A stretch of DNA of 64,000 nucleotides, taken from positions 1-64,000 of the forward strand of contig JAISTB010000027.1 in NCBI GenBank assembly GCA_031272775.1, in the 5' to 3' direction. This document shows, one piece after another, positions 1 to 64,000 of the stretch. The notes under the pieces were generated by a model that saw nothing but the letters and a program-made list of their open reading frames with translations, had not been told where the DNA came from and did no database searches. How positions within the stretch are numbered: position 1 is the first letter of the stretch; the number at the start of each line of letters is the position of its first letter. This stretch comes from Fusobacteriaceae bacterium (GTDB lineage Bacteria; Fusobacteriota; Fusobacteriia; Fusobacteriales; Fusobacteriaceae). A program made the translations under genes and the position numbers.

Positions 1-107
1 CGGTGAAAGGGATTGTCGTTTGCGTTTTTTCTTCCCATAGTATAGCGGATTTTTCCGGATTTGTCCATGAATTTATCGCAAATCAAGCGGTTGTTGAAAT
101 AAAGTCA

Positions 108-136
108 TGGACATTTCCGCCGGCCTCATGTAAAAT
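108..136 (+). promoter_or_regulatory. sigma-70-type promoter for the sigma-54 activator gene
   Basis: TGGACA (108-113), a 17-base spacer and TAAAAT (131-136) lie about 65 bases before the activator's start codon. The rest of 1-199 shows no gene. The call rests on motif match only. Confidence 0.5.
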
Positions 137-199
137 ATAGATAAATCAAAGGGCGGCCGCCGCGTGACAGCGGAAAAAGCGCGCTAAGAGGGGGAGAAT

Positions 200-1753
200 A
201 TGAAACTTGCGGAAATCGTACGACCCAAAAAAGATCTTCCTGTCAGAAAATCCAAACTCTGGGGCAACCTCGATATCATGGAGCTCTCGGAGGAGAGCCT
301 CCGCGGCCCCGCCGATGTCGTTTCCGTCCTCAACGACGCCGGGGAGGTTATCGGCGAGATCAACCGCGAGGACCTCATTTATCTCGCAAAACGGAACCAG
401 GTCACAAGATTCGCCAAAGTTCTGGATTACATGGACGAAGGCGTCGTGGCGATCGACGACAAAGGGAGGATTTTTTATCTGAATAACGCCTATTCCCAAA
501 TATTGGGTATTCCACGCTACAAAGTCATCGGGAAATATATGCCTCAGATCGAAACCGGAGCGCTTTTGAACAAAGTGCTTGAAACCCATGAGTCCATCTC
601 CAAGGACAAGCAACTGATTTCTTCGATCAACAAATATGTTTCCATGAGAATTTTTCCCCAATTTTCCGGGGGAGCCTTCGCGGGCGCGATTTCCATTTTC
701 AAAGACGTCACGGAACTCAATACGATGAATCACGAAGTCCAGCGGATGAGCGACGTGATCAAGGAAGTCACCCGGAAACTGGACTATCAGGAGGCCTTCA
801 AAAACCTCGGGATTATTACGCAAAACAGCGAATTTATTAAGGTACTGGAAGTCGCCAATATCGCGGCCAAAACCGACGTCACGGTACTGATCCGGGGAGA
901 AAGCGGCGTCGGGAAAGAAGTCATGGCCAAGTTGCTGCATTCCGGAAGCAACCGGAACAATTCCCCGCTGATCACGGTAAATTGCGCCGCGATTCCCGAG
1001 CATCTCTTTGAGAGCGAGCTTTTCGGCTATGAAGCCGGCTCCTTTACGGGCGCGAGTAAATCGGGTAAAATCGGGAAATTTCAGCTGGCGGACCAGGGAA
1101 CGCTTTTCCTCGACGAAATCGGCGACCTGCCGTTACCGATGCAGGCGAAACTCCTGCGCGTCCTGCAGCAGGGGGAGATCGAAAAGATCGGAAGCGCCAA
1201 CGCGATCCCGGTGGATGTCCGGATCATCACGGCGACGAACAAGCCCCTTGAGGACTTGATGAAAGCGGAGAAATTCAGGGAGGATTTGTTTTTCCGCCTG
1301 AACGTCATTTCCCTGAATATTCCGCCGCTGCGTGAGCGAAAAGAGGATATTCCGCTCCTCGCCAATCATTTTCTGGGGATTTACAACAAACGCTACAAAA
1401 AATCCCTGACGATCTCCGCCGAAGAATACAGCGACATGATGCAATATGACTGGCCCGGCAATATCCGACAGTTGCAGAATTATCTCGAGAGAAGCGTGAT
1501 CCTGGGAACCGCGACCATGGGAGACATGATCCTCAAACCCGAAAACGGAGCTACTCCGGATGCGGGTTCGCACGCCGCCCACCCCGTCGACCGCTCGCTT
1601 TCGCTCAAAGATCAGCTCAAACGCTGTGAGAAGGAAATTATCGAGCAGACTTTGCGGGAGCAAAACGGCGACCGGCAGAAGACCATAGAAGCGCTGAAAA
1701 TCAGCAGGCGTACATTCTACCGGCGCTACGGGCAACTGAAGCAGGCGCCATGA
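200..1753 (+). CDS. sigma-54-dependent transcriptional activator with PAS domain
   Basis: This 517-residue protein is an enhancer-binding activator of sigma-54 RNA polymerase. Residues about 70-175 look like a PAS sensor domain. The AAA+ domain has Walker A GESGVGKE (233-240), the sigma-54 contact loop GSFTGA (280-285; usual form GAFTGA, so Ala to Ser at the second position) and Walker B ending in LDEIGD (about 304-309). The last 45 residues form a Fis-type helix-turn-helix. The start is set by GAGGGGGAG ahead of the ATG. It sits just upstream of, and in the same direction as, a catabolic gene run preceded by a GG-N10-GC promoter, so it most likely activates that run when a pathway ligand binds the PAS region. 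The ligand cannot be read from the sequence. Short N-terminal residues before the PAS domain are of unknown role. Confidence 0.93.
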   Translation: MKLAEIVRPKKDLPVRKSKLWGNLDIMELSEESLRGPADVVSVLNDAGEVIGEINREDLIYLAKRNQVTRFAKVLDYMDEGVVAIDDKGRIFYLNNAYSQILGIPRYKVIGKYMPQIETGALLNKVLETHESISKDKQLISSINKYVSMRIFPQFSGGAFAGAISIFKDVTELNTMNHEVQRMSDVIKEVTRKLDYQEAFKNLGIITQNSEFIKVLEVANIAAKTDVTVLIRGESGVGKEVMAKLLHSGSNRNNSPLITVNCAAIPEHLFESELFGYEAGSFTGASKSGKIGKFQLADQGTLFLDEIGDLPLPMQAKLLRVLQQGEIEKIGSANAIPVDVRIITATNKPLEDLMKAEKFREDLFFRLNVISLNIPPLRERKEDIPLLANHFLGIYNKRYKKSLTISAEEYSDMMQYDWPGNIRQLQNYLERSVILGTATMGDMILKPENGATPDAGSHAAHPVDRSLSLKDQLKRCEKEIIEQTLREQNGDRQKTIEALKISRRTFYRRYGQLKQAP

Positions 1754-1779
1754 TTGACACTAATGACAGTTTTGACACT
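1754..1779 (+). promoter_or_regulatory. putative upstream activator sites (TTGACACT direct repeats)
   Basis: TTGACACT occurs at 1754-1761 and again at 1772-1779, 18 bases apart, with a related TGACAGT at 1764-1770 between them. They lie about 120-145 bases before the sigma-54-type promoter, the usual distance for binding sites of an enhancer-binding activator. Binding is inferred. Confidence 0.4.
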
Positions 1780-1780
1780 G

Positions 1781-1808
1781 AAAAATGCCATATTTGGCAT
1801 TTTTTCTT
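1781..1808 (+). terminator. intrinsic terminator of the activator gene
   Basis: AAAAATGCCA (1781-1790), loop TATT and TGGCATTTTT (1795-1804) form a 10-base-pair hairpin that runs into a long T-rich tract. It lies 28 bases after the activator stop codon and separates the regulator from its presumed target operon. Confidence 0.75.
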
Positions 1809-1897
1809 TTTTTTGCCGCCGATGGAGCGTTTTTCTCTGTGAATTGAACTGCCTGATTTACGGGATTTCGGCCGATATGGCCGACAAAACGCCGATT

Positions 1898-1911
1898 GGT
1901 ATAAAAATTGC
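1898..1911 (+). promoter_or_regulatory. sigma-54 (-24/-12) promoter of the AtuA/HMG-CoA reductase operon
   Basis: The sequence TTGGTATAAAAATTGCT has GG at 1898-1899 and GC at 1910-1911 with exactly ten bases between, the defining sigma-54 spacing. It lies 71 bases before the AtuA start and downstream of a sigma-54 activator gene. A palindrome TCGGCC-N5-GGCCGA sits at 1868-1884, perhaps an extra regulator site. Confidence 0.65.
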
Positions 1912-1981
1912 TTTATCTGAATATAACAGATGTTTCTACCGAAAATAAAGCCAAAGGAAAAGACGGAATCAAGGAGGTCCC

Positions 1982-3349
1982 ATGAAAACAATTCGTATCG
2001 GCGGCGGTCAGGGGTTTTGGGGGGACAGCCCGGACGCCGCCATTCATATGGTCCGCGCGGGCGACATTCAGTACCTCGCCTGTGACTATCTGGCGGAGCT
2101 GACCCTCTCGATCATGCAGCGGCAAAAGCTGAAAAATCCGAAAGCGGGCTTTGCCAGCGATTTCACCCAGCTGATCCGGGAAATCGGTAAAGAGGCCTAT
2201 GAAAAAAAGATCCGTATTCTCTCCAACGCCGGCGGCATGAATATTCAGGGCGCCGTCGACGCCCTCCGGAGCATCGCGGAAGGGCAAAACATGCGCGGTT
2301 ACAAGATCGGCTACGTGACCGGCGACGATCTTCTTGAAAAGCTGCCGGAATTGCTGCGGGAAGGACGGACATTCCCCAATATGGATGACGTCGGGGATTT
2401 CGATGAGATCAAGGACAAAATCGTCAACGTCAATGTGTATTACGGCAGGGAGCCGCTGATGGACTGCCTGCGGGAAGGGGCTGATCTGGTCATTACCGGA
2501 CGCGCCACCGATTCGGCGCTGTTTCTGGCCCCGCTGGCCTATGAATTCGGCTGGGGGGACAAGGATCTGGACGATCTCGCCCGCGGCATCATGGTGGGTC
2601 ACCTGCTGGAATGCGGCGGGCAGGGCGCCGGCGGCAATTTTGACTACGATTGGCGGTCCGTACCCGCTATGGACAATCTGGGCTTTCCGATAGCCGAAGT
2701 GACCGAGGATGACCTGCACATTACCAAAGCGCCGGGTTGCGGGGGATTGATCTCCGAACAATCGGTCAAAGAACAATTTTTGTACGAAGTGCATGATCCC
2801 GCCAATTATATTACGCCGGACGTGACCGTGGACATTTCCCGCGCGACGATTGTCAATGACGGCGACAATTCCGTCCGGATCGGCGGCGTCAGGGGAAAGG
2901 AAAAGCCCGAAAAACTCAAGATGTGCATCGGCTACCACGCGGGATACAAAGTGGCGACCTACCTGCCCTTTGCCTGGCCGGACGCCTATGAAAAAGCGCG
3001 ATACGCGGCGGAAATCCTCATGAAGAAAATGAAAAGAAAGAACCTCCGCTACGAGGATATCCGCATTGATTATTTGGGTCTCAACGCCCTTCATCTCGAT
3101 GTCGCCGAATATGATGAGGAGTTGATCAAGCGGCTGAATGAAGTGGTTCTCCGGATCGCGATCCGCGTGAAAGACAAGGAAGAAGCGAAGAAGCTGATCC
3201 CGGAAATCTCACCGCTTCAGCTGAACGGCCCCCCCGGCGCTTCGTTTTTCGGGGGGCGATCCCAAATCCAGGATGTCATCGGCCTGTGGCCCGCGCTGAT
3301 CGACAGAGACCTCGTCACCCTCACGTCGCATATGCTGGAGGTGAAATGA
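1982..3349 (+). CDS. AtuA-family protein (acyclic terpene utilisation, DUF1446)
   Basis: This 455-residue protein belongs to the AtuA/DUF1446 family, named after the Pseudomonas citronellol/geraniol catabolic cluster. Family features include the N-terminal IRIGGGQGFWGD motif and the central DLVITGRATDSALFLAPL block. The biochemical role of AtuA is not settled; action on branched hydroxyacyl-CoA has been proposed. A strong AAGGAGG precedes the ATG. Larger AtuA homologues carry a C-terminal domain that is encoded here by the next gene, one base after this stop codon, so the two probably form one enzyme. Neighbouring HMG-CoA reductase makes a 3-hydroxy-3-methylglutaryl-CoA-related substrate attractive, but that is inference. 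Confidence 0.88.
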   Translation: MKTIRIGGGQGFWGDSPDAAIHMVRAGDIQYLACDYLAELTLSIMQRQKLKNPKAGFASDFTQLIREIGKEAYEKKIRILSNAGGMNIQGAVDALRSIAEGQNMRGYKIGYVTGDDLLEKLPELLREGRTFPNMDDVGDFDEIKDKIVNVNVYYGREPLMDCLREGADLVITGRATDSALFLAPLAYEFGWGDKDLDDLARGIMVGHLLECGGQGAGGNFDYDWRSVPAMDNLGFPIAEVTEDDLHITKAPGCGGLISEQSVKEQFLYEVHDPANYITPDVTVDISRATIVNDGDNSVRIGGVRGKEKPEKLKMCIGYHAGYKVATYLPFAWPDAYEKARYAAEILMKKMKRKNLRYEDIRIDYLGLNALHLDVAEYDEELIKRLNEVVLRIAIRVKDKEEAKKLIPEISPLQLNGPPGASFFGGRSQIQDVIGLWPALIDRDLVTLTSHMLEVK

Positions 3350-3350
3350 T

Positions 3351-3683
3351 ATGGCTCTCGTCTATTTGAACACGCTGGCCCACGGCCGCTCCGGCGACAA
3401 AGGCGACACCAGCAATGTGTGCGTTTACGCGAGGGACCCGAAGGACTATCCCTTGCTGAAACGGGTGCTGACGGCCGAGCGGGTGAAAGAATACTTCGGC
3501 GACATGGTCAGGGGAGAAGTGATCCGCTATGAGGTGGAGACGCTGCACGGCTTCAACTTTGTGATGAAACACGCGCTGGGCGGCGGGGCGACCCATTCCC
3601 TGCGCCTGGATTCCCTCGGAAAATCCATGGGATCGGCGTTTATGCGAATGAAAATCGATACGGACGATCCGTCCGGAACCTGA
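3351..3683 (+). CDS. AtuA-like C-terminal domain protein
   Basis: This 110-residue protein matches the C-terminal domain found fused to AtuA in other bacteria. The diagnostic motif is RSGDKGDTSNV near residues 14-24. Its ATG follows the AtuA stop by one base, so translation is almost surely coupled and the partner is the upstream protein. There is no signal peptide or membrane segment, so it is cytoplasmic. No independent catalytic activity can be assigned; it is probably the small subunit of a split AtuA. Confidence 0.85.
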   Translation: MALVYLNTLAHGRSGDKGDTSNVCVYARDPKDYPLLKRVLTAERVKEYFGDMVRGEVIRYEVETLHGFNFVMKHALGGGATHSLRLDSLGKSMGSAFMRMKIDTDDPSGT

Positions 3684-3701
3684 ATGAGGAGGCAGAAAAT
3701 C

Positions 3702-4982
3702 ATGAGTACCAGTATCATTCCCGGATTTTATCAGATGACGCCGGCGGAACGGGCGCTGAAAATCGGTGAACTGACCGGCCTTTCCGCGGACGAGCTGCGG
3801 CTGATCACGGAAAAAGACGCCTTATCCCTTGATTTGGCCGATCATATGATCGAAAACGTCATCGGGACATATTCGTTACCGATGGGAATCGCGCTCAATT
3901 TTCTGATCAACGGAAAAGAAGTTCTGATTCCCATGGTGACCGAAGAGGCCTCGGTCGTGGCTGCGGCATCCAACGCCGCGAAAATGGCAAGGGCGGGCGG
4001 CGGGTTTTCCGCATCCTTCACCGGTCCCGTGATGATTGCGCAAGTCCAGATCATCAATGTTCCGGATCCCAACCACGTGAAGAATGTGATTTTGCAAAAC
4101 AAGGAAACGATCAAAGAAATCTGCAACGCCAAAGATCCGGTTCTTGTGCAATTCGGCGGCGGGTTTCATGATCTCGACGTCCGCGTGATCGACACCATCC
4201 GCGGAAAAATGGTCATCGTTCATCTCCTCGTGAACGTGGGCGACGCCATGGGGGCAAATGCCGTCAACACCATGGCCGAGGCCGTGGCGCCTTATCTGGA
4301 GGAAAAAACCGGATACAAGGTGGATTTGCGGATTCTATCCAACCTCGCCGTATACCGCCTGGCCCGGGCGAGCGCGGTCTTTACGAAAGCCTCGCTCAGC
4401 AAGACCGGGGATCCGGCCGACGGCGCCGATGTCATTGAGAAAATCCTCGACGCCTACGCCTTTGCCGAAGCGGATCCTTTCCGAGCCGCGACCCACAACA
4501 AAGGCGTCATGAACGGAATCAGCGCCGCGGTTCTTGCCACGGGAAACGATACGAGAGCGATCGAATCGGGCGCTCACGCCTATGCCGCCTTCAAAGGCCG
4601 CTACACGACGTTGACCACCTGGGAAAAAACCGGCGGCGGAGATCTCACCGGGACGATCGAAGTCCCCATGGCCGTGGGCCTGGTCGGCGGCGCAACGAAA
4701 ACCCATCCGGGCGCGCGGGCGGCGGTAAAAATTCTCGGCGTAAAAACGGCGGCCGAGCTGGCCATGATCTTCGCGGCCGTGGGATTGGCGCAAAACCTGT
4801 CGGCCATTCGGGCGCTGGCCACCGACGGCATCCAGAAAGGACACATGAAACTTCATGCCAGAAATATTGCGGCTTCCGTGGGAGCCGCGGGTGAGACGCT
4901 GGAAAAAATCGTGTCGCAAATGATCGCGGACAAGAACATCAACGCGGTATACGCGGCGGAACTTTACGCAAAATTCAAGTAA
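3702..4982 (+). CDS. mvaA: hydroxymethylglutaryl-CoA reductase, degradative class II
   Basis: At 426 residues this has the size and motifs of class II HMG-CoA reductase, which interconverts mevalonate and HMG-CoA. Visible signatures are ENVIGTYSLPMG (about 51-62), the EEASVVAAASNAA catalytic-glutamate block (about 81-93), KGVMNGISA with the catalytic lysine, GNDTRAIE with the catalytic aspartate, and the late histidine in MKLHARNIAA. The start at 3702 is preferred over an upstream ATG because GAGGAGG lies nine bases before it. In a run with a symporter, a CoA-transferase and hydratases behind a sigma-54 promoter, a catabolic role (mevalonate oxidation) fits better than isoprenoid synthesis. 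No HMG-CoA lyase gene is present nearby. Confidence 0.93.
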   Translation: MSTSIIPGFYQMTPAERALKIGELTGLSADELRLITEKDALSLDLADHMIENVIGTYSLPMGIALNFLINGKEVLIPMVTEEASVVAAASNAAKMARAGGGFSASFTGPVMIAQVQIINVPDPNHVKNVILQNKETIKEICNAKDPVLVQFGGGFHDLDVRVIDTIRGKMVIVHLLVNVGDAMGANAVNTMAEAVAPYLEEKTGYKVDLRILSNLAVYRLARASAVFTKASLSKTGDPADGADVIEKILDAYAFAEADPFRAATHNKGVMNGISAAVLATGNDTRAIESGAHAYAAFKGRYTTLTTWEKTGGGDLTGTIEVPMAVGLVGGATKTHPGARAAVKILGVKTAAELAMIFAAVGLAQNLSAIRALATDGIQKGHMKLHARNIAASVGAAGETLEKIVSQMIADKNINAVYAAELYAKFK

Positions 4983-5045
4983 GCGGGTTCTTATCTGACG
5001 TCAAAAACCTTCATAACAGAAAAGTCAGGAGACAGGAGATGGAAA

Positions 5046-5483
5046 ATGAAGATAGAATCATATAGTATGAACGAATTAACAATTGGCCAAAGCGCGTCTA
5101 AAACCAAAGTATTCAGAGAAGAAGACGTTCTGGTATTTGCGGGTTTTACAGGAGACATGAATCCGGTACATATCAACGAAGAATTCGCAAAAACTACTAA
5201 ATTCGGGCGCAGGATAGTTCACGGTCCCTACGTATATACACTTGTCGGCAGCGTTTTGGGGCAGCAGCTTCCGGGGGGCGGGTCAGTTTATGTCAGTCAA
5301 ACGCTGAAATTCAAATTTCCGGTTTTTGTTGGGGATACAATCACCTGTACGCTGACGGTTACGGATAAAAATATAGAACGGAATCGTTTGACTTTGAACA
5401 CGCTTTTAACCAATCAAGATGGTGTTGTAGTAATCGAAGGCGAGGCTGTGACCATGCCCAGACTTGAAAAAAGCGATTCTTGA
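5046..5483 (+). CDS. MaoC-family (R)-specific enoyl-CoA hydratase-like protein
   Basis: This 145-residue protein has the hot-dog-fold MaoC/PhaJ hydratase signature: FTGDMNPVHINEEFA with the catalytic Asp and His, followed by GRRIVHGPY. Such enzymes hydrate trans-2-enoyl-CoA to (R)-3-hydroxyacyl-CoA. Length matches single-domain family members. It follows HMG-CoA reductase by 63 bases and precedes a crotonase by 32, so it is likely part of the same acyl-CoA pathway. From here on base composition is visibly more A+T-rich than in the preceding genes, which suggests that this part of the cluster has a different origin. The exact acyl-CoA substrate is unknown. Confidence 0.88.
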   Translation: MKIESYSMNELTIGQSASKTKVFREEDVLVFAGFTGDMNPVHINEEFAKTTKFGRRIVHGPYVYTLVGSVLGQQLPGGGSVYVSQTLKFKFPVFVGDTITCTLTVTDKNIERNRLTLNTLLTNQDGVVVIEGEAVTMPRLEKSDS

Positions 5484-5515
5484 TAAAAAGTTCCTGACTG
5501 AATGAGGAGGCGGAC

Positions 5516-6289
5516 ATGGCAGGTAAAGTCAATCTGGTTGTCGAAGGATTCATCGCGCTAATTACGATCAACAATCCTCCGATGAATCCCCTTGACATTG
5601 AAGTAATGGATGGAATTCGCAATTCTTTTGAGCATCTGTACCTGGAAGAGGACATCCGCACTGTAATAATCACCGGTAACGGCAAATCTTTTGTGGCCGG
5701 TGCGGATATCAAAGAGCTCAAGCGTTGGACGCCCGAATCTTCCATGATACTCAATGGAAAGGGACAGGCGCTGGTCAATTTGATAGAAAATTATCCTTCT
5801 CCGGTTATAGCCGCCATTAATGGATACGCATTGGGCGGTGGGCTGGAAATCGCTCTCGGTTGTGACATTCGATTGGCTTCCGAAAAAGCAAAGTTAGGTC
5901 TTCCTGAGGCCAAACTCGGTATTATCCCTGGTTACGGAGGGACAGCGCGCCTGTGCCGCGCTGTAGGAATCGGGCAGGCAAAAAAAATGATGTATACGGG
6001 TTCGCACATCACGGCCGATGAAGCGTTCGCTATCGGATTGGTGCAAGAAGTTCTTCCTTCCGAAAAGCTTTTAAGCCGCGCGATGGAAATTGCTCATGCG
6101 ATAGCTGAAAATGCTCCGATAGCAGTTCGCGCCATAAAACGTATCGTCAACATTTGTCGCAACAAATCTGTTGAAGAGAGCCTCGCGGCTGAACTTTATG
6201 CTGCTCGGGACTGCTATGCATCTGCAGATAGCGGGATAGGGATTGATGCCTTTATCAACAAAGAGATCCCCAAATTTCACGGTAACTAA
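5516..6289 (+). CDS. enoyl-CoA hydratase/isomerase (crotonase family)
   Basis: A 257-residue crotonase with the oxyanion-hole motifs SFVAGADIKEL (about residues 57-67) and ALGGGLEIALGCD (about 104-116) and the GLPEAKLGIIPGYGGT block with a glutamate in the active-site region. A GAGGAGG ribosome site precedes the ATG. Family members hydrate enoyl-CoAs or isomerise double bonds. Next to HMG-CoA reductase a 3-methylglutaconyl-CoA hydratase role is possible, but substrate cannot be told from the sequence. It is paired with the MaoC gene, so the two could act on opposite stereoisomers or on successive intermediates. Confidence 0.9.
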   Translation: MAGKVNLVVEGFIALITINNPPMNPLDIEVMDGIRNSFEHLYLEEDIRTVIITGNGKSFVAGADIKELKRWTPESSMILNGKGQALVNLIENYPSPVIAAINGYALGGGLEIALGCDIRLASEKAKLGLPEAKLGIIPGYGGTARLCRAVGIGQAKKMMYTGSHITADEAFAIGLVQEVLPSEKLLSRAMEIAHAIAENAPIAVRAIKRIVNICRNKSVEESLAAELYAARDCYASADSGIGIDAFINKEIPKFHGN

Positions 6290-6309
6290 TACATTATAAG
6301 GAGGAAAGT

Positions 6310-6420
6310 ATGATATTGGGAATGCCTGCATTTACATTTTTCATCTTTTGTATTATTTGGCCGGCGCCGGTGATCATCTCGGCAATAATTGCTTTTAAGT
6401 CCAAAAAAGGGAAAAAATAG
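6310..6420 (+). CDS. 36-residue membrane peptide, likely symporter small accessory protein
   Basis: A short ORF starts with ATG at 6310 behind AAGGAGG and ends nine bases before the symporter start. It encodes MILGMPAFTFFIFCIIW, then a second hydrophobic stretch and a basic tail ending KSKKGKK. It has a single hydrophobic span with a Pro-Ala-Pro kink. Tiny one-span proteins directly upstream of sodium/solute symporters are known as small accessory subunits, and this fits in position, size and topology. Function is inferred from context; sequence homology was not testable here. Confidence 0.75.
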   Translation: MILGMPAFTFFIFCIIWPAPVIISAIIAFKSKKGKK

Positions 6421-6429
6421 GAGGATTCA

Positions 6430-7914
6430 ATGTTAACCATACAAATTGTAATGATCGTTTACATCGCCATTTGCGCCGGTATCGGCATTTATACTTCCAA
6501 GTATCAAACCAATGCCGAAGAGTTTTATGTCGCCGGCAAGCGTCTTGGCCCTGTTGTGCTTGGGCTTGCCATTTCCTCGACCATTATGAGTGGCATGGGT
6601 TTTGTCGGATCCATCGGCGGTATTTACCGTGACGGTTACGCACCAATGACAATAATGATTTTTGCGACTGTCGGCACGATGATTTCATACCTTTTGTTGG
6701 CGGAACCTTTGCGCAGGGTCTCAGGTAAATTTGGATATATTACATTGGCCGATTTCGCTTACAATCGCTTTGGAAAAAGCGAAGGTACCCGTCTTGTTGT
6801 TACACTATCGACAATTATTGCTGTTACCGGTTATATTATGACCAATCTGGCCGCTCTTGGTACTGTAGTTGCTCTTGTCACTGGTTGGAGTTATTTTACG
6901 TCTCTCACTGTAGGCGTTATCGTTGTTGGTGTTTATGTTCTTCTTGGCGGTATGCTTGCCGCAGCGCTAACCGATGCTTTTCAGAGCATTTTGATGATGT
7001 TTCTTGGCGTCGCTTTTGCCGTTGTCGCGATTTACAATTCCGGTGGTATGACCAGCATGAATGAGGTTCTTGGTCGGGTAAAAGACCTCAACACGTTTAT
7101 CAGACCCGGGACTGGATACGGATGGATTTATTTTATCGGAACAGCCCTCATGTACGGATTTGGTGTAGGCGGCCAACCACATGTTGTCAATAAATTTTAT
7201 CAGATTAATAAAAAAAGCCAATGGAAGACATCAATGTTTATAGCCACCCTGTCTTACTTTCTGGTTGGAGCGAGTCATATTGCCGGCCTTGGAGGCCGCG
7301 CCGGTACGATACTTGGTAAATTTCCGGATACGCTGGCAAACGTTAACAACATGTCTTCTATTTTTGCCATGCAATATTTTCCGCCAATCGTAGCGGGGAT
7401 TCTGTTGTCGGCTATAGTCGCCGCCATGATGTCTACCTGTGACTCCCAAGTCGTTACCGTAACTTCGGCACTGTGCCGTGATTTCATTCTTCGATACATC
7501 TACAAAAAAAAGTTGTCGGATAAACAGGAGATGCTGGCCACCCGTATTTGTATAGGCGCTATAATTCTTATTTCATATCTGCTTGTTTTCCGCCCACCGA
7601 CATTGATTATGTGGATGGGGAATGGCGCTTGGGGTATTGGCGCTTCTGTGCTGATTCCGATTCTCGTCCTCGGTTCTCGATGGAAGCGTGGCAACAGGAT
7701 TGCCGCCATTGTAGCTGGATGGGTAGGTATCGCTGGCTCTTTCGGTCTGGTTGTATTGAGCTCGCTCAAGCTCATTGTTTTGCCGGTTAACGCGGCTGTT
7801 ATCGGAACAATTTGTTCTACTGTCGTATACATCGTCATGACTTTTGCTTTGCCTGACGAACCCAATGAGCTGGTAACGATTCTCCATGACAAGAGCGAAG
7901 TGGATTCTGATTAA
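6430..7914 (+). CDS. sodium:solute symporter (SSS family)
   Basis: A 494-residue polytopic inner-membrane protein with about 13 hydrophobic spans. The SSS pattern is clear: an N-terminal span then SKYQTNAEEFYVAGKRLG, the GLAISSTIMSGMGFVGS region, and the sodium-site helix with AAMMSTCDSQVVTVTSA (around residues 328-345). SSS carriers import carboxylates, sugars, amino acids or vitamins with Na+. Placement between acyl-CoA enzymes and a CoA-transferase suggests uptake of an organic acid that is activated by CoA transfer, but the substrate is not encoded in any recognisable motif. GGAGG precedes the start. It is probably co-translated with the 36-residue peptide upstream. Confidence 0.9.
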   Translation: MLTIQIVMIVYIAICAGIGIYTSKYQTNAEEFYVAGKRLGPVVLGLAISSTIMSGMGFVGSIGGIYRDGYAPMTIMIFATVGTMISYLLLAEPLRRVSGKFGYITLADFAYNRFGKSEGTRLVVTLSTIIAVTGYIMTNLAALGTVVALVTGWSYFTSLTVGVIVVGVYVLLGGMLAAALTDAFQSILMMFLGVAFAVVAIYNSGGMTSMNEVLGRVKDLNTFIRPGTGYGWIYFIGTALMYGFGVGGQPHVVNKFYQINKKSQWKTSMFIATLSYFLVGASHIAGLGGRAGTILGKFPDTLANVNNMSSIFAMQYFPPIVAGILLSAIVAAMMSTCDSQVVTVTSALCRDFILRYIYKKKLSDKQEMLATRICIGAIILISYLLVFRPPTLIMWMGNGAWGIGASVLIPILVLGSRWKRGNRIAAIVAGWVGIAGSFGLVVLSSLKLIVLPVNAAVIGTICSTVVYIVMTFALPDEPNELVTILHDKSEVDSD

Positions 7915-7939
7915 TCAATACTTTTGAAGGGAGGAACGC

Positions 7940-9139
7940 ATGAATGCCTTAGAGGATTTGACTGTAATTGATCTGACCCGTTTTGCGGCAGGCCCATTTT
8001 GTACTTTGCAGTTGGCGGATTTGGGAGCGAAAGTGATCAAAGTGGAATCGAAAGATTCCGCCGATGAAGCACGCAATTTTACTCCCTTTTTGGGAGAAGG
8101 AGATGAACGGATCAGCGGATATTTTGTTCAGTATAATAGAAACAAAAAAGGAATTACGCTTAATCTACGGAGTGACGAAGGAAAAAAGTTGCTTTTACGT
8201 ATGCTGGAAAAAGCGGATGTTCTCGTAGAAAACTATCGTCCAGGCGTGATGAAAAAAATGGGACTCGATTTTGAAACCTTACATAAAATCTATCCGAAAC
8301 TGATTTTCGTTTCCATCAGTGGTTATGGACAAACGGGTCCATATATTGACCGCCCTGCCTTTGACAATTGCGCGCAGGCCCTCAGCGGTATCTGGTCGAC
8401 GACCGGATACCCTGACCGGCCGCCCTGCAGGGTCGGTACGATTATCGGTGATTTGGCCGCATCTCTTTATGGTTGCATCGGTGTGCTGGCCGCACTGCAT
8501 CACGTAAAAAATACCGGCGAAGGACAATACGTTGACGTGTCGCAATTGGATTCGACGCTCTCCTTGACAGAGATGATGGTCGTCAACTATCTCGTAGCAG
8601 GGAAGATTACCCGTCCTCTGGGAAATGATCACCCCTTCGTTATGCCTTACAGCGCCTTTAAAGCAAAAGACGGGTATATTTTTGACGGTGGTTATACGGA
8701 TAAATTTTGGCGATTGCAATGTGAATTTTTCGGCGAACCAGAATTGGCCGATGATCCCGAAATTGATACCATGGTCAAACGACATGTAAGGAGTACCTAC
8801 GAGCGGCGCGTTAAGCCAAAGCTTGACGAATGGATTGCCCAATACACCATCGCGGAACTTATGGAAGGACTTGGAGATAAAATCCCTATGGCGCCGATAT
8901 TGGATGTAACCGGCGTAGTGAAAGATCCTCAGATACTATCACGCAATATGATTATCGAAAAAGATTATCCCCAAGGCAAGGTAAGCGGTGTCGGTCAGCC
9001 GATCAAGCTCAGTCAAACTCCAGCGGATACTTCAGGGTCGGCGCCTGCTGTCGGCGAGCATAACAGGGAAATTTATCTTGACTGGCTGGGACTGAGTAAA
9101 GAGGATCTGCAATCCTTTGAAGAACGCGGTGTTATTTGA
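7940..9139 (+). CDS. class III CoA-transferase (CaiB/BaiF family)
   Basis: A 399-residue family III CoA-transferase, like formyl-CoA:oxalate, carnitine or succinyl-CoA:mesaconate CoA-transferases. The N-terminal DLTRFAAGPFCTLQLADLGA and KVIKVESK motifs are typical, and Asp171 in IIGDLAASLYG is the expected catalytic aspartate that forms the acyl-CoA mixed anhydride. GGGAGG precedes the ATG. Its likely role is to activate an imported carboxylic acid with CoA taken from a pathway product such as acetyl- or succinyl-CoA. The symporter immediately upstream may deliver the acid. Donor and acceptor are not determined. Confidence 0.92.
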   Translation: MNALEDLTVIDLTRFAAGPFCTLQLADLGAKVIKVESKDSADEARNFTPFLGEGDERISGYFVQYNRNKKGITLNLRSDEGKKLLLRMLEKADVLVENYRPGVMKKMGLDFETLHKIYPKLIFVSISGYGQTGPYIDRPAFDNCAQALSGIWSTTGYPDRPPCRVGTIIGDLAASLYGCIGVLAALHHVKNTGEGQYVDVSQLDSTLSLTEMMVVNYLVAGKITRPLGNDHPFVMPYSAFKAKDGYIFDGGYTDKFWRLQCEFFGEPELADDPEIDTMVKRHVRSTYERRVKPKLDEWIAQYTIAELMEGLGDKIPMAPILDVTGVVKDPQILSRNMIIEKDYPQGKVSGVGQPIKLSQTPADTSGSAPAVGEHNREIYLDWLGLSKEDLQSFEERGVI

Positions 9140-9177
9140 CTGAAGTAATTTCTACAGGAAAAGTGGGAAGGTAAAAC

Positions 9178-10047
9178 ATGCAAAACCTAAAGACAAAGGA
9201 AGACTATATTGCATATCTTAAAGAAAAGGCCCGCGAAATACGGATAAAAGGCCTGAAGTTGATTACTGCGGGTAACATTGGTCATCCTGGGGCGACCCTC
9301 TCATCAGCGGATTTATTTGCAGCGTTATATTTTAGCGTACTTTCCATAAATCCTGCTAACCCCGCATGGGACGGAAGAGATCGCTTCATTTTGTCTAAGG
9401 GGCACGGATGTCCTCCGCTTTATGTTGCTCTTGCCATTAAGGGTTATTACTCTTGGGAAGAACTCCTTTCAACCTATGGAAAACTCCATAGCCGTTTCCA
9501 AGGACATCCTGACATGAAAAAGACGCCTGGCGTTGATATGACGACGGGGTCCTTGGGACAAGGTCTGTCCGTGGCGGTTGGGATGGCCCTTGCTGCCCGT
9601 CGCGACGGCAAGAAACACAGGGTTTATTGTATGCTTGGCGATGGCGAACTGGACGAAGGCCAGATTTGGGAAGCCGTAATGTCCGCCGCCCATTATAAAC
9701 TGGACAACATAATTGCTATCGTCGATTACAATAAAATTCAAGCAAAAGGGCCGGTACACGAGATTATGGGACTTGAACCTCTGCCGGCAAAATGGGGATC
9801 CTTTGGATGGCAAGTGATAGAAATAGATGGTCACGATATGGAGAACATCCTCGACGCCTTTTATTTGGCCAAAAATCGATATAATAACGGCAAACCGATT
9901 GTCATTATAGCCCATACAGTAAAGGGGAAGGGTGTGTCTTTCATGGAGAATACTCCAGAATGGCATACACACGCCCCCAGCAAAGAACAGTTGGAAGCCG
10001 CGCTTGTCGAACTATCCGCATACGGAGATTATAGATGGAAGAATTGA
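9178..10047 (+). CDS. transketolase, N-terminal (TPP pyrimidine/phosphate) subunit
   Basis: A 289-residue split transketolase subunit. TPP/Mg2+ binding is shown by GDGELDEGQIWEA (GDGE at 154-157); the substrate-site GHPGAT (35-40) and LSKGHG (72-77) motifs are intact. Split transketolases work as heteromers with a C-terminal subunit, here encoded next and overlapping by 13 bases. Such pairs act in pentose or less usual pentulose/ketose pathways. The link to the acyl-CoA genes upstream is not obvious; it may supply glyceraldehyde-3-phosphate-type products or belong to a separate sugar route. A+T-richer composition matches the neighbouring symporter segment. Confidence 0.92.
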   Translation: MQNLKTKEDYIAYLKEKAREIRIKGLKLITAGNIGHPGATLSSADLFAALYFSVLSINPANPAWDGRDRFILSKGHGCPPLYVALAIKGYYSWEELLSTYGKLHSRFQGHPDMKKTPGVDMTTGSLGQGLSVAVGMALAARRDGKKHRVYCMLGDGELDEGQIWEAVMSAAHYKLDNIIAIVDYNKIQAKGPVHEIMGLEPLPAKWGSFGWQVIEIDGHDMENILDAFYLAKNRYNNGKPIVIIAHTVKGKGVSFMENTPEWHTHAPSKEQLEAALVELSAYGDYRWKN

Positions 10048-10958
10048 GAGAAGTATTTGCTAGAGAATTGATCGAGTTGGGAAAAGAATTTCCCAATCTG
10101 TATGTCATTGATGCTGACCTCAAAACATCTACCCGGACTGTTTTATTTGAAGATGCCTATCCAAGGCGATTTATTCAGGCTGGAATTGCCGAACAAAATA
10201 TGGTTGGCATTGCCGCTGGACTCGCTCTCGAGGGTAAAATTCCTATCGTATGTACTTTCGCCAACTTTCTAGCGTCAAGAGCTCTTGATCAGGTTTATAC
10301 ATCAGTCGCGTATCCAGGCATCAATGTCAAATTTGCCGGAGCTTATAGCGGCATTTTGACGGGCAAACTCGGGGCAACGCACCAAGCCATTGAAGATCTC
10401 GCAGTCATGAGGGGAATTCCGGGTTTGAGAATTGCCGCCCCCGCTGATAGTTGGGAATTACGATCGGTTATGCGTAAATCTGTCGAATATAATGGACCGG
10501 TCTATTTTCGTGTTGACAAAAACAAACCAGAACTGGAATTTACCATGGGCTTTCCTTTTGAATGGGGCAAAGGTCATGAAATTTTGCATGGAACCACGGC
10601 AACCTTAATCGGAACCGGCATCGCTTCCCGTTGGGCATTTGAAGCGGCAAGCGCTCTGCATGAAGAGGGAATAAATGTTCGTTTCTTGCACATGCCCTCG
10701 ATCAAACCTTTTGATGATGAGTTGGTACTTAAAGCGGCAAAAGAAACAGGAATATTGATAACCATCGAAAACCACAGCATTATCGGTGGTCTTGGCGGCG
10801 CAGTATGCGAAGTGGCGTGCCGCGAGCAGCCAGCGAAGGTAGTGCGTTTGGGGGTCAAAGATATGTTTTGCGAAACCGGTTCGGACGTGGAATTGCAGGA
10901 AGAGTATAACCTTACAGCGAAGGATATCACAAAAACAGTTAAAAGTCTTTTAAAATGA
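10035..10958 (+). CDS. transketolase, C-terminal (pyridine-binding) subunit
   Basis: A 307-residue partner of the preceding subunit. It carries the pyrimidine-domain signature RFIQAGIAEQNMVGIAAGLA, with the conserved glutamate that activates TPP, and the transketolase C-terminal domain from about residue 180. Its ATG lies inside the last codons of the N-terminal subunit (13-base overlap), which gives coupled translation and equal stoichiometry. It is the last gene before a strong intrinsic terminator at 11063. Together the two equal the length of a one-piece transketolase. No distinguishing motif for a special sugar substrate was recognised. Confidence 0.92.
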   Translation: MEELREVFARELIELGKEFPNLYVIDADLKTSTRTVLFEDAYPRRFIQAGIAEQNMVGIAAGLALEGKIPIVCTFANFLASRALDQVYTSVAYPGINVKFAGAYSGILTGKLGATHQAIEDLAVMRGIPGLRIAAPADSWELRSVMRKSVEYNGPVYFRVDKNKPELEFTMGFPFEWGKGHEILHGTTATLIGTGIASRWAFEAASALHEEGINVRFLHMPSIKPFDDELVLKAAKETGILITIENHSIIGGLGGAVCEVACREQPAKVVRLGVKDMFCETGSDVELQEEYNLTAKDITKTVKSLLK

Positions 10959-11062
10959 ATTTCGGAAAATCAACGGATTTATACTTGATTTAAGTGAGTC
11001 AATCCAGACCTTATTTATTGTGATGTTTCGATAGTCCATTTGCGCTATCATTTAATCCTCCG

Positions 11063-11099
11063 GCTTCCCCGGTCATTTGCTGATCGGGGAAGCTTTTTT
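11063..11099 (+). terminator. intrinsic terminator after the transketolase genes
   Basis: GCTTCCCCG (11063-11071) pairs perfectly with CGGGGAAGC (11085-11093) and is followed by TTTTTT. It closes the plus-strand catabolic run. The 10959-11201 gap otherwise holds no gene. The right arm is part of an 18-base repeat also found at 13654. Confidence 0.85.
11079..11096 (+). repeat. 18-base direct repeat, copy 1
   Basis: GCTGATCGGGGAAGCTTT is identical to 13654-13671. The two copies bracket the flavin reductase gene. Copy 1 forms the right arm of the transketolase terminator. Confidence 0.6.
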
Positions 11100-11201
11100 C
11101 ATCAAGACTAACGAAAAATTTTGAAAAAACCACAAGCCAAAATGGGGCAGTCAGTTTGATGGGCGACCCGGGGATTTGCTTAACTGATAGAAAATGACAA
11201 C

Positions 11202-13073
11202 TTATTTTGCCTTATTGACGGCATCCTGAACTGCTTCCATGATCCCTTTACTTGTTATTGAAGCTCCAGCGATAACATCAACTTGATTGCTTTGAGCGGC
11301 AATAATGCGTTTTGGAATTTCCACGAGAGCTCTGTCGGCTATGCCAACAGTTTCGCTGTTGCTTACGACTTCGATTGCTCCTATTCTGCCGGAAGAATAG
11401 GTTATTTTTACGACTATTTCTCCGCCAATTCCAGTTCCTCTTCCGATGTATTCATCTTTTTGGGTATCGATCACTTGAACTACAGGTCTAAGGTCCACAG
11501 GTTTCTTTCCTGCCAGAGCACTGTCTGCCGGTGTATCATTTTTAGGCGTCGCTGCGTTTTTTCCGGCTTCGCGCCCTGTAAAAGCACATTCGCCCAAATT
11601 ACCGCCGCCATTATAGATGTCTGTGTAAAAAGAGCCGAATTCACCTGCACTGTAAAGGTGGGGGATGGGATTACCCCAAACGTCTAAAACTTCGCATTTT
11701 GCATTCCGTTTAGCGCCACCTTGAGTATTTGTGAGGCTTGCCTGTAGCGGAAACGCATAATAAGGCGCTGTGGCAATCGGTTTCAGGTATTTAGAATCAA
11801 CATGGAAATCCGGATCATAACCATCAGTGCAGTAATTATTGTAATCTTGCACAGTTTTTTCCAGTTTTTCTGCTGGGATACTCATTTTCTCCGCTAGCTC
11901 TTTTATTGTATTGGCTTTGATGACCCAGCCCTTCGCTAGTTCTTCCTTAAATCCGGAGCTCCAAGTGAAATAAGGAACTACACCGCTTGATCGTGCTGTT
12001 TCATCAAATATACACCAAGCGTTTTTCGGGACGAGGAGGCTGAAAAAGGTGCCGGATTTATTGACATGTCCGTGGCGGGGGGCCACGGTTTCACTCATAA
12101 AACGCGTTCCATCGGTTCCAACATTGATTGTATTGACACTTGTAAAACCTGTTGCAGAGCGAGATTTGACTGGGACAGTAAAATAATAGCCAGCCGCGAC
12201 TTTCGTCTCTGGTACAATGAAATTTACATCTGGACCCGCGAGAGCGCTCATGTGCCAGAGATCAGCTCCAACGTCTATTGCCATTTTAACGCCATCACCA
12301 GTATTGTATCTCGCGGCTTTGGAAAAGGCGTTTTGAAGTTGAGCGTAATTTTCAAGCATTTCATCATTGTTTTCAAAACCGCCCATTGCCATGACGACGC
12401 CATTTTTTGCGCGAACATTGTAAGATTTGCCTTTGTTTTCAATTTTTACTCCGTGAACAATGCCGGTATTTTTATCTTGTATCAATCGGGACACAGGAGT
12501 GGAGTACCACACATCTATTTTATCAGCGCGGTCAACAACGTTTTTTCTTAAGAACTGCCAGAAAGATGAAGTCCACCAACCATCTATCGTATAACCTCCC
12601 ATGCCCTTACCGCCAAACTCGGGAAATTCAATATAATCAAACCACACAAGTCTGGCGGGGTCAACTCCAAGTTTGATGAGCCAGTCTTTGTTTGCCATGA
12701 GGCCATCTACAATAAATTCAAGAACTTCGTCACTTTGGTTATTGTAATCCGATCTGAGCGCTTTATAGTAAGCAAGGGCGCTTTCCCTATCGGTCGGCGA
12801 AAGAATAAATTGACCGGCGTATTTTGTATTGCCACCTTCTTCTCCAAGCGGAGCCTTTTCCAAGATGAGAACTTTGGCGCCGAGATCAGCGGCAGTGATC
12901 GCCGTGACCGCACCAGCGCCTCCAAAACCAATAACAACCACATCATATTCGGCGTCCCATGGTAACGAACTTATAAAATTATCTTTGTTTGGAGCGGCGA
13001 AGGTGACAATCGCTAAGAATGTGAAAACAACCGATAACGTCCAGATGTTTTTAAAGATTTTGCAAATTTTCAT
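11202..13073 (-). CDS. secreted flavocytochrome-c-type flavin reductase (fumarate/urocanate reductase-like) with FMN-binding domain
   Basis: From the ATG at 13073, behind AAGGAGGG, this is 623 residues; upstream in-frame codons are not needed. Residues 1-26 form a Sec signal peptide ending TFA. A FAD-binding fold begins with VVVIGFGGAGAVTA (about 46-58) and the fumarate-reductase-like flavoprotein domain runs to about 500. The C-terminal FMN-binding domain ends in DVIAGASITS, close to the motif where ApbE attaches FMN to a threonine. No haem CxxCH motif is present, so electrons must come through the covalent flavin. Likely role: extracytoplasmic reduction of an enoate such as fumarate or urocanate as electron sink. 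The acceptor is unproven. It is transcribed toward the transketolase genes. Confidence 0.88.
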   Translation of the reverse strand: MKICKIFKNIWTLSVVFTFLAIVTFAAPNKDNFISSLPWDAEYDVVVIGFGGAGAVTAITAADLGAKVLILEKAPLGEEGGNTKYAGQFILSPTDRESALAYYKALRSDYNNQSDEVLEFIVDGLMANKDWLIKLGVDPARLVWFDYIEFPEFGGKGMGGYTIDGWWTSSFWQFLRKNVVDRADKIDVWYSTPVSRLIQDKNTGIVHGVKIENKGKSYNVRAKNGVVMAMGGFENNDEMLENYAQLQNAFSKAARYNTGDGVKMAIDVGADLWHMSALAGPDVNFIVPETKVAAGYYFTVPVKSRSATGFTSVNTINVGTDGTRFMSETVAPRHGHVNKSGTFFSLLVPKNAWCIFDETARSSGVVPYFTWSSGFKEELAKGWVIKANTIKELAEKMSIPAEKLEKTVQDYNNYCTDGYDPDFHVDSKYLKPIATAPYYAFPLQASLTNTQGGAKRNAKCEVLDVWGNPIPHLYSAGEFGSFYTDIYNGGGNLGECAFTGREAGKNAATPKNDTPADSALAGKKPVDLRPVVQVIDTQKDEYIGRGTGIGGEIVVKITYSSGRIGAIEVVSNSETVGIADRALVEIPKRIIAAQSNQVDVIAGASITSKGIMEAVQDAVNKAK

Positions 13074-13137
13074 ACGACATCCCTCCTTGAAATAATGACT
13101 GCAAGATTCAAAGAAAAACCATAATTCCGCCAATAGC

Positions 13138-13166
13138 ATATTACTATATATATGGCTTGATGTCAA
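13138..13166 (-). promoter_or_regulatory. sigma-70-type promoter of the flavin reductase gene
   Basis: On the minus strand TTGACA (13166-13161), a 17-base spacer and TAATAT (13143-13138) lie about 65 bases before the start codon. Consensus -35 and spacing. Confidence 0.75.
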
Positions 13167-13329
13167 TATGGGCTTTTCGAAATTAGATTGAAAAAAAGTC
13201 ATACGGTGAGTATCGAAAGTCGAATCATGATTGATAGAATGCACGCTTCATGATATAAAAAAAGGTTCAGTTCATCGTAGGGAAGCATTTTGTTGTGTAT
13301 ATTGAAAGGTGAAACGTCTTCAGAAAATT

Positions 13330-13671
13330 TCTTATCCAGCTGCGGCGGTGTGGCGACCACAGATAAATCCCCCTCAAAACGTAACCTTGAATCCCCGTAA
13401 TAATTTTCCCCGACTGCGGCGCCGATTGAATCCTGATGGTTGACTGCTCAGTGGATGCCCGTCATCAAGTTGAAGGGCGCGATGGGCCCGTCGGAGCCGA
13501 AGCACAGCGGAATGCCATTTCTCAACATGGTTTTGTAGAGAGAGGCGTAAGAAGCGAGCTCCTCACCGACCTTTTCCGCAAGGCCCGAGGCGTTGTGCCG
13601 CAAGTTGTCCGGCTGCACAAGAACCGGAACGCGCCCTGCCACAAGCCTTCGCAGCTGATCGGGGAAGCTTT
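13330..13671 (-). pseudogene. degraded amidohydrolase gene fragment
   Basis: Reading the minus strand, codons from about 13671 give SFPDQLRRLVAGRVPVLVQP and then, near 13515-13450, NGIPLCFGSDGPIAPFNLMTGIH. This is the metal-site aspartate block and following segment of YtcJ-type amidohydrolases. An in-frame TGA at 13450-13448 interrupts the usual continuation, which resumes in frame as AVNHQ. Reading upstream hits TAA at once and the rest of the gene is missing, so only a C-terminal piece survives. The 3' boundary is approximate. No ribosome site serves it. It sits between the flavin reductase and pepT, next to one copy of an 18-base repeat, so it probably marks an old rearrangement. Confidence 0.7.
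13654..13671 (+). repeat. 18-base direct repeat, copy 2
   Basis: Identical to 11079-11096. It lies at the upstream edge of the amidohydrolase remnant, 23 bases before the end of pepT. Confidence 0.6.
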
Positions 13672-13694
13672 ACGCCCATGCACAAAGCCGGATT

Positions 13695-14945
13695 TTACTT
13701 TCCAGCCGCCACATTCTCAATAATCCGTATAATCAGCGCCTTGGCCCGCTCCATGGCTTCCACGGTAATAAACTCATACTTCCCGTGATAGTTGTCGCCG
13801 CCGGTGAAGATATTGGGACAGGGCAGCCCCATATAGGAAAGCGTCGCCCCGTCTGTACCGCCGCGAATGGGTCGGATCAGGGGCGTTATCCCGACTTCTT
13901 CCATGGAGCGTTTGGCGAGCTCGACAATCTCCATGACGGGTTCGATTTTTTCCCGCATATTGAAGTAAGAATCCTTGAGTTCCAGCGTAATTTTCGCGTC
14001 TTTGTATTTTTGCGCCATATAGTTTACGGCCGCTGTGATCAGGGCCTTTTTTTCTTCGAATTTTGTCTTGTCATGATCCCGGATAATATAGCGGATTTGG
14101 GTATTTTCCACAGTCCCCGTGAATTTCATCATCAGGAAAAAGCCCTCGTAACCTTCGGTGTATTCGGGTCTTTGAGCGACAGGCAGCATGGCGTGGAGTT
14201 CCATGGCGATCATCATGGAATTGATCATCTTGTTTTTCGAGCGGCCCGGATGAATATCCCGTCCCACGATATCAATGACCGCCGAGGCCGCGTTGAAGTT
14301 TTCGTATTCAAGTTCGCCCGGCTCGCCGCCGTCCATGGTATAGGCGAATTGGCAACCGAAACCCGCCACGTCAAAGCGGTGGATGCCCGTCCCGATTTCC
14401 TCGTCGGGCGTAAAGGCGACCCGGACCTTGCCATGCTTGATTTCGGGATGTTCTTTCAGATATTTGACGGCCTCGATGATTTCCACGACCCCCGCCTTGT
14501 CGTCGGCCCCCAAAAGCGTAGTCCCGTCGGTGACAACAAGGGTCTGGCCTGATCTTTCGGGGAGTTTCGGGAAATCTTTGGGCGAGAGCACGATGTTTTC
14601 CTTTTCGTTGAGGACGACGTCCTTCCCGTCATAGTTTTCAATGACCCGGGGCTTGACGCCCAATCCGTTGAAGGTATGGACCGTATCCATATGGGCGATG
14701 AAACCGATGGTCGGAACGCCTTCGACGTTTCCTTCAAGAGTCCCTGTCACAAAACCGTTTTCGTCGACCTTTACCTCGGAAAGGCCTGTTTCCTTCAAGT
14801 CTGCGGCCAGTACCGCAGCCATCTCCAGCTGATATTTGGTGCTGGGGCAGGTTCCGCTTTCGGGGTCCGCCGGGGAATCAATCTTCACATAGCGCAAAAA
14901 GCGCTCCAGCAATTCTTTGTCGTAACTTGTGTTTTTCGTTGTCAT
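13695..14945 (-). CDS. pepT: peptidase T (tripeptide aminopeptidase)
   Basis: A 416-residue M20-family metallopeptidase that removes N-terminal residues from tripeptides in the cytoplasm. Dinuclear zinc ligands are in place: His85 and Asp87 (AHMDT), Asp148/149 (GADDKAG), Glu182-Glu183 (TPDEEIG, catalytic and metal), Asp205 (TMDGGE) and a late His in DNYHGKYEF. Length matches the family. AGGAGG lies ahead of the ATG. It is separated from acpS by 83 A+T-rich bases that could hold its own promoter. With the dipeptide importer upstream it fits a peptide-fermenting lifestyle. Confidence 0.95.
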   Translation of the reverse strand: MTTKNTSYDKELLERFLRYVKIDSPADPESGTCPSTKYQLEMAAVLAADLKETGLSEVKVDENGFVTGTLEGNVEGVPTIGFIAHMDTVHTFNGLGVKPRVIENYDGKDVVLNEKENIVLSPKDFPKLPERSGQTLVVTDGTTLLGADDKAGVVEIIEAVKYLKEHPEIKHGKVRVAFTPDEEIGTGIHRFDVAGFGCQFAYTMDGGEPGELEYENFNAASAVIDIVGRDIHPGRSKNKMINSMMIAMELHAMLPVAQRPEYTEGYEGFFLMMKFTGTVENTQIRYIIRDHDKTKFEEKKALITAAVNYMAQKYKDAKITLELKDSYFNMREKIEPVMEIVELAKRSMEEVGITPLIRPIRGGTDGATLSYMGLPCPNIFTGGDNYHGKYEFITVEAMERAKALIIRIIENVAAGK

Positions 14946-15028
14946 CAGTCCTCCTGCATATAGTATACTAATATTGTATTTAATAATTCGATTGCTTAAA
15001 AATGGTATTTATCTCAGGCCGACCTGTT

Positions 15029-15394
15029 TCATTCCATCCAGGCGACGGCCGTCGCCACGGCGTATTCCTTCAAATGGGAGATCGTAACCTCGATCCGGAT
15101 CCCGGGATAAAGCTCCGGTATGGGGCCGTGTAGCAAAACATAGGGCTTCCCCCGGCGGTCGTTCAGGATCTCGATGTCGTTCCAGCCGAATCCGCTGACG
15201 CCGGTTCCCAGCGCCTTGGCCACCGCTTCCTTCCCCGCGAATCTGCCCGCGTAGCCTTCATATTTCGTCTTCCGCGCTTCCATGACCGCAATCTCATTTT
15301 CCGTAAAGACACGCTTTTGAAAGCGCTCTTTCTGCACGGCCTTTTCGATGCGAGAGACCTCGATGATATCGTTTCCGATGCCGACAAGTTTCAT
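15029..15394 (-). CDS. acpS: holo-[acyl-carrier-protein] synthase
   Basis: A 121-residue AcpS that moves 4'-phosphopantetheine from CoA to apo-ACP. Signatures are VGIGNDIIEVSRI with the Mg2+-binding Asp near residue 8 and FAGKEAVAKALG with the second metal-binding Glu. The C-terminal SHLKEYAVATAVA is typical. GGGAGG in the nine-base gap after tatD supports the start. It is the distal gene of a tatD-led or longer minus-strand unit and serves fatty-acid synthesis. Confidence 0.95.
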   Translation of the reverse strand: MKLVGIGNDIIEVSRIEKAVQKERFQKRVFTENEIAVMEARKTKYEGYAGRFAGKEAVAKALGTGVSGFGWNDIEILNDRRGKPYVLLHGPIPELYPGIRIEVTISHLKEYAVATAVAWME

Positions 15395-15403
15395 TTTTCC
15401 TCC

Positions 15404-16165
15404 CTAGCCCTTGATCCCGTAGACGGCCCTGGCGTTTTCGTTGGTGATCCGCACGACGTCCTCATAGTCCATTTCCTTGATCCGGGCGATCTCTCGGGCC
15501 ACGTATTCCGTGTACAGAGGCTCGTTGCGCTTCCCCCGGAAGGGAGCGGGCGTCAGAAAGGGGCAGTCCGTCTCGAGGACGAGCCGGTCAATCGGAGTCT
15601 TTTCGACGACTTCCCGCAGGTTTTTCGAATTGGGGAACGTGAGCACGCCGCCGATCCCGAAAGTAAAGTTTTTCAAGCGCGGGATTTCCGCGACGGAACC
15701 CGGGTAACAGTGCATGATGCCCCTTGTTTCCGGATAATCCGAAAGTACCCGGAGCGTATCCTCCATGGCTTCCCGGGTGTGGATCACGACAGGTTTTTTA
15801 ACCTTTTCCGCGAGACTGAGCAGCTCCGCGAACACCTCCCGCTGGACTTCGGCGGGTTCCGTCATCCAGTGATAGTCGAGACCGATTTCTCCCAGAGCCA
15901 CCACCTTCGGATGGGCGCAGAGTTTTTCAAGCTCCACTTCCCACTCATAGCAAAAGCCCGTGATGTCCGAGGGATGAATCCCCACGGCGGCGTAGACAAA
16001 GGGGTATTTTTCCGCAAGCCGGACGCTCTCCCGGGAGCTTTTCACATCGCAGCCAATGTTGACCACAAAGTCCATATTTTCTTTGATCCGCTCAAGCACT
16101 TCCGTCCGGTCCCGCCGGAACTCCCGCATGTCCAAATGGACATGGGTATCGGTCAATCCGCCCAT
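15404..16165 (-). CDS. tatD: TatD-family metal-dependent DNase
   Basis: From the ATG at 16165 this is 253 residues. The metal-binding THVHLD begins at residue 7; other TatD marks are GEIGLDYHW, VIHTREA, GIMHCYPGS and the late LETDCPFLTPAPFRGKRNEP. TatD proteins are divalent-metal 3'-5' nucleases involved in DNA damage repair and turnover. The start is chosen because GGAGG lies in the last codons of hslO and an upstream ATG would extend into hslO. It is spaced one base from hslO, so translation is coupled. Confidence 0.94.
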   Translation of the reverse strand: MGGLTDTHVHLDMREFRRDRTEVLERIKENMDFVVNIGCDVKSSRESVRLAEKYPFVYAAVGIHPSDITGFCYEWEVELEKLCAHPKVVALGEIGLDYHWMTEPAEVQREVFAELLSLAEKVKKPVVIHTREAMEDTLRVLSDYPETRGIMHCYPGSVAEIPRLKNFTFGIGGVLTFPNSKNLREVVEKTPIDRLVLETDCPFLTPAPFRGKRNEPLYTEYVAREIARIKEMDYEDVVRITNENARAVYGIKG

Positions 16166-16166
16166 A

Positions 16167-17072
16167 TTATTCCTCCAAAAATGTTTTGAAATCATCCGCC
16201 CTGTAGAAATACTTCGTCTTGCAAAATTGGCAGACCACTTCCAGTTTTTCTTCTTTTTCCTCGCGGAAAATTTTGCGGAGTTCTTCTTTTCCGAGGGCCT
16301 CTATGCCTTTGAGGAAGCGCTCCCTGCTGCAATTGCAGCGGTATTCCGCCGTTTTTTCCTCGAGGATATCAAAATCCTCCACGCGCCTTTTCGGCTCGCT
16401 GCCCATATCATCGTAGAGGAGCTCCGCGATATCCCGGAGGGACATGCCGCCCTCAAGGAGTTCGGTAATCTCAAGGATCGCGTCAATTTTTTGTTCAAGC
16501 GCGGTAATAAAGCGCTCCTCCGCGCCCGGGAGCAGTTGCACGAGATAGCCGCCCGCCGTAAGAATCTTTCCTTCGGGCGAAAGATGCACGCTGACGCTGA
16601 TGACGGTGGGCGTCTGTTCCGAAGTGAAGTAATAATAGGCGAGATCCTTGGCGATCCCGCCCGAGACGAGTTCCGATATGCCCACATAGGGCTCTTTGAG
16701 CCCGAGGTCTTTGATGACCCGGAGATAACCTTTCCCGATCAGGGCTGGAACATTGTACCTGCCGTCTTCCTGCCGGGGAAGATCGGCCCCGGGATCGGAC
16801 ACAAAACCCTTGACGGCCCCCGCGGCGTCGGCCGTTACGGTAATCGCCCGCAATGGTCCGTCGCTTTCGGTCTTTAAGGTCATGAGCTCGCTCCCTTTCA
16901 GATAGCTCGCCATCATAACGCCCGCCGTGAGCATCCGGCCGAAGGCGTCAAGTGTTGTGGGCGCGCATTCATGGATATCCTGCGCCCTTGTAATGATATC
17001 GCTCGTGTCACAGATCACAAATTTCGCGTTTTTGCTGATGCCTCTCAATAATTTTCCCAAGTGTTCCTCCAA
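16167..17072 (-). CDS. hslO: Hsp33 redox-regulated chaperonin
   Basis: A 301-residue Hsp33 homologue. The redox switch is intact: Cys246-x-Cys248 and Cys281-x2-Cys284, which bind zinc when reduced and form disulfides under oxidative and heat stress, unfolding the linker and turning on holdase activity. The N-terminal domain has the usual length. It follows the HhH protein gene by two bases and precedes tatD by one. Presence of Hsp33 and rubrerythrin in the same window shows investment in oxidative-stress defence in an anaerobe. Confidence 0.95.
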   Translation of the reverse strand: MEEHLGKLLRGISKNAKFVICDTSDIITRAQDIHECAPTTLDAFGRMLTAGVMMASYLKGSELMTLKTESDGPLRAITVTADAAGAVKGFVSDPGADLPRQEDGRYNVPALIGKGYLRVIKDLGLKEPYVGISELVSGGIAKDLAYYYFTSEQTPTVISVSVHLSPEGKILTAGGYLVQLLPGAEERFITALEQKIDAILEITELLEGGMSLRDIAELLYDDMGSEPKRRVEDFDILEEKTAEYRCNCSRERFLKGIEALGKEELRKIFREEKEEKLEVVCQFCKTKYFYRADDFKTFLEE

Positions 17073-17074
17073 TC

Positions 17075-17611
17075 TTACGGAACCGCGTCGTAGACGACAA
17101 GTTCCTTGTATGTCTCATAACGGGGCTTACTCAGGATTTCCATCAGATCGAGGTTGTTCCGGATCCGCCCGTGTTTTCCGATCCAGGCGGACAGGGCGGC
17201 GATTTCCTTTTTCGTAAACCCGTAATAGGACAGGGTCGTTTCATTTGCGCGATTGATGTTGAAGCGTTTTTTCCGTACGGGCGTCCCTACCCTGAAGACC
17301 GCGGAAATTTTCTCATAGGCGGCGGGGCCGATCCCCTTGATCCGCTTCAATTCCATGACGGACTCAAAGCCTCCGGTGGTTTCCCGGTAGCTCACAATGC
17401 CGCGAACCGCGCTGATGGGGATTTTCTTCGCGCTCATCTCTTCTTTGGACGCCGTATTGAGGTCCATTTTTTCTTCTTTTCCCCTTTGGGGCTGCGTCTT
17501 CATATTCTTGCTTTCGATGATCTTGTAGGGCCCTTCCTGTCCGGGGGAAAGGGACGCGCAGATCCCCCACAGCAGCAGAACGCACAACATGCCTGTTTTT
17601 TGCGTTTTCAT
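17075..17611 (-). CDS. secreted helix-hairpin-helix protein (ComEA-like)
   Basis: A 178-residue protein with an N-terminal Sec signal peptide (about residues 1-24, MKTQKTGMLCVLLLWG then a polar region). The second half carries two helix-hairpin-helix units, ISAVRGIVSYRETTGGF plus LKRIKGIGPAAYEKI, as in ComEA, which binds DNA at the cell surface during uptake. A ComEA-type role is plausible, but other competence genes are not in the window. The cysteine in the signal peptide is not in a proper lipobox. It overlaps the upstream cysteine-hydrolase stop codon by four bases. Confidence 0.75.
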   Translation of the reverse strand: MKTQKTGMLCVLLLWGICASLSPGQEGPYKIIESKNMKTQPQRGKEEKMDLNTASKEEMSAKKIPISAVRGIVSYRETTGGFESVMELKRIKGIGPAAYEKISAVFRVGTPVRKKRFNINRANETTLSYYGFTKKEIAALSAWIGKHGRIRNNLDLMEILSKPRYETYKELVVYDAVP

Positions 17612-18288
17612 TTTTCGATTTCCTTGATGGCCTCGGCCGCGGTAATCGCGCGGGCATAGACGCCCAGAATATTTTCCATGGTGTTCGTATAGTGCTTCGG
17701 CGTGGAAGCGCTGACGGCGTCGGACACGACAAAGGTCAGATAACCGAGGTCGGCCAGATTGCGCACGGTGGTCTCAACGCACTGGTTGAGGTGAAAGCCC
17801 GTGACGAGAACGTTTTTGGTCCGCAGGTTTCTCAAAACCGTATCCAGATCGGAGCCCGTCACCGCGCCCGAGCAGGTCTTCGTAATGACGATCTCGCCCT
17901 CTTTGGGCGCCGTTTCCGGTATCCATTGGCCCCAGTAACTGCCCTTGGGAACGAGAAATCCCGAAAGCCGGTGGGCGAAGGACGTCTCCCGGGCGTCGTT
18001 GGAGCGGGATTCGATTTTCACATGGATCGCCGTCATGCCGAGCCTGCGGAAAGCGTCGAGCAAAAGGGCGGCCTGGCGCACCGCCGCGTTCAATTCTTCG
18101 TCGTAGGCTTTGAGGGCTTCCCGCGCTTCGGTCTCGTCAAAGCCTTTTTCAATCGCGCCGTGCAGGATGTGCTCTCCGGTCGCTAGACGCTGCATGTCGA
18201 TCAAGAGCAGAACCGTATCGTCTTTTTGGAAAGAAACGGGGGGAAAGGGTTTGCTTTTCGGAATCAAATCCGTAAGGGTAATTGCCAT
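17608..18288 (-). CDS. isochorismatase-like cysteine hydrolase
   Basis: A 226-residue member of the isochorismatase/nicotinamidase superfamily. The catalytic triad can be placed: Asp in LLLIDMQ (near residue 31), Lys in VITKTCSGAV, and Cys in LNQCVETTVRNL. The cis-peptide region before the cysteine is conserved. Members hydrolyse amides, N-carbamoyl compounds or isochorismate. Substrate cannot be named. It lies 53 bases after dppF on the same strand behind AAAGGAG and overlaps the next gene by four bases. Confidence 0.85.
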   Translation of the reverse strand: MAITLTDLIPKSKPFPPVSFQKDDTVLLLIDMQRLATGEHILHGAIEKGFDETEAREALKAYDEELNAAVRQAALLLDAFRRLGMTAIHVKIESRSNDARETSFAHRLSGFLVPKGSYWGQWIPETAPKEGEIVITKTCSGAVTGSDLDTVLRNLRTKNVLVTGFHLNQCVETTVRNLADLGYLTFVVSDAVSASTPKHYTNTMENILGVYARAITAAEAIKEIEK

Positions 18289-18341
18289 AAATTCACTCCT
18301 TTATTGTTTATCGGTCGGTTATGTCGCCGGGATTCGGCCGC

Positions 18342-19292
18342 CTACGCGCCGGGGTACAGGGAGCAGGCCACAAAGTGCCCGTTTCCCTGATCCGTCAGTT
18401 TCTGCTCTTCCTTGCATCGGTCGCAGGCATGGTCACAGCGGGGCGCGAAGCGGCAGCCCGGTTTGGGGTCTATGGGATTGGAAACCTCGCCACGGATCAC
18501 TTGCCTACTCATTTTGACGTCGAGGCTGGGGATCGGGATCGAGGCCAGAAGCGCCTTGGAGTAGGGATGAAGGGGATTTTTGAACAATTCCTTTGTCGTG
18601 CATTTTTCAATGCACTGCCCCATGTACATGACGGCGATTTCTTTGGAAATATGCTTGACTACGCTCAAATCATGGGTGATGAAAAGATAGGTCAGGCCCA
18701 GGCCGTCTTGCAGATCCATGAGCAAATTGAGAATCTGCGCCTGAATGGAGGCGTCAAGGGCGCTGACCGGCTCGTCGCAGACGACAAATTTCGGGTTGAT
18801 GGCGAGAGCCCTAGCCACGCCGATCCGTTGTCGCCGGCCCCCGTCCAGTTCATGGGGATAGCTGTTGGCGAAACGCCGGGCCAAGCCCACCATATCCATG
18901 AGACGATATATCCGCTCCGCCATCTCCTGATGGGCGGCGTAGACATGATTGACCACGAGGGGCTCGGAGATCAGTTCAAATACCGACATCCGCGGATTCA
19001 GACTCGAATAGGAATCCTGAAAAATCATCTGCATTTCCCTGTGGAGATCCTTTCTTTCCTGCTTCGTAAAGCTGAGGATATCCTTTCCCTCGAAAAAGAC
19101 CTTTCCCGCCGTGGGTTCCAGAAGCCGGATGACAAGGCGGCCCAAGGTCGATTTGCCGCAGCTGCTTTCGCCGACGAGCCCGAGATTCCTCCCCGGATAG
19201 ATTTCAAGATTGATGTCGTCGACCGCGTGCAAGACGCCGTCGTTGACTTTGAAGTATTTTTTGAGATGTTCCGTTCTGATCAATGGCGCCAT
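18342..19292 (-). CDS. dppF: dipeptide/oligopeptide ABC transporter ATP-binding protein (DppF/OppF)
   Basis: A 316-residue ATPase of a peptide importer. Walker A is GESSCGKSTL (usual form GESGCGKST; the Gly to Ser change is unusual). Family features include the late-domain DPKPGCRFAPRCDHAC cysteine cluster, which in the Opp/Dpp class can hold an iron-sulfur cluster. The ABC signature region reads LDGGRRQRIGVARAL, where the typical form is LSGGQRQRI, so both the LSGG serine and the glutamine differ. The Walker B aspartate and His switch (THDLSVV) are present. These substitutions, if not sequencing errors, may lower turnover of this subunit. It is the last gene of dppABCDF. Confidence 0.92.
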   Translation of the reverse strand: MAPLIRTEHLKKYFKVNDGVLHAVDDINLEIYPGRNLGLVGESSCGKSTLGRLVIRLLEPTAGKVFFEGKDILSFTKQERKDLHREMQMIFQDSYSSLNPRMSVFELISEPLVVNHVYAAHQEMAERIYRLMDMVGLARRFANSYPHELDGGRRQRIGVARALAINPKFVVCDEPVSALDASIQAQILNLLMDLQDGLGLTYLFITHDLSVVKHISKEIAVMYMGQCIEKCTTKELFKNPLHPYSKALLASIPIPSLDVKMSRQVIRGEVSNPIDPKPGCRFAPRCDHACDRCKEEQKLTDQGNGHFVACSLYPGA

Positions 19293-19293
19293 A

Positions 19294-20298
19294 TCAATCC
19301 TTTTCTTCCATGAATTCTTTTTGTGAGAACAAATGGCAGCAAATTTTGTGCCCCTTTTCCTCCCAGACGGCGGGCGTCGTCGTTTCGCAAATTTTTCGGC
19401 TGTGCTTGCAGCGCGGGTGGAATTTGCAGCCCTCGGGCAAATCCGTGGGATTGGGCATCAGGCCCTCTATGGGGGAAAGTCTTGCGGTTTCCACCTCAAG
19501 GTTGGGAATGGAGCCGAACAGACCCACGGTATAGGGATGATGGTTTTCCCCTTTGAAAATATCCGCGGCGGCGCCTTGTTCGATGATCTCGCCGGCGTAC
19601 ATGACGGCGACCTTGTCGCAGGTCTGGGCGACGACGCCCAAATCATGCGTGATCATAATCATCGAGGTCCCCATTTTTTCTTTGAGCTCGTTAATCATGG
19701 CCAGAACCTGAGCTTGTATCGTCACGTCGAGAGCCGTCGTGGGCTCATCGGCAATGATCAGCTCGGGATTACAGGCCAGCGCGATGGCGATCACGACCCT
19801 TTGCTTCATGCCCCCGGAAAACTGGTGGGGATATTCCGATTTTCGGACCGGCGGTATGCCCACGAGGGAAAGGAGTTCGTCCACCCGTGCTTCCAGGTCT
19901 TTTTTCCCTTTGCGGTCCAGATTGTGAATCTCCAGCGACTCCATAATCTGATTGCCGACCAGTTTGACGGGATTCAGGCTCGTCATGGGGTCTTGAAAGA
20001 CCATGGCGATGGATCCTCCCCGGATCGCGCGCATTTCCTTTTCGCTTTTTTTCAATAAATCGTCGCCTTTGAAGCGAATTTCCCCCTCGAGGATCCGTCC
20101 GGTCCTCTCGGGAAGCAGGCGCAGAATGGAGAGCGCGCACGTGGTTTTTCCCGCCCCCGTCTCGCCCACGAGTCCGATGGTCTCGCCGGAATTCACGGAA
20201 AAACTGATTCCGTTTACGGCGCAAACCGGTTTTTGGTCCGTCTTGTAGATGACCCTGAGATTTTTCACTTCCAGTAAATTTGCCGTTTCCCGGCTCAT
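19294..20298 (-). CDS. dppD: dipeptide/oligopeptide ABC transporter ATP-binding protein (DppD/OppD)
   Basis: A 334-residue ATPase if started at the ATG at 20298, which has AAGGAG upstream; an ATG at 20328 would add ten residues. Walker A GETGAGKTT, signature FSGGMKQRV, Walker B LIIADEPTTALD and switch THDLGVV are all intact. The C-terminal HPRCKHSRKIC cysteines match the Opp/Dpp class. It forms the cytoplasmic motor with DppF and ends one base before it. Confidence 0.94.
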   Translation of the reverse strand: MSRETANLLEVKNLRVIYKTDQKPVCAVNGISFSVNSGETIGLVGETGAGKTTCALSILRLLPERTGRILEGEIRFKGDDLLKKSEKEMRAIRGGSIAMVFQDPMTSLNPVKLVGNQIMESLEIHNLDRKGKKDLEARVDELLSLVGIPPVRKSEYPHQFSGGMKQRVVIAIALACNPELIIADEPTTALDVTIQAQVLAMINELKEKMGTSMIMITHDLGVVAQTCDKVAVMYAGEIIEQGAAADIFKGENHHPYTVGLFGSIPNLEVETARLSPIEGLMPNPTDLPEGCKFHPRCKHSRKICETTTPAVWEEKGHKICCHLFSQKEFMEEKD

Positions 20299-20328
20299 AA
20301 CGGTATTCTCCTTCACGCTTCGGGTCAC

Positions 20329-21237
20329 CTAATCCTTCAATCTGGGATCGAGGGCGTCCCGTAAGCCGTCGCCCATGAGGTTGAGCGCCATACAGCACAG
20401 TACGATGGCCATTCCCGGGAAGATCACGAGTCTCGGACAATTCATCATGTAATCCTTGCCCTCGCTGAGCATGGCTCCCCATTCGGGCTTCGGCGGCTGT
20501 ATGCCCATGCCCACGTAACTCAACGCCGCCGCCCAGATGATTCTCGTGCCCACGGACATTGTCGCCTGGACAATGATCGTACCGATGGCGTTGGGCAGCA
20601 CGTGCTTTGTCACGATGTACCAGTCCGACGAGCCGCAGCAGCGGGCCGCCTCCACAAAATCGCTCTCGACCATGGTCAGGATCGAGGAGCGGATAATCCG
20701 GACATATATGGGAATGGATCCGATGACAAGCGCCAGCAGCAGGTTGCCGAGACCGGGTCCCAGGGCCGCCACAATGGCCAAGGCCAGCAGCATAAAAGGG
20801 ATGCAGAGTATCGTATCCATGACGGACATGATGATCGTATCCACTTTTCCCCGGTAGAGACCCGCCACGGCGGCGAGGATGCTCCCGAGAGCGACGCCCA
20901 CGACGACGCTGACGATCCCCATCAGGAGCGAATACCGCGTCGCGTGGACAATTCTCGCGAAAATGTCGCGTCCATAGGTGTCCGTGCCGAAAATGTGCTG
21001 CCAGCTCATGGGCGCCATGCGGTTCATGATATTTTGCTCGTAGACGAGGGCCCTGGGGGCGATGACGTCGGCAAATATGGTGAAAATCACAAAAACGCCG
21101 AACAGCGCCATACCGAACAGCGCGGATTTGTTCCGCTTGAAGCGTCTCCAGGTGTCGGCGTTCAGATAGGAATTTCGTTTTTTGTAAATGACAGGCGCCT
21201 CAGGATGTGAGGCCCCGTCGCCGCTTGTTATGGGCAT
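20329..21237 (-). CDS. dppC: dipeptide/oligopeptide ABC transporter permease (DppC/OppC)
   Basis: A 302-residue permease from the ATG at 21237 (GGAGG lies eight bases before it, inside an alternative TTG-started extension). Residues about 30-60 carry the first span with KRNKSALFGMALFG; the EAA-type loop EAARCCGSSDWYIVTKHVLPN contacts the ATPases. Together with DppB it forms the membrane channel of the importer. Confidence 0.94.
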   Translation of the reverse strand: MPITSGDGASHPEAPVIYKKRNSYLNADTWRRFKRNKSALFGMALFGVFVIFTIFADVIAPRALVYEQNIMNRMAPMSWQHIFGTDTYGRDIFARIVHATRYSLLMGIVSVVVGVALGSILAAVAGLYRGKVDTIIMSVMDTILCIPFMLLALAIVAALGPGLGNLLLALVIGSIPIYVRIIRSSILTMVESDFVEAARCCGSSDWYIVTKHVLPNAIGTIIVQATMSVGTRIIWAAALSYVGMGIQPPKPEWGAMLSEGKDYMMNCPRLVIFPGMAIVLCCMALNLMGDGLRDALDPRLKD

Positions 21238-21254
21238 GACCCTTTCCTCCGGAA

Positions 21255-22193
21255 TCAATTTTTCTTCCCCCGGTATCTCGCCCGGATCCGCGGATCGATA
21301 AAGGCGTAGAGAATATCCACCAGCAAAAGCACCAGCATATAGCAGATGCAGAAGATGACGGCGCAGCCGGTAACCATGGGGACGTCCTTGTGGTTAATGG
21401 AATCGAGAATCAGCATCCCGACGCCGTTTATTGAAAAAACCCGCTCGACCACAATGGCGCCGCCCAGGATGAAGCCGAAATCGACGCCGATCATGGTGAT
21501 CACCGGAAGCAAGGCGTTGGTCAGCGCGTGGCTGATGACGACCTTTGTCTCGATCTGCCCCTTGCTCCTGGCCATCCGGATATAGTCCTGCCGGATGACT
21601 TCGAGCATGGACGTCCGCGTCAGGCGCATGGTCCGCGCGCTCTGGGGAATCGCCTGCGTAAAGGCGGGGAGAATGAAATGAATGATGGTCCCCGCGCCGT
21701 AAGACGGCAACAGGCGCAGTTTCAGCGCGAAAATCAGGATCAGCATGAGTCCCAGCCAAAAGGCCGGGATGCACGCGAAAAACATGGCGGTAACGACGCC
21801 TGCCGTATCGAGAATACTGTACTGCTTGACGGCGCTGACAACGCCGATGGGGAGCGAAATGGCCACGCCGATGGCCATGGAATACACGGCCAGAACGGCC
21901 GTCGTCGGAAAGCGGACCAGAACTTCCGTAAAAACCGGTCGGTTTGTGACGTAACTTCTCCCCATATTTCCCTGGATCAGCTGAATCAGATAGCGGAAAT
22001 AACGAAAAATAAAGGGAACGTCATATCCGAGTTCATGATTCAGCTGCTCGATCTGCTCCGGCGTGGCGTCCTGCCCCAATATGGTCATGGCGGGAGAGCC
22101 GGGGGTGAGATTCATCAGAAAAAACACAATGAAAACCACCACCAGCAGCGTGGGAATAATGGCGAAGAGTTTTTTCAGCACATACCTGGTCAT
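21255..22193 (-). CDS. dppB: dipeptide/oligopeptide ABC transporter permease (DppB/OppB)
   Basis: A 312-residue inner-membrane permease. The start MTRYVLKKLFAIIPTLLVV is a typical DppB first span; the coupling loop with DYIRMARSKGQIETKVVISHAL is present. It follows dppA by three bases and precedes dppC by 17, in the canonical A-B-C-D-F order. Confidence 0.95.
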   Translation of the reverse strand: MTRYVLKKLFAIIPTLLVVVFIVFFLMNLTPGSPAMTILGQDATPEQIEQLNHELGYDVPFIFRYFRYLIQLIQGNMGRSYVTNRPVFTEVLVRFPTTAVLAVYSMAIGVAISLPIGVVSAVKQYSILDTAGVVTAMFFACIPAFWLGLMLILIFALKLRLLPSYGAGTIIHFILPAFTQAIPQSARTMRLTRTSMLEVIRQDYIRMARSKGQIETKVVISHALTNALLPVITMIGVDFGFILGGAIVVERVFSINGVGMLILDSINHKDVPMVTGCAVIFCICYMLVLLLVDILYAFIDPRIRARYRGKKN

Positions 22194-22196
22194 TGC

Positions 22197-23780
22197 TTAA
22201 TCCGCCCATTTGAAATGATAATATTTGTCGTACTGGGAAAGTCCCTTGTCAATGGTCAGTTCTTTGGAATAGGCCCGCGTGGATTTGCCGACGAAAAGCG
22301 GCACGTTGACCACGACGCTGTCCCAATATTTGCCGGCTTCCAGATAGGCCGCCTTTCTGGCTTCGGGATCCACCACGGATTTGGCCGCGAGGATCAGGGC
22401 GTCGAGCTTTTCGTCCTTATAGCGGGCGTAATTGCCGGACATGCCGTATTTGCTTGAAAGGGAATTGCTGAAGGAAATATCGCAGTCTTTGCCGCCGTAG
22501 TTGTTGAAGCTCACGGCCAGGACATAGTCGCCCCTGCCGCAGACCGCGTCTACGAAAGCGCTGTTTTCCATCTGCCGGATATCGGCCGTGAGCCCGATCT
22601 TGGACAAATCCGCCTGCAGCTTCGTGGCGACTTTGATGTAGGGCTCAAAGTTCAGCGTGGCAATCGTTACGCTCTGCCCTTTCTTCCCCAGTTCCTCAAT
22701 TTCTTTGGCGGCTTCTTCGGGATTGTAGGACCAGGGCCAGAAGCCTGTTCCGGGGAATCCCGCGAAGTCAGGCCCGCCGGGAGAATCGACGATGGTGCCG
22801 TTTTTGGCGTCTTCCAAAGCGACAATCAGCATTTCCTCGCGGTTGATGCCCTTGGCCACGGCCTGGCGGACACGGACGTCGGAGAAGAGCTCATTTTCCG
22901 TATTGAAGACCACATAGTTGAAGCGGTTGGAATTGGCGTACTCCAGCGTCAGCTTCGGCGAGGATTCTATGGCCTGGGTGCTGTTGAAGGGAATATCGCC
23001 TAGGTAAAGGTGCAATTCCCCTGTCTGCAGCGCGATCACGGCGGCATTGACGTCGGTAATGACTTTCAGCCTGATTTTTTTGATGTTCGGCGCGCCGTTC
23101 CAATAGTCCTCGAAGGCCTCGAAACGCAGATAGTCCCCGGGAACCCATTCGACGAGCTTGTAGGGGCCGCTGCCCATGACTTTGTCGGGGGCCGTGCCGT
23201 AGTCTTTGCCCGCGGCCGTCGTAAACTTCTCCTGAAGGATAAATACATAGGTCAGATACTCAATCAGCGCCACATTGGCGTTTTTCAGCACAAATTTGAA
23301 CGTGTAGTCATCGCTGACTTCCACGTGATCCACGTCGGCAAGGGCCGTCGTCTGCACGCCCGAGGAGACTTTCGCCCGCTCCACGGTGTACTTCACGTCG
23401 GACGCTTTGACTTCGGTTCCGTCCCACCATTTGATGCCTTTGCGCAGGGTCACCGCGCATTCCGTGGCGTCGTCGGACATTTTGTAGCTTTCCGCCATGT
23501 TCGGGATGTAGTTGCCGTCGCCGTCTTTGGCGATCAGAGTGTCATAGGTTTGCAGGTTGAGCCCGGTTCTCGCGTAAATCGTCGAGTGGTTCATGCTGTC
23601 GGCGGTACTGGGGAGGCTCGGAAGGGCCACGACCATTTCACGGTCGGCGTTATTCTTCGCGGGAGTCTCTTCTTTTTTTGCGGCAGCCGGCTTTTCGGTT
23701 TTCGCGGTATCCGAGCCGCAGGATGAAAGCGTGAAAAGCAGAGCGGCGGCGAGTGTCAGGGTAATCAAGAACTTCCTCAT
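22197..23780 (-). CDS. dppA: dipeptide/oligopeptide ABC transporter substrate-binding lipoprotein
   Basis: A 527-residue family-5 extracellular solute-binding protein. Residues 1-21 form a lipoprotein signal peptide ending LSSC, so the mature protein is anchored to the outer face of the membrane by Cys21. The SBP_bac_5 signature TECAVTLRKGIKWWDG is present. It binds peptides or a related ligand (some members bind haem or nickel) for DppBCDF. A promoter lies upstream at 23838-23866, so dppABCDF can be transcribed independently of hemZ. Confidence 0.94.
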   Translation of the reverse strand: MRKFLITLTLAAALLFTLSSCGSDTAKTEKPAAAKKEETPAKNNADREMVVALPSLPSTADSMNHSTIYARTGLNLQTYDTLIAKDGDGNYIPNMAESYKMSDDATECAVTLRKGIKWWDGTEVKASDVKYTVERAKVSSGVQTTALADVDHVEVSDDYTFKFVLKNANVALIEYLTYVFILQEKFTTAAGKDYGTAPDKVMGSGPYKLVEWVPGDYLRFEAFEDYWNGAPNIKKIRLKVITDVNAAVIALQTGELHLYLGDIPFNSTQAIESSPKLTLEYANSNRFNYVVFNTENELFSDVRVRQAVAKGINREEMLIVALEDAKNGTIVDSPGGPDFAGFPGTGFWPWSYNPEEAAKEIEELGKKGQSVTIATLNFEPYIKVATKLQADLSKIGLTADIRQMENSAFVDAVCGRGDYVLAVSFNNYGGKDCDISFSNSLSSKYGMSGNYARYKDEKLDALILAAKSVVDPEARKAAYLEAGKYWDSVVVNVPLFVGKSTRAYSKELTIDKGLSQYDKYYHFKWAD

Positions 23781-23837
23781 TGGGTTTCCTCCAGATTGAT
23801 TTGTTGGGATAAGGATGAATTAAGGTAAATTTGTTTT

Positions 23838-23866
23838 ATTTTAATTCTTTTTTCACAATTTTGCAA
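23838..23866 (-). promoter_or_regulatory. sigma-70-type promoter of dppABCDF
   Basis: On the minus strand TTGCAA (23866-23861), 17 bases, TAAAAT (23843-23838), about 58 bases before dppA in an A+T-rich 198-base gap after hemZ that has no gene. Confidence 0.55.
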
Positions 23867-23978
23867 GCAATTTACAAATTCGACGGAAAAAAACGTTTAC
23901 AGATCTGTTTTAATACAATATGTTCTGAATATAACCGCAATCATATAAAATTATACAAAATGTCCATTTTATTGGTCT

Positions 23979-25412
23979 TTATTCGAACCCTCTTGTCGAT
24001 CCCGTCGCCGCTTTCCATTGCCGCAATTTTTCCAATTTTTCCGCGAGCCGCTCGTCCAATTCCCGGATATAGAGGGCCGGCTCCTTGGGATTGATGAGCC
24101 TTTTCACGACGTCCCGACCGCCGCTGTCTTTCGTGATCAATTTTGTGACCGCGCCGCCGCCCAGACCCACCGTGACTTGGTTTTCCTCGATCATTTCCAC
24201 GTTGAAACGAGATTCGAGGCCTTCTTTGGCATAACCGACATTTTCCCCCCATTCCATGAGGTTCTTCTGCCGGTAGAGATAATAGGGCATCAAATCCATC
24301 TCTGCCGTCAGGCGCGCGATTTCATCGGAAATTCGGTCTTTATCGAGGGGGATCCGCCCCTTTTCCCCGAAAAAGAGCCGCGAGTGGCGCTTGAAAGCCA
24401 GCGAGTGAATCGTGAGATTGTCGGGATCGTATTTTTTGAGCTCTTTCAGCGTAAAAAGCACCTGTTCCGTGGTCTCGCCGGGAAGCCCGATGATGATATC
24501 CATGTTGAGCAGAAAGCCCAGCGCCTTGGCCGCTTCGTACATTTGATCAAAATGACGCCGGTCAAAGGGACGGTTGATCCGCCGGAGCGTCTCCTCATTG
24601 AAGCTCTGGGGATTGAGGCTGATCCGCCTGACGCCGCGGACCTTCATCAGGGCAAGTTTTTCCCGGGTCAGACTGTCTTCCCGGCCCGCCTCAAACGTAT
24701 ACTCCAGCAAATTTTCCAGGGGAACGGATTTTTCGATTTGGCCCAGCAGGGCCTCAAGATCGCTCTCCTCAAGGATGCTCGGCGTCCCGCCGCCGATGTA
24801 GAGCGATTCCAGCGTAAAATGATGTTTTTTCAAAAAAGCGCCCGCGGCGTCGATTTCCCTGTGCAGGGATTCGAGAAAATCCCGGTAGTAGCGCCCGACG
24901 CCTCCGCCGATTTCATAGGAGGCGAAGGAACAATAGACGCAGCGGGTCCGGCAATAGGGGATTCCGATATACATGTTGACGGCGTCCCGGTTCAGAAGCG
25001 CCAGTTCCCTTTTGAGGACCTGATGCAGGAGGTCCGTCTTTTCCGGACTGACGTCGTAGAACGCGCGAAAAATTTCCCGGGTTTCTGAAAAAGTAAAGCC
25101 TTTTTCCCAATACCGCCGGAGGACCTTTGTGGGCCTGACGCCCATGAGACTTCCCCAGGACAGACTTTTTCCGTAAAGCCTGAGCAAGAGGGTCTTGACC
25201 ATGGCGGTCTTTTGCTCATCGGCCGGGTCGCCGAGGGCCCGCCAGGAATAAGCCGCTTCCCTGCCGCCGGCCCTTAGCCCGACCCGGATTTCTCCGTCCC
25301 TTTCTTCCGTCGTAACCTGCAATACCGCCGTCAGCGCCTCGGGGACGAGTACCCGGGCGAATTCCTCCACGCTTCTGGGGTTTAAGGCAAAATCCGCGTG
25401 TATTTCCATCAT
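23979..25412 (-). CDS. hemZ: HemZ-type radical SAM coproporphyrinogen dehydrogenase-like protein
   Basis: A 477-residue radical SAM protein. The [4Fe-4S]/SAM motif is CRTRCVYC, with GIPYC just before it as in HemN/HemW/HemZ. The N-terminal ~150 residues, including WGSLMGVRPTKVLRR, are the extra domain typical of HemZ rather than HemW. The GGGTPS motif follows. HemZ enzymes are anaerobic coproporphyrinogen III dehydrogenase candidates; whether this one makes haem is not certain, as no other haem genes are in view. It abuts pilT with no gap. Confidence 0.85.
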   Translation of the reverse strand: MMEIHADFALNPRSVEEFARVLVPEALTAVLQVTTEERDGEIRVGLRAGGREAAYSWRALGDPADEQKTAMVKTLLLRLYGKSLSWGSLMGVRPTKVLRRYWEKGFTFSETREIFRAFYDVSPEKTDLLHQVLKRELALLNRDAVNMYIGIPYCRTRCVYCSFASYEIGGGVGRYYRDFLESLHREIDAAGAFLKKHHFTLESLYIGGGTPSILEESDLEALLGQIEKSVPLENLLEYTFEAGREDSLTREKLALMKVRGVRRISLNPQSFNEETLRRINRPFDRRHFDQMYEAAKALGFLLNMDIIIGLPGETTEQVLFTLKELKKYDPDNLTIHSLAFKRHSRLFFGEKGRIPLDKDRISDEIARLTAEMDLMPYYLYRQKNLMEWGENVGYAKEGLESRFNVEMIEENQVTVGLGGGAVTKLITKDSGGRDVVKRLINPKEPALYIRELDERLAEKLEKLRQWKAATGSTRGFE

Positions 25413-26432
25413 TCAAGGCATCCTTTTTTTGTACTGAATTTCGTCGATTTTTCCCGTCTTATAGAGCGCTTCAAGAGATTTCCGCATGGAAACCATCCCG
25501 TTCTTCTGCCCGCTCTCCAAAAGAGAGGGAATCTGGTTTGTCCGGCCTTGCAGGATATAACTGGCGACGGCCGGCGTGTTTCTGAGAATTTCACAGGCGA
25601 GGACAGGGCTTCCCGAAACGCCCGGGATTAACTGTTGATTGACGACGGCTTTCAGCACGGACGCCACTTGCAGGCGAATCTGGCTTTGCTTTTCTTTCGG
25701 GAAAACGTCAATAATCCGATCCACGGCCTCAACGGCCCCCGTCGTATGGAGCGTCCCCAGAACGAGATGCCCGGTCTCCGCCACGGTGATGGCGGCTTCG
25801 ATACTCTCCAAATCGCGCATTTCCCCGACGAGAATGACGTCCGGGTCCTGTCGCAGGGCCGATCGCAACGCCGCCTGGAACGACGCCGTGTCCCGTCCGA
25901 TTTCCCGCTGCCGGATCAGGGATTTGTCCCCGTTGAAGACATATTCGACGGGATCCTCAATCGTGATGATATTGAGGGCCCGCGTGTGGTTCAAGGTCTC
26001 GACCAGGGCCGCCAGCGTGGTGCTCTTGCCGCTTCCCGTTGCGCCGGTTACGAGGACGAGGCCGCTTTCGAGCGCGAGAAGTTCTTCCGCCGCCCCGGGC
26101 AGCCCCAGTTCCGCCATAGGCGGGATAAACTTCCGGATGATCCGGATCGATACGGCAAAGGTTTCCATTTGCCGGTGGATATTGACCCGATAGCGGTTTT
26201 GCACGGGGTCTTTCCAGGCAAAGTCCCTTTCCCTCAAGTCGTCCGGAAGAGGGCCTTCACCCCCCGGGAGCAATTCCGCAAGGATGTCTTCGAGGTCGCG
26301 GGCCTCAAGTCTGTGGTTTCCTTCCCGCAGCAATTGGCCGTTTACCCGGAATACCGGAATTTCCCCCTGCACGAGATGCAGATCCGACGCGCCCAGGGCC
26401 CTGCCCTTTGCCAGAAGTTCAGCCAGTTTCAT
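25413..26432 (-). CDS. pilT: PilT-type ATPase (type IV pilus retraction / GspE superfamily)
   Basis: A 339-residue hexameric ATPase homologue. Walker A GATGSGKSTT (about 128-137), the Asp box IEDPVEYVF, the Walker B-region LVGEMRDLESI and the His box GHLVLGTLHT are intact. Length equals PilT rather than the longer PilB. PilT depolymerises pilin at the inner membrane and powers twitching and DNA uptake. No other pilus genes accompany it here; the ComEA-like gene 8 kb away on the same strand would fit competence. The start is preceded by AAGGGGG. Confidence 0.92.
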   Translation of the reverse strand: MKLAELLAKGRALGASDLHLVQGEIPVFRVNGQLLREGNHRLEARDLEDILAELLPGGEGPLPDDLRERDFAWKDPVQNRYRVNIHRQMETFAVSIRIIRKFIPPMAELGLPGAAEELLALESGLVLVTGATGSGKSTTLAALVETLNHTRALNIITIEDPVEYVFNGDKSLIRQREIGRDTASFQAALRSALRQDPDVILVGEMRDLESIEAAITVAETGHLVLGTLHTTGAVEAVDRIIDVFPKEKQSQIRLQVASVLKAVVNQQLIPGVSGSPVLACEILRNTPAVASYILQGRTNQIPSLLESGQKNGMVSMRKSLEALYKTGKIDEIQYKKRMP

Positions 26433-26479
26433 GTTCGTTCCCCCTTCCCGGACAAATTCCGGATTTTTGAACTGACCTT

Positions 26480-26508
26480 ATTATAGCACATTTTCAACCC
26501 TCAGGCAA
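26480..26508 (-). promoter_or_regulatory. sigma-70-type promoter of pilT-hemZ
   Basis: On the minus strand TTGCCT (26508-26503), 17 bases, TATAAT (26485-26480), about 48 bases before pilT. It diverges from the permease promoter at 26537. Confidence 0.65.
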
Positions 26509-26536
26509 TAAAACATGCGATACCCTCAACAAATCG

Positions 26537-26565
26537 TTGACAAGATCACAAAAATGTAGTATTAT
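26537..26565 (+). promoter_or_regulatory. sigma-70-type promoter of the permease gene
   Basis: TTGACA (26537-26542), 17 bases, TATTAT (26560-26565), 45 bases before the permease start. Confidence 0.75.
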
Positions 26566-26610
26566 TGCACTTATCAAACAGTCTGTATAACACGAAGGAG
26601 GATCAAAATC

Positions 26611-27795
26611 ATGTCAAAACCTGCACTGATGTTTCTTTACTTTACGATTACGGTGGGATTCTTCGCGATCGGGGACCTTTGCGGCGTGATCACGAAAGCC
26701 AAGCTTTCATCCGTATTTGTGGCAATGGCGCTTTTCCTGATTTCTTTCATGGCAAAATTCATCCCGGCGGATATGATCAAACAGGCCGGACTTACCGATG
26801 CCGCGGCCTGGAGCTCTCCGCTGATCATCTTTCACATGGGGACCATGATCAACGTGAAGGAATTGATCAATGAATGGCGAACCGTGGTTATGTCCGTCAT
26901 CTCCATGCTTGTGGCGGTAATCGCCGTTTTTGCCGTGGCGCCCATTGTCGGAAAAGACGCGGCCATCGTCTCCATCCCGATCATCAACGGCGGGATCATC
27001 GCGACCCAGATCATGACGAAGGGCGCAATGGATCACGGACTGACTGTGATCGCCGCGCTGGGGACCCTCGTTTACGCCGTTCAGAAATTTGTGGGTACGC
27101 CGCCCGCTTCCTATTTCGGCATGAAGGAAGGCCAGAAAATCCTGACGGCCTACCGGGAAGGCAAGATCAAGGCCGAACAGGACAAAAAAGAAGAAGTGAA
27201 GGCCGAACCGAAAAACACCTTCGCGAAAAAATACGACAAATACTTTACCACATTTGTATGTATCGCGATCTCGGGTATCGTCGCCATCCTGACTCGGGTC
27301 ATCCAGGACAAGACCGGTCTCAACGCCAGTATTTCTGCGCTGATCTTTGGAACCCTGGCCTCCTACGTCGGCATCGTGCCCAACGCGATTATGGACAAGG
27401 CGAAAGTTTCGGGCTTCCTGTCCTTCGCGGTATTCGCGAGCCTCATTCCCTCGCTGGCCAACATCAAATTCGCGGACCTCAAGACGCTGGGCTTCCAGAT
27501 CGTCATCATCTTCGCGGCCTTTGTGATCGGCATCTTCATTTTCTGCTATCTGTTGCCGACCTGGAAAATCGTCGGTTCCCGGGATCTCGCCATGGGAATT
27601 TCCATGGCCCAGCTTTTGGGCTTCCCGGCGACCTTCCTGATTTCCAACGAAATCGCCGTGGCCCTGACCGATGACGAAGAGGAGAAAAAAGTGATCCTGA
27701 AGCGGATCATTCCGGCTTATGTGGTGGCGGGACTCGCTTCGGTGACGACGCTTTCCATCGTGACCGCGGGAATCTTCGTGGGCTTCTTCAACTAG
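26611..27795 (+). CDS. polytopic membrane transporter, family not identified
   Basis: A 394-residue integral membrane protein with about ten hydrophobic spans in two halves. The halves are joined by a charged cytoplasmic stretch (about residues 178-210) rich in Lys and Glu. Motifs such as PIINGGIIATQIMTKGA in the first half and GFPATFLISNEIA in the second resemble the paired re-entrant regions of GltS/2HCT-type carboxylate carriers, but I cannot assign a family with confidence. The gene has its own promoter and AAGGAGG. The next gene encodes gamma-glutamyltransferase, so glutamate, a gamma-glutamyl compound or glutathione-derived product is a reasonable guess for the substrate. Confidence 0.65.
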   Translation: MSKPALMFLYFTITVGFFAIGDLCGVITKAKLSSVFVAMALFLISFMAKFIPADMIKQAGLTDAAAWSSPLIIFHMGTMINVKELINEWRTVVMSVISMLVAVIAVFAVAPIVGKDAAIVSIPIINGGIIATQIMTKGAMDHGLTVIAALGTLVYAVQKFVGTPPASYFGMKEGQKILTAYREGKIKAEQDKKEEVKAEPKNTFAKKYDKYFTTFVCIAISGIVAILTRVIQDKTGLNASISALIFGTLASYVGIVPNAIMDKAKVSGFLSFAVFASLIPSLANIKFADLKTLGFQIVIIFAAFVIGIFIFCYLLPTWKIVGSRDLAMGISMAQLLGFPATFLISNEIAVALTDDEEEKKVILKRIIPAYVVAGLASVTTLSIVTAGIFVGFFN

Positions 27796-27833
27796 GGAAA
27801 TGACGCGGCCTGCGCCGCGAAGGGGGTAATATC

Positions 27834-29447
27834 GTGTTCACATTTGACAATACCATCTATCCGTACCCGTCCCGCAGAAACGTCGTACACGCGAAAAACG
27901 GGCTAGTGGCCACCGGTTCTCCGCTGGCCGCCCAGGCGGGGCTGGAAATCCTGAAAAAAGGGGGAAACGCCATTGACGCCGCCGTCGCTACGGCCGCGGC
28001 CCTCACCGTCGTCGAACCGACCAGCAACGGCATCGGGGGAGACGCCTTTGCCATTTTCAACATCAAAGACAAAATCTACGGCCTCAATTCCAGCGGACCC
28101 TCGCCGAAGCTCCTTGAGGCGCAAAAACTTTGGGATAAAGGGCTTAAAACCATGCCGCAGTACGGACTCATTCCGGTCAACGTGCCGGGCGTCCCCAAGG
28201 CCTGGGCCGAACTCGTGAAAAAATTCGGCAAACTGAAGCTTTCGGAAGTCGTGGCGCCAGCGGTAAAACTGGCCCGGGAAGGCTACGCCGTTCCCGTGAA
28301 TGTGGGAAAACTCTGGAAAAAAGCCGTTCCCAACTACAAGAAGGAGCTGGAAAAAGCGGAGGAATTCAAGCACTGGTTTGAGACATTCGCCCCCGAAGGC
28401 AAAGCGCCTGAGATCGGCGACGTCGTACGGCTGCCGGATCACGCCGATACCATCGAGAAAATCGGAGCGACGGACGCCGACGCCTTTTACCGGGGGGAAT
28501 ACGCCGACAAGATTGACGCTTTCTTCAAAAAATACGGCGCTTATCTGCGAAAGGAAGACCTGGAGGCCTATGAGGCCGAATGGGTCGAACCCATCAAGAC
28601 CACCTACCACGGTTACGACGTGTACGAAATCCCGCCCAACGGCCACGGAATCAGCGTTCTCATGACGCTCAACATCTTAGAGCCCTACCATTTTGAGGCG
28701 AGGGAAACGATTCAGGCTTACCACACGATGATCGAAGCGATGAAACTGGCCTTTGTGGATGTGCAAAAATACGTCACGGATCCCCGTTACATGAAAGTGA
28801 CGGTGGAACAGCTGCTCTCGCGGGCTTATGCCGACGAGCGGCGGAAACTGATCGGAGATAAAGCCGTTCTGCCGACGCCGGGCGATCCCATCGGCGGAGG
28901 GACCGTATATCTCGCCACGGCCGACAGCGAAGGCAACATGGTTTCCTATATTCAGAGCAATTACTACGGCTTCGGCTCGGGAATTGTCATTCCCGGGACG
29001 GGAATTTCCCTTCACGACCGGGGCTACAACTTCAATCTCGATCCCGACAGTCCCAATTGCGCGGGTCCCGCCAAGAAACCCTATCATACGATTATCCCGG
29101 GCTTTCTCGCCAAAGACGGCAAGCCCGTCGGGCCCTTCGGCGTTATGGGCGGATTTATGCAACCCCAGGGGCATGTGCAGGTCGTGACAAACACAATCGA
29201 TTTCCTGATGAATCCGCAGGCCGCACTGGACGCCTGGCGCTGGCAGTGGATCGGGGCGAAGAACATCGAGCTGGAGCACGGCGTAGACGAGCACATCGCC
29301 TATGCCCTCACGGCCAAAGGGCACGACATCAAGGTTGTCCATGACACGATCTCCATGGGCCGGGGCGAAATCATCTGGAAAATGGAAAACGGCGTCTATG
29401 CCGCCGGTACGGAACCCCGCACAGACGGGCATATCGCGTTGTATTGA
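27834..29447 (+). CDS. ggt: gamma-glutamyltransferase family protein
   Basis: A 537-residue Ntn hydrolase that cleaves gamma-glutamyl bonds, for example in glutathione. The start is GTG behind AGGGGG. The first part has GLVATGSPLAAQAGLEILKKGGNAIDAAVA, characteristic of the family. Self-processing should occur before the threonine in GGGTVYLATAD, the new N-terminus of the small subunit; GNMVSYIQSNYYGFGSG follows. No signal peptide is evident, so it is likely cytoplasmic, unlike the periplasmic enterobacterial enzyme. It may pair with the upstream permease to recover Glu and Cys-Gly. Relatives include cephalosporin acylase-like members, so substrate remains open. Confidence 0.9.
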   Translation: MFTFDNTIYPYPSRRNVVHAKNGLVATGSPLAAQAGLEILKKGGNAIDAAVATAAALTVVEPTSNGIGGDAFAIFNIKDKIYGLNSSGPSPKLLEAQKLWDKGLKTMPQYGLIPVNVPGVPKAWAELVKKFGKLKLSEVVAPAVKLAREGYAVPVNVGKLWKKAVPNYKKELEKAEEFKHWFETFAPEGKAPEIGDVVRLPDHADTIEKIGATDADAFYRGEYADKIDAFFKKYGAYLRKEDLEAYEAEWVEPIKTTYHGYDVYEIPPNGHGISVLMTLNILEPYHFEARETIQAYHTMIEAMKLAFVDVQKYVTDPRYMKVTVEQLLSRAYADERRKLIGDKAVLPTPGDPIGGGTVYLATADSEGNMVSYIQSNYYGFGSGIVIPGTGISLHDRGYNFNLDPDSPNCAGPAKKPYHTIIPGFLAKDGKPVGPFGVMGGFMQPQGHVQVVTNTIDFLMNPQAALDAWRWQWIGAKNIELEHGVDEHIAYALTAKGHDIKVVHDTISMGRGEIIWKMENGVYAAGTEPRTDGHIALY

Positions 29448-29469
29448 GCAATTCAAACCCGCACGCTTC

Positions 29470-29498
29470 AAAAGCTCCCTTGCCGAAAGGGGGCTTTT
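29470..29498 (+). terminator. hairpin terminator after gamma-glutamyltransferase
   Basis: AAAAGC-T-CCCTT (29470-29481) pairs with AAGGG-G-GCTTTT (29487-29498). The downstream U-tract is only the TTTT of the stem, so termination may be partial. Confidence 0.6.
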
Positions 29499-29532
29499 GT
29501 CGCGGGTTATATGAGCGAATCACAAGTTTTTA

Positions 29533-29561
29533 TTGCTATTTCAGGAAAACTGTGCTATGAT
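29533..29561 (+). promoter_or_regulatory. promoter of the glmS ribozyme transcript
   Basis: TTGCTA (29533-29538), 17 bases, TATGAT (29556-29561). The predicted start near 29568 lies about 20 bases before the ribozyme cleavage site. Confidence 0.6.
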
Positions 29562-29586
29562 AACGTGAGGAGATTGATATCATATA

Positions 29587-29755
29587 GCGCCGGATCTCCC
29601 GGTTGACCAAACAGCCGGACGAGATGACGAGGACTGGAATGATCGAAGCTTTCGGCGGGTATTCCAGAGGTGGTTACAACCGTTACCGACAAAACGGGGG
29701 AGCGATCCCCCGGACAAAGCAGTAACCGTAACAAATCTCCCGACACGGGAAAAAA
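29587..29755 (+). ncRNA. glmS ribozyme/riboswitch
   Basis: The 5' UTR of glmS carries the conserved ribozyme blocks in order: ATA|GCGCC with the expected cleavage point between 29586 and 29587, then GACGAGG (29626-29632), ATCGAAGCTTTCGGCGG (about 29641-29657), and the hairpin GGGGGAGCGATCCCCC followed by GGACAAAG. The class cleaves its own RNA when bound to glucosamine-6-phosphate, which triggers decay of the glmS message and so limits amino-sugar synthesis. The 3' boundary is approximate. Confidence 0.93.
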
Positions 29756-29824
29756 GGAAAAAACGCGGTTGGCGCCGTTTTTCTCTTTGCTCTCCCGAAA
29801 AAATGTTCAGAGGAGGTTTTTATT

Positions 29825-31648
29825 ATGTGCGGAATTATCGGTTACGCGGGTGGCGCCGACAAGGCGGTGGAAGTGATCCTCGAGGGGCTGACAAAGCTGG
29901 AATACCGCGGTTATGACTCGGCGGGGATCGCGATTATCGAAAACGGAAAGCTCTTTGTGGAAAAAAAGAGCGGCAGGCTGGAAAATCTCAAAAGCGTCAT
30001 GACGACGGACAAGGCGTCCCATCTGGGCATAGGGCACACGCGCTGGGCGACCCATGGCGTCCCGACGGACATCAACGCCCATCCCCACATGAGCTGGAAT
30101 CACAAAGTAGCCGTTGTCCATAACGGCATCATTGAAAACTACGCGACATTGAAAGAACAGCTGAAGGCGGAAGGCGTCGGATTCACCTCGGATACGGATA
30201 CGGAAGTGATCGCCCATCTCTACGCCAAGCTCTTTGACGGGGATCCCGTCTCCACCATGGTCGCTCTGAAAAAGAAGATCCGGGGAACGTACGCCCTGGG
30301 GATCGTCAACAGCGACGACCCCGAGCGGATTGTCTGCGCCCGGAAGGAAGGGCCGCTGATCATCGGCATCAGCGAAGGGAAAAATTTCATCGCCTCCGAT
30401 GTGCCCGCGATCCTGAAGTATACCCGGGATGTGATCTTTCTCGACGACGACGAGATCGCGATCGTTGAAAAGGACAAAGTTTCGGTCTATGACGCGGAGG
30501 GAAAGCCCCTCGTCAAGAAAATCCAAAAAATCGAGTGGGATATGGACCAGGCGTCCAAAGCCGGCTATCCCCACTTTATGCTGAAAGAGATCGAGGAGGA
30601 GCCCGCCGTCGTGGAAAAGACCCTCGGCATCTACGTCAACCCCAAGGGAGACGTGGATTTCGGCGAAACTTTCAGTAAGATTGATTTTGAAAAAATCGAA
30701 CAAATCGATATTGTCGCCTGTGGAACCGCCTATTACGCGGGATTGCAGGGCGAATACTTTTTGAAGAAAAACGCGGGCCTGAAGGCTTCGGTGGAAATCG
30801 CGTCGGAATTCCGCTACAGCGACCCCTTTGTTGATGAGAAGCACCTTGTGATCTTTATCAGCCAGTCGGGGGAGACGCTGGATTCCATTATGGCCCTCAA
30901 AACGGCCCGGGAAAAAGGCGCGAAAACCCTTGCCATCGCCAATGTCCTGGGTTCCACCATTACCCGGGAAGCGGACATGGCCCTCTACACGCTGGCGGGA
31001 CCGGAGATTTCCGTCGCCTCCACAAAGGCCTACATTGCCCAGGTGACCATGCTTTATCTGCTGTCCCTCTATGTGGGACTCCGGAGAAAGACCCTCAGCA
31101 GGGAGCGCTATGACCAAATGCTGGACAAGATTTACGTCTTGAGTGAAATGATCGGCAACGTATTTTTCCAGAAGGAAAAGATAAAGAATCTGGCCGCCGA
31201 AATCAAGGACAAGGCCCACGCCTTTTACATCGGCCGCGGCATCGACGAGAAAATCGCCCGGGAAGGTTCGCTCAAAATGAAGGAAATCAGCTATGTCCAC
31301 GCGGAATCCTTCCCCGGAGGGGAGCTCAAACACGGGACCATCGCCCTGATCGAAGAGGGAACCCCTGTGGTCGTCATCGCGACCCAGCGGGACATGCTGG
31401 AGAAAATGATTTCCAACGCGCGGGAAGTCAAGGCGAGAGGCGCTTTTGTGATTGTCCTCACGAAAAAAAGTTATAAAGAAATGGAAGAAGTGGCGGACCG
31501 GATCGTCTATATCGACGATATCGACGATATGCTGGCGCCGCTGCTCGCTGTCGTACCGCTCCAGCTGCTCGCCTATTACACGGCCTGCGCCCGGGGACTC
31601 GATGTGGATAAACCGCGGAACCTTGCTAAATCAGTGACTGTGGAGTAA
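29825..31648 (+). CDS. glmS: glutamine--fructose-6-phosphate aminotransferase (isomerising)
   Basis: A 607-residue GlmS that makes glucosamine-6-phosphate from fructose-6-phosphate and glutamine, the first step to peptidoglycan and lipid A amino sugars. Cys2 after the initiator Met (MCGIIGY) is the glutaminase nucleophile. The two SIS domains follow with SQSGETLDS and the C-terminal LAKSVTVE tail that closes the active site. AGAGGAGG precedes the ATG. Control by the upstream ribozyme is expected. Confidence 0.97.
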   Translation: MCGIIGYAGGADKAVEVILEGLTKLEYRGYDSAGIAIIENGKLFVEKKSGRLENLKSVMTTDKASHLGIGHTRWATHGVPTDINAHPHMSWNHKVAVVHNGIIENYATLKEQLKAEGVGFTSDTDTEVIAHLYAKLFDGDPVSTMVALKKKIRGTYALGIVNSDDPERIVCARKEGPLIIGISEGKNFIASDVPAILKYTRDVIFLDDDEIAIVEKDKVSVYDAEGKPLVKKIQKIEWDMDQASKAGYPHFMLKEIEEEPAVVEKTLGIYVNPKGDVDFGETFSKIDFEKIEQIDIVACGTAYYAGLQGEYFLKKNAGLKASVEIASEFRYSDPFVDEKHLVIFISQSGETLDSIMALKTAREKGAKTLAIANVLGSTITREADMALYTLAGPEISVASTKAYIAQVTMLYLLSLYVGLRRKTLSRERYDQMLDKIYVLSEMIGNVFFQKEKIKNLAAEIKDKAHAFYIGRGIDEKIAREGSLKMKEISYVHAESFPGGELKHGTIALIEEGTPVVVIATQRDMLEKMISNAREVKARGAFVIVLTKKSYKEMEEVADRIVYIDDIDDMLAPLLAVVPLQLLAYYTACARGLDVDKPRNLAKSVTVE

Positions 31649-31678
31649 GTAAGATGAGCAATTTTGTCAAAAAAAGTC

Positions 31679-31707
31679 TTGACAATTATTCCCAAGGGTG
31701 ATATAGT
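31679..31707 (+). promoter_or_regulatory. sigma-70-type promoter of the rubrerythrin gene
   Basis: TTGACA (31679-31684), 17 bases, TATAGT (31702-31707): near-consensus. The start site should fall near 31714, just upstream of the PerR-like operator. Confidence 0.85.
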
Positions 31708-31718
31708 ATTAATAGGAT

Positions 31719-31737
31719 ATTTGTAATGATTACAAAT
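31719..31737 (+). promoter_or_regulatory. PerR/Fur-type operator
   Basis: ATTTGTAAT-G-ATTACAAAT is a perfect inverted repeat with 9-base arms and one central base. Its core TTGTAATGATTACAA differs from the PerR box consensus TTATAATNATTATAA at two symmetric positions. It overlaps the predicted transcription start region, the right place for repression that is lifted by peroxide. Confidence 0.75.
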
Positions 31738-31762
31738 TGACAAAATTGATCTTAGGAGGAAT

Positions 31763-32314
31763 ATGATGGCTAAATATGTTTGTTCAATCTGCGGATACGT
31801 ACACGAAGGCGACGCGGCCCCCGAGGCTTGTCCCCAGTGTAAGGCGCCCGCTTCAAAATTTACATTACAAGGTGAAGGTATGTCTTGGGCCTGCGAACAT
31901 GTCGTAGGCGTTGCGCAAGGCGTTTCGCAGGATATCCTCGATGATCTGCGGATGAATTTCAACGGAGAATGCGCCGAAGTCGGCATGTATCTGGCCATGT
32001 CCAGAGTCGCCTACCGGGAAGGATATCCGGAAATCGGGATGTACTGGGAGACAGCCGCTTATGAAGAAGCCAACCACGCTTCCCGCTTTGCGGAACTTCT
32101 GGGCGAAGTCGTAACGGATTCCACGAAAAAGAACCTCGAACTGCGGGTCGCGGCTGAAAACGGCGCTACAGCCGGAAAGTTCGACCTGGCCAAACGGGCC
32201 AAAGCCGCCAATCTTGACGCCATCCATGACACCGTTCATGAAATGGCCAAGGATGAGGCGAGACACGGCCGGGCTTTCGCGGGCTTACTGGAAAGATATT
32301 TCGGAAAGAAATAA
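31763..32314 (+). CDS. reverse rubrerythrin (rubredoxin domain first), peroxide-detoxifying
   Basis: A 183-residue protein with an N-terminal rubredoxin-type iron site, Cys7-x2-Cys10 and Cys23-x2-Cys26, and then a ferritin-like diiron domain (Glu in NGECAEVG, ExxH in EEANH, and late Glu/His in DEARH). This domain order is the reverse of classical rubrerythrin and is typical of clostridial NADH peroxidase components that reduce H2O2 and O2. It is cytoplasmic. Two adjacent ATG codons follow AGGAGG; either may serve. The PerR-like operator and strong promoter indicate peroxide induction. A terminator follows at once, so it is monocistronic. Confidence 0.93.
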
Positions 32315-32324
32315 AGCACACAAT

Positions 32325-32361
32325 AAAACCGCTCGCTGTCGGAAGGCAGGGGCGGTTTTTT
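32325..32361 (+). terminator. intrinsic terminator of the rubrerythrin gene
   Basis: AAAACCGC (32325-32332) pairs with GCGGTTTT (32352-32359), followed by TTCTTTT. Confidence 0.75.
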
Positions 32362-32387
32362 CTTTTGCCCGGAAAGGCTCATTCTTT

Positions 32388-32984
32388 CTAGGCCTGTGCG
32401 AGATCGGGAATCGGGTCCGTCTCGTGCTCCTTTTCCCATCTGGCGCGTTGGGCGAGGATCAGGGCGATGATTTCATTGTAATCTTCTTTTGGCAGAAGAG
32501 TCCCAAAACCAATATCTTCATCGTCGTATACAATGTGTATTGCTCTGAGATTATCTGAATTATCAAAATAATCTAGCCGCCAACTAAACAAGACAAAGGG
32601 ATTTATATCTTGCCTACGAAAATACCTTGGGAACAATTTCGATTCAAGACAGACAATTTTGTCCCGTTCATATTCTTTATAATAAAAATGCATCTTTTCA
32701 TTATTGGGAATACTAATGGTTTCATATCGCAGGAAAAAAGGAAACGGATATCGTGTTATAGTTATTTTTTCGCCTTTTATGACCATTCTTTCGAATGCAT
32801 TTTCGGAAAATCTGTCGCAAAGATACAATGTTATAAATATTATTACCGTTATAATGCTATGAAAAAATACAAAAATGACAAACCACAAAATAAGCATCAT
32901 TGAGAGAGGATAATATATATTCCAATTGTACACATTAAGTGTTATGCTATCTTCATTTTTAATTATTCGGATGTTTTTTTCCAT
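32388..32984 (-). CDS. membrane protein of unknown function, 2-TM/PH-like paralogue 1
   Basis: A 198-residue protein, not recognised as a named family. It begins MEKNIRIIKNEDSITLN, has two hydrophobic segments (about residues 26-60), and then a beta-rich stretch (KGEKITITRYPFPFFLRYETISI) that could be a bacterial PH-like domain. The C-terminus contains FGTLLPKEDYNEIIALILAQRARW, shared with the two paralogues nearby. The coding region is A+T-rich except for this tail. The ribosome site is weak. It lies in a cluster of three relatives, all on the minus strand. Confidence 0.7.
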   Translation of the reverse strand: MEKNIRIIKNEDSITLNVYNWNIYYPLSMMLILWFVIFVFFHSIITVIIFITLYLCDRFSENAFERMVIKGEKITITRYPFPFFLRYETISIPNNEKMHFYYKEYERDKIVCLESKLFPRYFRRQDINPFVLFSWRLDYFDNSDNLRAIHIVYDDEDIGFGTLLPKEDYNEIIALILAQRARWEKEHETDPIPDLAQA

Positions 32985-33161
32985 GTCGTCATCTTCTTAT
33001 TTTCCAGATTGAACAGGGGTTTTAAAATTTAATGAGCTGAGATTGCAAATCCCCCAGCGTATGATTCAGACAATACATAATAAGCTGTTTTTTCTTTTGT
33101 GTTAAAGATCAAAGCCGCGTCTATTGTTTTTGTCATGTTTATGCCGACTTCTATATTCTGC

Positions 33162-34394
33162 TTATTGTGAAGTCGAGTCAACTGTGTGGGCTTCCGGACC
33201 TTCCGGTTCGGGCGCAATCACGTCTTCCGGATGCTCTTTGTCCCATTTGGCGCGTTGGGCCAGGATCAAGGCAAGGATTTCGTCGTAGTCTTCTTTGACC
33301 ATTAAGACACCAAAGGCATACTCTTTGCCGTCAACATTGAAATGCATTCCTTTAATTTGACTTGGTTGAAAGATGCAACGAGGCCATACCCTCTTTTCAA
33401 GGCGAGAAAAAATACTTGGAAATAGCCAGTCCAAAAAACGAAACTCATATTCTCGGTCTGAATTTTTCCATTGATAAACATTATTAAACCATAGTTTAAG
33501 AGATTGGTTATTGTTCAGAACGGTTTTTCGGAATTGCTTCTCAAAAATTGGATCTTGCAAGCTCAAAATTATTTTGTTATCAGTCAAGATCAGTTTTTCA
33601 CACGCAAGATATGATAATCTTGATATTACGGATAAAATAAAGAGGCCGGTTAACACGAATAGGATAAAGATCTTTCCGATAGTGGTATTTGAAATTTTTG
33701 GGAAAAGCCGTAAACCAAAGAACGCCACAAACAAGCATGCTATCGAGATAAATGGCATTGAACCGTTTTCATCATTGTTATACGTAACAACGGTTTCATC
33801 TCCGATGGTGCAAATATCGCAATTTTCCCCCGCAATATAGCGAAGGTTTTTCTCTTTAAGTAGTTGTTTTATCAGCGATACTGCTTTTTCTGCTGTTTTA
33901 AAGTCAAGAAAACATCCCCAATGGATTATTTCCGGCTTTGGGCTGATATTAAAACCGTCGAAAACTCCGTAATCTAAGGTTTCAATTTTGAGTTTTCTCA
34001 ATCTTGTATAGTTATACCTTGTGTGTTTTTTCAAACAGCTGGCTGTGCTTGGATCTCGGACGTATATTTTTTTAATATCTTGTAAAGAGAAATGCCGTTC
34101 ATATTGTATCTTCTCGCGACGTTTGTATTGCACTTTGACTTTTGTTCCATCGATTTCCATGGTTTCGTTTTGAAAAAGATGTCTGCTGATAGAGTAGAAA
34201 TACAAGAGAATCGCTATCACAACTGAGTAGGCAAAAGAGTATTGTTTTATATGAAAAATGATGATGAGACTTATGGAAACTATTCCCAGCAACACGCCAC
34301 AAATAAGATAATGGGGATAGTATTTTTCCATATTATTCACGAGGATCAGCTTATTATTTTCGGTTTTGATTTCAAATGTATTTAATCTGACCAC
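33162..34394 (-). CDS. membrane protein of unknown function, duplicated 2-TM/PH-like paralogue 2
   Basis: A 410-residue protein starting at GTG behind GGAGG. It appears to hold two successive units of the paralogous family. Unit 1 (to about 190) has two hydrophobic segments and a beta-rich stretch beginning METIDGT-like (MEIDGTKVKVQYKRREKI) and ends in a helix KAVSLIKQLLKEK. Unit 2 has two more hydrophobic segments (about 220-270) and ends in the common tail DYDEILALILAQRAKW, then an acidic Pro/Glu-rich end. The function is unknown. The tail is nearly identical in DNA sequence to that of the next paralogue although the bodies differ. Confidence 0.7.
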   Translation of the reverse strand: MVRLNTFEIKTENNKLILVNNMEKYYPHYLICGVLLGIVSISLIIIFHIKQYSFAYSVVIAILLYFYSISRHLFQNETMEIDGTKVKVQYKRREKIQYERHFSLQDIKKIYVRDPSTASCLKKHTRYNYTRLRKLKIETLDYGVFDGFNISPKPEIIHWGCFLDFKTAEKAVSLIKQLLKEKNLRYIAGENCDICTIGDETVVTYNNDENGSMPFISIACLFVAFFGLRLFPKISNTTIGKIFILFVLTGLFILSVISRLSYLACEKLILTDNKIILSLQDPIFEKQFRKTVLNNNQSLKLWFNNVYQWKNSDREYEFRFLDWLFPSIFSRLEKRVWPRCIFQPSQIKGMHFNVDGKEYAFGVLMVKEDYDEILALILAQRAKWDKEHPEDVIAPEPEGPEAHTVDSTSQ

Positions 34395-34464
34395 GGAACC
34401 TCCGATAACAGTTCTTTGCTACTCATGAAGCCTCTTTTGGCTCCTTCAATAATTTCTTTTTTGG

Positions 34465-34830
34465 TTATTCTTCCTCGATTAAACCTTGCGCAGCATAGCT
34501 GGCAGTCTTTGAATCGAAAAATCCTTTGATCTTTTCGGGAAGTCGTTGCACGGATTTCAAGTGTGAATGCACTTTATGCTCTAGTTTTTCCTCGGAATTT
34601 GGACTTGATCACTTGCCAATTCCTCGCTTCAAATCACTGTTGAGGAGTTCGTCTGGATTGTATTCTGGAGCATACGGCGGCAAGTAAAATACTTCGATCT
34701 CTGCCTTGAGCTTTTCGAGCCACTTTGGGACCTTTGTAGAATGGTGGACACGCAAATTGTCCAGAATCAAGAACACTTTTTTCTTACTATCGTGAACCAA
34801 GCGACGCATAAAATCAATCTCATTGCCGAC
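34465..34830 (-). pseudogene. IS630-family transposase C-terminal remnant
   Basis: Minus-strand codons from 34830 give VGNEIDFMRRLVHDSKKK, then FLILDNLRVHHS and YLPPYAPEYNPDELLNSDLK, the DDE-superfamily catalytic region of IS630-type transposases. An in-frame TGA follows near 34609, after which the frame continues as HLKSVQRLPEKIKGFFDSK to a TAA at 34465, the expected C-terminal tail. The N-terminal half is absent and a TAA precedes the fragment. No terminal inverted repeats were recognised. It is a dead element between two paralogous genes. Confidence 0.8.
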
Positions 34831-34844
34831 TTAGATGTTTTTGC

Positions 34845-35537
34845 CTATTGTGAAGGCGAGTCAACAGCATGGGTTTCAGCCTCTTCCGGTTCGGGCGCAA
34901 TCGCGTCTTCCGGGTGCTCTTTCTCCCATTTGGCGCGTTGGGCGAGGATCAAGGCAAGGATTTCGTCGTAGTCAGGCTTGGTGAGCATGGCGCCGAAAGA
35001 ATATATTTTTCCATTAAATTTGAGGTGCATTCCACGTACATCACTTGGGACGAAAAGAAAACGTGGATTTATTCCGTAAAGTGTGCCTGGGATGAATTTT
35101 CCAAATATTTTTGGAAAAAATCTGTGAAGAATGCTTATTGTGTAAAGTTTATCAATTACTTTATAGCGTAGCTCTTCAAATGGTTCGCCGTTGTATACTG
35201 TTTGTAAATATTTGTTATTTGGGATGGCGATCGAATATAACCTTAACAAAAATGGAGCAAAGTAGTATTGTATTTCAATTCTGTTTTCAGATATTATCAT
35301 TTTTTCAAAGGCATTGTAAGACAATTGTTCTATTATCTTTACGATTATTCCTATTTTTATAAGAAAAATTATATCTTCCTTAAAATAAATGTAAATTGGA
35401 TCGGAGCACAGTATACTCAATATTTCAAAAACAACGAAGATCAAACCAAAAATCAAAATCAATTCAAAACCGTTAATATTGAAAATTTTCAATTCAACTT
35501 CGTCTTCTTGAGCAATAACTCTTATGTTCTTTTCCAT
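34845..35537 (-). CDS. membrane protein of unknown function, 2-TM/PH-like paralogue 3
   Basis: A 230-residue protein starting at the ATG at 35537 behind a purine-rich GGGGAGGAGG. The N-terminus MEKNIRVIAQEDEVELK parallels paralogue 1. Two hydrophobic segments occupy about residues 25-72, a beta-rich region follows, and the tail contains PDYDEILALILAQRAKW and EHPEDAIAPEPEEAE. No catalytic motif was seen. The 3' end, including the bases after the stop, resembles that of paralogue 2, so duplication included flanking DNA. The IS630 remnant lies immediately downstream. Confidence 0.7.
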   Translation of the reverse strand: MEKNIRVIAQEDEVELKIFNINGFELILIFGLIFVVFEILSILCSDPIYIYFKEDIIFLIKIGIIVKIIEQLSYNAFEKMIISENRIEIQYYFAPFLLRLYSIAIPNNKYLQTVYNGEPFEELRYKVIDKLYTISILHRFFPKIFGKFIPGTLYGINPRFLFVPSDVRGMHLKFNGKIYSFGAMLTKPDYDEILALILAQRAKWEKEHPEDAIAPEPEEAETHAVDSPSQ

Positions 35538-35647
35538 CCTCCTCCCCCTCCCCTTATTATTGCAATAAATTCCCCAAATGTCAAGTTTTTGCTTGAATCG
35601 CCCGCCTCCGCCTCGACCTATTCCTTGGCATCCCTGCCCGCAAAACC

Positions 35648-36793
35648 TCATTCCCCCAAAGCCTGCGCAAGATCGGCGATCAGATCCGCCTCGTGCTCGA
35701 TTCCCGCCGAGAGACGCAGGGTCGTCTCTAGGATCCCGTTTCGCTCCCTGTCCTCAGGCGGCACATCGGCGTGGGTCTGGGTCGAGGGGTAAGTGATCAG
35801 GGACTCGACGCCCCCGAGGCTTTCGGCAAAATGCAGCAATTTTACGCTTTTGAGAACACGGAGCGCCGTTTCCTTCGTGTCGGTCTGGAACGTCAGCATG
35901 CTCCCGAAGCCCCGGGCCTGCTTCAGATGGACTTCCGCTTCCGTGAAGTCCGGCAATCCCGGATAATAGACCTTTGTCACCCTCGGGTGGCCGCTCAAAA
36001 AGCGCGCGATGGCAAGCGCGTTTTTTTGGCTGGCTTCCATCCGCAAGCCCAGCGTCTTGACGCCGCGCAGAACAAGCCAGCTGTCAAAGGGCGCGAGACA
36101 GGAACCGATGGTTTTGCTCAAAAAGCGCAGGCGTTCGGCGAGTGCGGCGTCTTTCACAACGAGAAAGCCCGAGAGCGTGTCGTTGTGTCCGCCGAGGAAT
36201 TTCGTGCCGCTGTGCAAAACGATATCCGCCCCCAGATCCAGCGGATTCTGGAACCAGGGCGAGAGAAAGGTATTGTCCACCACAAAAAGGAGTTTGCGCT
36301 CCCGGGCGACATCCGCCGTCTTTTGGATATCGATGATGTTCATCATGGGGTTGGAGGGCGTTTCGATAAAAATAGCGGCGGTTTCCTGCCGGACGAGTCC
36401 CGCCAATTCTCCCGGCGCGCCGTTCCAGTACGTCACGGTCAACCCGTTTTTTTCGCTGATATGCTGAAAATAGCGAATCATGCCGCCGTAGAGATCGCAG
36501 GAACTGATGATGTGATCCCCGGGTTTCAGCAATTCCAGCATGACGGCAACCGCCGCCATGCCGCTGGAAAACGCCAGGGCGTCGGTCCCGTTTTCCAATG
36601 ACGCCACAACCCGCTCCAGTTGCTCACGGGTTGGGTTTTGCTGGCGGCTGTAGTCGTAGCCCGTGCTTTCCCCGACGCCCGGGTGGGCAAAGGTCGCCGT
36701 CTGGTAGATCGGGTAGCTGATGGCGCCGGTATTGTCGTATTTCAAGGTTTCATGGCGGTTATTGACGCACTTCGTCGCGAGATGGTCCGACAC
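35648..36793 (-). CDS. metI: MetI-type cystathionine gamma-synthase / O-acetylhomoserine thiolyase
   Basis: A 381-residue PLP enzyme of Cys/Met metabolism. The Schiff-base lysine is Lys198 in LHSGTKFLGGHND; the YSRQQNPT cofactor loop and AESLGGVESLITYPSTQTHAD block are typical of the MetI/MetB/MetC group. MetI-type enzymes join an activated homoserine with cysteine, sulfide or methanethiol; lyase activity is also possible. The only usable start is GTG at 36793, because TAA occurs a few codons upstream in frame. That GTG overlaps Cys codons of a small upstream ORF. The leader also holds a Met-rich peptide and a terminator. Divergent from the nif-like operon, it would be the methionine branch of the same sulfur system. 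Confidence 0.88.
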   Translation of the reverse strand: MSDHLATKCVNNRHETLKYDNTGAISYPIYQTATFAHPGVGESTGYDYSRQQNPTREQLERVVASLENGTDALAFSSGMAAVAVMLELLKPGDHIISSCDLYGGMIRYFQHISEKNGLTVTYWNGAPGELAGLVRQETAAIFIETPSNPMMNIIDIQKTADVARERKLLFVVDNTFLSPWFQNPLDLGADIVLHSGTKFLGGHNDTLSGFLVVKDAALAERLRFLSKTIGSCLAPFDSWLVLRGVKTLGLRMEASQKNALAIARFLSGHPRVTKVYYPGLPDFTEAEVHLKQARGFGSMLTFQTDTKETALRVLKSVKLLHFAESLGGVESLITYPSTQTHADVPPEDRERNGILETTLRLSAGIEHEADLIADLAQALGE

Positions 36794-36851
36794 AACAGCA
36801 CCCCCCGCGTTCGTTTTTCGATTTCTTTACCATTTTTTCTTTCATTTTCAT
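36759..36851 (-). CDS. Cys-containing upstream ORF overlapping the metI start
   Basis: The ATG at 36851 follows AAAGGAGGAAAC, the best ribosome site in this mRNA. It encodes 30 residues, MKMKEKMVKKSKNERGGCCC then VGPSRDEVRQ. Codons 18-20 are TGC TGT TGT. The metI start GTG (36793-36791) lies across codons 20 and 21 in another frame. The uORF ends 32 bases inside metI. A ribosome slowed at the Cys codons would sit on the metI start, so cysteine supply could set metI translation. The reading frame and ribosome site are seen; the control role is inferred. Confidence 0.6.
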   Translation of the reverse strand: MKMKEKMVKKSKNERGGCCCVGPSRDEVRQ

Positions 36852-36875
36852 GTTTCCTCCTTTTAACCATTTCAT

Positions 36876-36908
36876 AAAAAAAATACTCCGGAAAACTCCA
36901 AAGTATTT
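36876..36908 (-). terminator. attenuator terminator between Met leader and metI
   Basis: In the RNA sense AAATACTTTGG (36908-36898) pairs with CCGGAGTATTT (36891-36881), 11 pairs with two G-U, loop AGTTTT, followed by a run of eight T. It lies 63 bases after the Met-leader stop and 25 bases before the Cys uORF, so it would stop transcription before metI. A palindrome TTTACGCGTAAA (36906-36917) and a small hairpin (36913-36926) at its 5' side could form competing structures. Confidence 0.85.
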
Positions 36909-36971
36909 ACGCGTAAACCTCTTTACATTTTGCTGATTTGGCCCGGGTTCAGGCCGTCGCGGCGTACTTTT

Positions 36972-37070
36972 TCATTTTCTCCGATGGTTCGCAATCAAAT
37001 AAGGGCGCATGGTCGCCATGCGCATCGCCATCATTGTCATTGTGAACATCAGGGAAAAGAGTATTGTCAT
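36972..37070 (-). CDS. methionine-rich leader peptide of metI
   Basis: A 32-codon ORF begins with ATG at 37070, eight bases after GGAG, about 26 bases after the predicted transcription start. It encodes MTILFSLMFTMTMMAMRMAT then MRPYLIANHRRK: eight Met codons, seven of them within codons 8-21. The codon run itself can fold into a perfect 8-pair hairpin, GCGCATGG-CGA-CCATGCGC (about 36996-37014). With a terminator just downstream and a methionine gene next, it has the layout of a ribosome-mediated attenuator that senses methionyl-tRNA. It is too short and skewed to be an ordinary protein. Confidence 0.78.
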   Translation of the reverse strand: MTILFSLMFTMTMMAMRMATMRPYLIANHRRK

Positions 37071-37102
37071 GCTGTACGCTCCGTTAAAGATGATTAACAG
37101 AA

Positions 37103-37131
37103 ATCATACAGGAATTCCGAAAATTAGTCAA
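37103..37131 (-). promoter_or_regulatory. sigma-70-type promoter of the metI leader transcript
   Basis: On the minus strand TTGACT (37131-37126), 17 bases, TATGAT (37108-37103). Predicted start near 37096. The region to 37269 between this and the opposite promoter is A+T-rich and holds no gene. Confidence 0.78.
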
Positions 37132-37269
37132 ATATATTTCATATATTTTATAAATATACCTGATATATGATTGTGATCTCATGGAATGTCCAGATTCTGA
37201 AAAACAACCTAAAATGCCTGGGTTTAAAGGCAGCAACACGATCTTGACCAAAAAAATAAAAAATATTTC

Positions 37270-37298
37270 TTGACAAAACGAAAAAGGAATGTTACAAT
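37270..37298 (+). promoter_or_regulatory. sigma-70-type promoter of the nif-like operon
   Basis: TTGACA (37270-37275), 17 bases, TACAAT (37293-37298). Predicted start near 37305, giving a leader of about 335 bases before the NifH-like gene. Confidence 0.82.
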
Positions 37299-37368
37299 GC
37301 CTGAAAATCCTGCTCGAAAGACGCAAGAATTTTCGCACAGTAGCGCGAAAAAGTCCGGAGGAAGAACT

Positions 37369-37515
37369 ATGATACGCAATTTTTCGGGAAAAGCCCCCTT
37401 TACTATGGCCATGTGTTGTCGCATGTGTTGTTGCAAAAACAACACTTTTTGTCATAGGGCAGACGGCGTTCCGAAAAATATGACGATGCGACCACGGCGG
37501 ATTCCTTCCGGTTAA
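37369..37515 (+). CDS. cysteine-rich leader peptide of the nif-like operon
   Basis: A 48-codon ORF starts with ATG at 37369 behind CCGGAGGAAGAACT. Its key part is codons 13-22, [10 protein letters not shown], with a sixth Cys at codon 28; the C-terminal part is basic (MRPRRIPSG). The TAA at 37513-37515 lies in the loop of a 9-pair hairpin, and an intrinsic terminator follows 40 bases later. Clustered Cys codons, a stop codon inside a hairpin, a competing pairing (ACGCT 37534-37538 with AGCGT 37556-37560) and a terminator are the parts of a ribosome-mediated attenuator. It should keep the operon off when cysteinyl-tRNA is plentiful. Confidence 0.8.
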
Positions 37516-37530
37516 TCAAAACGGAAGGAA
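37502..37530 (+). promoter_or_regulatory. hairpin enclosing the Cys-leader stop codon
   Basis: TTCCTTCCG (37502-37510) pairs perfectly with CGGAAGGAA (37522-37530). The 11-base loop contains the leader's TAA. There is no U-tract, so it is probably a regulatory (pause or switching) hairpin. The left arm is also partly complementary to the leader's own CCGGAGGAA ribosome site. Confidence 0.7.
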
Positions 37531-37554
37531 ATCACGCTGTTTCACAGGAATCAT

Positions 37555-37607
37555 AAGCGTTTGGAAGTCGAGGCGATTGAGGCCGAATCCAGGCGCTTTT
37601 TATTTTT
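37555..37607 (+). terminator. attenuator terminator before the NifH-like gene
   Basis: AAGCGTTTGGA (37555-37565) pairs with TCCAGGCGCTT (37588-37598), 11 pairs including two G-U, followed by TTTTTATTTTT. The 22-base loop is long. It ends 33 bases before the NifH-like start codon, after the Cys leader, so termination here would silence all eight genes. Confidence 0.8.
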
Positions 37608-37639
37608 CACCAATCCCATTCACACAAGGAGAATCGCAA

Positions 37640-38518
37640 ATGCCCAAAAAAATAAAGCAGATCGCCATTTACGGAAAAGGCGGCATCGGAAAATCCACGA
37701 CCACCAGCAATATTTCGGCGGCCCTCTCCCTCCTGGGGTACAAGGTCATGCAGTTCGGCTGTGACCCCAAGGCGGACAGCACCAACACGCTCAGAAAGGG
37801 GACCTACATTCCCACGGTCCTCGATACGCTCCGGGAAAAAGGAAAGGTCGATGTCCATGACGTCATTTACGAGGGCTTCAACGGCATCTACTGCGTCGAA
37901 GCGGGAGGACCGGCGCCGGGAGTCGGTTGCGCGGGGCGCGGCATCATCACGGCCGTGGAATTGTTCAAGCAACAGCGCGTCTTTGACGAACTGGACCTCG
38001 ACTTCGTCATTTACGACGTTTTGGGGGACGTGGTCTGCGGCGGCTTCGCGGTCCCCATTCGGGAAGGCATCGCGCAGCATGTGTTTACGGTCTCCAGCGG
38101 GGATTTTATGTCCATATACGCAAGCAACAATCTGTTCAAAGGCATCAAAAAATACAGCAACAGCGGCGGGGCGCTTCTCGGGGGAATTATCGCCAATTCC
38201 ATCAATGAAAGCTATTCACGGGAGATCATCGACGACTTTGCCGCGCGGACAAAGACGCAAATCGTCCAGTATGTGCCGCGCTCCATTACCGTGACCCAGG
38301 CGGAGCTCAAGGGCAGGACCGTCATCGAATCGGCCCCCGCCAGTGAGCAAGCCGGGATCTATCGGACCCTCGCGAAAAAAATCGCGGACCACGAGGAGAG
38401 CAAAACCCCTTCGCCCCTGGGCGTCGACGAACTCCGGCAGTGGGCCGCCTCCTGGAGCGACAAGTTGCTGCAAATACAGAATATTGTGGAAAACGAGGAG
38501 GGGGTGGCGGCCATATGA
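37640..38518 (+). CDS. NifH-like nitrogenase-type iron protein (group IV-like / MarH-like)
   Basis: A 292-residue ATP-dependent reductase homologue from the ATG at 37640, behind AAGGAG. The P-loop is [14 protein letters not shown] (11-24). Cys97 (CAGRGI) and Cys133 ([11 protein letters not shown]) are the ligands of the [4Fe-4S] cluster shared by the dimer; Arg100 is the residue ADP-ribosylated in some nitrogenases. Electrons would go to the NifDK-like proteins encoded downstream. The residues from 250 on differ from true NifH. With no nifE, nifN or nifV in view, dinitrogen fixation is unlikely; cysteine synthase, a sulfonate-type importer and a Cys leader point to sulfur. It overlaps the NifB gene by four bases. 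Confidence 0.9.
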
Positions 38519-39702
38519 GACTGGCTTTCGCTTCAAACGACGGGATTTTCGTATCACAACATTTCGGCCACGCGCAGCGGTTCGCCATCGTAGATATTGA
38601 TGAAACCGCCTATACCTGGCGATTTGTGGAAAAAAGGGAAAACATCAGTCCCTGCGTCATGGGGGAGCATGATCCGGAAAAATTGGAGCGGAGCGTTGCG
38701 CTTCTTTCGGACTGCAGGGTCTTGTTCGCGGCGAAAGTCGGCAATTACGCCAAATCGCGCCTGCAGCTGGAGGGAATCCAAGTGCTGGAAAAGCCCGGCG
38801 TCATCGAAGATCTGATCGCGGGATATCTGAACTATCTGAAAAGGCCCGTATGGGGAGGAATCAAGGGCGAAAAGCGAAGGGACGCGATCGAAGATCACCC
38901 CTGCTTTTCGGAAAAGGCCCACAACAAAAACGGACGGCTTCATTTGCCGGTCAGTCCCGCCTGCAACATCCAGTGCCGCTTTTGCACGAGAAAACAAAAC
39001 GTCACGGAACAAAGACCCGGGGTGGCGGCGGGAATCCTCGATCCTTCGGAAGCGGCCGATACGGTGAAAAGAGCTCTGGAACTCTGTCCTTCCATTACGG
39101 TCGTGGGAATCGCGGGGCCGGGCGATACGCTGGCGACGCCCCACGCCGTCGAGGCTTTCCGGCAGGTGCACGCGGCATATCCGGGCCTCATCAAGTGCCT
39201 GAGTACGAACGGGCTCGAGTTGCCGGGAAAGGCGAAAGAATTGTGGGATGTGGGCGTGAGGACCGTGACGGTTACCGTCAATGCCGTGGATCCTGAAATT
39301 TTAACGAAAATCGTCTCGTGGATCAAGGACGGCCGCGATCTGATCGGAGCCCAGCTGCAGGGGATCCGGGAATGCGCCGCTATGGGGATTGTCGTCAAGG
39401 TCAATACCGTCTTGATCCCCGGTGTGAACGATCATCATGTGGCGGATATCGCTCTGGTTGTAAAATCGGCGGGCGCAAGCAGACACAATATTCTCCCCTT
39501 GATTCCGCAGCATGAATTTGCCGGTTGGCCTGCGCCGACCTGTCAAGAGATCGAACTGGCGCGCCGGGAAGCGGGAGAATACCTTGAGCAGTTCCGACAC
39601 TGCAAACATTGCCGAGCCGACGCCTGCGGCATCCCGGGCGTCAGCGACCTTTCAAATGAGCTCTACCGGGGAAGGGAACTCGAAACCTTTTCCCACGGAT
39701 GA
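38515..39702 (+). CDS. NifX-NifB fusion, radical SAM cofactor-biosynthesis protein
   Basis: From the ATG at 38515 (ATGA overlap with the preceding stop) this is 395 residues. Residues 1-110 form a NifX/NafY-type domain ([24 protein letters not shown]). Residues about 125-395 are Nif[30 protein letters not shown] with the radical SAM cysteines 150, 154 and 157, GPGDTLATP, and the late [13 protein letters not shown]. NifB uses SAM to build the carbide-centred [8Fe-9S-C] precursor. Its presence in this operon says the NifDK-like enzyme carries a NifB-derived cluster. In many nitrogen fixers the NifX-like part is C-terminal or separate; here it is N-terminal. Confidence 0.92.
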
Positions 39703-39737
39703 TATACAATCACATTGAGAAAGGAGAATGAAAAAAT

Positions 39738-40667
39738 ATGAATGTTGCACAGAGTTTAACGGATTTGATCGGCAATACGCCGCTGCTCAAACCCAACAAT
39801 TACCTCAAAGAGAAACAGCTTGACGCCGAAATCTTCTTGAAATTGGAGTATTTCAATCCGCTGGGCAGCGTCAAGGACCGCATCGCCTACGCCATGATCA
39901 GAGACGCCGAGGAAAGCGGAAAATTACAAAAAGGCGCCGTGATCATCGAGCCCACCAGCGGAAACACAGGGATCGGCATCGCCTTTGTGGCGGCGGCCCG
40001 CGGATACAAGGTCATCCTGACCATGCCCGACACCATGAGCGTCGAGCGCAGATCCCTCGTACAGGCCCTGGGCGCGGAAGTTGTCCTGACGCCGGGCGCA
40101 AAAGGCATGAGCGGGGCCGTGCGCCAGGCCGAGGCGTTGAACGCCCAAATCAAAGGGAGCGTTATTTTGCAGCAGTTTGAAAACCCTGCCAACCCGGCCG
40201 TCCATCATAAGACAACGGCGGAGGAAATCTGGCGGGACACCGAGGGGAAGGTCGATCTCTTTGTGGCGGGCGTCGGAACCGGCGGAACCGTGGCCGGCGT
40301 CGGGAAAAACCTCAAAGAAAAAAATCCCGACGTGAAAATCATCGCCGTGGAGCCCTTTGAATCGCCGGTCCTTTCTGGAGGACAGCCGGGTCCCCACAAG
40401 ATACAGGGCATCGGGGCCGGTTTTGTGCCGAAGGTCTATGACAAAGACATTGTTGACGAAGTCTATCAGGTCCGCTCCGAGGAAGCCATCGAAACCGCCA
40501 GGGATCTCGGCCGGATCGAGGGACTCCTTGTGGGGATTTCGTCGGGGGCGGCGACTTTTGCGGCGCTGACTCTGGCCAAACGGGAAGAAAACAGAGGAAA
40601 ACATATTGTGGCGATACTGCCGGACACAGGGGAACGTTACCTGTCCACGGTCCTGTATCAGCTGTAG
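39738..40667 (+). CDS. cysK: cysteine synthase (O-acetylserine sulfhydrylase)
   Basis: A 309-residue PLP enzyme that makes cysteine from O-acetylserine and sulfide. Lys46 in [10 protein letters not shown] binds [15 protein letters not shown] is the substrate loop, [10 protein letters not shown] the phosphate cup, and [11 protein letters not shown] the C-terminal site. GGAG precedes the ATG. It sits between the cofactor gene and the catalytic subunits of the nitrogenase-like enzyme, so it most likely uses sulfur released by that enzyme. Some family members accept homoserine esters or other thiols, so a direct use of methanethiol is possible but not shown. Confidence 0.94.
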
Positions 40668-40679
40668 GGGGAGGAGATC

Positions 40680-41999
40680 ATGTCAGATTTTGTCGAACGG
40701 CCGCGCAGCAGTTGTCCTTTGGGCGGGGCTCTTGCCACCCTCGCCAATCTGCCCGACATCGTGCCGATCATCCACGCGGCGGGAGGTTGCGGCGGTAACT
40801 TGACGGCGTCCATCGCTTTCGGCGCGGGCTACCTCGGGGACGGCTACTGTACGGGCAGAACATCGCCCACGACGGCCGTCAGTGAAACGGAAGTGGTTTT
40901 CGGCGGGAACGAGCGCCTGGAGGAACAGATCCGCACGACGCTTGAACTCATGGAGGGAAAGCTCTATGTGGTCGCCACGGGATGTATGACCGAAATGATC
41001 GGTGATGATACCGATGGCGTCGTCAGGGAATTTCAGGCGGAGGGAAAGCCAGTCGTCGCCATCAGTACGCCCAGTTTTCGCGGAGACAGCTACCACGGCT
41101 ATGAAATCGCCCTCGACGGGATTTTCAACAAATTTCTCCCGAAGGCGAAAAAGAAAAATCCAAAATTAGTCAACATTTTCGGCCTTGTGCCGGGCTACGA
41201 TCCTTTTTTCCGGGGGGACCTCGAGGAAATTGAGCGGCTTTTGACCGCGGTCGGGCTTTCGGTCAACACGTTTTTTACGCCCGGACAGACCTTTGAAAAT
41301 ATCGCCTCGGCCCCTTCGGCCGCACTCAACATCGTCTTTTCCAGAGTCTGGGGAAGGGATTTCGCCGGGAAATTTGAAGAAAAGCACGATACGCCTCATC
41401 TCATCGCGGATCTGCCCGTAGGTCCCGAAGCGACCGACGCGTTTCTGCTGCAAATTGCGGATAAATTAGGTCTTGATTTGCAAAAAGTCCAAAAGATCAT
41501 CGAAAAAGAAAACTCGACATTTTACGGATATTTTGAACGGGGCGCGGATATTTTCTGCGACGGCGATCTGAAGCATTACGCGGCTACGGTCACCAACGCC
41601 ACCTATGCCCTTCCTCTGACCCGCTTTCTGACCCGGGAGCTCGGCTGGGTCGTGACGGACAGCTTTGTCACCGACAAGCTTACGGATACGCAAAAAAGCG
41701 TATTGAACGACGGGGAATTCCCGCTGCAGTTTCTGCAGGGCGCCCAGGAAATCGCCCGGGCCCTGAACAACAATCATCCCAACGGCAGAGGGCAACGCTA
41801 TTTTGACGACCTGTCCCCGCTGTATATCCTCGGAAGTACGTTGGAAAAGCGAACAGCCGCGGCCCGTGGCGCCAGATCGTTATCATTGAGTTTTCCGGTA
41901 TATGATCGGTTTATCACGGACAGAGGCTACGCGGGATATCGGGGCGGATTACATCTTTTTGAGGATTTGGTCGGACAGATCATGTCCGTCAAGTCATAA
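40680..41999 (+). CDS. NifK-like beta subunit of a nitrogenase-like reductase
   Basis: A 439-residue member of the NifD/K/E/N family. Cys12 (SSCPLGGALA), Cys37 (AAGGCGGN) and Cys102 (ATGCMTEMIGDD) match the three beta-subunit ligands of a P-cluster. SETEVVFGGNERL equals the conserved TEDAAVFGG-type block before the third Cys, marking it as the K side. It is shorter than true NifK, which has an N-terminal extension. It would pair with the NifD-like protein next door in an alpha2beta2 enzyme. GGGGAGGAG precedes the start. Confidence 0.88.
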   Translation: MSDFVERPRSSCPLGGALATLANLPDIVPIIHAAGGCGGNLTASIAFGAGYLGDGYCTGRTSPTTAVSETEVVFGGNERLEEQIRTTLELMEGKLYVVATGCMTEMIGDDTDGVVREFQAEGKPVVAISTPSFRGDSYHGYEIALDGIFNKFLPKAKKKNPKLVNIFGLVPGYDPFFRGDLEEIERLLTAVGLSVNTFFTPGQTFENIASAPSAALNIVFSRVWGRDFAGKFEEKHDTPHLIADLPVGPEATDAFLLQIADKLGLDLQKVQKIIEKENSTFYGYFERGADIFCDGDLKHYAATVTNATYALPLTRFLTRELGWVVTDSFVTDKLTDTQKSVLNDGEFPLQFLQGAQEIARALNNNHPNGRGQRYFDDLSPLYILGSTLEKRTAAARGARSLSLSFPVYDRFITDRGYAGYRGGLHLFEDLVGQIMSVKS

Positions 42000-42011
42000 G
42001 GAGGCGAAAAC

Positions 42012-43529
42012 ATGGGAAATTATGACGCGAAAGTCCCCCCGATCCGGGAAGCGCGCCTGAAAGCGGGAGATACCTTCGGCGGCGCCCTTTGCGAGCTGAT
42101 GGACTGCTGTCGGGAAGGCTGCCTGATCCAGAAAAACAGAAGTTTCTGGCAAGCGGGCTCCTGTCAGATGAACGGCGCCATGATGATGGCGGGAACCTTG
42201 GAAAAAACCGTGATCGTGAATCACTCACCGGGCGGATGCAGCGCCCAGCTGCATTTTCTGTCTTTCCAGGCCGCAAAAGGCATGGGCAGACGGGGGAAAC
42301 CGAACCTTTCCGTACCATGGCTGTCCACAAACCTGACGGAATCGGACGTCATCGGCGGCGGAGAGAAAAAACTCCTGGAGACCATCGAATACGCCGACAA
42401 GACCTTTCGGCCCGAGCTGATTTTCGTCGTTCTCACCTGCGCCCCCAGCATCATCGGGGACGATCTGGACGAGGTGGTCCAGACGGCCCGGGGGAGGGTC
42501 AACGCGGAAATCGTGAGCCTGCATTGTCCGGGCTTCAAAAGTCGAATTTTCGCCTCGGCCTACGACACTTTCTATCACGGTTTGCTGAAGACGCTGTCTT
42601 TTTCGCCGAAACCCTGGCTTGATTACCGTCCCATTGATGAAAACGCCCCCGACGCCGAGCTGCGCTACGCGGCTTGGGCCTGGCAGAAAGCGCATACGGT
42701 CAATGTCTGGAACGCCACAAGCATCGGATCCGACGACGAAGCCGAAGTCGCAAGGCTCTTGGGGGCTTTGGGGCTCACGACGCGCATCTACGCCGAATAC
42801 GCCTCCAGGGACGAGTTGCGGAAAGTCTCGGAAGCGGCCCTCAATATCAGCATGTGCGACGTCCACGACGATTATATTCTGAAATATCTCGAAGAGGAAT
42901 TCGGTACGCCCTACGTCATCGCGGGGATGCCCATCGGATTCAGGCACACCCGGGAATGGCTTCTTGCCATAGCGGCGCATTTTCATCTGGAACGGCAGGC
43001 GGAAGCCCTGGCCGATTATGAGGAAAAAATCGCGAAGGACGCCATCGCTCCCTATGCCGAAAAAATCAAGGGAAAGCGCGTTTTGATCTACGGCGGCGCG
43101 GTCCGGGCGGGCGTGGAGGCCACGGTCATGGCCGAATTGGGCCTCGAAATCCTCGGTATCCGCACCTACCATTACGACGAGGGCGCCGACGCCGTTTTCA
43201 AGGACGTGGAGCGGCTTTCGCCGGAAGCCACGATTTCCGTGAGCACCCAGCTCTTTGAAATGACGCACCAGATCAAAACGTTGAAACCCGATCTCGTCCT
43301 CTCTCATAACGGCACTCAGGGCTATATGGCCAAGCTGGGCGTCGTATCGGTGCAACTTTTCGATATGGACAAAGTCTTCTTCGGTTATACGGGGATCTTT
43401 CAAATCCTGCGCCGCATCGTCTTTGAGTTTAAAAATACGTCCTACCGCGACAGGTTGTCGAAGCGCATTCGGCTGCCATACAAACAGGCTTATTTTGAAG
43501 GGAACACCTTTCAATATATCAAAAACTAA
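42012..43529 (+). CDS. NifD-like alpha subunit of a nitrogenase-like reductase
   Basis: A 505-residue catalytic-subunit homologue. Cys51 (AGSCQMNGAM), Cys76 (SPGGCSAQLHF) and Cys143 (LTCAPSIIGDD) match the alpha P-cluster ligands. Cys282 (NISMCDVHDDY) is in the place of the nitrogenase cysteine that holds the FeMo-cofactor. The nitrogenase histidine ligand region (YHGFDGF) is replaced by FFGYTGI, so the second cofactor anchor is missing or different. A Cys-rich stretch DCCREGC at 31-37 is extra. The pattern fits a NifB-cluster enzyme that is not a nitrogenase, such as methylthio-alkane reductase, which releases methanethiol from methylthio compounds. Substrate is inferred from neighbours. Confidence 0.88.
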   Translation: MGNYDAKVPPIREARLKAGDTFGGALCELMDCCREGCLIQKNRSFWQAGSCQMNGAMMMAGTLEKTVIVNHSPGGCSAQLHFLSFQAAKGMGRRGKPNLSVPWLSTNLTESDVIGGGEKKLLETIEYADKTFRPELIFVVLTCAPSIIGDDLDEVVQTARGRVNAEIVSLHCPGFKSRIFASAYDTFYHGLLKTLSFSPKPWLDYRPIDENAPDAELRYAAWAWQKAHTVNVWNATSIGSDDEAEVARLLGALGLTTRIYAEYASRDELRKVSEAALNISMCDVHDDYILKYLEEEFGTPYVIAGMPIGFRHTREWLLAIAAHFHLERQAEALADYEEKIAKDAIAPYAEKIKGKRVLIYGGAVRAGVEATVMAELGLEILGIRTYHYDEGADAVFKDVERLSPEATISVSTQLFEMTHQIKTLKPDLVLSHNGTQGYMAKLGVVSVQLFDMDKVFFGYTGIFQILRRIVFEFKNTSYRDRLSKRIRLPYKQAYFEGNTFQYIKN

Positions 43530-43552
43530 AAATTTTCAAGGAGGTTTGATCT

Positions 43553-44572
43553 ATGCATGTATCAAGAAAAGGCATTTTCAAGTGGATTCTGACGTTCGTT
43601 TTGCTGTTTTCGCTTACGGTGACTTCCGTCATGGGAAATGCCGCGAAAAAAAATTGGGGCAAAATCGATATCGTCGGAAAGAGTGGATCCCTGTGCGCGT
43701 CCCCGACCTACATCGCCTATGAAAACGGCTATTTTGCCGAGGAAGGTTTTGACGTGACGCTGATCACGGCCGACGGAGAAACCCGCAAAGTGGGTTTGAA
43801 CAACGGCACATTGCCCCTCACCAACACGGATTTCCAGTTTTTGCCGCCTATTGAACAGGGCTTGAAATTCAGCGTTGTGGACGGCCTTCACTACGGTTGT
43901 ATCTCCATCGTGGTCCGGGGCGATTCGCCGATCAAAAGCGTGGCCGATCTAAAAGGAAAGAAAATCGGCGTCGACGAACTCGGCAGTTCTCCCTTCCAGG
44001 TGACCGCTTCTTGGCTGGCGTTGAACGATATCAACGTCAAGGGGGACGTGGAAATCGTGCCCTTCGGCTCCGACGGCAATCTGCAGATCCAGGCGCTGAA
44101 AAACGGCGAAATCGACGCGGCGGCCCTCTGGGATCCCTTCGGAACCGTGGCCGAACAGCGGGAAGGATTCAGAAAACTCTTCGATCTCGGAACCCATCCG
44201 GATTTTGCCGGAAAATACTGCTGCTTCCTTTTTGCCTCGGATAAAGTGCTCGAGGAGGAACCCGAAAAGATCGCGTCTCTTCTCCGGGCCTATCACAAGG
44301 CTCAGGATTGGATCGCGAAAAATCCCGAAGCGGCGGCGAAAATTGTCATCGACAAAAAATATGTTTCCACCGGCAACTATGAGTTGGCCACGACGCTGCT
44401 CAAGAGTTACCAGTACCCGACCTATGAGGATAGAAAGGCCGGAAAGACGACCCTTGAGCAGGACCTTGACTATTTTGTAACGATTCTCTCGAAGATCGGC
44501 TTCCTGAAGACGCAGGATCCCGGCGGATTCGCCAAGAAAATTTACCGGAAAGTGGACACGAGGGACTATTAA
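43553..44572 (+). CDS. SsuA/TauA/NMT1-type ABC substrate-binding protein
   Basis: A 339-residue exported binding protein with a Sec signal peptide (about 1-29, ending VMGNA). The mature part begins KNWGKIDIVGKSGSLCASPTY and has the NMT1/SsuA layout: EEGFDVTLITADG, DSPIKSVADLKGKKIGVDE and the late AALWDPFG motif. Relatives bind alkanesulfonates, taurine, nitrate or pyrimidine precursors. There is no lipobox, so it would be periplasmic, in keeping with an outer membrane. AAGGAGG precedes the start, and it follows the NifD-like gene by 23 bases. Probable role: supply of the organosulfur substrate. Confidence 0.88.
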   Translation: MHVSRKGIFKWILTFVLLFSLTVTSVMGNAAKKNWGKIDIVGKSGSLCASPTYIAYENGYFAEEGFDVTLITADGETRKVGLNNGTLPLTNTDFQFLPPIEQGLKFSVVDGLHYGCISIVVRGDSPIKSVADLKGKKIGVDELGSSPFQVTASWLALNDINVKGDVEIVPFGSDGNLQIQALKNGEIDAAALWDPFGTVAEQREGFRKLFDLGTHPDFAGKYCCFLFASDKVLEEEPEKIASLLRAYHKAQDWIAKNPEAAAKIVIDKKYVSTGNYELATTLLKSYQYPTYEDRKAGKTTLEQDLDYFVTILSKIGFLKTQDPGGFAKKIYRKVDTRDY

Positions 44573-44617
44573 ATTTGCGCGCGGAGACTTGTTTTATCTT
44601 ATTCGCAGAAATACCCT

Positions 44618-44650
44618 GTGCGTGGCGGCCCCTCCGGGGCCGCCACGCAC
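44618..44650 (+). repeat. 15-pair perfect hairpin between binding protein and permease genes
   Basis: GTGCGTGGCGGCCCC (44618-44632), loop TCC, GGGGCCGCCACGCAC (44636-44650). It is followed by AAAAAA, not T, so it is not a plus-strand intrinsic terminator. It may protect the 3' end of the binding-protein mRNA and so favour its excess over the membrane subunits. Confidence 0.7.
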
Positions 44651-44662
44651 AAAAAAGAACTT

Positions 44663-44695
44663 GGTCGGTCGCGGGCCGCAGGCCCGCCACCGACC
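44663..44695 (+). repeat. second long hairpin, same intergenic gap
   Basis: GGTCGGT-C-GCGGGCC (44663-44677), loop GCA, GGCCCGC-C-ACCGACC (44681-44695): 14 pairs with one C-C mismatch. It has no U-tract. Only 12 bases separate it from the first hairpin; the stems are different sequences. Confidence 0.7.
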
Positions 44696-44758
44696 CGGAA
44701 ACGGGACGGAATTTACTGCCTCCCTGTCGGAAATTAAAGACTTGAAAGAGGTTATGGC

Positions 44759-45730
44759 ATGAAAAAAAACAAAAATAGTTATCGTTTACGAATAGGCTTG
44801 ACCATTTTGGGTTTCGCGCTGGCGGAAATCACAAGTTTTGTCCTGCCGACGATACAGGAGGACGTGGACGACCGGGTCTACCGCGCCGTACTCGCGGGGC
44901 TCATCATATTTTTCGTCGCGAGCGGAATCCGTGCGGGATTTACACCCATGAGGCGGGCGCGATATGAAAAACGCGCCCCCTTTCGCTTTGTCCTCGGCCT
45001 GATCCTCGCGGCCTGGGATATTTTGAGCGCGAAAACAGGCATTTTTCCGCTCCCGTTTTTTCCGAGTCCGTCCAAAATCCTCTCGGTCTTTCTGACGGAC
45101 AGGGATTTTATGATCCAGAACTTGTTTTTCTCATTGAAACTCTATTTTTCGGGATTTTTGAGCGGCGTCCTCATGGGGGTGGGAACGGGAATTCTGATCG
45201 GCTGGTTCCCGAAAGTAAACTATTGGGTCATGCCTGTCATGCGGATTACCGGGGTTATCCCCGCCGTAGCCTGGATCCCGGTGGCCCTGACCATCTTCCG
45301 CTCCGGCTTTGTGACAGGCTCCTTTCTCATTGCCATGTGCGCGTGGTTTCCGATCGGATTCCAAACCGCAAGCGGCATGCAACGGACGGAAAAAATCTAT
45401 TTTGAGGCGGCAAAAACCATCGGCGGGGGGAGTCTGTACCAATTGTTCAACGTCGCGCTTCCCAACGCCATGCCCGCCGTGTTTACGGGAATCAGCACCG
45501 CCAACGGCCTCGCCTTCACGACGCTCGTCATCAGCGAAATGCTGGGGGCAAAAGGGGGGCTCGGGTATTATATCAACTGGGCCAAGGCCTGGGCGGAATA
45601 TTATAAAGTCTACGCGGCGATTATCGTAATGGCCGTCATGTTCTCCCTGATCTTAAAAGGGATAAATTTGATCAAAGATCGTGTACTCATTTGGCAAAAG
45701 GGATTGGTGAACGCAATCGATGAATCTTAA
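44759..45730 (+). CDS. SsuC/TauC-type ABC transporter permease
   Basis: A 323-residue inner-membrane permease. Residues about 11-60 add two hydrophobic segments before the usual six-span core, a longer N-terminus than standard SsuC. The coupling region reads FEAAKTIGGGSLYQLFNVALPNAMPAV, the EAA motif of this family. AAAGAGG precedes the start. It overlaps the ATPase gene by 11 bases. Together with the binding protein and ATPase it forms one importer of the nitrate/sulfonate/taurine class. Confidence 0.9.
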   Translation: MKKNKNSYRLRIGLTILGFALAEITSFVLPTIQEDVDDRVYRAVLAGLIIFFVASGIRAGFTPMRRARYEKRAPFRFVLGLILAAWDILSAKTGIFPLPFFPSPSKILSVFLTDRDFMIQNLFFSLKLYFSGFLSGVLMGVGTGILIGWFPKVNYWVMPVMRITGVIPAVAWIPVALTIFRSGFVTGSFLIAMCAWFPIGFQTASGMQRTEKIYFEAAKTIGGGSLYQLFNVALPNAMPAVFTGISTANGLAFTTLVISEMLGAKGGLGYYINWAKAWAEYYKVYAAIIVMAVMFSLILKGINLIKDRVLIWQKGLVNAIDES

Positions 45731-46499
45731 CGCAATTGACATTCGTAACGTGTCCCAGCGCTTTACCGGCGTCGCCGGAGAAGAAGTGAACGTCCTGCGG
45801 GACATCAATTTACAGATCCGGAAAGGGGAATTTCTCTCGATCATCGGCCCCAGCGGCTGCGGAAAAACGACGTTGCTGCGGCTGATCGCGGGCCTGGCTT
45901 CGCCCCTCGGCGGAACGCTCACGGAAGGAGACGCGCCCATTACGGGACCTTCGCCCGATCGCGGCTATGTCTTTCAGCAAAACGGGCTTTTTCCCTGGCT
46001 GACTGTGGAGAAAAACATCGCGGCGGGGCTCAAAGCGCGCAAAGTATACGCCAAAGAAAAGCGCCACGTTAAAAAATATATAGAATTAGTAGGTCTTTCA
46101 GGCTTTGAGGGAGCATACCCGCATCAGATCAGCGGCGGCATGGCGCAACGGGCGGCCATTGCCAGATCGCTCATCAACGAACCGACGGTTCTTCTGTTGG
46201 ACGAACCTCTGGGGGCCCTCGACAGCTTCACGCGAATGAATCTGCAGGAAGAATTGCTGCGCCTTTGGCGCGACAAAGGAAATACCATGATCATGGTCAC
46301 CCACGACATCGACGAAGCCGTTTATCTGAGCAATCGCATCGTGGTTATGACCCCGCGGCCGGGGCAAATCGCCAAAATCATCGACGTCCCCATGGGATAT
46401 CCGAGAAACCGGGCGTCTGCGGATTTTACGCGGCTGCGGACGCAAATCCTGACTTTTTTGAACTATGCCCACGAGACACAGCCGGAGTACGCGCTGTGA
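45720..46499 (+). CDS. SsuB/TauB-type ABC transporter ATPase
   Basis: A 259-residue ATPase. Walker A GPSGCGKTTLL, Q-loop VFQQNGLFPW, signature ISGGMAQRAAIARSL, Walker B LLLDEPLGALD and switch VTHDIDEAV are all intact. The C-terminal MTPRPGQIAKIIDV segment is typical of nitrate/sulfonate/taurine ATPases. It is the last gene of the operon and converges on tnaA with only 12 bases between; a small GAGGG/CCCTC hairpin lies at 46498-46511. Confidence 0.92.
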   Translation: MNLNAIDIRNVSQRFTGVAGEEVNVLRDINLQIRKGEFLSIIGPSGCGKTTLLRLIAGLASPLGGTLTEGDAPITGPSPDRGYVFQQNGLFPWLTVEKNIAAGLKARKVYAKEKRHVKKYIELVGLSGFEGAYPHQISGGMAQRAAIARSLINEPTVLLLDEPLGALDSFTRMNLQEELLRLWRDKGNTMIMVTHDIDEAVYLSNRIVVMTPRPGQIAKIIDVPMGYPRNRASADFTRLRTQILTFLNYAHETQPEYAL

Positions 46500-46511
46500 G
46501 GGAGGTCCCTC

Positions 46512-47900
46512 TCATTCGATCGGTTCCAGATGCGCCTGGAAATGTCTCAGAATAGGCGGTTCCCAAGTGATTTTGTACCCCCGCTTGATGGCGGCGGCTC
46601 TCTTTTTGATTTCGATCAGGGCGTCGGCGATAACGTCCATATGGGCCTGAGTATAGACCCGGCGGGGAATGGCTAGCCGACTGAATTCAAAGTCCGCGCG
46701 GAGCTGTTTTCCCGTATCGGGATCGTTTCCGAGCATATAGGAGCCGATTTCGCTCGTTCGGATCCCCGCTTCCTTGTAGAGCTCGACGCCCAGGGTCTGT
46801 CCCGGAAATTCATACCAGGGAATGTGGGGAAACAGTTTAGCCGCGTCCACAAATACGCCGTGACCGCCAGGGGGCGATTGATACTCAATTCCGGCGTCAT
46901 CGAGACGGGAGGCGAGATATTCGACCTGACCGATCCGGTATTTCAGAAAATCTTCGTCGAGTCCCTCGTAGAGGCCCGTGGCCAATGTCTCCAAATCCCT
47001 TCCGTTCAGCCCGCCGTAGGTATAAAAACCCTCGTAGGAAATGCAGGCGGCCTTGATCTTCAGGATCAGATCGGGATCGTCTTTCCGGATGCCGATCAAG
47101 CCGCCCATATTGACGATCGTATCTTTCTTGGCGGACATCGTAAAGGCGTCGGCGTAGCCGAAAAATTCCCGGACGATTTCCTTGATGCTTTTTTCCTGAT
47201 AACCGGCCTCGTCCCTTTTGATAAAATAGGCGTTTTCCGCGTACCGGGCGGCGTCGATATCGAGAAGAATGCGGTATTTTTTGCAGATTTCCGCGACTTC
47301 CCGCATATTCTTCATGGAGACGGGCTGCCCGCCGGCTGAATTATTCGTTATGGTCATAACGACGATCGCCACATTTTCAGGACCTTTTTCGAGGATGGTC
47401 TTCTCCAGAAGGGCCACGTCCATATTCCCTTTGAACGGCGCCCGCCTGGAGGGAATTTTTGCTTCCTGAACGACGCAGTCTATGCAGCGGCCTCCCGCCA
47501 GCTCCACATGGGCCCGGGTCGTATCGAAGAACATATTGGAGATCGCGAATTTCCCCTTGGTCAGCAGAACCGGGAACAGAACTTTTTCCGCGGCCCTCCC
47601 CTGATGCACAGGCTGGATATAGTCATAGCCGAAGATGTCCCTGGCGGCGTCCATCAGCCGAAAATAGCTGGACGCGCCGGCATAGGCCTCGTCACCCAGC
47701 ATGAGGGCCGACCATTGATGGGAACTCATGGCGTTTGTCCCCGAATCCGTCAAGAGGTCGATATATACGTCTTTTCCCTCGATATTGAACAAATTGTAAT
47801 GCGCTTTCCGGATTTTCTCTTCCCTTTCCTCCCGCGTCAGCATCTTGATGGGCTCCACCATTTTGATCCGAAACGGCTCAGCCACGTATTTTCTTGCCAT
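46512..47900 (-). CDS. tnaA: tryptophanase
   Basis: A 462-residue PLP beta-eliminating lyase that splits tryptophan to indole, pyruvate and ammonia. MSAKKD (Lys259) holds the cofactor. It must be told from tyrosine phenol-lyase: [11 protein letters not shown] has Ile where tyrosine phenol-lyase has its substrate-binding arginine, and the C-terminal ILRHFQAHL keeps the tryptophanase-specific histidine, so tryptophanase is favoured. HQGRAAE replaces the common HQGRGAE. AAAGGAGG precedes the ATG. No TnaC-like leader with Trp codons is present. Besides Trp, such enzymes attack cysteine and serine, so some link to sulfur metabolism is possible. Confidence 0.9.
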
Positions 47901-47969
47901 TATGCCCTCCTTTGTAAAAAATATGTTCCGATTTTGCGGATTTTATTCCATAACAAACCCTTCAATACT

Positions 47970-47998
47970 AAAATACAACACTTTTTTCGATTTGTCTA
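47970..47998 (-). promoter_or_regulatory. sigma-70-type promoter of tnaA
   Basis: On the minus strand TAGACA (47998-47993), 17 bases, TATTTT (47975-47970), about 70 bases before the start codon. Confidence 0.55.
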
Positions 47999-48046
47999 CC
48001 GCTTTATGAAAGAAATACGCGGAAAATTTGTCCCGCCAAAAAAATC

Positions 48047-48075
48047 TTAACCTTTCCTCGAATTCGTGGTATAAT
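48047..48075 (+). promoter_or_regulatory. sigma-70-type promoter of accBC
   Basis: TTAACC (48047-48052), 17 bases, TATAAT (48070-48075), 58 bases before the accB start. Confidence 0.6.
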
Positions 48076-48133
48076 ACTCCATATGCAAAGGGCTTGCAAT
48101 TTTTCATTTGCCGGAAAAAAGAAAGGGAGAAAA

Positions 48134-48574
48134 ATGGAAAAAAAAGAGAAACGGGACCTCATTGAGGATCTCATGGAAATCATGCGGGACAAGAACCTGA
48201 CGGAACTCTCCTATACCGGGGGTAATCTTTCGGTCACGCTCAAGGGAAGCGGGATTCCTCCGAAGGAAAAAGCCGCCGCGCCCGCCAAAAAAGAAACAAC
48301 CACGGAAAAAGACAAGGGAAATCCGGACATGGGCGCGAAAGTCGTCCGCTCCGAAAATATCGGTCTCTTTTTTTATGAGACGCCCGAAATGCCTTCGCGG
48401 ATCGCGGTCGGTAAGACCATCGAAGCCGGAGACGCCATCGGCTACATCATCACGCTGGGCGTCAAAAATACCGTCAAGTCCGAATACGCGGGAACCATCG
48501 CCGAGATCTGCGTCGCCAACGGCGCGCCCGTAGACTACGGACGGATCCTGCTCCGGATCCGGGAGGGGGAGTAA
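48134..48574 (+). CDS. accB: AccB-like biotinyl/lipoyl-domain protein lacking the usual biotinylation motif
   Basis: A 146-residue protein from the ATG at 48134 behind AAAGGGAG. Residues 1-40 resemble AccB N-termini, a Lys/Ala/Pro linker follows, and residues 70-146 fold as a biotinyl domain ([20 protein letters not shown], and the [20 protein letters not shown] half). The biotin site EAMKM is replaced by TLGVKNT (Lys111 may or may not align with the biotinyl lysine). Gene order (accB-accC) says it is the acetyl-CoA carboxylase carrier, but modification by biotin ligase is doubtful or needs a relaxed motif. accA and accD are not in the window. Confidence 0.8.
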
Positions 48575-48575
48575 T

Positions 48576-49925
48576 ATGTTTCGCAAAATATTGATCGCCA
48601 ACAGGGGCGAAATCGCGGTCAGGATCATCCGCGCCGCCAAAGAGTTGGGAATCGCCACGGTGGCCGTCTATTCCGAAGCCGACCGGGACAGCCTCCATGT
48701 GCGCTACGCCGATGAAGCCATCTGCCTCGGCGGCATGTCGGGCCAGGATTCCTACCTCAAGATCCCCAGCATCATGTCGGCCGCCGAGATCACCGGCGCC
48801 GACGCCATCCATCCGGGCTACGGATTTCTCTCGGAAAATACGCAATTCGCGGAAATTTGCGATATGTACCACATCGCTTTTATCGGGCCGAGAGCCGAAT
48901 GTATCGCCAAAATGGGCGACAAAGCCACCGCCCGCGCCACGGCCATCGCCTGCGGCGTTCCGGTAACGCCCGGGACGGGGATCGTGAAAACCCCCGCCGA
49001 GGCGGAAAAACTGATTGAGGAAAAAATCGGCTGGCCCGTTATGATCAAGGCCACGGCCGGAGGCGGCGGCAAAGGCATGCGGATCGCCTGGAACGCCGAA
49101 GAGCTGGAACCCGCCATGTTGGCGGCCCAGGGCGAGGCCGGCGCCGCTTTCGGAAACCCCGACGTCTATATCGAAAAATATCTCGCCAATCCGCGCCATA
49201 TCGAGATCCAAATCCTGGGCGACAGCCACGGGAACGTGATCTACCTCGGCGAACGGGATTGTTCGATCCAGCGGCGGCATCAGAAGCTGATCGAGGAGGC
49301 CCCGGCCTTTTCGCTCCCCGCCGATATGCGCAACAAAATGGGCATGGCGGCCGTGGCGCTGGCTAAAGCCATCCGCTATGATTCTGCGGGGACGCTGGAG
49401 TTCCTCGTGGACCATGACCGGGACTTCTACTTTATGGAGATGAATACGCGGGTCCAGGTGGAGCATACGGTGACGGAAATGATCACAGGCCTTGACATCA
49501 TCAAGCTCCAGATCCAGATCGCGGCCGGGGCGAGGCTCAACATCAACCAGAGCGATATTGTCCTGACCGGGCACGCCATCGAGTGCAGGATCAACGCCGA
49601 AGATCCGGAAAACGACTTTCTCCCCTCGCCGGGCGTGCTGGAAAAATTCATCCTGCCGGGCGGAAACGGCGTCCGGGTCGACACCCACTCCTACCAGGGC
49701 TATGAGATCTCCCCCTGGTACGACTCCATGATCGGAAAGCTCATCACCTACGGCGTGGACCGCGACGAGGCCATCGCCAAGATGCGGCGGGCTCTCGGGG
49801 AATTTGTGATCGAGGGCATCGAGACCACGATCCCCTTCCATCTGGACGTCCTCAACAATGATCTCTACCTCGCGGGAAAAACTTCGACCAATTTCATTGA
49901 AGAAAATTTTTCCGCAAAAAGTTAA
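48576..49925 (+). CDS. accC: biotin carboxylase subunit of acetyl-CoA carboxylase
   Basis: A 449-residue biotin carboxylase that carboxylates biotin on the carrier with ATP and bicarbonate. Signatures are [16 protein letters not shown] at the N-terminus, the glycine-rich ATP lid [42 protein letters not shown] with the metal-binding glutamates, and the late [10 protein letters not shown]. It starts one base after accB ends. The enzyme itself looks fully active, in contrast to the odd carrier upstream. Confidence 0.96.
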
Positions 49926-49932
49926 ATCTTAC

Positions 49933-49962
49933 TTGCCAGAATATCGTTTTATGCTGTATAAT
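49933..49962 (+). promoter_or_regulatory. sigma-70-type promoter of asp23-amaP-nusB
   Basis: TTGCCA (49933-49938), 18 bases, TATAAT (49957-49962), 55 bases before asp23. Confidence 0.65.
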
Positions 49963-50017
49963 GGAGAAAAGACAGAAAAATCTCTGAACACGCGGAAAGA
50001 ATCTACGGAGGTGTAGT

Positions 50018-50428
50018 ATGAGCGAACTGGGAAATATCAAAATCGCGGATGACGTGGTGAAAACCATTGCCGCCAAGGCCGCGGGCGACGTCAAGGGCGT
50101 CTATAAACTGGCGGGCGGCGGTCTCGAAGAAGTCGGCATGAAATTTTTGGGCAAAAAGCGCCAGACAAACGGGATCAAAGTGGAAATCGGGGAAAAGGAC
50201 TGCAAGGTCGAGGTCTTTATCATCGTGGAATACGGCCATCCCATTTCCGTCGTCGCCAAAGAGGTTCAGCAGGCGGTATTGGGGGCCATCTCCGACCTCT
50301 GCGGGCTCAATGTGGCCGAAGTCAACGTCTACGTCCAGGACGTCAAGATCAAAAGTGACGACGAACCCAAAGAAGAAGCCATTACAAACGAATCATCCAA
50401 TCCGGAGGAAACAGGCGGGGAAGACTGA
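50018..50428 (+). CDS. Asp23/Gls24-family envelope stress protein
   Basis: A 136-residue Asp23 (DUF322) protein. Marks are IKIADDVVKTIAAKAAGDVKGVYKL and VEVFIIVEYGHPISVVAKEVQQAV. Members form membrane-associated networks held by AmaP and respond to envelope or alkaline stress. The acidic C-terminal tail ends in EETGGED. It precedes the AmaP-like gene by 49 bases. Confidence 0.92.
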   Translation: MSELGNIKIADDVVKTIAAKAAGDVKGVYKLAGGGLEEVGMKFLGKKRQTNGIKVEIGEKDCKVEVFIIVEYGHPISVVAKEVQQAVLGAISDLCGLNVAEVNVYVQDVKIKSDDEPKEEAITNESSNPEETGGED

Positions 50429-50477
50429 GCGCGACCTCTGCCCATGTGCGCCGGACAACTATTGAGGAGGCTGTTTT

Positions 50478-51293
50478 ATGATAAGGAAACTGATCTATTT
50501 TATCGCATGGGTTGGGATTTTCATCTTATCCCTGCTGGGACTGCTCTGGTCGGTCTCCCCCCATATTCTGCAAAGCGTTTTGGGCAAATTTGTCGCGATC
50601 ACGCCCCGTTGTACGCGGATTTTCATCTTCGCCGCATCCGTCCTCTATTTTTTCCTTGCCCTGTGGCGGATCCGAATCCGGAGCAAAAAAGAAGACAACT
50701 ACGAGATCAGGACCACCGACGGCGTTGTGACCGTATCGCCCCAGATCATCACGGATTACGTGCGGGACTCGCTGCGGCAGGATGAGGACATCAAAAATCT
50801 CAAGGTGGAAACGATCCGGAACGACAGAAAATTCAACATCAAGATCAAGACCGAACTGGCCACCAACGGCAACGTGGCCGAAAAATCCATTCATATCCAG
50901 AACAAAATCAAGCGGGAAGTGGCTGACAAGATCGGCATCAATATCGGCGAAGTGGAAGTGAAGATCGCCAAATTTATCAATAAATCGGCCAAGGAACCGG
51001 CCGTCGTCAATGAAATTACCGAACGGCCCGCCTATGAGCGCGACGCGGACAGAAACGAAAGAGCCGAAAAGCCCGAACCCGCGCCGGAACCGGTAAAGGA
51101 AACGGCGCCGCCTCAGGAAGACGTCGCGGAGAGCGGACCCGAAGAAATCCCCGAAGAGCCGAAAAAAGAAAGACGGTCATTTTTCGGTTTGTTCAGGAAA
51201 AAACCCAAAGAAGAGAAAGAAGAGCCTGTGGAAGAACCCGTGGACGAAACGATCAATCCGGATCTGCCCACCGAGGAAACAGACGGGGAATAA
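50478..51293 (+). CDS. amaP: AmaP-like membrane anchor of Asp23
   Basis: A 271-residue protein with two N-terminal membrane spans (about 5-30 and 45-66) and a cytoplasmic Asp23-like domain (about 75-170). The last 95 residues are a low-complexity Glu/Pro/Lys tail with a short basic-aromatic insert RRSFFGLFRKK. AmaP anchors Asp23 to the membrane. The long charged tail is not part of the usual domain; its role is unknown. It ends three bases before nusB. Confidence 0.85.
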   Translation: MIRKLIYFIAWVGIFILSLLGLLWSVSPHILQSVLGKFVAITPRCTRIFIFAASVLYFFLALWRIRIRSKKEDNYEIRTTDGVVTVSPQIITDYVRDSLRQDEDIKNLKVETIRNDRKFNIKIKTELATNGNVAEKSIHIQNKIKREVADKIGINIGEVEVKIAKFINKSAKEPAVVNEITERPAYERDADRNERAEKPEPAPEPVKETAPPQEDVAESGPEEIPEEPKKERRSFFGLFRKKPKEEKEEPVEEPVDETINPDLPTEETDGE

Positions 51294-51296
51294 GCT

Positions 51297-51716
51297 ATGA
51301 GGAGAAGCAAACTCAGGGAAACCGTGTTTCACCTGCTATTTGAAAACGAACTCCTTGAAGGGGACGAGCTTTTGACGCTGGAAGCCTTCAGGAAGCGAAT
51401 GGAAGCCCAGGCCGGAGAAAAAGCGCCGCCATTTGGAGAAAAGGACATGGTCTTTCTCGAAAGCTATCTGGGCGGCATAAAAGCGCGGAAAAAAGAGATC
51501 CGCGAGACCATCGACCAAAACATGACCGGCTGGGTCTTTGACCGGATCGGCTTTGTGGAGCGGGCGCTTTTTCTCTGCTCTGTCTACGAGCTCTTGCAAA
51601 AGGAAATCCCCTACGAGATTGTCGTCGACGAGGCCGTAGAGCTTGCAAAGCGCTACGGCGATGAAAAGACGCCCGATTTCATTAACGGGGTGCTCGCCCG
51701 GATCATTAACAAGTAA
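51297..51716 (+). CDS. nusB: transcription antitermination factor NusB
   Basis: A 139-residue all-helical NusB, which with NusE binds boxA RNA and promotes rRNA antitermination. The start MRRSKLRETVFHLLFENEL and the C-terminal IPYEIVVDEAVELAKRYGDEKTPDFINGVLARI are characteristic. No rRNA genes are in the window. It ends 16 bases before the convergent dehydrogenase. Confidence 0.94.
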   Translation: MRRSKLRETVFHLLFENELLEGDELLTLEAFRKRMEAQAGEKAPPFGEKDMVFLESYLGGIKARKKEIRETIDQNMTGWVFDRIGFVERALFLCSVYELLQKEIPYEIVVDEAVELAKRYGDEKTPDFINGVLARIINK

Positions 51717-51732
51717 AAACGGAGCGATTTCC

Positions 51733-52737
51733 CTATTTGATTTTGTTTTTGCAGTCTCCGGTCGTCTCGTATTCGATGAAGTTCTCAAAGGAAAGCTCCA
51801 CCATATTCTTCACGGCCTCGTCGGTATAGGCGCCCGCGTGGGGGGTAATGAGAACCCGGGGGTAGAGGGCCACGAGCTTTTCCCAGGATTCCCTCGGGAG
51901 AGGCCCGCCTTTGAAGTCTTTGAAGAAGATCTCGGACTCGTCCTCGAGGACATCGAGGGCCAGACCAGCGATATGTCCCGATTCCACGGCCTCAATCAAG
52001 GCGTCAAGATCCTGCAATTCGCCTCTTCCGGCATTGACCAGGATCGCGCCTTTTTTCATTTTCGCGATAAATTCTTTTGTGACAACCCGCCCGTTTTCCT
52101 TGATATAGGGCGCGTGAATGGAAATGATGTCGCTCACCGCAAGGAGCTCGTCCAATTCCACCTCCCTCAGGATGTGGTCGACGCCTTCTTTTTTGAAGAG
52201 GTCCTGCCCCACAACCGTGGCCCCGAAGCCCTTGAAGAGTTGCGCCACGACCATGCCGATCCGGCCGAGGCCGATGACGCCCACCGTGCAGTTGCGGATC
52301 TCCTTGGAGAACATATAGGAATCCACGACAAAATTCTTCCGGGAAGAACGCTCCACCATGTAGGCCGTGTGCCGGGCCAGCATCAGCGCCAGATTGACAG
52401 CCAGCTCCGCGATGGCGTTGGGCGAATACACCGGCGCGTAGGCCAGCTTGAAGCCCAGTTTTTTGGCGTAGGGAATATCGATGTGATCCACGCCCACGGA
52501 ACGGGTGAATACGTAGCGAATCCCCAACTCTTTGTAGATATTGAGATTCTGTCCATTGACGAAACAATTGCCGCGGACAAGCACCCCGTCAAAGCCCTTG
52601 GCCATACGGGCCGTCTCCTCGGTATTGAGGTACTCCTTGACGCATTCGATCTCCAGATTGTATTTTTTCGCGGCTGCCAGGAAAAACGGCAACTCGACTT
52701 CACGCACACCATAACACAGTATTTTTATGATGTCCAC
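51733..52737 (-). CDS. D-2-hydroxyacid dehydrogenase (D-lactate / D-2-hydroxyisocaproate type)
   Basis: A 334-residue NAD-dependent dehydrogenase. The dinucleotide fold is [14 protein letters not shown]. Catalytic residues are Arg in [10 protein letters not shown], a Glu in the EDES region and His in TPHAGAYTD. The family reduces pyruvate or branched 2-oxoacids to D-2-hydroxyacids, a way to reoxidise NADH during amino-acid fermentation. It lies downstream of gdhA on the same strand, separated by a gap with a 10-pair hairpin. Confidence 0.92.
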
Positions 52738-52763
52738 CTCCTCGGAACGTTTTTATATAAACC

Positions 52764-52795
52764 TTCAGGAAAGATACGCGAATACCTTTCCTGAA
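52764..52795 (-). terminator. hairpin between gdhA and the D-2-hydroxyacid dehydrogenase gene
   Basis: TTCAGGAAAG (52764-52773) pairs perfectly with CTTTCCTGAA (52786-52795) around a 12-base loop. On the minus strand it lies 56 bases after gdhA and is followed by only GGTTTATAT, so it is a weak terminator or an mRNA-end hairpin. Confidence 0.5.
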
Positions 52796-52850
52796 AGTTT
52801 TCAGCTTATTCACCTTACGGTAAAAATGTTAAAAATGATGTATAGTGAGA

Positions 52851-54185
52851 TCAGTAATTGCCTTGTTTGAGCATGGCGTCGGCCACTTTCATGAAGCCGG
52901 CGATGTTGGCCCCCTGAACGAGGGACACCTTGTATTTGTCGCACATTTCCTTACAGTGCCGGAAAATGTCTCTCATGATGCCGTGGAGTTTTTCCTCGAC
53001 CTCGGCCTCGGTCCAGCTGTAGCGGATGCTGTCCTGGGACATCTCGAGGGCCGAAACCGCCACGCCGCCCGCGTTGGCTGCCTTGGAAGGACCTACGTCC
53101 ACGCCGTTTTTCTCGAGATATTCGAGAGCTTCCGCCGTACAGGGCATGTTGGAGCCTTCACAGACGAGGGCCGCGCCGTTTGCCAGAAGGGTTTTGGCGT
53201 CTTCAAGGTCGAGCTCATTCTGGGTCGCGCAGGGAACGGCGATGTCGACTTTCTGTTCCCAGGGGCGTTTTTTCGCAATAAAGCGGACGCCGAATTTCTT
53301 CGCGAAATTTTCGATCGGGAGATTTCCCGCCCGGACTTCGAGCATGTAGTCCACTTTGGCCTTGTCGAGCCCATCGGGGAAAAAGACATAGCCCGTGGGA
53401 TCGGACAGCGTCAGGACTTTCGCGCCCAGTTCCGTCATTTTCTTTGCCGCGCCCCAGGCGACGTTGCCGCAGCCGGAAATGGCGACGGTCTTTCCTTTGA
53501 GTTCCTGCCCTCTGTCTTTGAGCATTTCCTGCAGAAAATACGTGATGCCGTAGCCCGTGGCTTCGGGCCTGATTTTGCTCCCGCCGAAGGACAGGTCCTT
53601 GCCGGTGATGACGCCGTTTTCATAGCAGCCCCGGATTCTTCTGTACTGACCGAAAAGATAGCCGATTTCCTTGCCCGACACGCCCAGATCCCCGGCGGGG
53701 ACGTCCCGGTCGGGTCCGATATGGCGGTAGAGCTCCGTCATAAAGCTAACGCAAAAGCGCTTGATTTCATTGTCCGATTTGCCGATGGGGTCAAAGTCCG
53801 AGCCCCCTTTGCCGCCGCCGATGGGAAGACCCGTCAGCGAATTTTTGAATGTCTGCTCAAAGGCGAGGAATTTCATTGTCCCCAGTCTCACCGCGGGATG
53901 AAAGCGCAGGCCGCCCTTGTAAGGGCCGATGGCGCCGTTGAACTGCACGCGGTAGCCCGTATTCACATGGATCTGCCCCTTGTCGTCTTCCCAGGGAACC
54001 CGGAACACGATGGCCCGCTCCGGCTCCACGAGGCGCTCAAGAAGCGCGTTTTTTCGATACAATTCCTCATTTTCCGCTATGACCTGCTCCAGAGATTCCA
54101 GCACCTCTTTGGCGGTCTGGTGGAATTCTTTTTCCTCGGGAAATTTCTTGACCAAATTTTCATAGACTTCTTTGATGTAACTCAT
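52851..54185 (-). CDS. gdhA: glutamate dehydrogenase
   Basis: A 444-residue hexameric-type glutamate dehydrogenase. The catalytic lysine lies in LPIGGGKGGSDFDP; the domain-II fold is KTVAISGCGNVAWGAA; RDVPAGDLGVSGKEIG is conserved. Its length and the SGCGNVA fold match the bacterial NADP-type group I enzyme, though some Clostridia use a related NAD enzyme. It joins 2-oxoglutarate and ammonia or runs in reverse during glutamate fermentation. AAAGGAGG precedes the ATG. Confidence 0.95.
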   Translation of the reverse strand: MSYIKEVYENLVKKFPEEKEFHQTAKEVLESLEQVIAENEELYRKNALLERLVEPERAIVFRVPWEDDKGQIHVNTGYRVQFNGAIGPYKGGLRFHPAVRLGTMKFLAFEQTFKNSLTGLPIGGGKGGSDFDPIGKSDNEIKRFCVSFMTELYRHIGPDRDVPAGDLGVSGKEIGYLFGQYRRIRGCYENGVITGKDLSFGGSKIRPEATGYGITYFLQEMLKDRGQELKGKTVAISGCGNVAWGAAKKMTELGAKVLTLSDPTGYVFFPDGLDKAKVDYMLEVRAGNLPIENFAKKFGVRFIAKKRPWEQKVDIAVPCATQNELDLEDAKTLLANGAALVCEGSNMPCTAEALEYLEKNGVDVGPSKAANAGGVAVSALEMSQDSIRYSWTEAEVEEKLHGIMRDIFRHCKEMCDKYKVSLVQGANIAGFMKVADAMLKQGNY

Positions 54186-54254
54186 GCTACCTCCTTTTGC
54201 AACTGCGGTAAAGACCCATAAAAATAAGTTTGTTCAATTTATCTCATTGAATAT

Positions 54255-55049
54255 TCAATTGACTTTTTTTCCCGTGGGCGCCGGTATGGATACGCCCAGA
54301 AAACGGTCGGCGATCTTTCGAAAAGCCTCGGTATCCCCGCTGACATAATATTCTACGACGCCTTGCGTCTCTTTGGGATTGGCGAGGCGGAGTTCCCGCA
54401 GGATCTCTTGCAGGGCAAAGGCCGTCTCTTTGGCCGGATCCACGATAATGCCGTGAAACAGCGACGCGATATCCTCCCGGATAATCGGATAATGCGTACA
54501 ACCGAGGACAAGCGTATCGGTCCCGGAGGGGAGATTTTTCACATGCTTCGCGATGATCTCCCGCCGGTCGGAAAACATCTCCCAGCCGCTTTCGATCATG
54601 GGGACGAATTCCCGGCAGCCTTCCTGGAACACTCGGGCCGAGGGATCGATTGCCTTGATCTTTTGGGCGTAAATATCGGATTTTGCCGTAAAGGGCGTCG
54701 AAAATACGCCGATTTTTTTTGATTTTGTGGCCCCAAGGGCCCCTCTCGCGCCCGGACTCACGACATCCACCGTGGGGATGCCGTAGCGCTCCCGTATATC
54801 GTCATAAGCCGCCGCTACCGCCGTATTGCAGGCGATCACGATGACTTTGCAGTTTTTTTCAATAAGGAAATCCATGATGCCGAAGCAGAGACGGCGGATG
54901 TCTTCCCCTTCGCGCTCGCCGTAGGGGGCGTTTCCGCTGTCGCCGTAATAAATGACGTCCTCGTTGGGCAGGAGCTTCACGACTTCTTTGAGTACGCTGA
55001 GACCGCCGACCCCGGAATCAAAGAGACCGATGGGTCTTTTTTCCGACAT
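54255..55049 (-). CDS. murI: glutamate racemase
   Basis: From the ATG at 55049 this is 264 residues. An ATG 33 bases upstream is an alternative; GGAAGTGAG supports 55049 modestly. The catalytic cysteines are in IACNTAVAA and LGCTHYPII, with PIGLFDSGVGGLSVL at the N-terminus. It supplies D-glutamate for peptidoglycan. It lies upstream of gdhA on the same strand with a 69-base gap. Confidence 0.95.
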   Translation of the reverse strand: MSEKRPIGLFDSGVGGLSVLKEVVKLLPNEDVIYYGDSGNAPYGEREGEDIRRLCFGIMDFLIEKNCKVIVIACNTAVAAAYDDIRERYGIPTVDVVSPGARGALGATKSKKIGVFSTPFTAKSDIYAQKIKAIDPSARVFQEGCREFVPMIESGWEMFSDRREIIAKHVKNLPSGTDTLVLGCTHYPIIREDIASLFHGIIVDPAKETAFALQEILRELRLANPKETQGVVEYYVSGDTEAFRKIADRFLGVSIPAPTGKKVN

Positions 55050-55258
55050 TTCACGCTCACTTCCGAATGAATGATAAGACATGTTCCAAAATCGAAGTAT
55101 ATGTCATTATTTCGTATAATCTGTTCGGAACCTTCCCTTATCTATAGTATACTACATTTTTGCAAAGAATGGAAATTCATATTTGAAATTATTTTTTGTC
55201 CGATCATATATGAAATATATCTTAATCGTATAAAATCGATATGATTCATTTTTCCGTC

Positions 55259-55286
55259 AAAAAAAGAAAAAACCGGATTTTCCGGT
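55259..55286 (-). terminator. minus-strand terminator-like hairpin without an obvious client
   Basis: In the minus-strand sense ACCGGA-AAA-TCCGGT (55286-55272) is followed by TTTTTTCTTTTTTT. No minus-strand gene lies immediately upstream. It may stop antisense transcripts entering the 260-base A+T-rich gap (55083-55343), which otherwise contains no gene. It overlaps the -35 region of the plus-strand promoter. Confidence 0.5.
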
Positions 55287-55314
55287 GGCATCGAAACGAA
55301 ATTTGTGCTATAAT
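55286..55314 (+). promoter_or_regulatory. possible promoter of the acyltransferase-metG genes
   Basis: TATAAT at 55309-55314 with TGGCAT 17 bases upstream (55286-55291; poor -35). Located 30 bases before the acyltransferase start. Confidence 0.45.
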
Positions 55315-55343
55315 ATTTCAGAGTTCTTATTTTGGAGCCGCTT

Positions 55344-55988
55344 ATGAATGAAAAAAGAAAGTACCGGGTGATCGGTGGAATTTTGTTTTGTATTCTGAAA
55401 ATTCTTGCCCTGACCCTCAGAATGAAAATTATCGACGAATCGTCGGCGGACCTCAACGAAAGGGGCTATATCGTCTCCTTTTGGCACAGGAGGCTCCTGA
55501 TCCCGGTTCTCGCTACCCGCGCCCGCTTTGCGCGGCGCGCCGTTCTCGTGAGTCCTTCCAAAGACGGGGAGCTGATCTCGGTGGCCCTTGAGAAGATGGG
55601 CTTTGTCACGATCCGGGGCTCTTCGGGGGAAAATTCCGTCTACGGCCTCATGGGGCTCATGCGACACATCAAAAGGGGATACAGCATAGGGACCCCCCTG
55701 GACGGGCCCAGAGGTCCGGCTGAATCGGCCAAACCGGGGCTCCTCTATATCGCGGAAAAGACCGGTAGCCCCGTTCTCCCGCTGGGCGGCGCCTACAAAA
55801 GAAAACTGACGCTGAAAAAGACCTGGGACCGCTTCCAGATTCCGCTACCCTTTAGCAAGGCGGTCTGTATCATCGGGAGACCCATTCTCCCCGCAGATGA
55901 GGCCGATCTCGAAGCGCTGACCCTCAGGACCCAGGAGGCCATCACGGCCTTGGACGCCCGGGCGGAGCGGTATTTGGCGGAAAATTGA
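55344..55988 (+). CDS. DUF374 lysophospholipid/lauroyl-type acyltransferase
   Basis: A 214-residue protein from the ATG at 55344 (GGAG six bases upstream; a TTG four codons earlier is unlikely). An N-terminal hydrophobic segment is followed by SFWHRRLL, with the active-site His, and PLDGPRGPAESAKPG, the DUF374 signature. The family is related to LPS acyltransferases and is found mainly in bacteria with an outer membrane. It probably acts at the inner membrane on a lipid A-like or phospholipid substrate. Confidence 0.85.
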   Translation: MNEKRKYRVIGGILFCILKILALTLRMKIIDESSADLNERGYIVSFWHRRLLIPVLATRARFARRAVLVSPSKDGELISVALEKMGFVTIRGSSGENSVYGLMGLMRHIKRGYSIGTPLDGPRGPAESAKPGLLYIAEKTGSPVLPLGGAYKRKLTLKKTWDRFQIPLPFSKAVCIIGRPILPADEADLEALTLRTQEAITALDARAERYLAEN

Positions 55989-56034
55989 ATCAATCGAATA
56001 GAATATCTGTGAAGAATCAAGGAGGATATACGGA

Positions 56035-57960
56035 ATGAGCAAAAGTTTTTTTATCACAACGCCGATTTACTACGTCAACGGCGACCCCCATGTGGGGACC
56101 GCCTACACCACCATCGCCTGCGACACGCTGGCGAGATACAAGAAAATCATGGGTTATGACGTCCGCTTCCTGACGGGGACCGACGAACACGGGCAAAAGG
56201 TCGAAGAGACCGCGAAAGAAAAGGGCTATACGCCCATCGAGTGGTGCGATATTATGGTGCCGCGTTTCAAGGCCATGTGGAAGCTTCTCAACATCGACTA
56301 TGACGACTTTATCCGGACCACGGAGGAACGCCATATCAAGTCCGTGCAAAAGATCATGAATCTCGTCTGGGAAAAAGGCGACATCTATCTCGGCGAATAC
56401 GAGGGGAAATACTGCGTATCCTGCGAGACCTTCGTCCCGGAAAACCAGATTGTCGGCGACGACTGCTGCCCCAGCTGCGGCAAAAAACTCCGGCTCATCA
56501 AGGAAGAATCCTATTTTTTCCGTATGTCCAAATATCAGGAACGGCTGCTCCAATACATCGACGAGCACCCGGACTTCATCCTGCCCCGCTCCAAGCGGAA
56601 CGAAGTCATCCAGTTTGTCAAACAGGGCCTGCAGGATCTGTCCATCTCCCGAAATACCTTTACCTGGGGGATCCCGATTACCTTCGCGCCCGGACACATC
56701 ACCTACGTCTGGTTTGACGCCCTCGTGAACTACATCACGGCCGTCGGCTATGAAAACAATCCGGAAATGTTCAAAAAATACTGGACAATCGGCCAGCATT
56801 GCAACATGGTCGGCAAGGACATCATCCGCTTCCACGCGATCATCTGGCCCTGCATCCTCTTCGCGGCCGGAGAGGAGCCGCCCACAAGCGTCATCGCCCA
56901 CGGCTGGTGGACCTCCGAAGGGGAGAAGATGTCCAAGTCCCGGGGCAATGTCGTCGATCCCTATGAAGAGACGAAAATCTACGGCGTCGACGCTTTCCGC
57001 TATTACATGCTCAGGGAAGTGCAGTTCGGAAACGACGGCGATTATTCCACAGACAGCATTATTACACGATTCAACGCCGAACTCTCCAATGATCTGGGCA
57101 ATCTCCTGAACCGGAGCCTCGGCATGTACCACAAATATTTCGGCGGCGTCGTGGCCCAGGGCGGCCCCGCGGCGCCCATTGAAGAGGAAATTTACGCCCT
57201 CTGGGACGAATGCCTACAGGAATATGAGGAAAACATGGATATCGCCCAGTTTTCCAAGGCCCTCGAAAGCATCTGGCGCTTTATCGGTCGCCTGAATAAA
57301 TATATCGACGAGACCGCGCCCTGGATTTTGGCGAAAGACGCCGCCCAAAAAGAACGGCTGGCTACGGTCATGAACACCCTCGTCAACGCTCTGTACAAGA
57401 TCGCTCTTGTCATTTACCCCTTTATGCCCGAAACCGGCCAGAAAATCCGGCGCCAGCTGGGCGTCGCGGCCGACATCAAAGCCGATCGCGTCGAAAACCT
57501 CAAGGGCTGGGCGCTCCTTGCGACCGGTCATCAATTGGGCAAGCCCGAACCGATTTTCCCGCGCCTTGACCGGGAAGAGGTCTGGAAGCTCAAAAAATCC
57601 AAAGAATTCAACCCGGATCTTGTGATCGACAATGCGATCGATATCGACGACTTCAAGAAAGTGGAGCTCCGCGTCGCGGAAATCCTTGAGGCGACCCCTG
57701 TGGAAGGCTCCAACAAGCTGCTCAAATTCAAGGTGAGCTTCGGGGACCACATCCGGCAGATTGTCTCGGGCATCGCGAAATATTATCCCGAACCCGCGGC
57801 CCTGGTGGGGAAAAAAGTCCTTGCCGTAGCGAACCTCAAAACGGTCAAACTCAAGGGGGAATTGTCCCAGGGCATGTTTCTCTGTACGGAAGACAAAAAG
57901 AACGGCATTCGCCTGATCGAGGCCGGAGCGGACATCGAACTGGACGCCACAATCAGCTGA
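56035..57960 (+). CDS. metG: methionyl-tRNA synthetase
   Basis: A 641-residue class I synthetase. The HIGH-type motif is in NGDPHVGTAY, the zinc-knob cysteines are CVSCETF and CCPSCGKK (four Cys), and the KMSKS loop is EGEKMSKSRGN. Residues about 530-641 form the C-terminal tRNA-binding domain (DDFKKVELRVAEILEATPVEGSNKLLKFKV). AAGGAGG precedes the start. It charges tRNA-Met, the signal that the Met-rich leader 19 kb upstream would read. Confidence 0.96.
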   Translation: MSKSFFITTPIYYVNGDPHVGTAYTTIACDTLARYKKIMGYDVRFLTGTDEHGQKVEETAKEKGYTPIEWCDIMVPRFKAMWKLLNIDYDDFIRTTEERHIKSVQKIMNLVWEKGDIYLGEYEGKYCVSCETFVPENQIVGDDCCPSCGKKLRLIKEESYFFRMSKYQERLLQYIDEHPDFILPRSKRNEVIQFVKQGLQDLSISRNTFTWGIPITFAPGHITYVWFDALVNYITAVGYENNPEMFKKYWTIGQHCNMVGKDIIRFHAIIWPCILFAAGEEPPTSVIAHGWWTSEGEKMSKSRGNVVDPYEETKIYGVDAFRYYMLREVQFGNDGDYSTDSIITRFNAELSNDLGNLLNRSLGMYHKYFGGVVAQGGPAAPIEEEIYALWDECLQEYEENMDIAQFSKALESIWRFIGRLNKYIDETAPWILAKDAAQKERLATVMNTLVNALYKIALVIYPFMPETGQKIRRQLGVAADIKADRVENLKGWALLATGHQLGKPEPIFPRLDREEVWKLKKSKEFNPDLVIDNAIDIDDFKKVELRVAEILEATPVEGSNKLLKFKVSFGDHIRQIVSGIAKYYPEPAALVGKKVLAVANLKTVKLKGELSQGMFLCTEDKKNGIRLIEAGADIELDATIS

Positions 57961-57982
57961 CGGGGCGTCAGCGGGGGGAGGT

Positions 57983-58861
57983 ATGCTCGACAAACTGAAA
58001 TTCATCCTCGTGATGGCCATATTCGGGACCGTGGGGCTCTTTGTGCGCAACATCGATCTTGAGCCCGGGGAAATCTCCTTTTACCGCTGCGTGATCGCCA
58101 TGGTCATCATTACGACCATCGTTCTCGTCAAACGCCGCGGCGACTGGCGCGTCCCCCTGCACGGACAGTGGATTTTGATCCTGGCCTCGGGCTTCGTCCT
58201 GGGGCTCAACTGGATGTTTTTGTTCGCGGCCTACAAATACACGACCATCTCAAACGGGGTGCTCTGCTACTATATGGCGCCGGTCTTTGTGCTGATCCTG
58301 TCGCCGCCGATCTTAAAGGAAAAAGTCCCCCTGCGCAAGTATATTTTTGTCGTGACGGCTCTTGTCGGCATGGGCTTTCTCGTCGGGGCCAATCTGAGGG
58401 ACATGAACGGGCGGCATTTGACGGGAATCGGTTTCGGGATCCTCGCGGCGGCCTTTTACGCGGGGCTCATCATTTTGATCAAAAAAATCAAAAAAATCCC
58501 CAGTCTCGAATCAACCATGTTCCAGTTTATCTCGGCGGTCATCACCATGTTTCCGTATATTTATATGACCTACGGGATACGGGTGTTCCGGGCGGAAGCG
58601 CGGTCCGTGATCTGGTTGCTGATGCTGGGGGTTTTGCATACGGGGCTTTGCTATATTTCCTACTTTGCGCTGCTGCAAAAACTCAAAAGCGACGTGATCG
58701 CCATCTACAGCTATATGGACCCCATCGTATCCATACTGCTGTCCATCGTCCTGCTCCACGACCGCTTGAGCGCGCTCCAGATCATCGGGGGGATCCTGAT
58801 CCTGGGCTCGACGTTTTTGTCGGAGATCAGCGGACAAGGTTCCAAGGAATTTTCTTCCTAA
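57983..58861 (+). CDS. EamA/DMT-family membrane transporter
   Basis: A 292-residue protein with ten hydrophobic spans arranged as two EamA repeats (about 5-140 and 150-285). The second repeat ends with the typical YMDPIVSILLSIVLLHDRLSALQIIGG block. DMT transporters export amino acids or metabolites. Substrate unknown. It follows metG by 22 bases and overlaps the convergent DUF1015 gene end by four bases. Confidence 0.88.
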   Translation: MLDKLKFILVMAIFGTVGLFVRNIDLEPGEISFYRCVIAMVIITTIVLVKRRGDWRVPLHGQWILILASGFVLGLNWMFLFAAYKYTTISNGVLCYYMAPVFVLILSPPILKEKVPLRKYIFVVTALVGMGFLVGANLRDMNGRHLTGIGFGILAAAFYAGLIILIKKIKKIPSLESTMFQFISAVITMFPYIYMTYGIRVFRAEARSVIWLLMLGVLHTGLCYISYFALLQKLKSDVIAIYSYMDPIVSILLSIVLLHDRLSALQIIGGILILGSTFLSEISGQGSKEFSS

Positions 58862-60099
58862 ATATTGTGAATAAAAAGCCCGCTCCGCAGTTTCGGCTCA
58901 AACCACGTGGATTTGGGCGGCATCAGAAGACCGGCGTCGGCGGTCGCGAAGAGCTCCGCGATGGACGTCGGATACATGGCGAAGGCGATTTTCATATCGG
59001 TCTGAACCCGTCGTTCCAGTTCCGAAAGGCCTCGGATCCCGCCCACGAAGGCAATGCGCTTGTCGGTCTTGGGGTCGCCTATGCCTAAGACCGGCGTCAG
59101 CAGGTGATCCTGCAAAATAGAAACGTCGAGACCCTTGACGGGGTCAGCGGATTTGATCTTGTCGGAAATCGCCAGGCGATACCATTTTCCGCCGAGGTAC
59201 ATGCCGATGATCCCTTTTTTATCGGGCTTCACGGGATCGGCCTCCACGGATTCCACAGGAAAATCCGCGGCGATCTTCGCCAAAAATTCCCTTTCGGAAA
59301 GTCCGTTCAAGTCCTTGACGACCCGATTGTAGTCCATAATCAAAAGTTCGTCGTCGGGAAACAATACCGACAGAAAATAGTTGTATTCCTCGCGCCCCGT
59401 ATGGCGCTTATTTGCTTTTCTTCGCTCTTCGGCGACCCGAACGGCGCTTGCCGCCCGGTGGTGACCGTCGGCGATATAGGTGTGGGGGATCTCCAGAAAA
59501 GCCTCCCGGATCGCGATAACTCTGTCGATATCGCCGATCTTCCACACGGCGTGTCGGATCCCGTCGTCGCTCGTAAAGTCGTAGAGCGGTTCTTTGGCGG
59601 TCTCCCGGGCGACAATGTCCGCGAGCCCCTCATGGCGCGGGTACGCCAAAAAAATCGGTCCCGTCTGGGCGTTCAGCGTGTCGATGTGGACGATCCTGTC
59701 TTGCTCCTTTTCCCGGAGCGTATTTTCGTGTTTCAGGATCACGTTTTTCTCATAATCCTCCACGGAGGAGCAACCCACGATGCCGGTCTGGCTCCGGCCC
59801 TTCATCGTCAGCCGGTAAATATAATAAGCCGGTTGCTCGTCGGAGACAAATTCTCCCCGGGCGATCATGCCCCACAGCGTGTCATGGGCTTTTTCGTAAA
59901 CCTCGGGACTGTAGGGATCCATATTCCGTTCCGGGTCAAACTGCGCCTCGGCCCTGTCAATACCCAAAAAAGACAAGGGTTCTTTTTCAAGGACAGTTCT
60001 CGCTTCTTCGGTATTGTAGACGTCATAGGGGAGCGCGGCGATACGGGACGCCAGGTCCGGCCTCGGCCGGACGGCCGCAAATGCTTTTACCACTGCCAT
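58858..60099 (-). CDS. DUF1015-family protein
   Basis: A 413-residue protein from the ATG at 60099, chosen because GGAGG lies five bases upstream. It begins MAVVKAFAAVRPRPDLASRIAALPYDV; further family motifs are RIVHIDTLNAQTGPIFLAY, YIADGHHRAASAV and LMPPKSTWFEPKLRSGLF. The function is not established in what I can see. It follows serA closely on the same strand, and serC lies before that, so a role linked to serine is suggested by context alone. No signal peptide or membrane span. Confidence 0.88.
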   Translation of the reverse strand: MAVVKAFAAVRPRPDLASRIAALPYDVYNTEEARTVLEKEPLSFLGIDRAEAQFDPERNMDPYSPEVYEKAHDTLWGMIARGEFVSDEQPAYYIYRLTMKGRSQTGIVGCSSVEDYEKNVILKHENTLREKEQDRIVHIDTLNAQTGPIFLAYPRHEGLADIVARETAKEPLYDFTSDDGIRHAVWKIGDIDRVIAIREAFLEIPHTYIADGHHRAASAVRVAEERRKANKRHTGREEYNYFLSVLFPDDELLIMDYNRVVKDLNGLSEREFLAKIAADFPVESVEADPVKPDKKGIIGMYLGGKWYRLAISDKIKSADPVKGLDVSILQDHLLTPVLGIGDPKTDKRIAFVGGIRGLSELERRVQTDMKIAFAMYPTSIAELFATADAGLLMPPKSTWFEPKLRSGLFIHNI

Positions 60100-60144
60100 G
60101 GGTACCTCCGAATTTTTAAACGTGAATATCATTTACATCAAATA

Positions 60145-61302
60145 TTATTTAATCACGCGGACCTTGAAAACGCCCGGGATTTTTTTGATTTTCTCAATGA
60201 CGTCAGCTTCCGCCGGGGAATCGAGGTCAAACATGCAGTAGGCGTAGTTTCCTTTGCTTTTGTTCAGCATGTTGTCGATGTTGATGCCGGAATCGCCCAA
60301 GGTTCCCGTAAACTGGCTGATCATGTTTTTTACGTTCTTGTAAACGATGGAAACGCGCCCGTCCCTTGTGGGGACGCCCATATCGCAATCGGGCAGATTC
60401 ACGGAATTTTTGATGTTCCCGTTTTCGAGAAAATCCATGACTTCCCGGACGGCCATCATGGCGCAGTTGTCTTCGGATTCTTCCGTGGACGCGCCCAAAT
60501 GCGGCGTCACAATGGCGTTGGGCTCGGCCAGAATTTCCGCTTCCGGAAAATCCGAGAGATATTTCCGGACTTTCCCGGATCGCAGGGCTTCCGCCATATC
60601 GGCGGAATTGACGAGAGGGCCTCTCGCGTAATTCAATATCACAACGCCCGGTTTCATGAGGTCTATCGTTTCTTTGTTGATCAAATGCTTCGTTTCGGGC
60701 AAAAGCGGCACATGGACTGTGATGAAATCGCAATTCGTAAAGATATAATGGATATCCTTCACGTGGGTTGTGCTCTTGTTGAGGTTCCAGGCCGCGTCGA
60801 CGGACATATAGGGATCGTAGCCGTAGACTTGCATCCCGAGACTGATGGCGGCGTTGGCCACGAGGACCCCGACGGCTCCCAGACCGATCACGCCCAGTTT
60901 TTTGTCCTGGATCTCATAACCCGCGAAGTTCTTTTTCTGTTTTTCTGTCAATTTTTCCAGATCGGGGTTGTCTTTTTCCGAAAGGGCCCAACGGACGCCG
61001 CCGAGGATGTCCCGGGACGCTAAAAGCAAGCCGCTCAAAACCAGTTCCTTGACGCCGTTGGCGTTGGCCCCCGGCGTATTGAAGACGACGATCCCGGCTT
61101 CCGAACAGCGGTCAACGGGGATATTGTTTACGCCCGCCCCGGCTCTGGCCACGGCAAGCAACGATTCATCGAAGGGAAAGTCCTTCATTTCGGCGCTCCG
61201 CACAAGGATCACGTCGGCGTTTTCGGCGTTTTCCCGATATTTTTCCGTAAACAGACGCAGCCCCAGCTGGGAAATGGGGTTTAAACAACGATAGCGAAAC
61301 AT
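60145..61302 (-). CDS. serA: D-3-phosphoglycerate dehydrogenase with C-terminal ACT domain
   Basis: A 385-residue short-type SerA, first step of serine synthesis. GVIGLGAVGVLVANAA is the NAD site; catalytic Arg in NYARGPLVNS, a Glu and His in TPHLGASTEESE are present. The last ~75 residues are an ACT domain (VSIVYKNVKNMISQFTGTL) that may give feedback by serine. It lies 26 bases after serC. Confidence 0.95.
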   Translation of the reverse strand: MFRYRCLNPISQLGLRLFTEKYRENAENADVILVRSAEMKDFPFDESLLAVARAGAGVNNIPVDRCSEAGIVVFNTPGANANGVKELVLSGLLLASRDILGGVRWALSEKDNPDLEKLTEKQKKNFAGYEIQDKKLGVIGLGAVGVLVANAAISLGMQVYGYDPYMSVDAAWNLNKSTTHVKDIHYIFTNCDFITVHVPLLPETKHLINKETIDLMKPGVVILNYARGPLVNSADMAEALRSGKVRKYLSDFPEAEILAEPNAIVTPHLGASTEESEDNCAMMAVREVMDFLENGNIKNSVNLPDCDMGVPTRDGRVSIVYKNVKNMISQFTGTLGDSGINIDNMLNKSKGNYAYCMFDLDSPAEADVIEKIKKIPGVFKVRVIK

Positions 61303-61328
61303 TCTGCAAACTCCTTTTTTGGTATTTT

Positions 61329-62411
61329 CTATTGATTTTCTGCTTCGAATTTTTTCATAAAGGCCGCGAGGGCTTTGACCCCTTCCGTCGGCATGGCGTT
61401 ATAGATGCTGGCCCGCATGCCGCCCACGGAACGATGTCCCTTGAGATTTTCAAATCCGGCGGCTTTGGCCTCTTTGACAAATTTTTCGTCCAGATCTTTA
61501 TTTCCGGTCACGAAGACCACGTTCATCAACGACCGGTCTTTGGGCGCGACAGTTCCATGAAAAACCTTGCTTTCCTCCAAGACATCGTAGAGAAGCTTCG
61601 CTTTTTCCTCGTTGATGGCTCTCATGGCCGCCAGTCCGCCCAGTTTTTTGAGCCATTTGAAGACGAGCCCGCAGAGATAGATACACCAGCAGTTGGGCGT
61701 ATTGTACAGGGAGTCGTTATCGGCGTGGATCTTGTACTTGAGCATGGTGGGCGTCCCCGGGAGCGTTTGCTCCGTCACGAGATCCTTCCGGATTATGGTA
61801 ATAACCATCCCCGCGGGACCCACGTTTTTTTGGACGCCCCCGAACAGCAATCCGTATTTCGCGACGTCGACGGGCTCCGACAGGAAACAGGAGGAAATAT
61901 CCGAAACGAGGATTTTTCCCTTGGTATCGGGCAGCTTCCACATCTTGTTGCCGTGGATCGTCTCATTTTCGCAGACATAGACGTAGTCGGCTTCGGGAGA
62001 TACCGCGAGATCGGTCAGATCCGGCACATAACTGTAGTTTTTATCCTCCGAAGAGGCGATTTTCCGAATGTCCCCAAAGATTTTCGCTTCCTCGAAAGCT
62101 TTTTTGGACCAGGCGCCAGTCACGATGTAATCGGCGACCCCGTGCTTCAGGAGATTCATGGGGACCATGGAAAATTGCAGATGGCCGCCCCCCTGCAGGA
62201 AAAGTACATCATAATTGTCCGGTATATTCATGAGCTCCCGGATGTCTTTTTCCGCCTCGTGCAGGATATTCTCAAAAACTTTGGATCTGTGGCTCATTTC
62301 CATGACGGACATGCCGCTTCCCTTGTAATTCAGCATTTCGGCGGCGGCGGTTTCCAGGACCTCCGCCGGCAGCATGGCCGGTCCCGCCGAAAAATTATAA
62401 ATTCTTTCCAC
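61329..62411 (-). CDS. serC: phosphoserine aminotransferase
   Basis: A 360-residue PLP enzyme, second step of serine synthesis. The start RIYNFSAGPAMLPAEVLE and the GKILVSDISSCFLSEPVDV and LLFGGVQKNVGPAG (PLP lysine) blocks are diagnostic. AGGAGT precedes the ATG. Serine feeds O-acetylserine, the co-substrate of the cysteine synthase in the nif-like operon. Confidence 0.96.
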   Translation of the reverse strand: MERIYNFSAGPAMLPAEVLETAAAEMLNYKGSGMSVMEMSHRSKVFENILHEAEKDIRELMNIPDNYDVLFLQGGGHLQFSMVPMNLLKHGVADYIVTGAWSKKAFEEAKIFGDIRKIASSEDKNYSYVPDLTDLAVSPEADYVYVCENETIHGNKMWKLPDTKGKILVSDISSCFLSEPVDVAKYGLLFGGVQKNVGPAGMVITIIRKDLVTEQTLPGTPTMLKYKIHADNDSLYNTPNCWCIYLCGLVFKWLKKLGGLAAMRAINEEKAKLLYDVLEESKVFHGTVAPKDRSLMNVVFVTGNKDLDEKFVKEAKAAGFENLKGHRSVGGMRASIYNAMPTEGVKALAAFMKKFEAENQ

Positions 62412-62432
62412 CTCACTCCTCCTGTATTCTCT

Positions 62433-64000
62433 TTATCGGAAATTTTTCATATTTTCATGAATTTTGTCGAGTTTATCCTGACATTCCTTCTGGATTCTTC
62501 TGTCTCTTTCGAGAATCTGCGCCGGGGCCTTGGCCAGATAGCGCTCGTCGGCCAGTTTGACGTTGATTTTTTCCAGCTCTTTTTGCACCTTGGCCGCTTC
62601 CGCCTCGAGTTTTTTCACCTCGGCTTCCGTATTCAGAAGTCCCGCCAATTCCATGTAGACCTCGGAATTTTTGGCGACCCGGAAACCGCTCTGGGCGGGC
62701 TTTTGGATATCCGCGCCGTAAGTCAGTTCCCCGATCCGGGCAAGGCTTTTGATAAAGGTCTCGTTTTCTCTGAGGGCGTCAAGTTCCTCGGAATCGGCGG
62801 TCTTGATCCGGACATTGGCTTCCTTCCCCGGGGAAATCCCCATTTCCGCCCGGATATTCCGGAGGGAGGACACGACCTCTTCCATATAGGCAAATTGTTT
62901 TTCGATCTTGGGATTGACTTGCGCGTCGTCGCAGACCGGATAGGCTTCCAGCATGATCGTCGGCCCGTCGCCTTTTTTGATCCGCTGCCAGATTTCCTCC
63001 GTAATGAAGGGCATATAGGGATGGAGCAGCCGGAGCCCCGCTTCAAGCACGGTCCACAATACAACCTGGGCCGTCAGCTTCGATTGTTTTCCGCTCTCGT
63101 CTTTATTATAGAGACGCGCCTTGGCGATCTCCACATACCAGTCGCAGAAATCCCCCCGCAGGAACTCATAGACAGCCTTGGCCGACTCGTCCAGTACATA
63201 GCGGTCGATTTTTTCGGCCGCCTCTTTGGCGGTGGCGTTGAGCCTCGACAAAATCCATTTGTCCACCAGTTCATAGCGGATATCTTCGGGCTTCACGTTT
63301 TGAATATCAAAATCCTCAAGATTCATCAATACAAAGCGGGAGGCGTTCCAGATCTTGTTGGCAAAATTCTTCCCCATATCGAGGAGCTTGACGCTCCAGC
63401 GGACGTCCTGCCCCGGCGAGGTGTTGTAGATCATGGCGAAACGCATGGCGTCGGCGCCGTGTTCGTGGATGATGTCGATGGGGTCCGGGGAATTGCCGAG
63501 GGACTTGGACATTTTCCGCCCCTGCTCGTCGCGGACGATCCCGTGCAGGAACACATGCCGGAAAGGCACGTCCTTCATTTCGTACATGCCGAGCATGATC
63601 ATCCGGGCGACCCAGAAAAAGAGAATATCGGCGCCGGTCACAAGGACCGAGGTCGGGTAAAATGTCGCCAGTTCCTTTGTCCGCTCGGGCCAGCCCAGCG
63701 TCGAGAAGGGCCACAGGCCCGAAGAAAACCAGGTATCGAGGACATCTTCCTCCTGTACGAGGGGGACGTCTTTTCCATAGTGCTTTTTCGCCATTTCTAT
63801 GGCTTCTTTTTCTTCTGTCGCCACAAACATGGCCTTGTCCGGCCCGTACCAGGCGGGAATCCGGTGCCCCCACCACAATTGCCGGGAAATACACCAGTCC
63901 CGGATATTGTTGAGCCAGTTGTAATAAACTTTTTCCCAGCGTTTGGGAATGATCTCAATCCGTCCGTCCTGTACGGCCGCCAGAGCCACGTCGGCCAGAG
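62433..64000 (-). CDS. valS: valyl-tRNA synthetase (3' part; N-terminus beyond window)
   Basis: The open frame runs off the right edge; the visible part is about 520 C-terminal residues. It includes SRQLWWGHRIPAWY, the KMSKS loop GRKMSKSLGNSPDPIDII, the anticodon-binding domain, and a C-terminal coiled coil (from about TEAEVKKLEAEAAKVQKELEK). An apparent GTG start at 63989 is internal, since the frame continues to the edge. It is 21 bases upstream of serC on the same strand. Confidence 0.95.
   Translation of the reverse strand, partial: LADVALAAVQDGRIEIIPKRWEKVYYNWLNNIRDWCISRQLWWGHRIPAWYGPDKAMFVATEEKEAIEMAKKHYGKDVPLVQEEDVLDTWFSSGLWPFSTLGWPERTKELATFYPTSVLVTGADILFFWVARMIMLGMYEMKDVPFRHVFLHGIVRDEQGRKMSKSLGNSPDPIDIIHEHGADAMRFAMIYNTSPGQDVRWSVKLLDMGKNFANKIWNASRFVLMNLEDFDIQNVKPEDIRYELVDKWILSRLNATAKEAAEKIDRYVLDESAKAVYEFLRGDFCDWYVEIAKARLYNKDESGKQSKLTAQVVLWTVLEAGLRLLHPYMPFITEEIWQRIKKGDGPTIMLEAYPVCDDAQVNPKIEKQFAYMEEVVSSLRNIRAEMGISPGKEANVRIKTADSEELDALRENETFIKSLARIGELTYGADIQKPAQSGFRVAKNSEVYMELAGLLNTEAEVKKLEAEAAKVQKELEKINVKLADERYLAKAPAQILERDRRIQKECQDKLDKIHENMKNFR

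Follow-up and report, generated by a model that had tools for sequence, protein, structure and literature searches.

Ribosome-mediated attenuators of the trp, his and ilv type combine a short, SD-led leader peptide rich in the regulated amino acid with competing antiterminator and terminator structures and a U-run. Upstream of cysS in the Rhodobacterales, a Cys-codon uORF (uORFC-8-2) carries tandem Cys codons in a stem and is followed by an intrinsic terminator (PMC8632094), while Cys leaders are found at actinobacterial cys and cbs genes (PMC1262725). Poly-Cys leaderless short ORFs have furthermore been described in mycobacteria (Canestrari 2020, as cited in PMC9031893). On the enzyme side, the structure 9FMG represents MarDK2H2 of R. 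rubrum (PMC12552129).

The window analysed here is the whole of a 64,000-nucleotide stretch of DNA from a member of the Fusobacteriaceae. Its positions 36794-37639 form the exact gap between the start codon of a metB-like gene and the start codon of nflH, and the genes and promoters on either side are the following:

35648-36793, minus strand: metB-like PLP enzyme of the cystathionine gamma-synthase/gamma-lyase superfamily, with a GTG start
37103-37131, minus strand: promoter of the metB arm, TTGACT-17-TATGAT, 10/12 in the promoter scan
37270-37298, plus strand: promoter of the nfl/mar arm, TTGACA-17-TACAAT, 11/12 in the promoter scan, with TG before the -10
37640-38518, plus strand: nflH, nifH-like reductase component, marH-like (TIGR01287, 410.8 bits, above cutoff)
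38500-39702, plus strand: NifB-like radical SAM protein with a NifX-like domain, start approximate
39738-40667, plus strand: cysK, cysteine synthase (TIGR01139, 451.2 bits, above cutoff)
40680-41999, plus strand: K-type subunit of the nitrogenase-like enzyme (top PDB match 9d9u_C/9fmg, 3.7e-64)
42012-43529, plus strand: D-type subunit of the nitrogenase-like enzyme (top PDB match 9d9u_A/9fmg_A, 1.8e-55)
43553-46499, plus strand: SsuA/SsuC/SsuB-like ABC transporter genes

The best match of the K and D subunits among solved structures is the methylthio-alkane reductase of R. rubrum (9FMG/9d9u), and the plus-strand operon, termed mar-like here, is nitrogenase-like and methylthio-alkane-reductase-related, with the cleavage of methylthio-alkanes as its putative chemistry. 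The metB-like protein has PRK07671, a gamma-lyase/homocysteine desulfhydrase, as its top NCBIfam match (427.6 bits, under the cutoff of 594) and 4l0o, a cystathionine gamma-synthase, as its top PDB match, while its N-terminus aligns without gaps to the orthologue in G051, a genome of the same genus, starting at the GTG. No credible SAM riboswitch, T-box or other Rfam element was found at 36700-37700 in an Rfam covariance-model search; the sole Rfam match in the window at the gathering score is a glmS ribozyme (29575-29737, 76.1 bits) located before glmS. Three adjacent hypothetical proteins, paralogous to one another and alike in a C-terminal EILALILAQRAKWxKEH-type motif, are encoded on the minus strand at 32388-35651. 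AT-rich near-palindromes of the ATATATG..CATATAT type lie near promoters at 37132-37173 of the window and also in L006, L013 and L015, and may be an operator or merely AT-rich DNA.

A total of 33 nitrogenase-like loci (L006-L017, L026 and L082-L101) was compared. Leaving out L026, which is cut off early, cysK is incorporated into the cluster in 29 of 32 loci, suggesting that the product of these clusters feeds cysteine synthesis. Close relatives of the operon occur in MAGs of Treponema, Clostridiales, Oscillospiraceae, Synergistaceae and others, and this variety of taxa makes horizontal spread probable; the same taxa point to a gut anaerobe as the host of the window DNA.

The leader of the nitrogenase-like operon comprises the following elements:

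37369-37515, plus strand: SD-led ORF for a Cys-rich leader peptide, with counterparts in G050, G051, G070 (L015) and G548 (L082)
37425-37445, plus strand: hairpin H1, formed by the Cys codons (GTGTTGTT/AACAACAC), a conserved, separate element
37464-37475, plus strand: predicted antiterminator strand 2 (CGGC-G-TTCCGAA), pairing with 37560-37570
37557-37601, plus strand: intrinsic terminator of the Cys leader, whose 5' arm (37560-37570) doubles as antiterminator strand 3

The window holds 76 ATG ORFs that are 15-60 codons long and preceded by an SD, and this leader ORF is the top-ranking one for Cys. Cys-run leaders precede the nitrogenase-like operon in five genomes (the window, G050, G051, G070 and G548), each with a terminator 3' of the leader, and are absent before the operon relatives L006, L007 and L008. 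The peptides read AVCCCCMCCCENN in G050, AVCCMCCSMCCCKND in G051, SAMCCCINSSCC in G070, a member of Clostridiales Family XIII, and NECCCCSICCC in G548, and outside the Cys runs their sequence varies between genera. Homology of the G548 leader to the window leader is not clear by sequence, as 17/500 shuffles score as high. When the three genomes of the genus were scanned with a narrow poly-Cys pattern, no wider Cys-leader regulon emerged, the extra matches falling outside the Cys frame or within genes. Since cysK was not seen in the G070 operon behind the Cys leader, it is apparently the nitrogenase-like genes that the leader controls.

The effective terminator of the plus arm is not hairpin H1 but the 37557-37601 element, which G050 shares with 100% identity and which is likewise conserved in G051 and G070. 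Hairpin H1 was rejected as the sole plus-arm terminator, its U-run being broken in G070, where the downstream terminator and the antiterminator remain; H1 carries one U-A to C-G double change in that genome. A helix of the form CGGC-N-(T/G)TC(C/T)GAA / TTTGGA(A/T)G(T/C)CG competes with the terminator in the window, G050, G051 and G070. All 11 of its pairs form in each of the four aligned sequences (100% of cells paired), and three changes in it preserve pairing, one of them two-sided and the other two one-sided. When the Cys-codon hairpin is counted in, 98.7% of cells are paired, a share that drops to 36-46% on sliding the partners. The observed covariation score was reached by 31/500 shuffles, a control that is modest because the alignment holds four sequences only, two of them near-identical. 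Pairing with the terminator 5' arm brings an energy gain that 3% of shuffles equal in the window, 0.7% in G050 and 0/300 in G070, while in G051 and G548 it is no stronger than in shuffles, the helix itself being present in G051. The antiterminator, which a sequence-only reading of this DNA had missed, is a predicted structure, mutually exclusive with the terminator and conserved from the window genus to Family XIII.

The position of the leader stop codon offers two ways in which a terminating ribosome could act on this structure. A distance of 12-14 nt separates the antiterminator strand from the downstream stop codon in G051 and G070, so that the strand would be masked by the ribosome. For the window and G050, whose strand is further upstream, the predicted fold places the stop codon in the loop of a stem bridging both strands, so that the ribosome would melt the bridge. 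Judged by this comparison, a classical Cys attenuator of the ribosome-mediated type appears to precede the nitrogenase-like operon on the plus arm.

The metB arm carries a Met-rich leader and, beyond its terminator, a second short ORF:

36972-37070, minus strand: Met-rich leader peptide MTILFSLMFTMTMMAMRMATMRPYLIANHRRK, 8 Met in 32 residues, with an SD
37005-37023, minus strand: hairpin GCGCATGG-CGA-CCATGCGC inside the Met codons, 1:2-type
36900-36970, minus strand: candidate Met antiterminator, AAAGTACGC (36970-36962) with GCGTAAATACTTT (36912-36900), predicted in the fold
36876-36908, minus strand: strong intrinsic terminator of the Met leader, AAATACTTTGGAG-TTTT-CCGGAGTATTT followed by a U-run
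36759-36851, minus strand: overlapping, Cys-containing uORF MKMKEKMVKKSKNERGGCCCVGPSRDEVRQ with a strong SD of its own, 3' of the Met terminator

The Met leader ORF ranks first for Met among the same 76 ORFs. The sequence-only reading had proposed two diverging promoters, each driving an amino-acid-specific leader that ends in its own terminator, and this architecture was recovered in all three respects, with both terminators 100% identical in G050. The minus arm is probably a Met attenuator, judged from its sequence features. It is held less confidently than the Cys arm because the pairing energy of the candidate antiterminator is no better than that of shuffles and because the leader peptide is present in the window genome and G050 only, of 61 family genomes; a further match in these genomes, at E 0.36, was not considered credible. 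Strand 36970-36962 begins directly after the leader stop codon, and a terminating ribosome would therefore cover it.

The uORF at 36759-36851, likewise missed in the earlier reading, places three consecutive Cys codons (CCC) between the metB SD and the metB GTG, where they partly coincide with the SD-to-start spacer, itself constrained. It is kept, with the CCC in the same register, in all three genus genomes. In G050 (...VRRCCCVGP...) the codons before the CCC are changed and one Cys codon has a synonymous change, while the G051 uORF MMKNMSDMKHATKNINAWWRSCCGRCCCEISC (SCCGRCCCE) has two extra Cys codons and differs in everything upstream. For the window and G050, folding predicts a hairpin in which the metB SD is base-paired. 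No such uORF is present at the metB orthologues examined outside the genus, and a Cys-run reading upstream of metB in L032 was dropped, as it is without an in-frame start codon. An Rrf2-like regulator gene, named from its translated sequence, precedes metB in G061 and G369, suggesting a different control in those lineages; the gene adjoins metB at L100:7480-7943 (G369) and lies upstream of metB in L032. Mutually similar small proteins (GSVILIIESSKVV and GSITLVIHDGKLV) are encoded just upstream of the nitrogenase-like clusters at L016:9167-9481 and L100:8255-8413.

Alignment of the window with G050 serves as a natural footprint. The promoters are 93% (metB arm, with TATTAT as the -10 in G050) and 90% identical (nfl/mar arm), and the Cys leader is 98% identical from the Cys hairpin through the terminator. 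In the Met leader 75/75 nt of the 3' part are identical and the codon changes in the 5' part are mostly synonymous. The metB coding start is 99% identical over 141 nt and the nflH coding sequence 88%. The inter-promoter DNA, however, is merely 46% identical, and the upstream part of the Cys leader, comprising the peptide N-terminus and flank, 54%, with a 12-nt in-frame indel and the Cys runs kept. The conservation of the promoters, leader parts and terminators while the spacers decay indicates that these elements are under constraint.

The third genome of the genus, G051, keeps a Cys element both at the nflH arm and at metB, which there share a strand but are separated by about 22 kb. In this genome metB belongs to an operon-like run. 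Upstream of metB the run holds an M20-type peptidase gene, MetN/MetI/MetQ-like transporter genes and a DapA-like gene (named from translated ORFs), and downstream it holds cysK and a second set of nitrogenase-like subunits. A leader peptide in which Cys runs alternate with Met runs (MILLFLGIGICCCMMHSCMMCTCMNMFHIF... / ICCCMMHSCMMCTCMNM; L102:1913-2065), associated with a terminator, heads this run, and its composition is the clearest sign of joint Met and Cys sensing in the genus. Homology of the window Met leader to this dual leader is suggestive only, 3/500 shuffles scoring as high and the terminator part alone being involved. A second, more distant cysK and K/D set lies at L017:3304-7100 of G051; the contig also carries the first set, about 20 kb away.

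The sequence-only reading had further taken the symmetry of the two arms as a sign that the locus evolved as a joint sulfur amino-acid switch and that both arms form one system. Sensing of both amino acids finds support in the uORF of the three genomes and in the mixed leader of G051, while the head-to-head symmetry as an evolved unit does not hold and fails the refutation test which that reading had set, namely separate occurrence of the arms in relatives with other neighbours. An integrated divergent switch, with both arms read together, would account for the layout shared by the window and G050; these are two close sisters among the three genus genomes. A metB orthologue in G369 is also divergent from a cysK-nifB-like-K-D cluster, but an Rrf2-type regulator gene lies between them and no leaders were seen. 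Against such a switch, the arms are split in G051, and in G070 and G548 the Cys leader precedes the operon with no metB adjacent. Furthermore, the neighbours of nflH differ, with an ABC transporter in L007 and ribosomal-protein genes upstream in L082, and the DNA between the promoters is poorly conserved even between the sister genomes. As the arms are split in one genome and the Cys arm stands alone in others, we regard an integrated switch as quite improbable; the unit would be Met and Cys sensing around metB, and not the head-to-head symmetry.

We consider it likely that three ribosome-read elements, namely the two leaders and the metB uORF, gauge charged tRNA-Met and tRNA-Cys, translation of the short Met- and Cys-rich peptides probably allowing the ribosome to sense either amino acid and to turn the genes on or off accordingly. 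This explanation draws on conservation, on the enrichment in Cys and Met and on the exclusive, conserved helices of the plus arm, and from these we infer transcription and ribosome stalling as well as enzyme function. When Cys is short, a ribosome would stall in the CC..CCC run of the plus-arm leader, leaving 37464-37475 free to pair with 37560-37570, and the antiterminator would take up the 5' arm of the terminator, allowing RNA polymerase to enter the nflH operon. With Cys in good supply, the ribosome would reach the stop codon, strand 2 or the bridging stem would be masked or melted, and the terminator would form. On the minus arm, a stall in the Met codons under Met shortage would free the antiterminator just past the leader stop codon, while sufficient Met would lead to termination at 36908-36876. 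In read-through transcripts the second ORF would then be translated, and a ribosome stalled at its Cys-Cys-Cys codons, between the metB SD and start, would cover the metB start site. The sign that we infer and prefer is hence expression of metB under Met shortage with Cys available, and its shut-off under Cys shortage, although the opposite sign is possible. Tentatively, metB would be under two serial ribosome-read inputs, Met-tRNA charging at the level of transcription and then Cys-tRNA charging at translation of its start; in G051, one leader with alternating Cys and Met runs would perform the first step for the operon of Met uptake, metB and the second nitrogenase-like set.

Three other explanations bear on parts of this scheme. 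The Cys attenuator alone may be functional, with the Met-rich ORF and the metB uORF being fortuitous reading frames in the surroundings of an ordinary metB promoter and of a terminator that allows readthrough, as would fit the restriction of the Met leader to two close species, the weak Met antiterminator and the overlap of the uORF Cys codons with the SD spacer. A chance ORF would hardly, however, be the most Met-rich of 76 with its 3' 75 nt fully conserved, nor would the uORF be expected to keep its CCC in G051, with two more Cys codons, despite different surroundings, and a Met and Cys leader with a terminator stands at the corresponding place in that genome; we therefore judge this explanation unlikely. 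The opposite sign at metB, by which stalling at the Cys codons would open an SD-sequestering hairpin and raise metB expression when Cys is short, as if the enzyme made Cys from cystathionine, deserves serious consideration and falls not far short of an even chance. It agrees with the predicted pairing of the metB SD, with the below-cutoff top NCBIfam match to a gamma-lyase/homocysteine desulfhydrase, and with the description of mycobacterial poly-Cys ORFs as Cys-responsive attenuators (PMC9031893). The Cys codons nevertheless lie on both the SD and the start site, which a stalled ribosome would cover, and the Met-rich leader speaks for a Met-making role. Finally, the small Cys-rich ORFs could encode functional metal-binding or redox micropeptides, and dense Cys runs are in principle able to bind metal. 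The poor conservation of the peptide outside the Cys runs between genera, together with the conserved competing RNA helices and the terminator that follows them, renders this highly improbable as an alternative to attenuator leaders.

Should charged-tRNA sensing by the three elements be borne out, a nitrogenase-like sulfur enzyme would be under direct Cys-starvation control, these operons would appear to serve Cys supply in gut anaerobes, and the metB arm would constitute a compact natural two-input ribosome sensor, Met then Cys. To our knowledge, control by leader-peptide attenuation is not known for the nitrogenase-like enzyme family. A search confined to the open-access literature, and therefore of limited weight, found neither attenuation by a Met leader peptide nor any mixed Cys/Met leader described.

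Leader-peptide attenuation is an old principle, of which the application to a nitrogenase-like operon and the combination of Met and Cys are probably a variant. The locus shares the architecture of the trp, his and ilv-type attenuators outlined above, the antiterminator of the minus arm being a weak candidate, but would sense Cys on the plus arm and probably Met on the minus arm, and would control a nitrogenase-like operon. With the Rhodobacterales uORFC-8-2 (PMC8632094) it has in common the tandem Cys codons in a stem and the intrinsic terminator, and differs in lineage and gene, in its longer Cys runs and in having an identified antiterminator strand that varies in a pair-preserving manner. 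The mycobacterial and actinobacterial leaders (PMC9031893, PMC1262725) resemble it in having Cys-codon runs within a short ORF that directly precedes a sulfur gene, whereas the metB uORF is led by an SD of its own and its Cys codons overlie the SD and start of the gene that follows; the mycobacterial leaders that were aligned are without an intrinsic terminator, whereas the plus arm here uses one. The D and K subunits, lastly, match MarDK of the R. rubrum MarHDK operon (PMC12552129) best among solved structures, but the operon described here additionally holds cysK and a Cys leader.

Follow-up and report, generated by a model that had tools for sequence, protein, structure and literature searches.

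The region analysed, here called the window, is a stretch of 64,000 nucleotides from a Fusobacteriaceae bacterium whose assembly is 2.09 Mb long. An operon of rightwards-transcribed (+) genes starts at 37640 and comprises a NifH-like reductase gene (37640–38518; TIGR01287, PF00142), a fused NifX/NifB-like radical SAM gene (38515–39702; TIGR01290, PF04055, PF02579), a cysteine synthase gene, cysK (39738–40667; TIGR01139 above cut-off), genes for a nitrogenase-like K/E-type subunit (40680–41999) and a D-type subunit (42012–43529), and SsuA/SsuC/SsuB-type ABC transporter genes (at 43553, 44759 and 45720, spanning 43553–46499), with similar neighbours in homologous loci (L034, L039 and L041). Upstream lies a divergent leftwards-transcribed gene (35648–36793, -) coding for a cystathionine gamma-synthase/lyase-type enzyme. 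Elsewhere, the window contains an ordinary glmS ribozyme/riboswitch (29575–29737, +; Rfam RF00234, 76 bits) and, convergent with the operon, a gene (46512–47900, -) with a likeness by eye to tryptophanase/tyrosine phenol-lyase. Below, G000 denotes the window's genome, G050 and G051 are other Fusobacteriota, G051 being a congener, and L-numbers are loci, mostly from MAGs.

The nitrogenase-like character of the operon, proposed in a sequence-only reading of the same DNA, stands. That reading knew of no such leader on a nif-like operon, but control by cysteine is to be expected here, since the best solved relatives of the large subunits are the MarDK complex and not enzymes of nitrogen fixation. 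Among solved chains, both subunits are nearest to 9FMG/9D9U (E 4e-64 and 2e-55; next best 5e-31 and 7e-25), with nitrogenase, DPOR and NifEN all more distant than MarDK; 9FMG/9D9U is a methylthio-alkane reductase (PMC12552129), and in R. capsulatus a similar gene set reduces isethionate (PMC11423573). The operon thus most likely salvages the sulfur of organosulfur compounds and produces cysteine. Feedback by cysteine makes sense here because the MarDK-like enzyme adjoins cysteine synthase and an ABC transporter of the sulfonate type.

The operon is preceded by a leader with several recognizable parts, all on the forward strand. A sigma-70-type promoter, TTGACA-17-TACAAT (37270–37298; 11 of 12 matches), has its TTGACA and -10 region inside a conserved block in the alignment of the three Fusobacteriota genomes. 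It is followed by a Shine-Dalgarno sequence, GGAGGA (37357–37362), of a type that likewise precedes the leader ORFs of L039 and L187, and by a 48-codon leader peptide ORF (37369–37515) with six Cys codons (37414–37419, 37426–37434 and 37450–37452). Homologous leaders are present in G050, G051, L036, L039, L041 and L187. Downstream, the leader stop codon (37513–37515) sits in the loop of a perfect 9-bp hairpin (37502–37530; arms 37502–37510/37522–37530), and an intrinsic terminator (37555–37607; arms 37555–37565/37588–37598, U-tract 37599–37607) is conserved in G050 and G051, with related forms in L036, L039, L041, L042 and L187. The near-consensus promoter, the Cys-rich ORF with its good ribosome site, the stop codon within the hairpin loop and the terminator had each been picked out in the sequence-only reading, and all four are borne out.

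Cysteine clusters of this kind are rare. In these loci, a small ORF with at least four Cys in eight residues is met about 0.007 times per 350 strand-bases, and five Cys in eight is reached by only 5 of 22,817 small ORFs, four of which lead sulfur operons. Of the other Cys-cluster matches in G000, G050 and G051, those inspected lack a leader-like setting, apart from the ones reported here; CCRRCC in L174 and an ORF in L110 have a leader-like look but lie on coding sequence.

The leader was compared with the DNA upstream of nifH in homologous operons, where available. A Cys-codon ORF is present in seven of eight terminator-bearing leaders (G000, G050, G051, L036, L039, L041 and L187) and in none of ten operons without the terminator (L038, L040, L045, L049, L053, L055, L188, L189, L190 and L191), an association with a P value of 0.00025, in which independence is overstated as the three Fusobacteriota rows are close relatives. 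The exception is L042, where a homologous terminator, GCGTTTGGATGTCG...CGTCCAAACAC followed by TTTTTT, is found (5690–5930) with no Cys ORF in the leader. The number of Cys codons per leader ranges from two to nine, with only two in L187. The peptides (MLIISLLKAVCCMCCSMCCCKNDTFFRSYYRHSENMYG in G051, ...GCCKSRCADVMSGRMCCRMCPHVSGACCHVCGSAFRRP in L036, MRRFSLRTIGFRMSAMCCCINSSCCRACKPAVRRLNR in L039, MWFFGKCLTGVKNVNECCCCSICCCMRISTLEGLIA in L041, MYAITLLTTQYLNPALCRCRRVFGLP in L187, and 44 residues in G050) cannot be aligned between lineages except at the Cys run, and even G000 and G050 differ in leader length and Cys number although their neighbouring cystathionine enzymes are 97% identical. The Cys codon cluster and the terminator are therefore kept while the remaining codons drift, as had been anticipated for a leader that acts through its Cys codons; the stop-codon hairpin, expected to be conserved with them, is found only in G000 and G050 and is absent from G051.

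This pattern bears on whether the ORF codes for a functional Cys-rich small protein, such as a metal-binding or redox protein or a RiPP-type precursor acted on by the adjacent radical SAM protein, next to an incidental terminator. The position of a Cys-rich small ORF close to a radical SAM gene would suit such a product, but the peptide is unalignable across lineages save for the Cys run, it varies in length and Cys number between G000 and G050, and the radical SAM protein is a NifB-like enzyme fused to NifX, of the cofactor-assembly type; the precursor reading was rejected for want of any peptide conservation. The DNA itself also argues against a selected protein product. G051 retains CGGCNUUCNGAA and AAGCGUUUGGAAGUCGA although the intervening codons are changed and the frame is shifted, so that CGGCNTTCNGAAAA is read as GGC GTT CCG AAA in the window and as CGG CAT TCT GAA in G051; since this DNA, which includes the segment we call region 2, is kept in another frame, selection acts on the RNA. 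We consider a functional small protein highly improbable, and favour a leader peptide whose translation controls the RNA downstream.

The RNA elements consistent with such control are arranged as follows. Region 1 (37377–37390) pairs with region 2 (CGGCGUUCCGAA; 37464–37475) in the minimum-energy fold of the whole leader without a ribosome, a leader that folds better than all 100 of its dinucleotide shuffles (z -3.9). Between them, a hairpin, GTGTTGTTGCAAAAACAACAC (37425–37445), contains Cys codons and is followed by a U-run; it is kept in G051, where a U-A pair has become U-G, and may be an RNA polymerase pause hairpin. Region 2 is the 5′ strand of the predicted antiterminator, its conserved RNA lying in the shifted frame of G051, and its partner is region 3 (UUUGGAAGUCG; 37560–37570), which overlaps the terminator 5′ arm; in the window, 37464–37467 and 37469–37475 pair with 37560–37570. 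When a ribosome is halted on the last Cys codon, region 2 begins 2 nt past it, and the antiterminator starts 0–2 nt past the stalled ribosome in the window, G050, L036, L039 and L041.

To follow the dependence of these folds on translation, the RNA downstream of the ribosome was folded for each ribosome position, ending just before the terminator 3′ arm, with ribosome footprints of 9, 12 and 15 nt, which give agreeing results. For a ribosome on the Cys codons, the predicted probability that an upstream strand traps the 5′ arm is 0.54 in the window, 0.54 in G050, 0.63 in G051, 0.89 in L036, 0.77 in L039 and 0.86 in L041. Two to ten codons after the last Cys codon it is 0.04, 0.09, about 0.2, 0.02, 0.16 and 0.33, respectively, and in L187 trapping likewise falls from 0.73 to about 0.34; once the ribosome has reached the stop codon, the values are 0.00–0.36. 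The effect is reached by 18 of 200 dinucleotide shuffles for the window, 35 of 200 for G051, 18 of 200 for L036, none of 200 for L039, 1 of 200 for L041 and 15 of 200 for L187, so that single leaders range from weak to strong; combined over these six leaders, with G050 left out, P is about 1e-4. At full thermodynamic equilibrium the terminator prevails for almost every ribosome position (P mostly >0.8), the exceptions being L036 and the last three Cys codons of L041, and the switch must therefore rely on co-transcriptional order, as in known attenuators.

A different alternative pairing, the short complement 37534–37538/37556–37560, had been put forward in the sequence-only reading as the competitor of the terminator. 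The five complementary bases are present, but they fail as a working antiterminator: the pairing is restricted to G000 and G050 and absent in G051, it gives a trapped fraction of 0.11 with the ribosome at the stop codon, and a ribosome there would free that strand instead of blocking it, the reverse of what is needed. The folding and the comparison of leaders instead support 37464–37475/37560–37570 as the working antiterminator. The stop-codon hairpin and the 5-bp pairing are outside the conserved core, and are at most local refinements.

A ribosome stalling anywhere upstream of region 2 is predicted to cause antitermination, and the leader could on that account respond to general translation speed, as attenuators of the antibiotic or stress type do, rather than to cysteine. 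Against this, the otherwise unrelated peptides share Cys, right before region 2, and the operon encodes cysteine synthase along with a sulfonate-type importer; we give a general sensor scarcely any credence, and take cysteine to be the probable signal.

Conservation of the terminator itself raises another alternative, namely that its arm belongs to a riboswitch or a protein-binding element and that the Cys ORF only sets a basal level. The 5′ arm, GCGUUUGGANGYCG, is conserved beyond a terminator's needs, even in L042 where there is no Cys ORF. Searches of Rfam, T-box and SAM riboswitch families included, give no family match for the leader, whether the gathering or a relaxed threshold is applied. 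In L041 and L187, which have a different arm, region 2 has changed correspondingly. The arm of L041 is GCGCCCUGG where others have GCGUUUGGA, and region 2 matches it as AGGGGCUU, giving an antiterminator pair, AGGGGCUU:AAGCGCCCU, made of different bases from those of other lineages. A ligand- or protein-binding element is thus very unlikely; under attenuation, the arm would be conserved because it is paired doubly, with region 2 and with region 4.

The leader-bearing hosts are Fusobacteriota (G000, G050 and G051) and several Bacillota families (the L036, L039, L041 and L187 MAGs). In a tree of NifE-like proteins, the operons with a leader all group in a single supported clade (95/95), which mixes Fusobacteriota, several Bacillota families and Spirochaetota; no leader was found in Treponema (L038, L040) or in L043-type relatives of the same clade. 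The simplest reading of these sequences is that a single ancestral leader moved together with the operon and later disappeared from some members; independent gains are possible. The G+C content of the window is 0.52, compared with 0.36–0.37 for L032/L033 of G051, though both assemblies are placed in one genus. Those homologous-locus MAGs that share one style of isolate code are presumably insect-gut genomes.

AT-rich palindromes of the CATATATG/ATAGTAT type are present upstream of nifH in L036, L039, L045 and L053, and in the window at 37139–37168. They sit at promoters or just before nifH, whether a leader is present or not, and are possibly the operator of a regulator. A DNA-binding regulator acting at such sequences near promoters could then be the main control, with the leader a relic, and the leaderless homologous operons do keep a promoter with AT-rich palindromes adjoining the start codon. 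A relic is nevertheless hard to reconcile with leader elements that are conserved across phyla, and we think it most improbable; both layers may act together.

We conclude, with a probability of roughly 0.85, that the leader is a ribosome-mediated transcription attenuator sensing charged tRNA-Cys, as the sequence-only reading had proposed; the conserved Cys cluster and terminator and the modelled folds support it. The sequences show the parts and how far they are conserved, and the predicted folds change with the place of the ribosome; from these we infer stalling, termination, read-through and the cysteine signal as follows. Transcription would begin just past the promoter (37270–37298), with a ribosome translating the leader ORF behind RNA polymerase. 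When Cys-tRNA is scarce, the ribosome would stall on the Cys codons (37414–37452) and leave region 2 (37464–37475) free to pair with 37560–37570 in the terminator 5′ arm, so that polymerase would read into the nifH-like/nifXB/cysK/nifE-like/nifD-like/ABC operon. When cysteine is plentiful, the ribosome would pass region 2 and reach the stop codon, the antiterminator would be lost, and the terminator (37555–37607) would halt transcription. Without a ribosome, region 1 would hold region 2 and the terminator would form too. If the operon scavenges sulfur and makes cysteine, attenuation would be feedback by its product.

Further small ORFs are found near sulfur genes in these genomes. A Met-rich leader ORF with a Shine-Dalgarno sequence, MTILFSLMFTMTMMAMRMATMRPYLIANHRRK (36972–37070, -), heads the divergent cystathionine-enzyme gene in the window and likewise in G050; it is the most Met-dense of the 22,817 small ORFs examined, and is followed by a strong intrinsic terminator (36908–36876, -). 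Its fold switch is partial, and when footprints of 12 and 15 nt are used it lacks robustness for a ribosome at the stop codon. In G051, a mixed Met/Cys leader, MILLFLGIGICCCMMHSCMMCTCMNMF... (full peptide MILLFLGIGICCCMMHSCMMCTCMNMFHIFLYRQNPKKKLEKGFYRTAPM), is present at L094 598–750 with a terminator at 817–855, and this region aligns with the window's Met leader region at promoter and terminator. Downstream of it are a DapA-family gene, metN, metI, metQ, and genes for an amidohydrolase and a cystathionine enzyme, then cysK and a second nif-like pair. Ribosome-position folding of this leader predicts a switch, in which trapping of the 5′ arm (0.58) lasts to about codon 38 and the arm is free (0.01–0.10) from codon 40. 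No Cys or Met leader was seen at orthologues of the cystathionine enzyme elsewhere in the family, in genera other than this one.

A second small ORF (e.g. GGGAGGTGTTGTTGTG) has its Cys codons, TGY-TGT-TGT, in the spacer that separates the Shine-Dalgarno sequence of the cystathionine-enzyme gene from its start codon, and overlaps that start in another frame. It is located at 36759–36851 (-) in the window, at 5777–5875 in L094 and near 5270 on the minus strand in L164, is kept in G000, G050 and G051, and possibly provides translational control by cysteine. The chances seem to us even that a set of leader-peptide attenuators runs sulfur metabolism in these bacteria, with a Cys-only leader on the nif-like operon, a Met-only leader on the cystathionine gene, and a Met+Cys leader on the metNIQ/cystathionine/cysK/nif-like operon. 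The Met and Met/Cys leaders suggest a means of controlling sulfur amino acids that needs neither SAM riboswitches nor T-boxes. We know of no earlier attenuator reading both sulfur amino acids, nor of any Met-tRNA attenuator; if true, the Met+Cys leader would be the first two-sulfur-amino-acid attenuator, and the Met leader the first Met-tRNA attenuator.

The leader of the nif-like operon would provide a concrete signal, the supply of cysteine, for the regulation of nitrogenase-like enzymes of a class that is widespread but little understood, and the regulation alone argues that this enzyme clade feeds cysteine synthesis. It would also extend classical cysteine attenuation to Fusobacteriota and several Bacillota families, apparently having moved with the operon between phyla.

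The operon resembles the Mar (PMC12552129) and Isr (PMC11423573) operons in its nitrogenase-like H/D/K genes and NifB-like radical SAM gene, and the Isr operon also in having ssuCAB nearby, but differs from both in having cysK inside and NifX fused to NifB; neither paper mentions a leader or attenuator. Our search, which covered largely openly accessible papers, returned no paper joining nitrogenase, transcription attenuation and a leader peptide.

The elements of a classical attenuator are present, with clustered control codons in a leader ORF in seven leaders, an intrinsic terminator ahead of the first gene in eight, and a predicted competition between antiterminator and terminator set by ribosome position. 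The trp, his and leu attenuators (mechanism: PMC1183508) have the same logic, with control codons and 1:2, 2:3 and 3:4 pairings, and differ in the amino acid sensed and the operon controlled. Poly-Cys leader ORFs are described ahead of cys operons of Mycobacterium and Propionibacterium and of cbs in Bifidobacterium (PMC1262725), and the actinobacterial examples are treated by Canestrari et al. 2020, as cited in PMC13236596. These share a short leader ORF with a Cys-codon run ahead of sulfur genes, but are described as lacking conserved terminator hairpins and as having the Cys run near the stop codon, whereas the leaders reported here have an intrinsic terminator and a conserved antiterminator.

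Another close parallel by description is uORFC-8-2, upstream of cysS in Rhodobacterales, a Cys-codon leader with an intrinsic terminator predicted to act by Cys-tRNA attenuation (PMC8632094). In both, an intrinsic terminator lies downstream of a uORF that has tandem Cys codons, and the two would work alike, but uORFC-8-2 controls cysteinyl-tRNA synthetase in Alphaproteobacteria and has two conserved Cys codons, whereas the leaders described here have two to nine and precede a nitrogenase-like sulfur operon in Fusobacteriota and Bacillota; with a nifH-like downstream gene and these hosts, the window's leader falls outside uORFC-8-2. Cys leaders are thus already predicted or known elsewhere, and it is the type of operon and the phyla that are new here.
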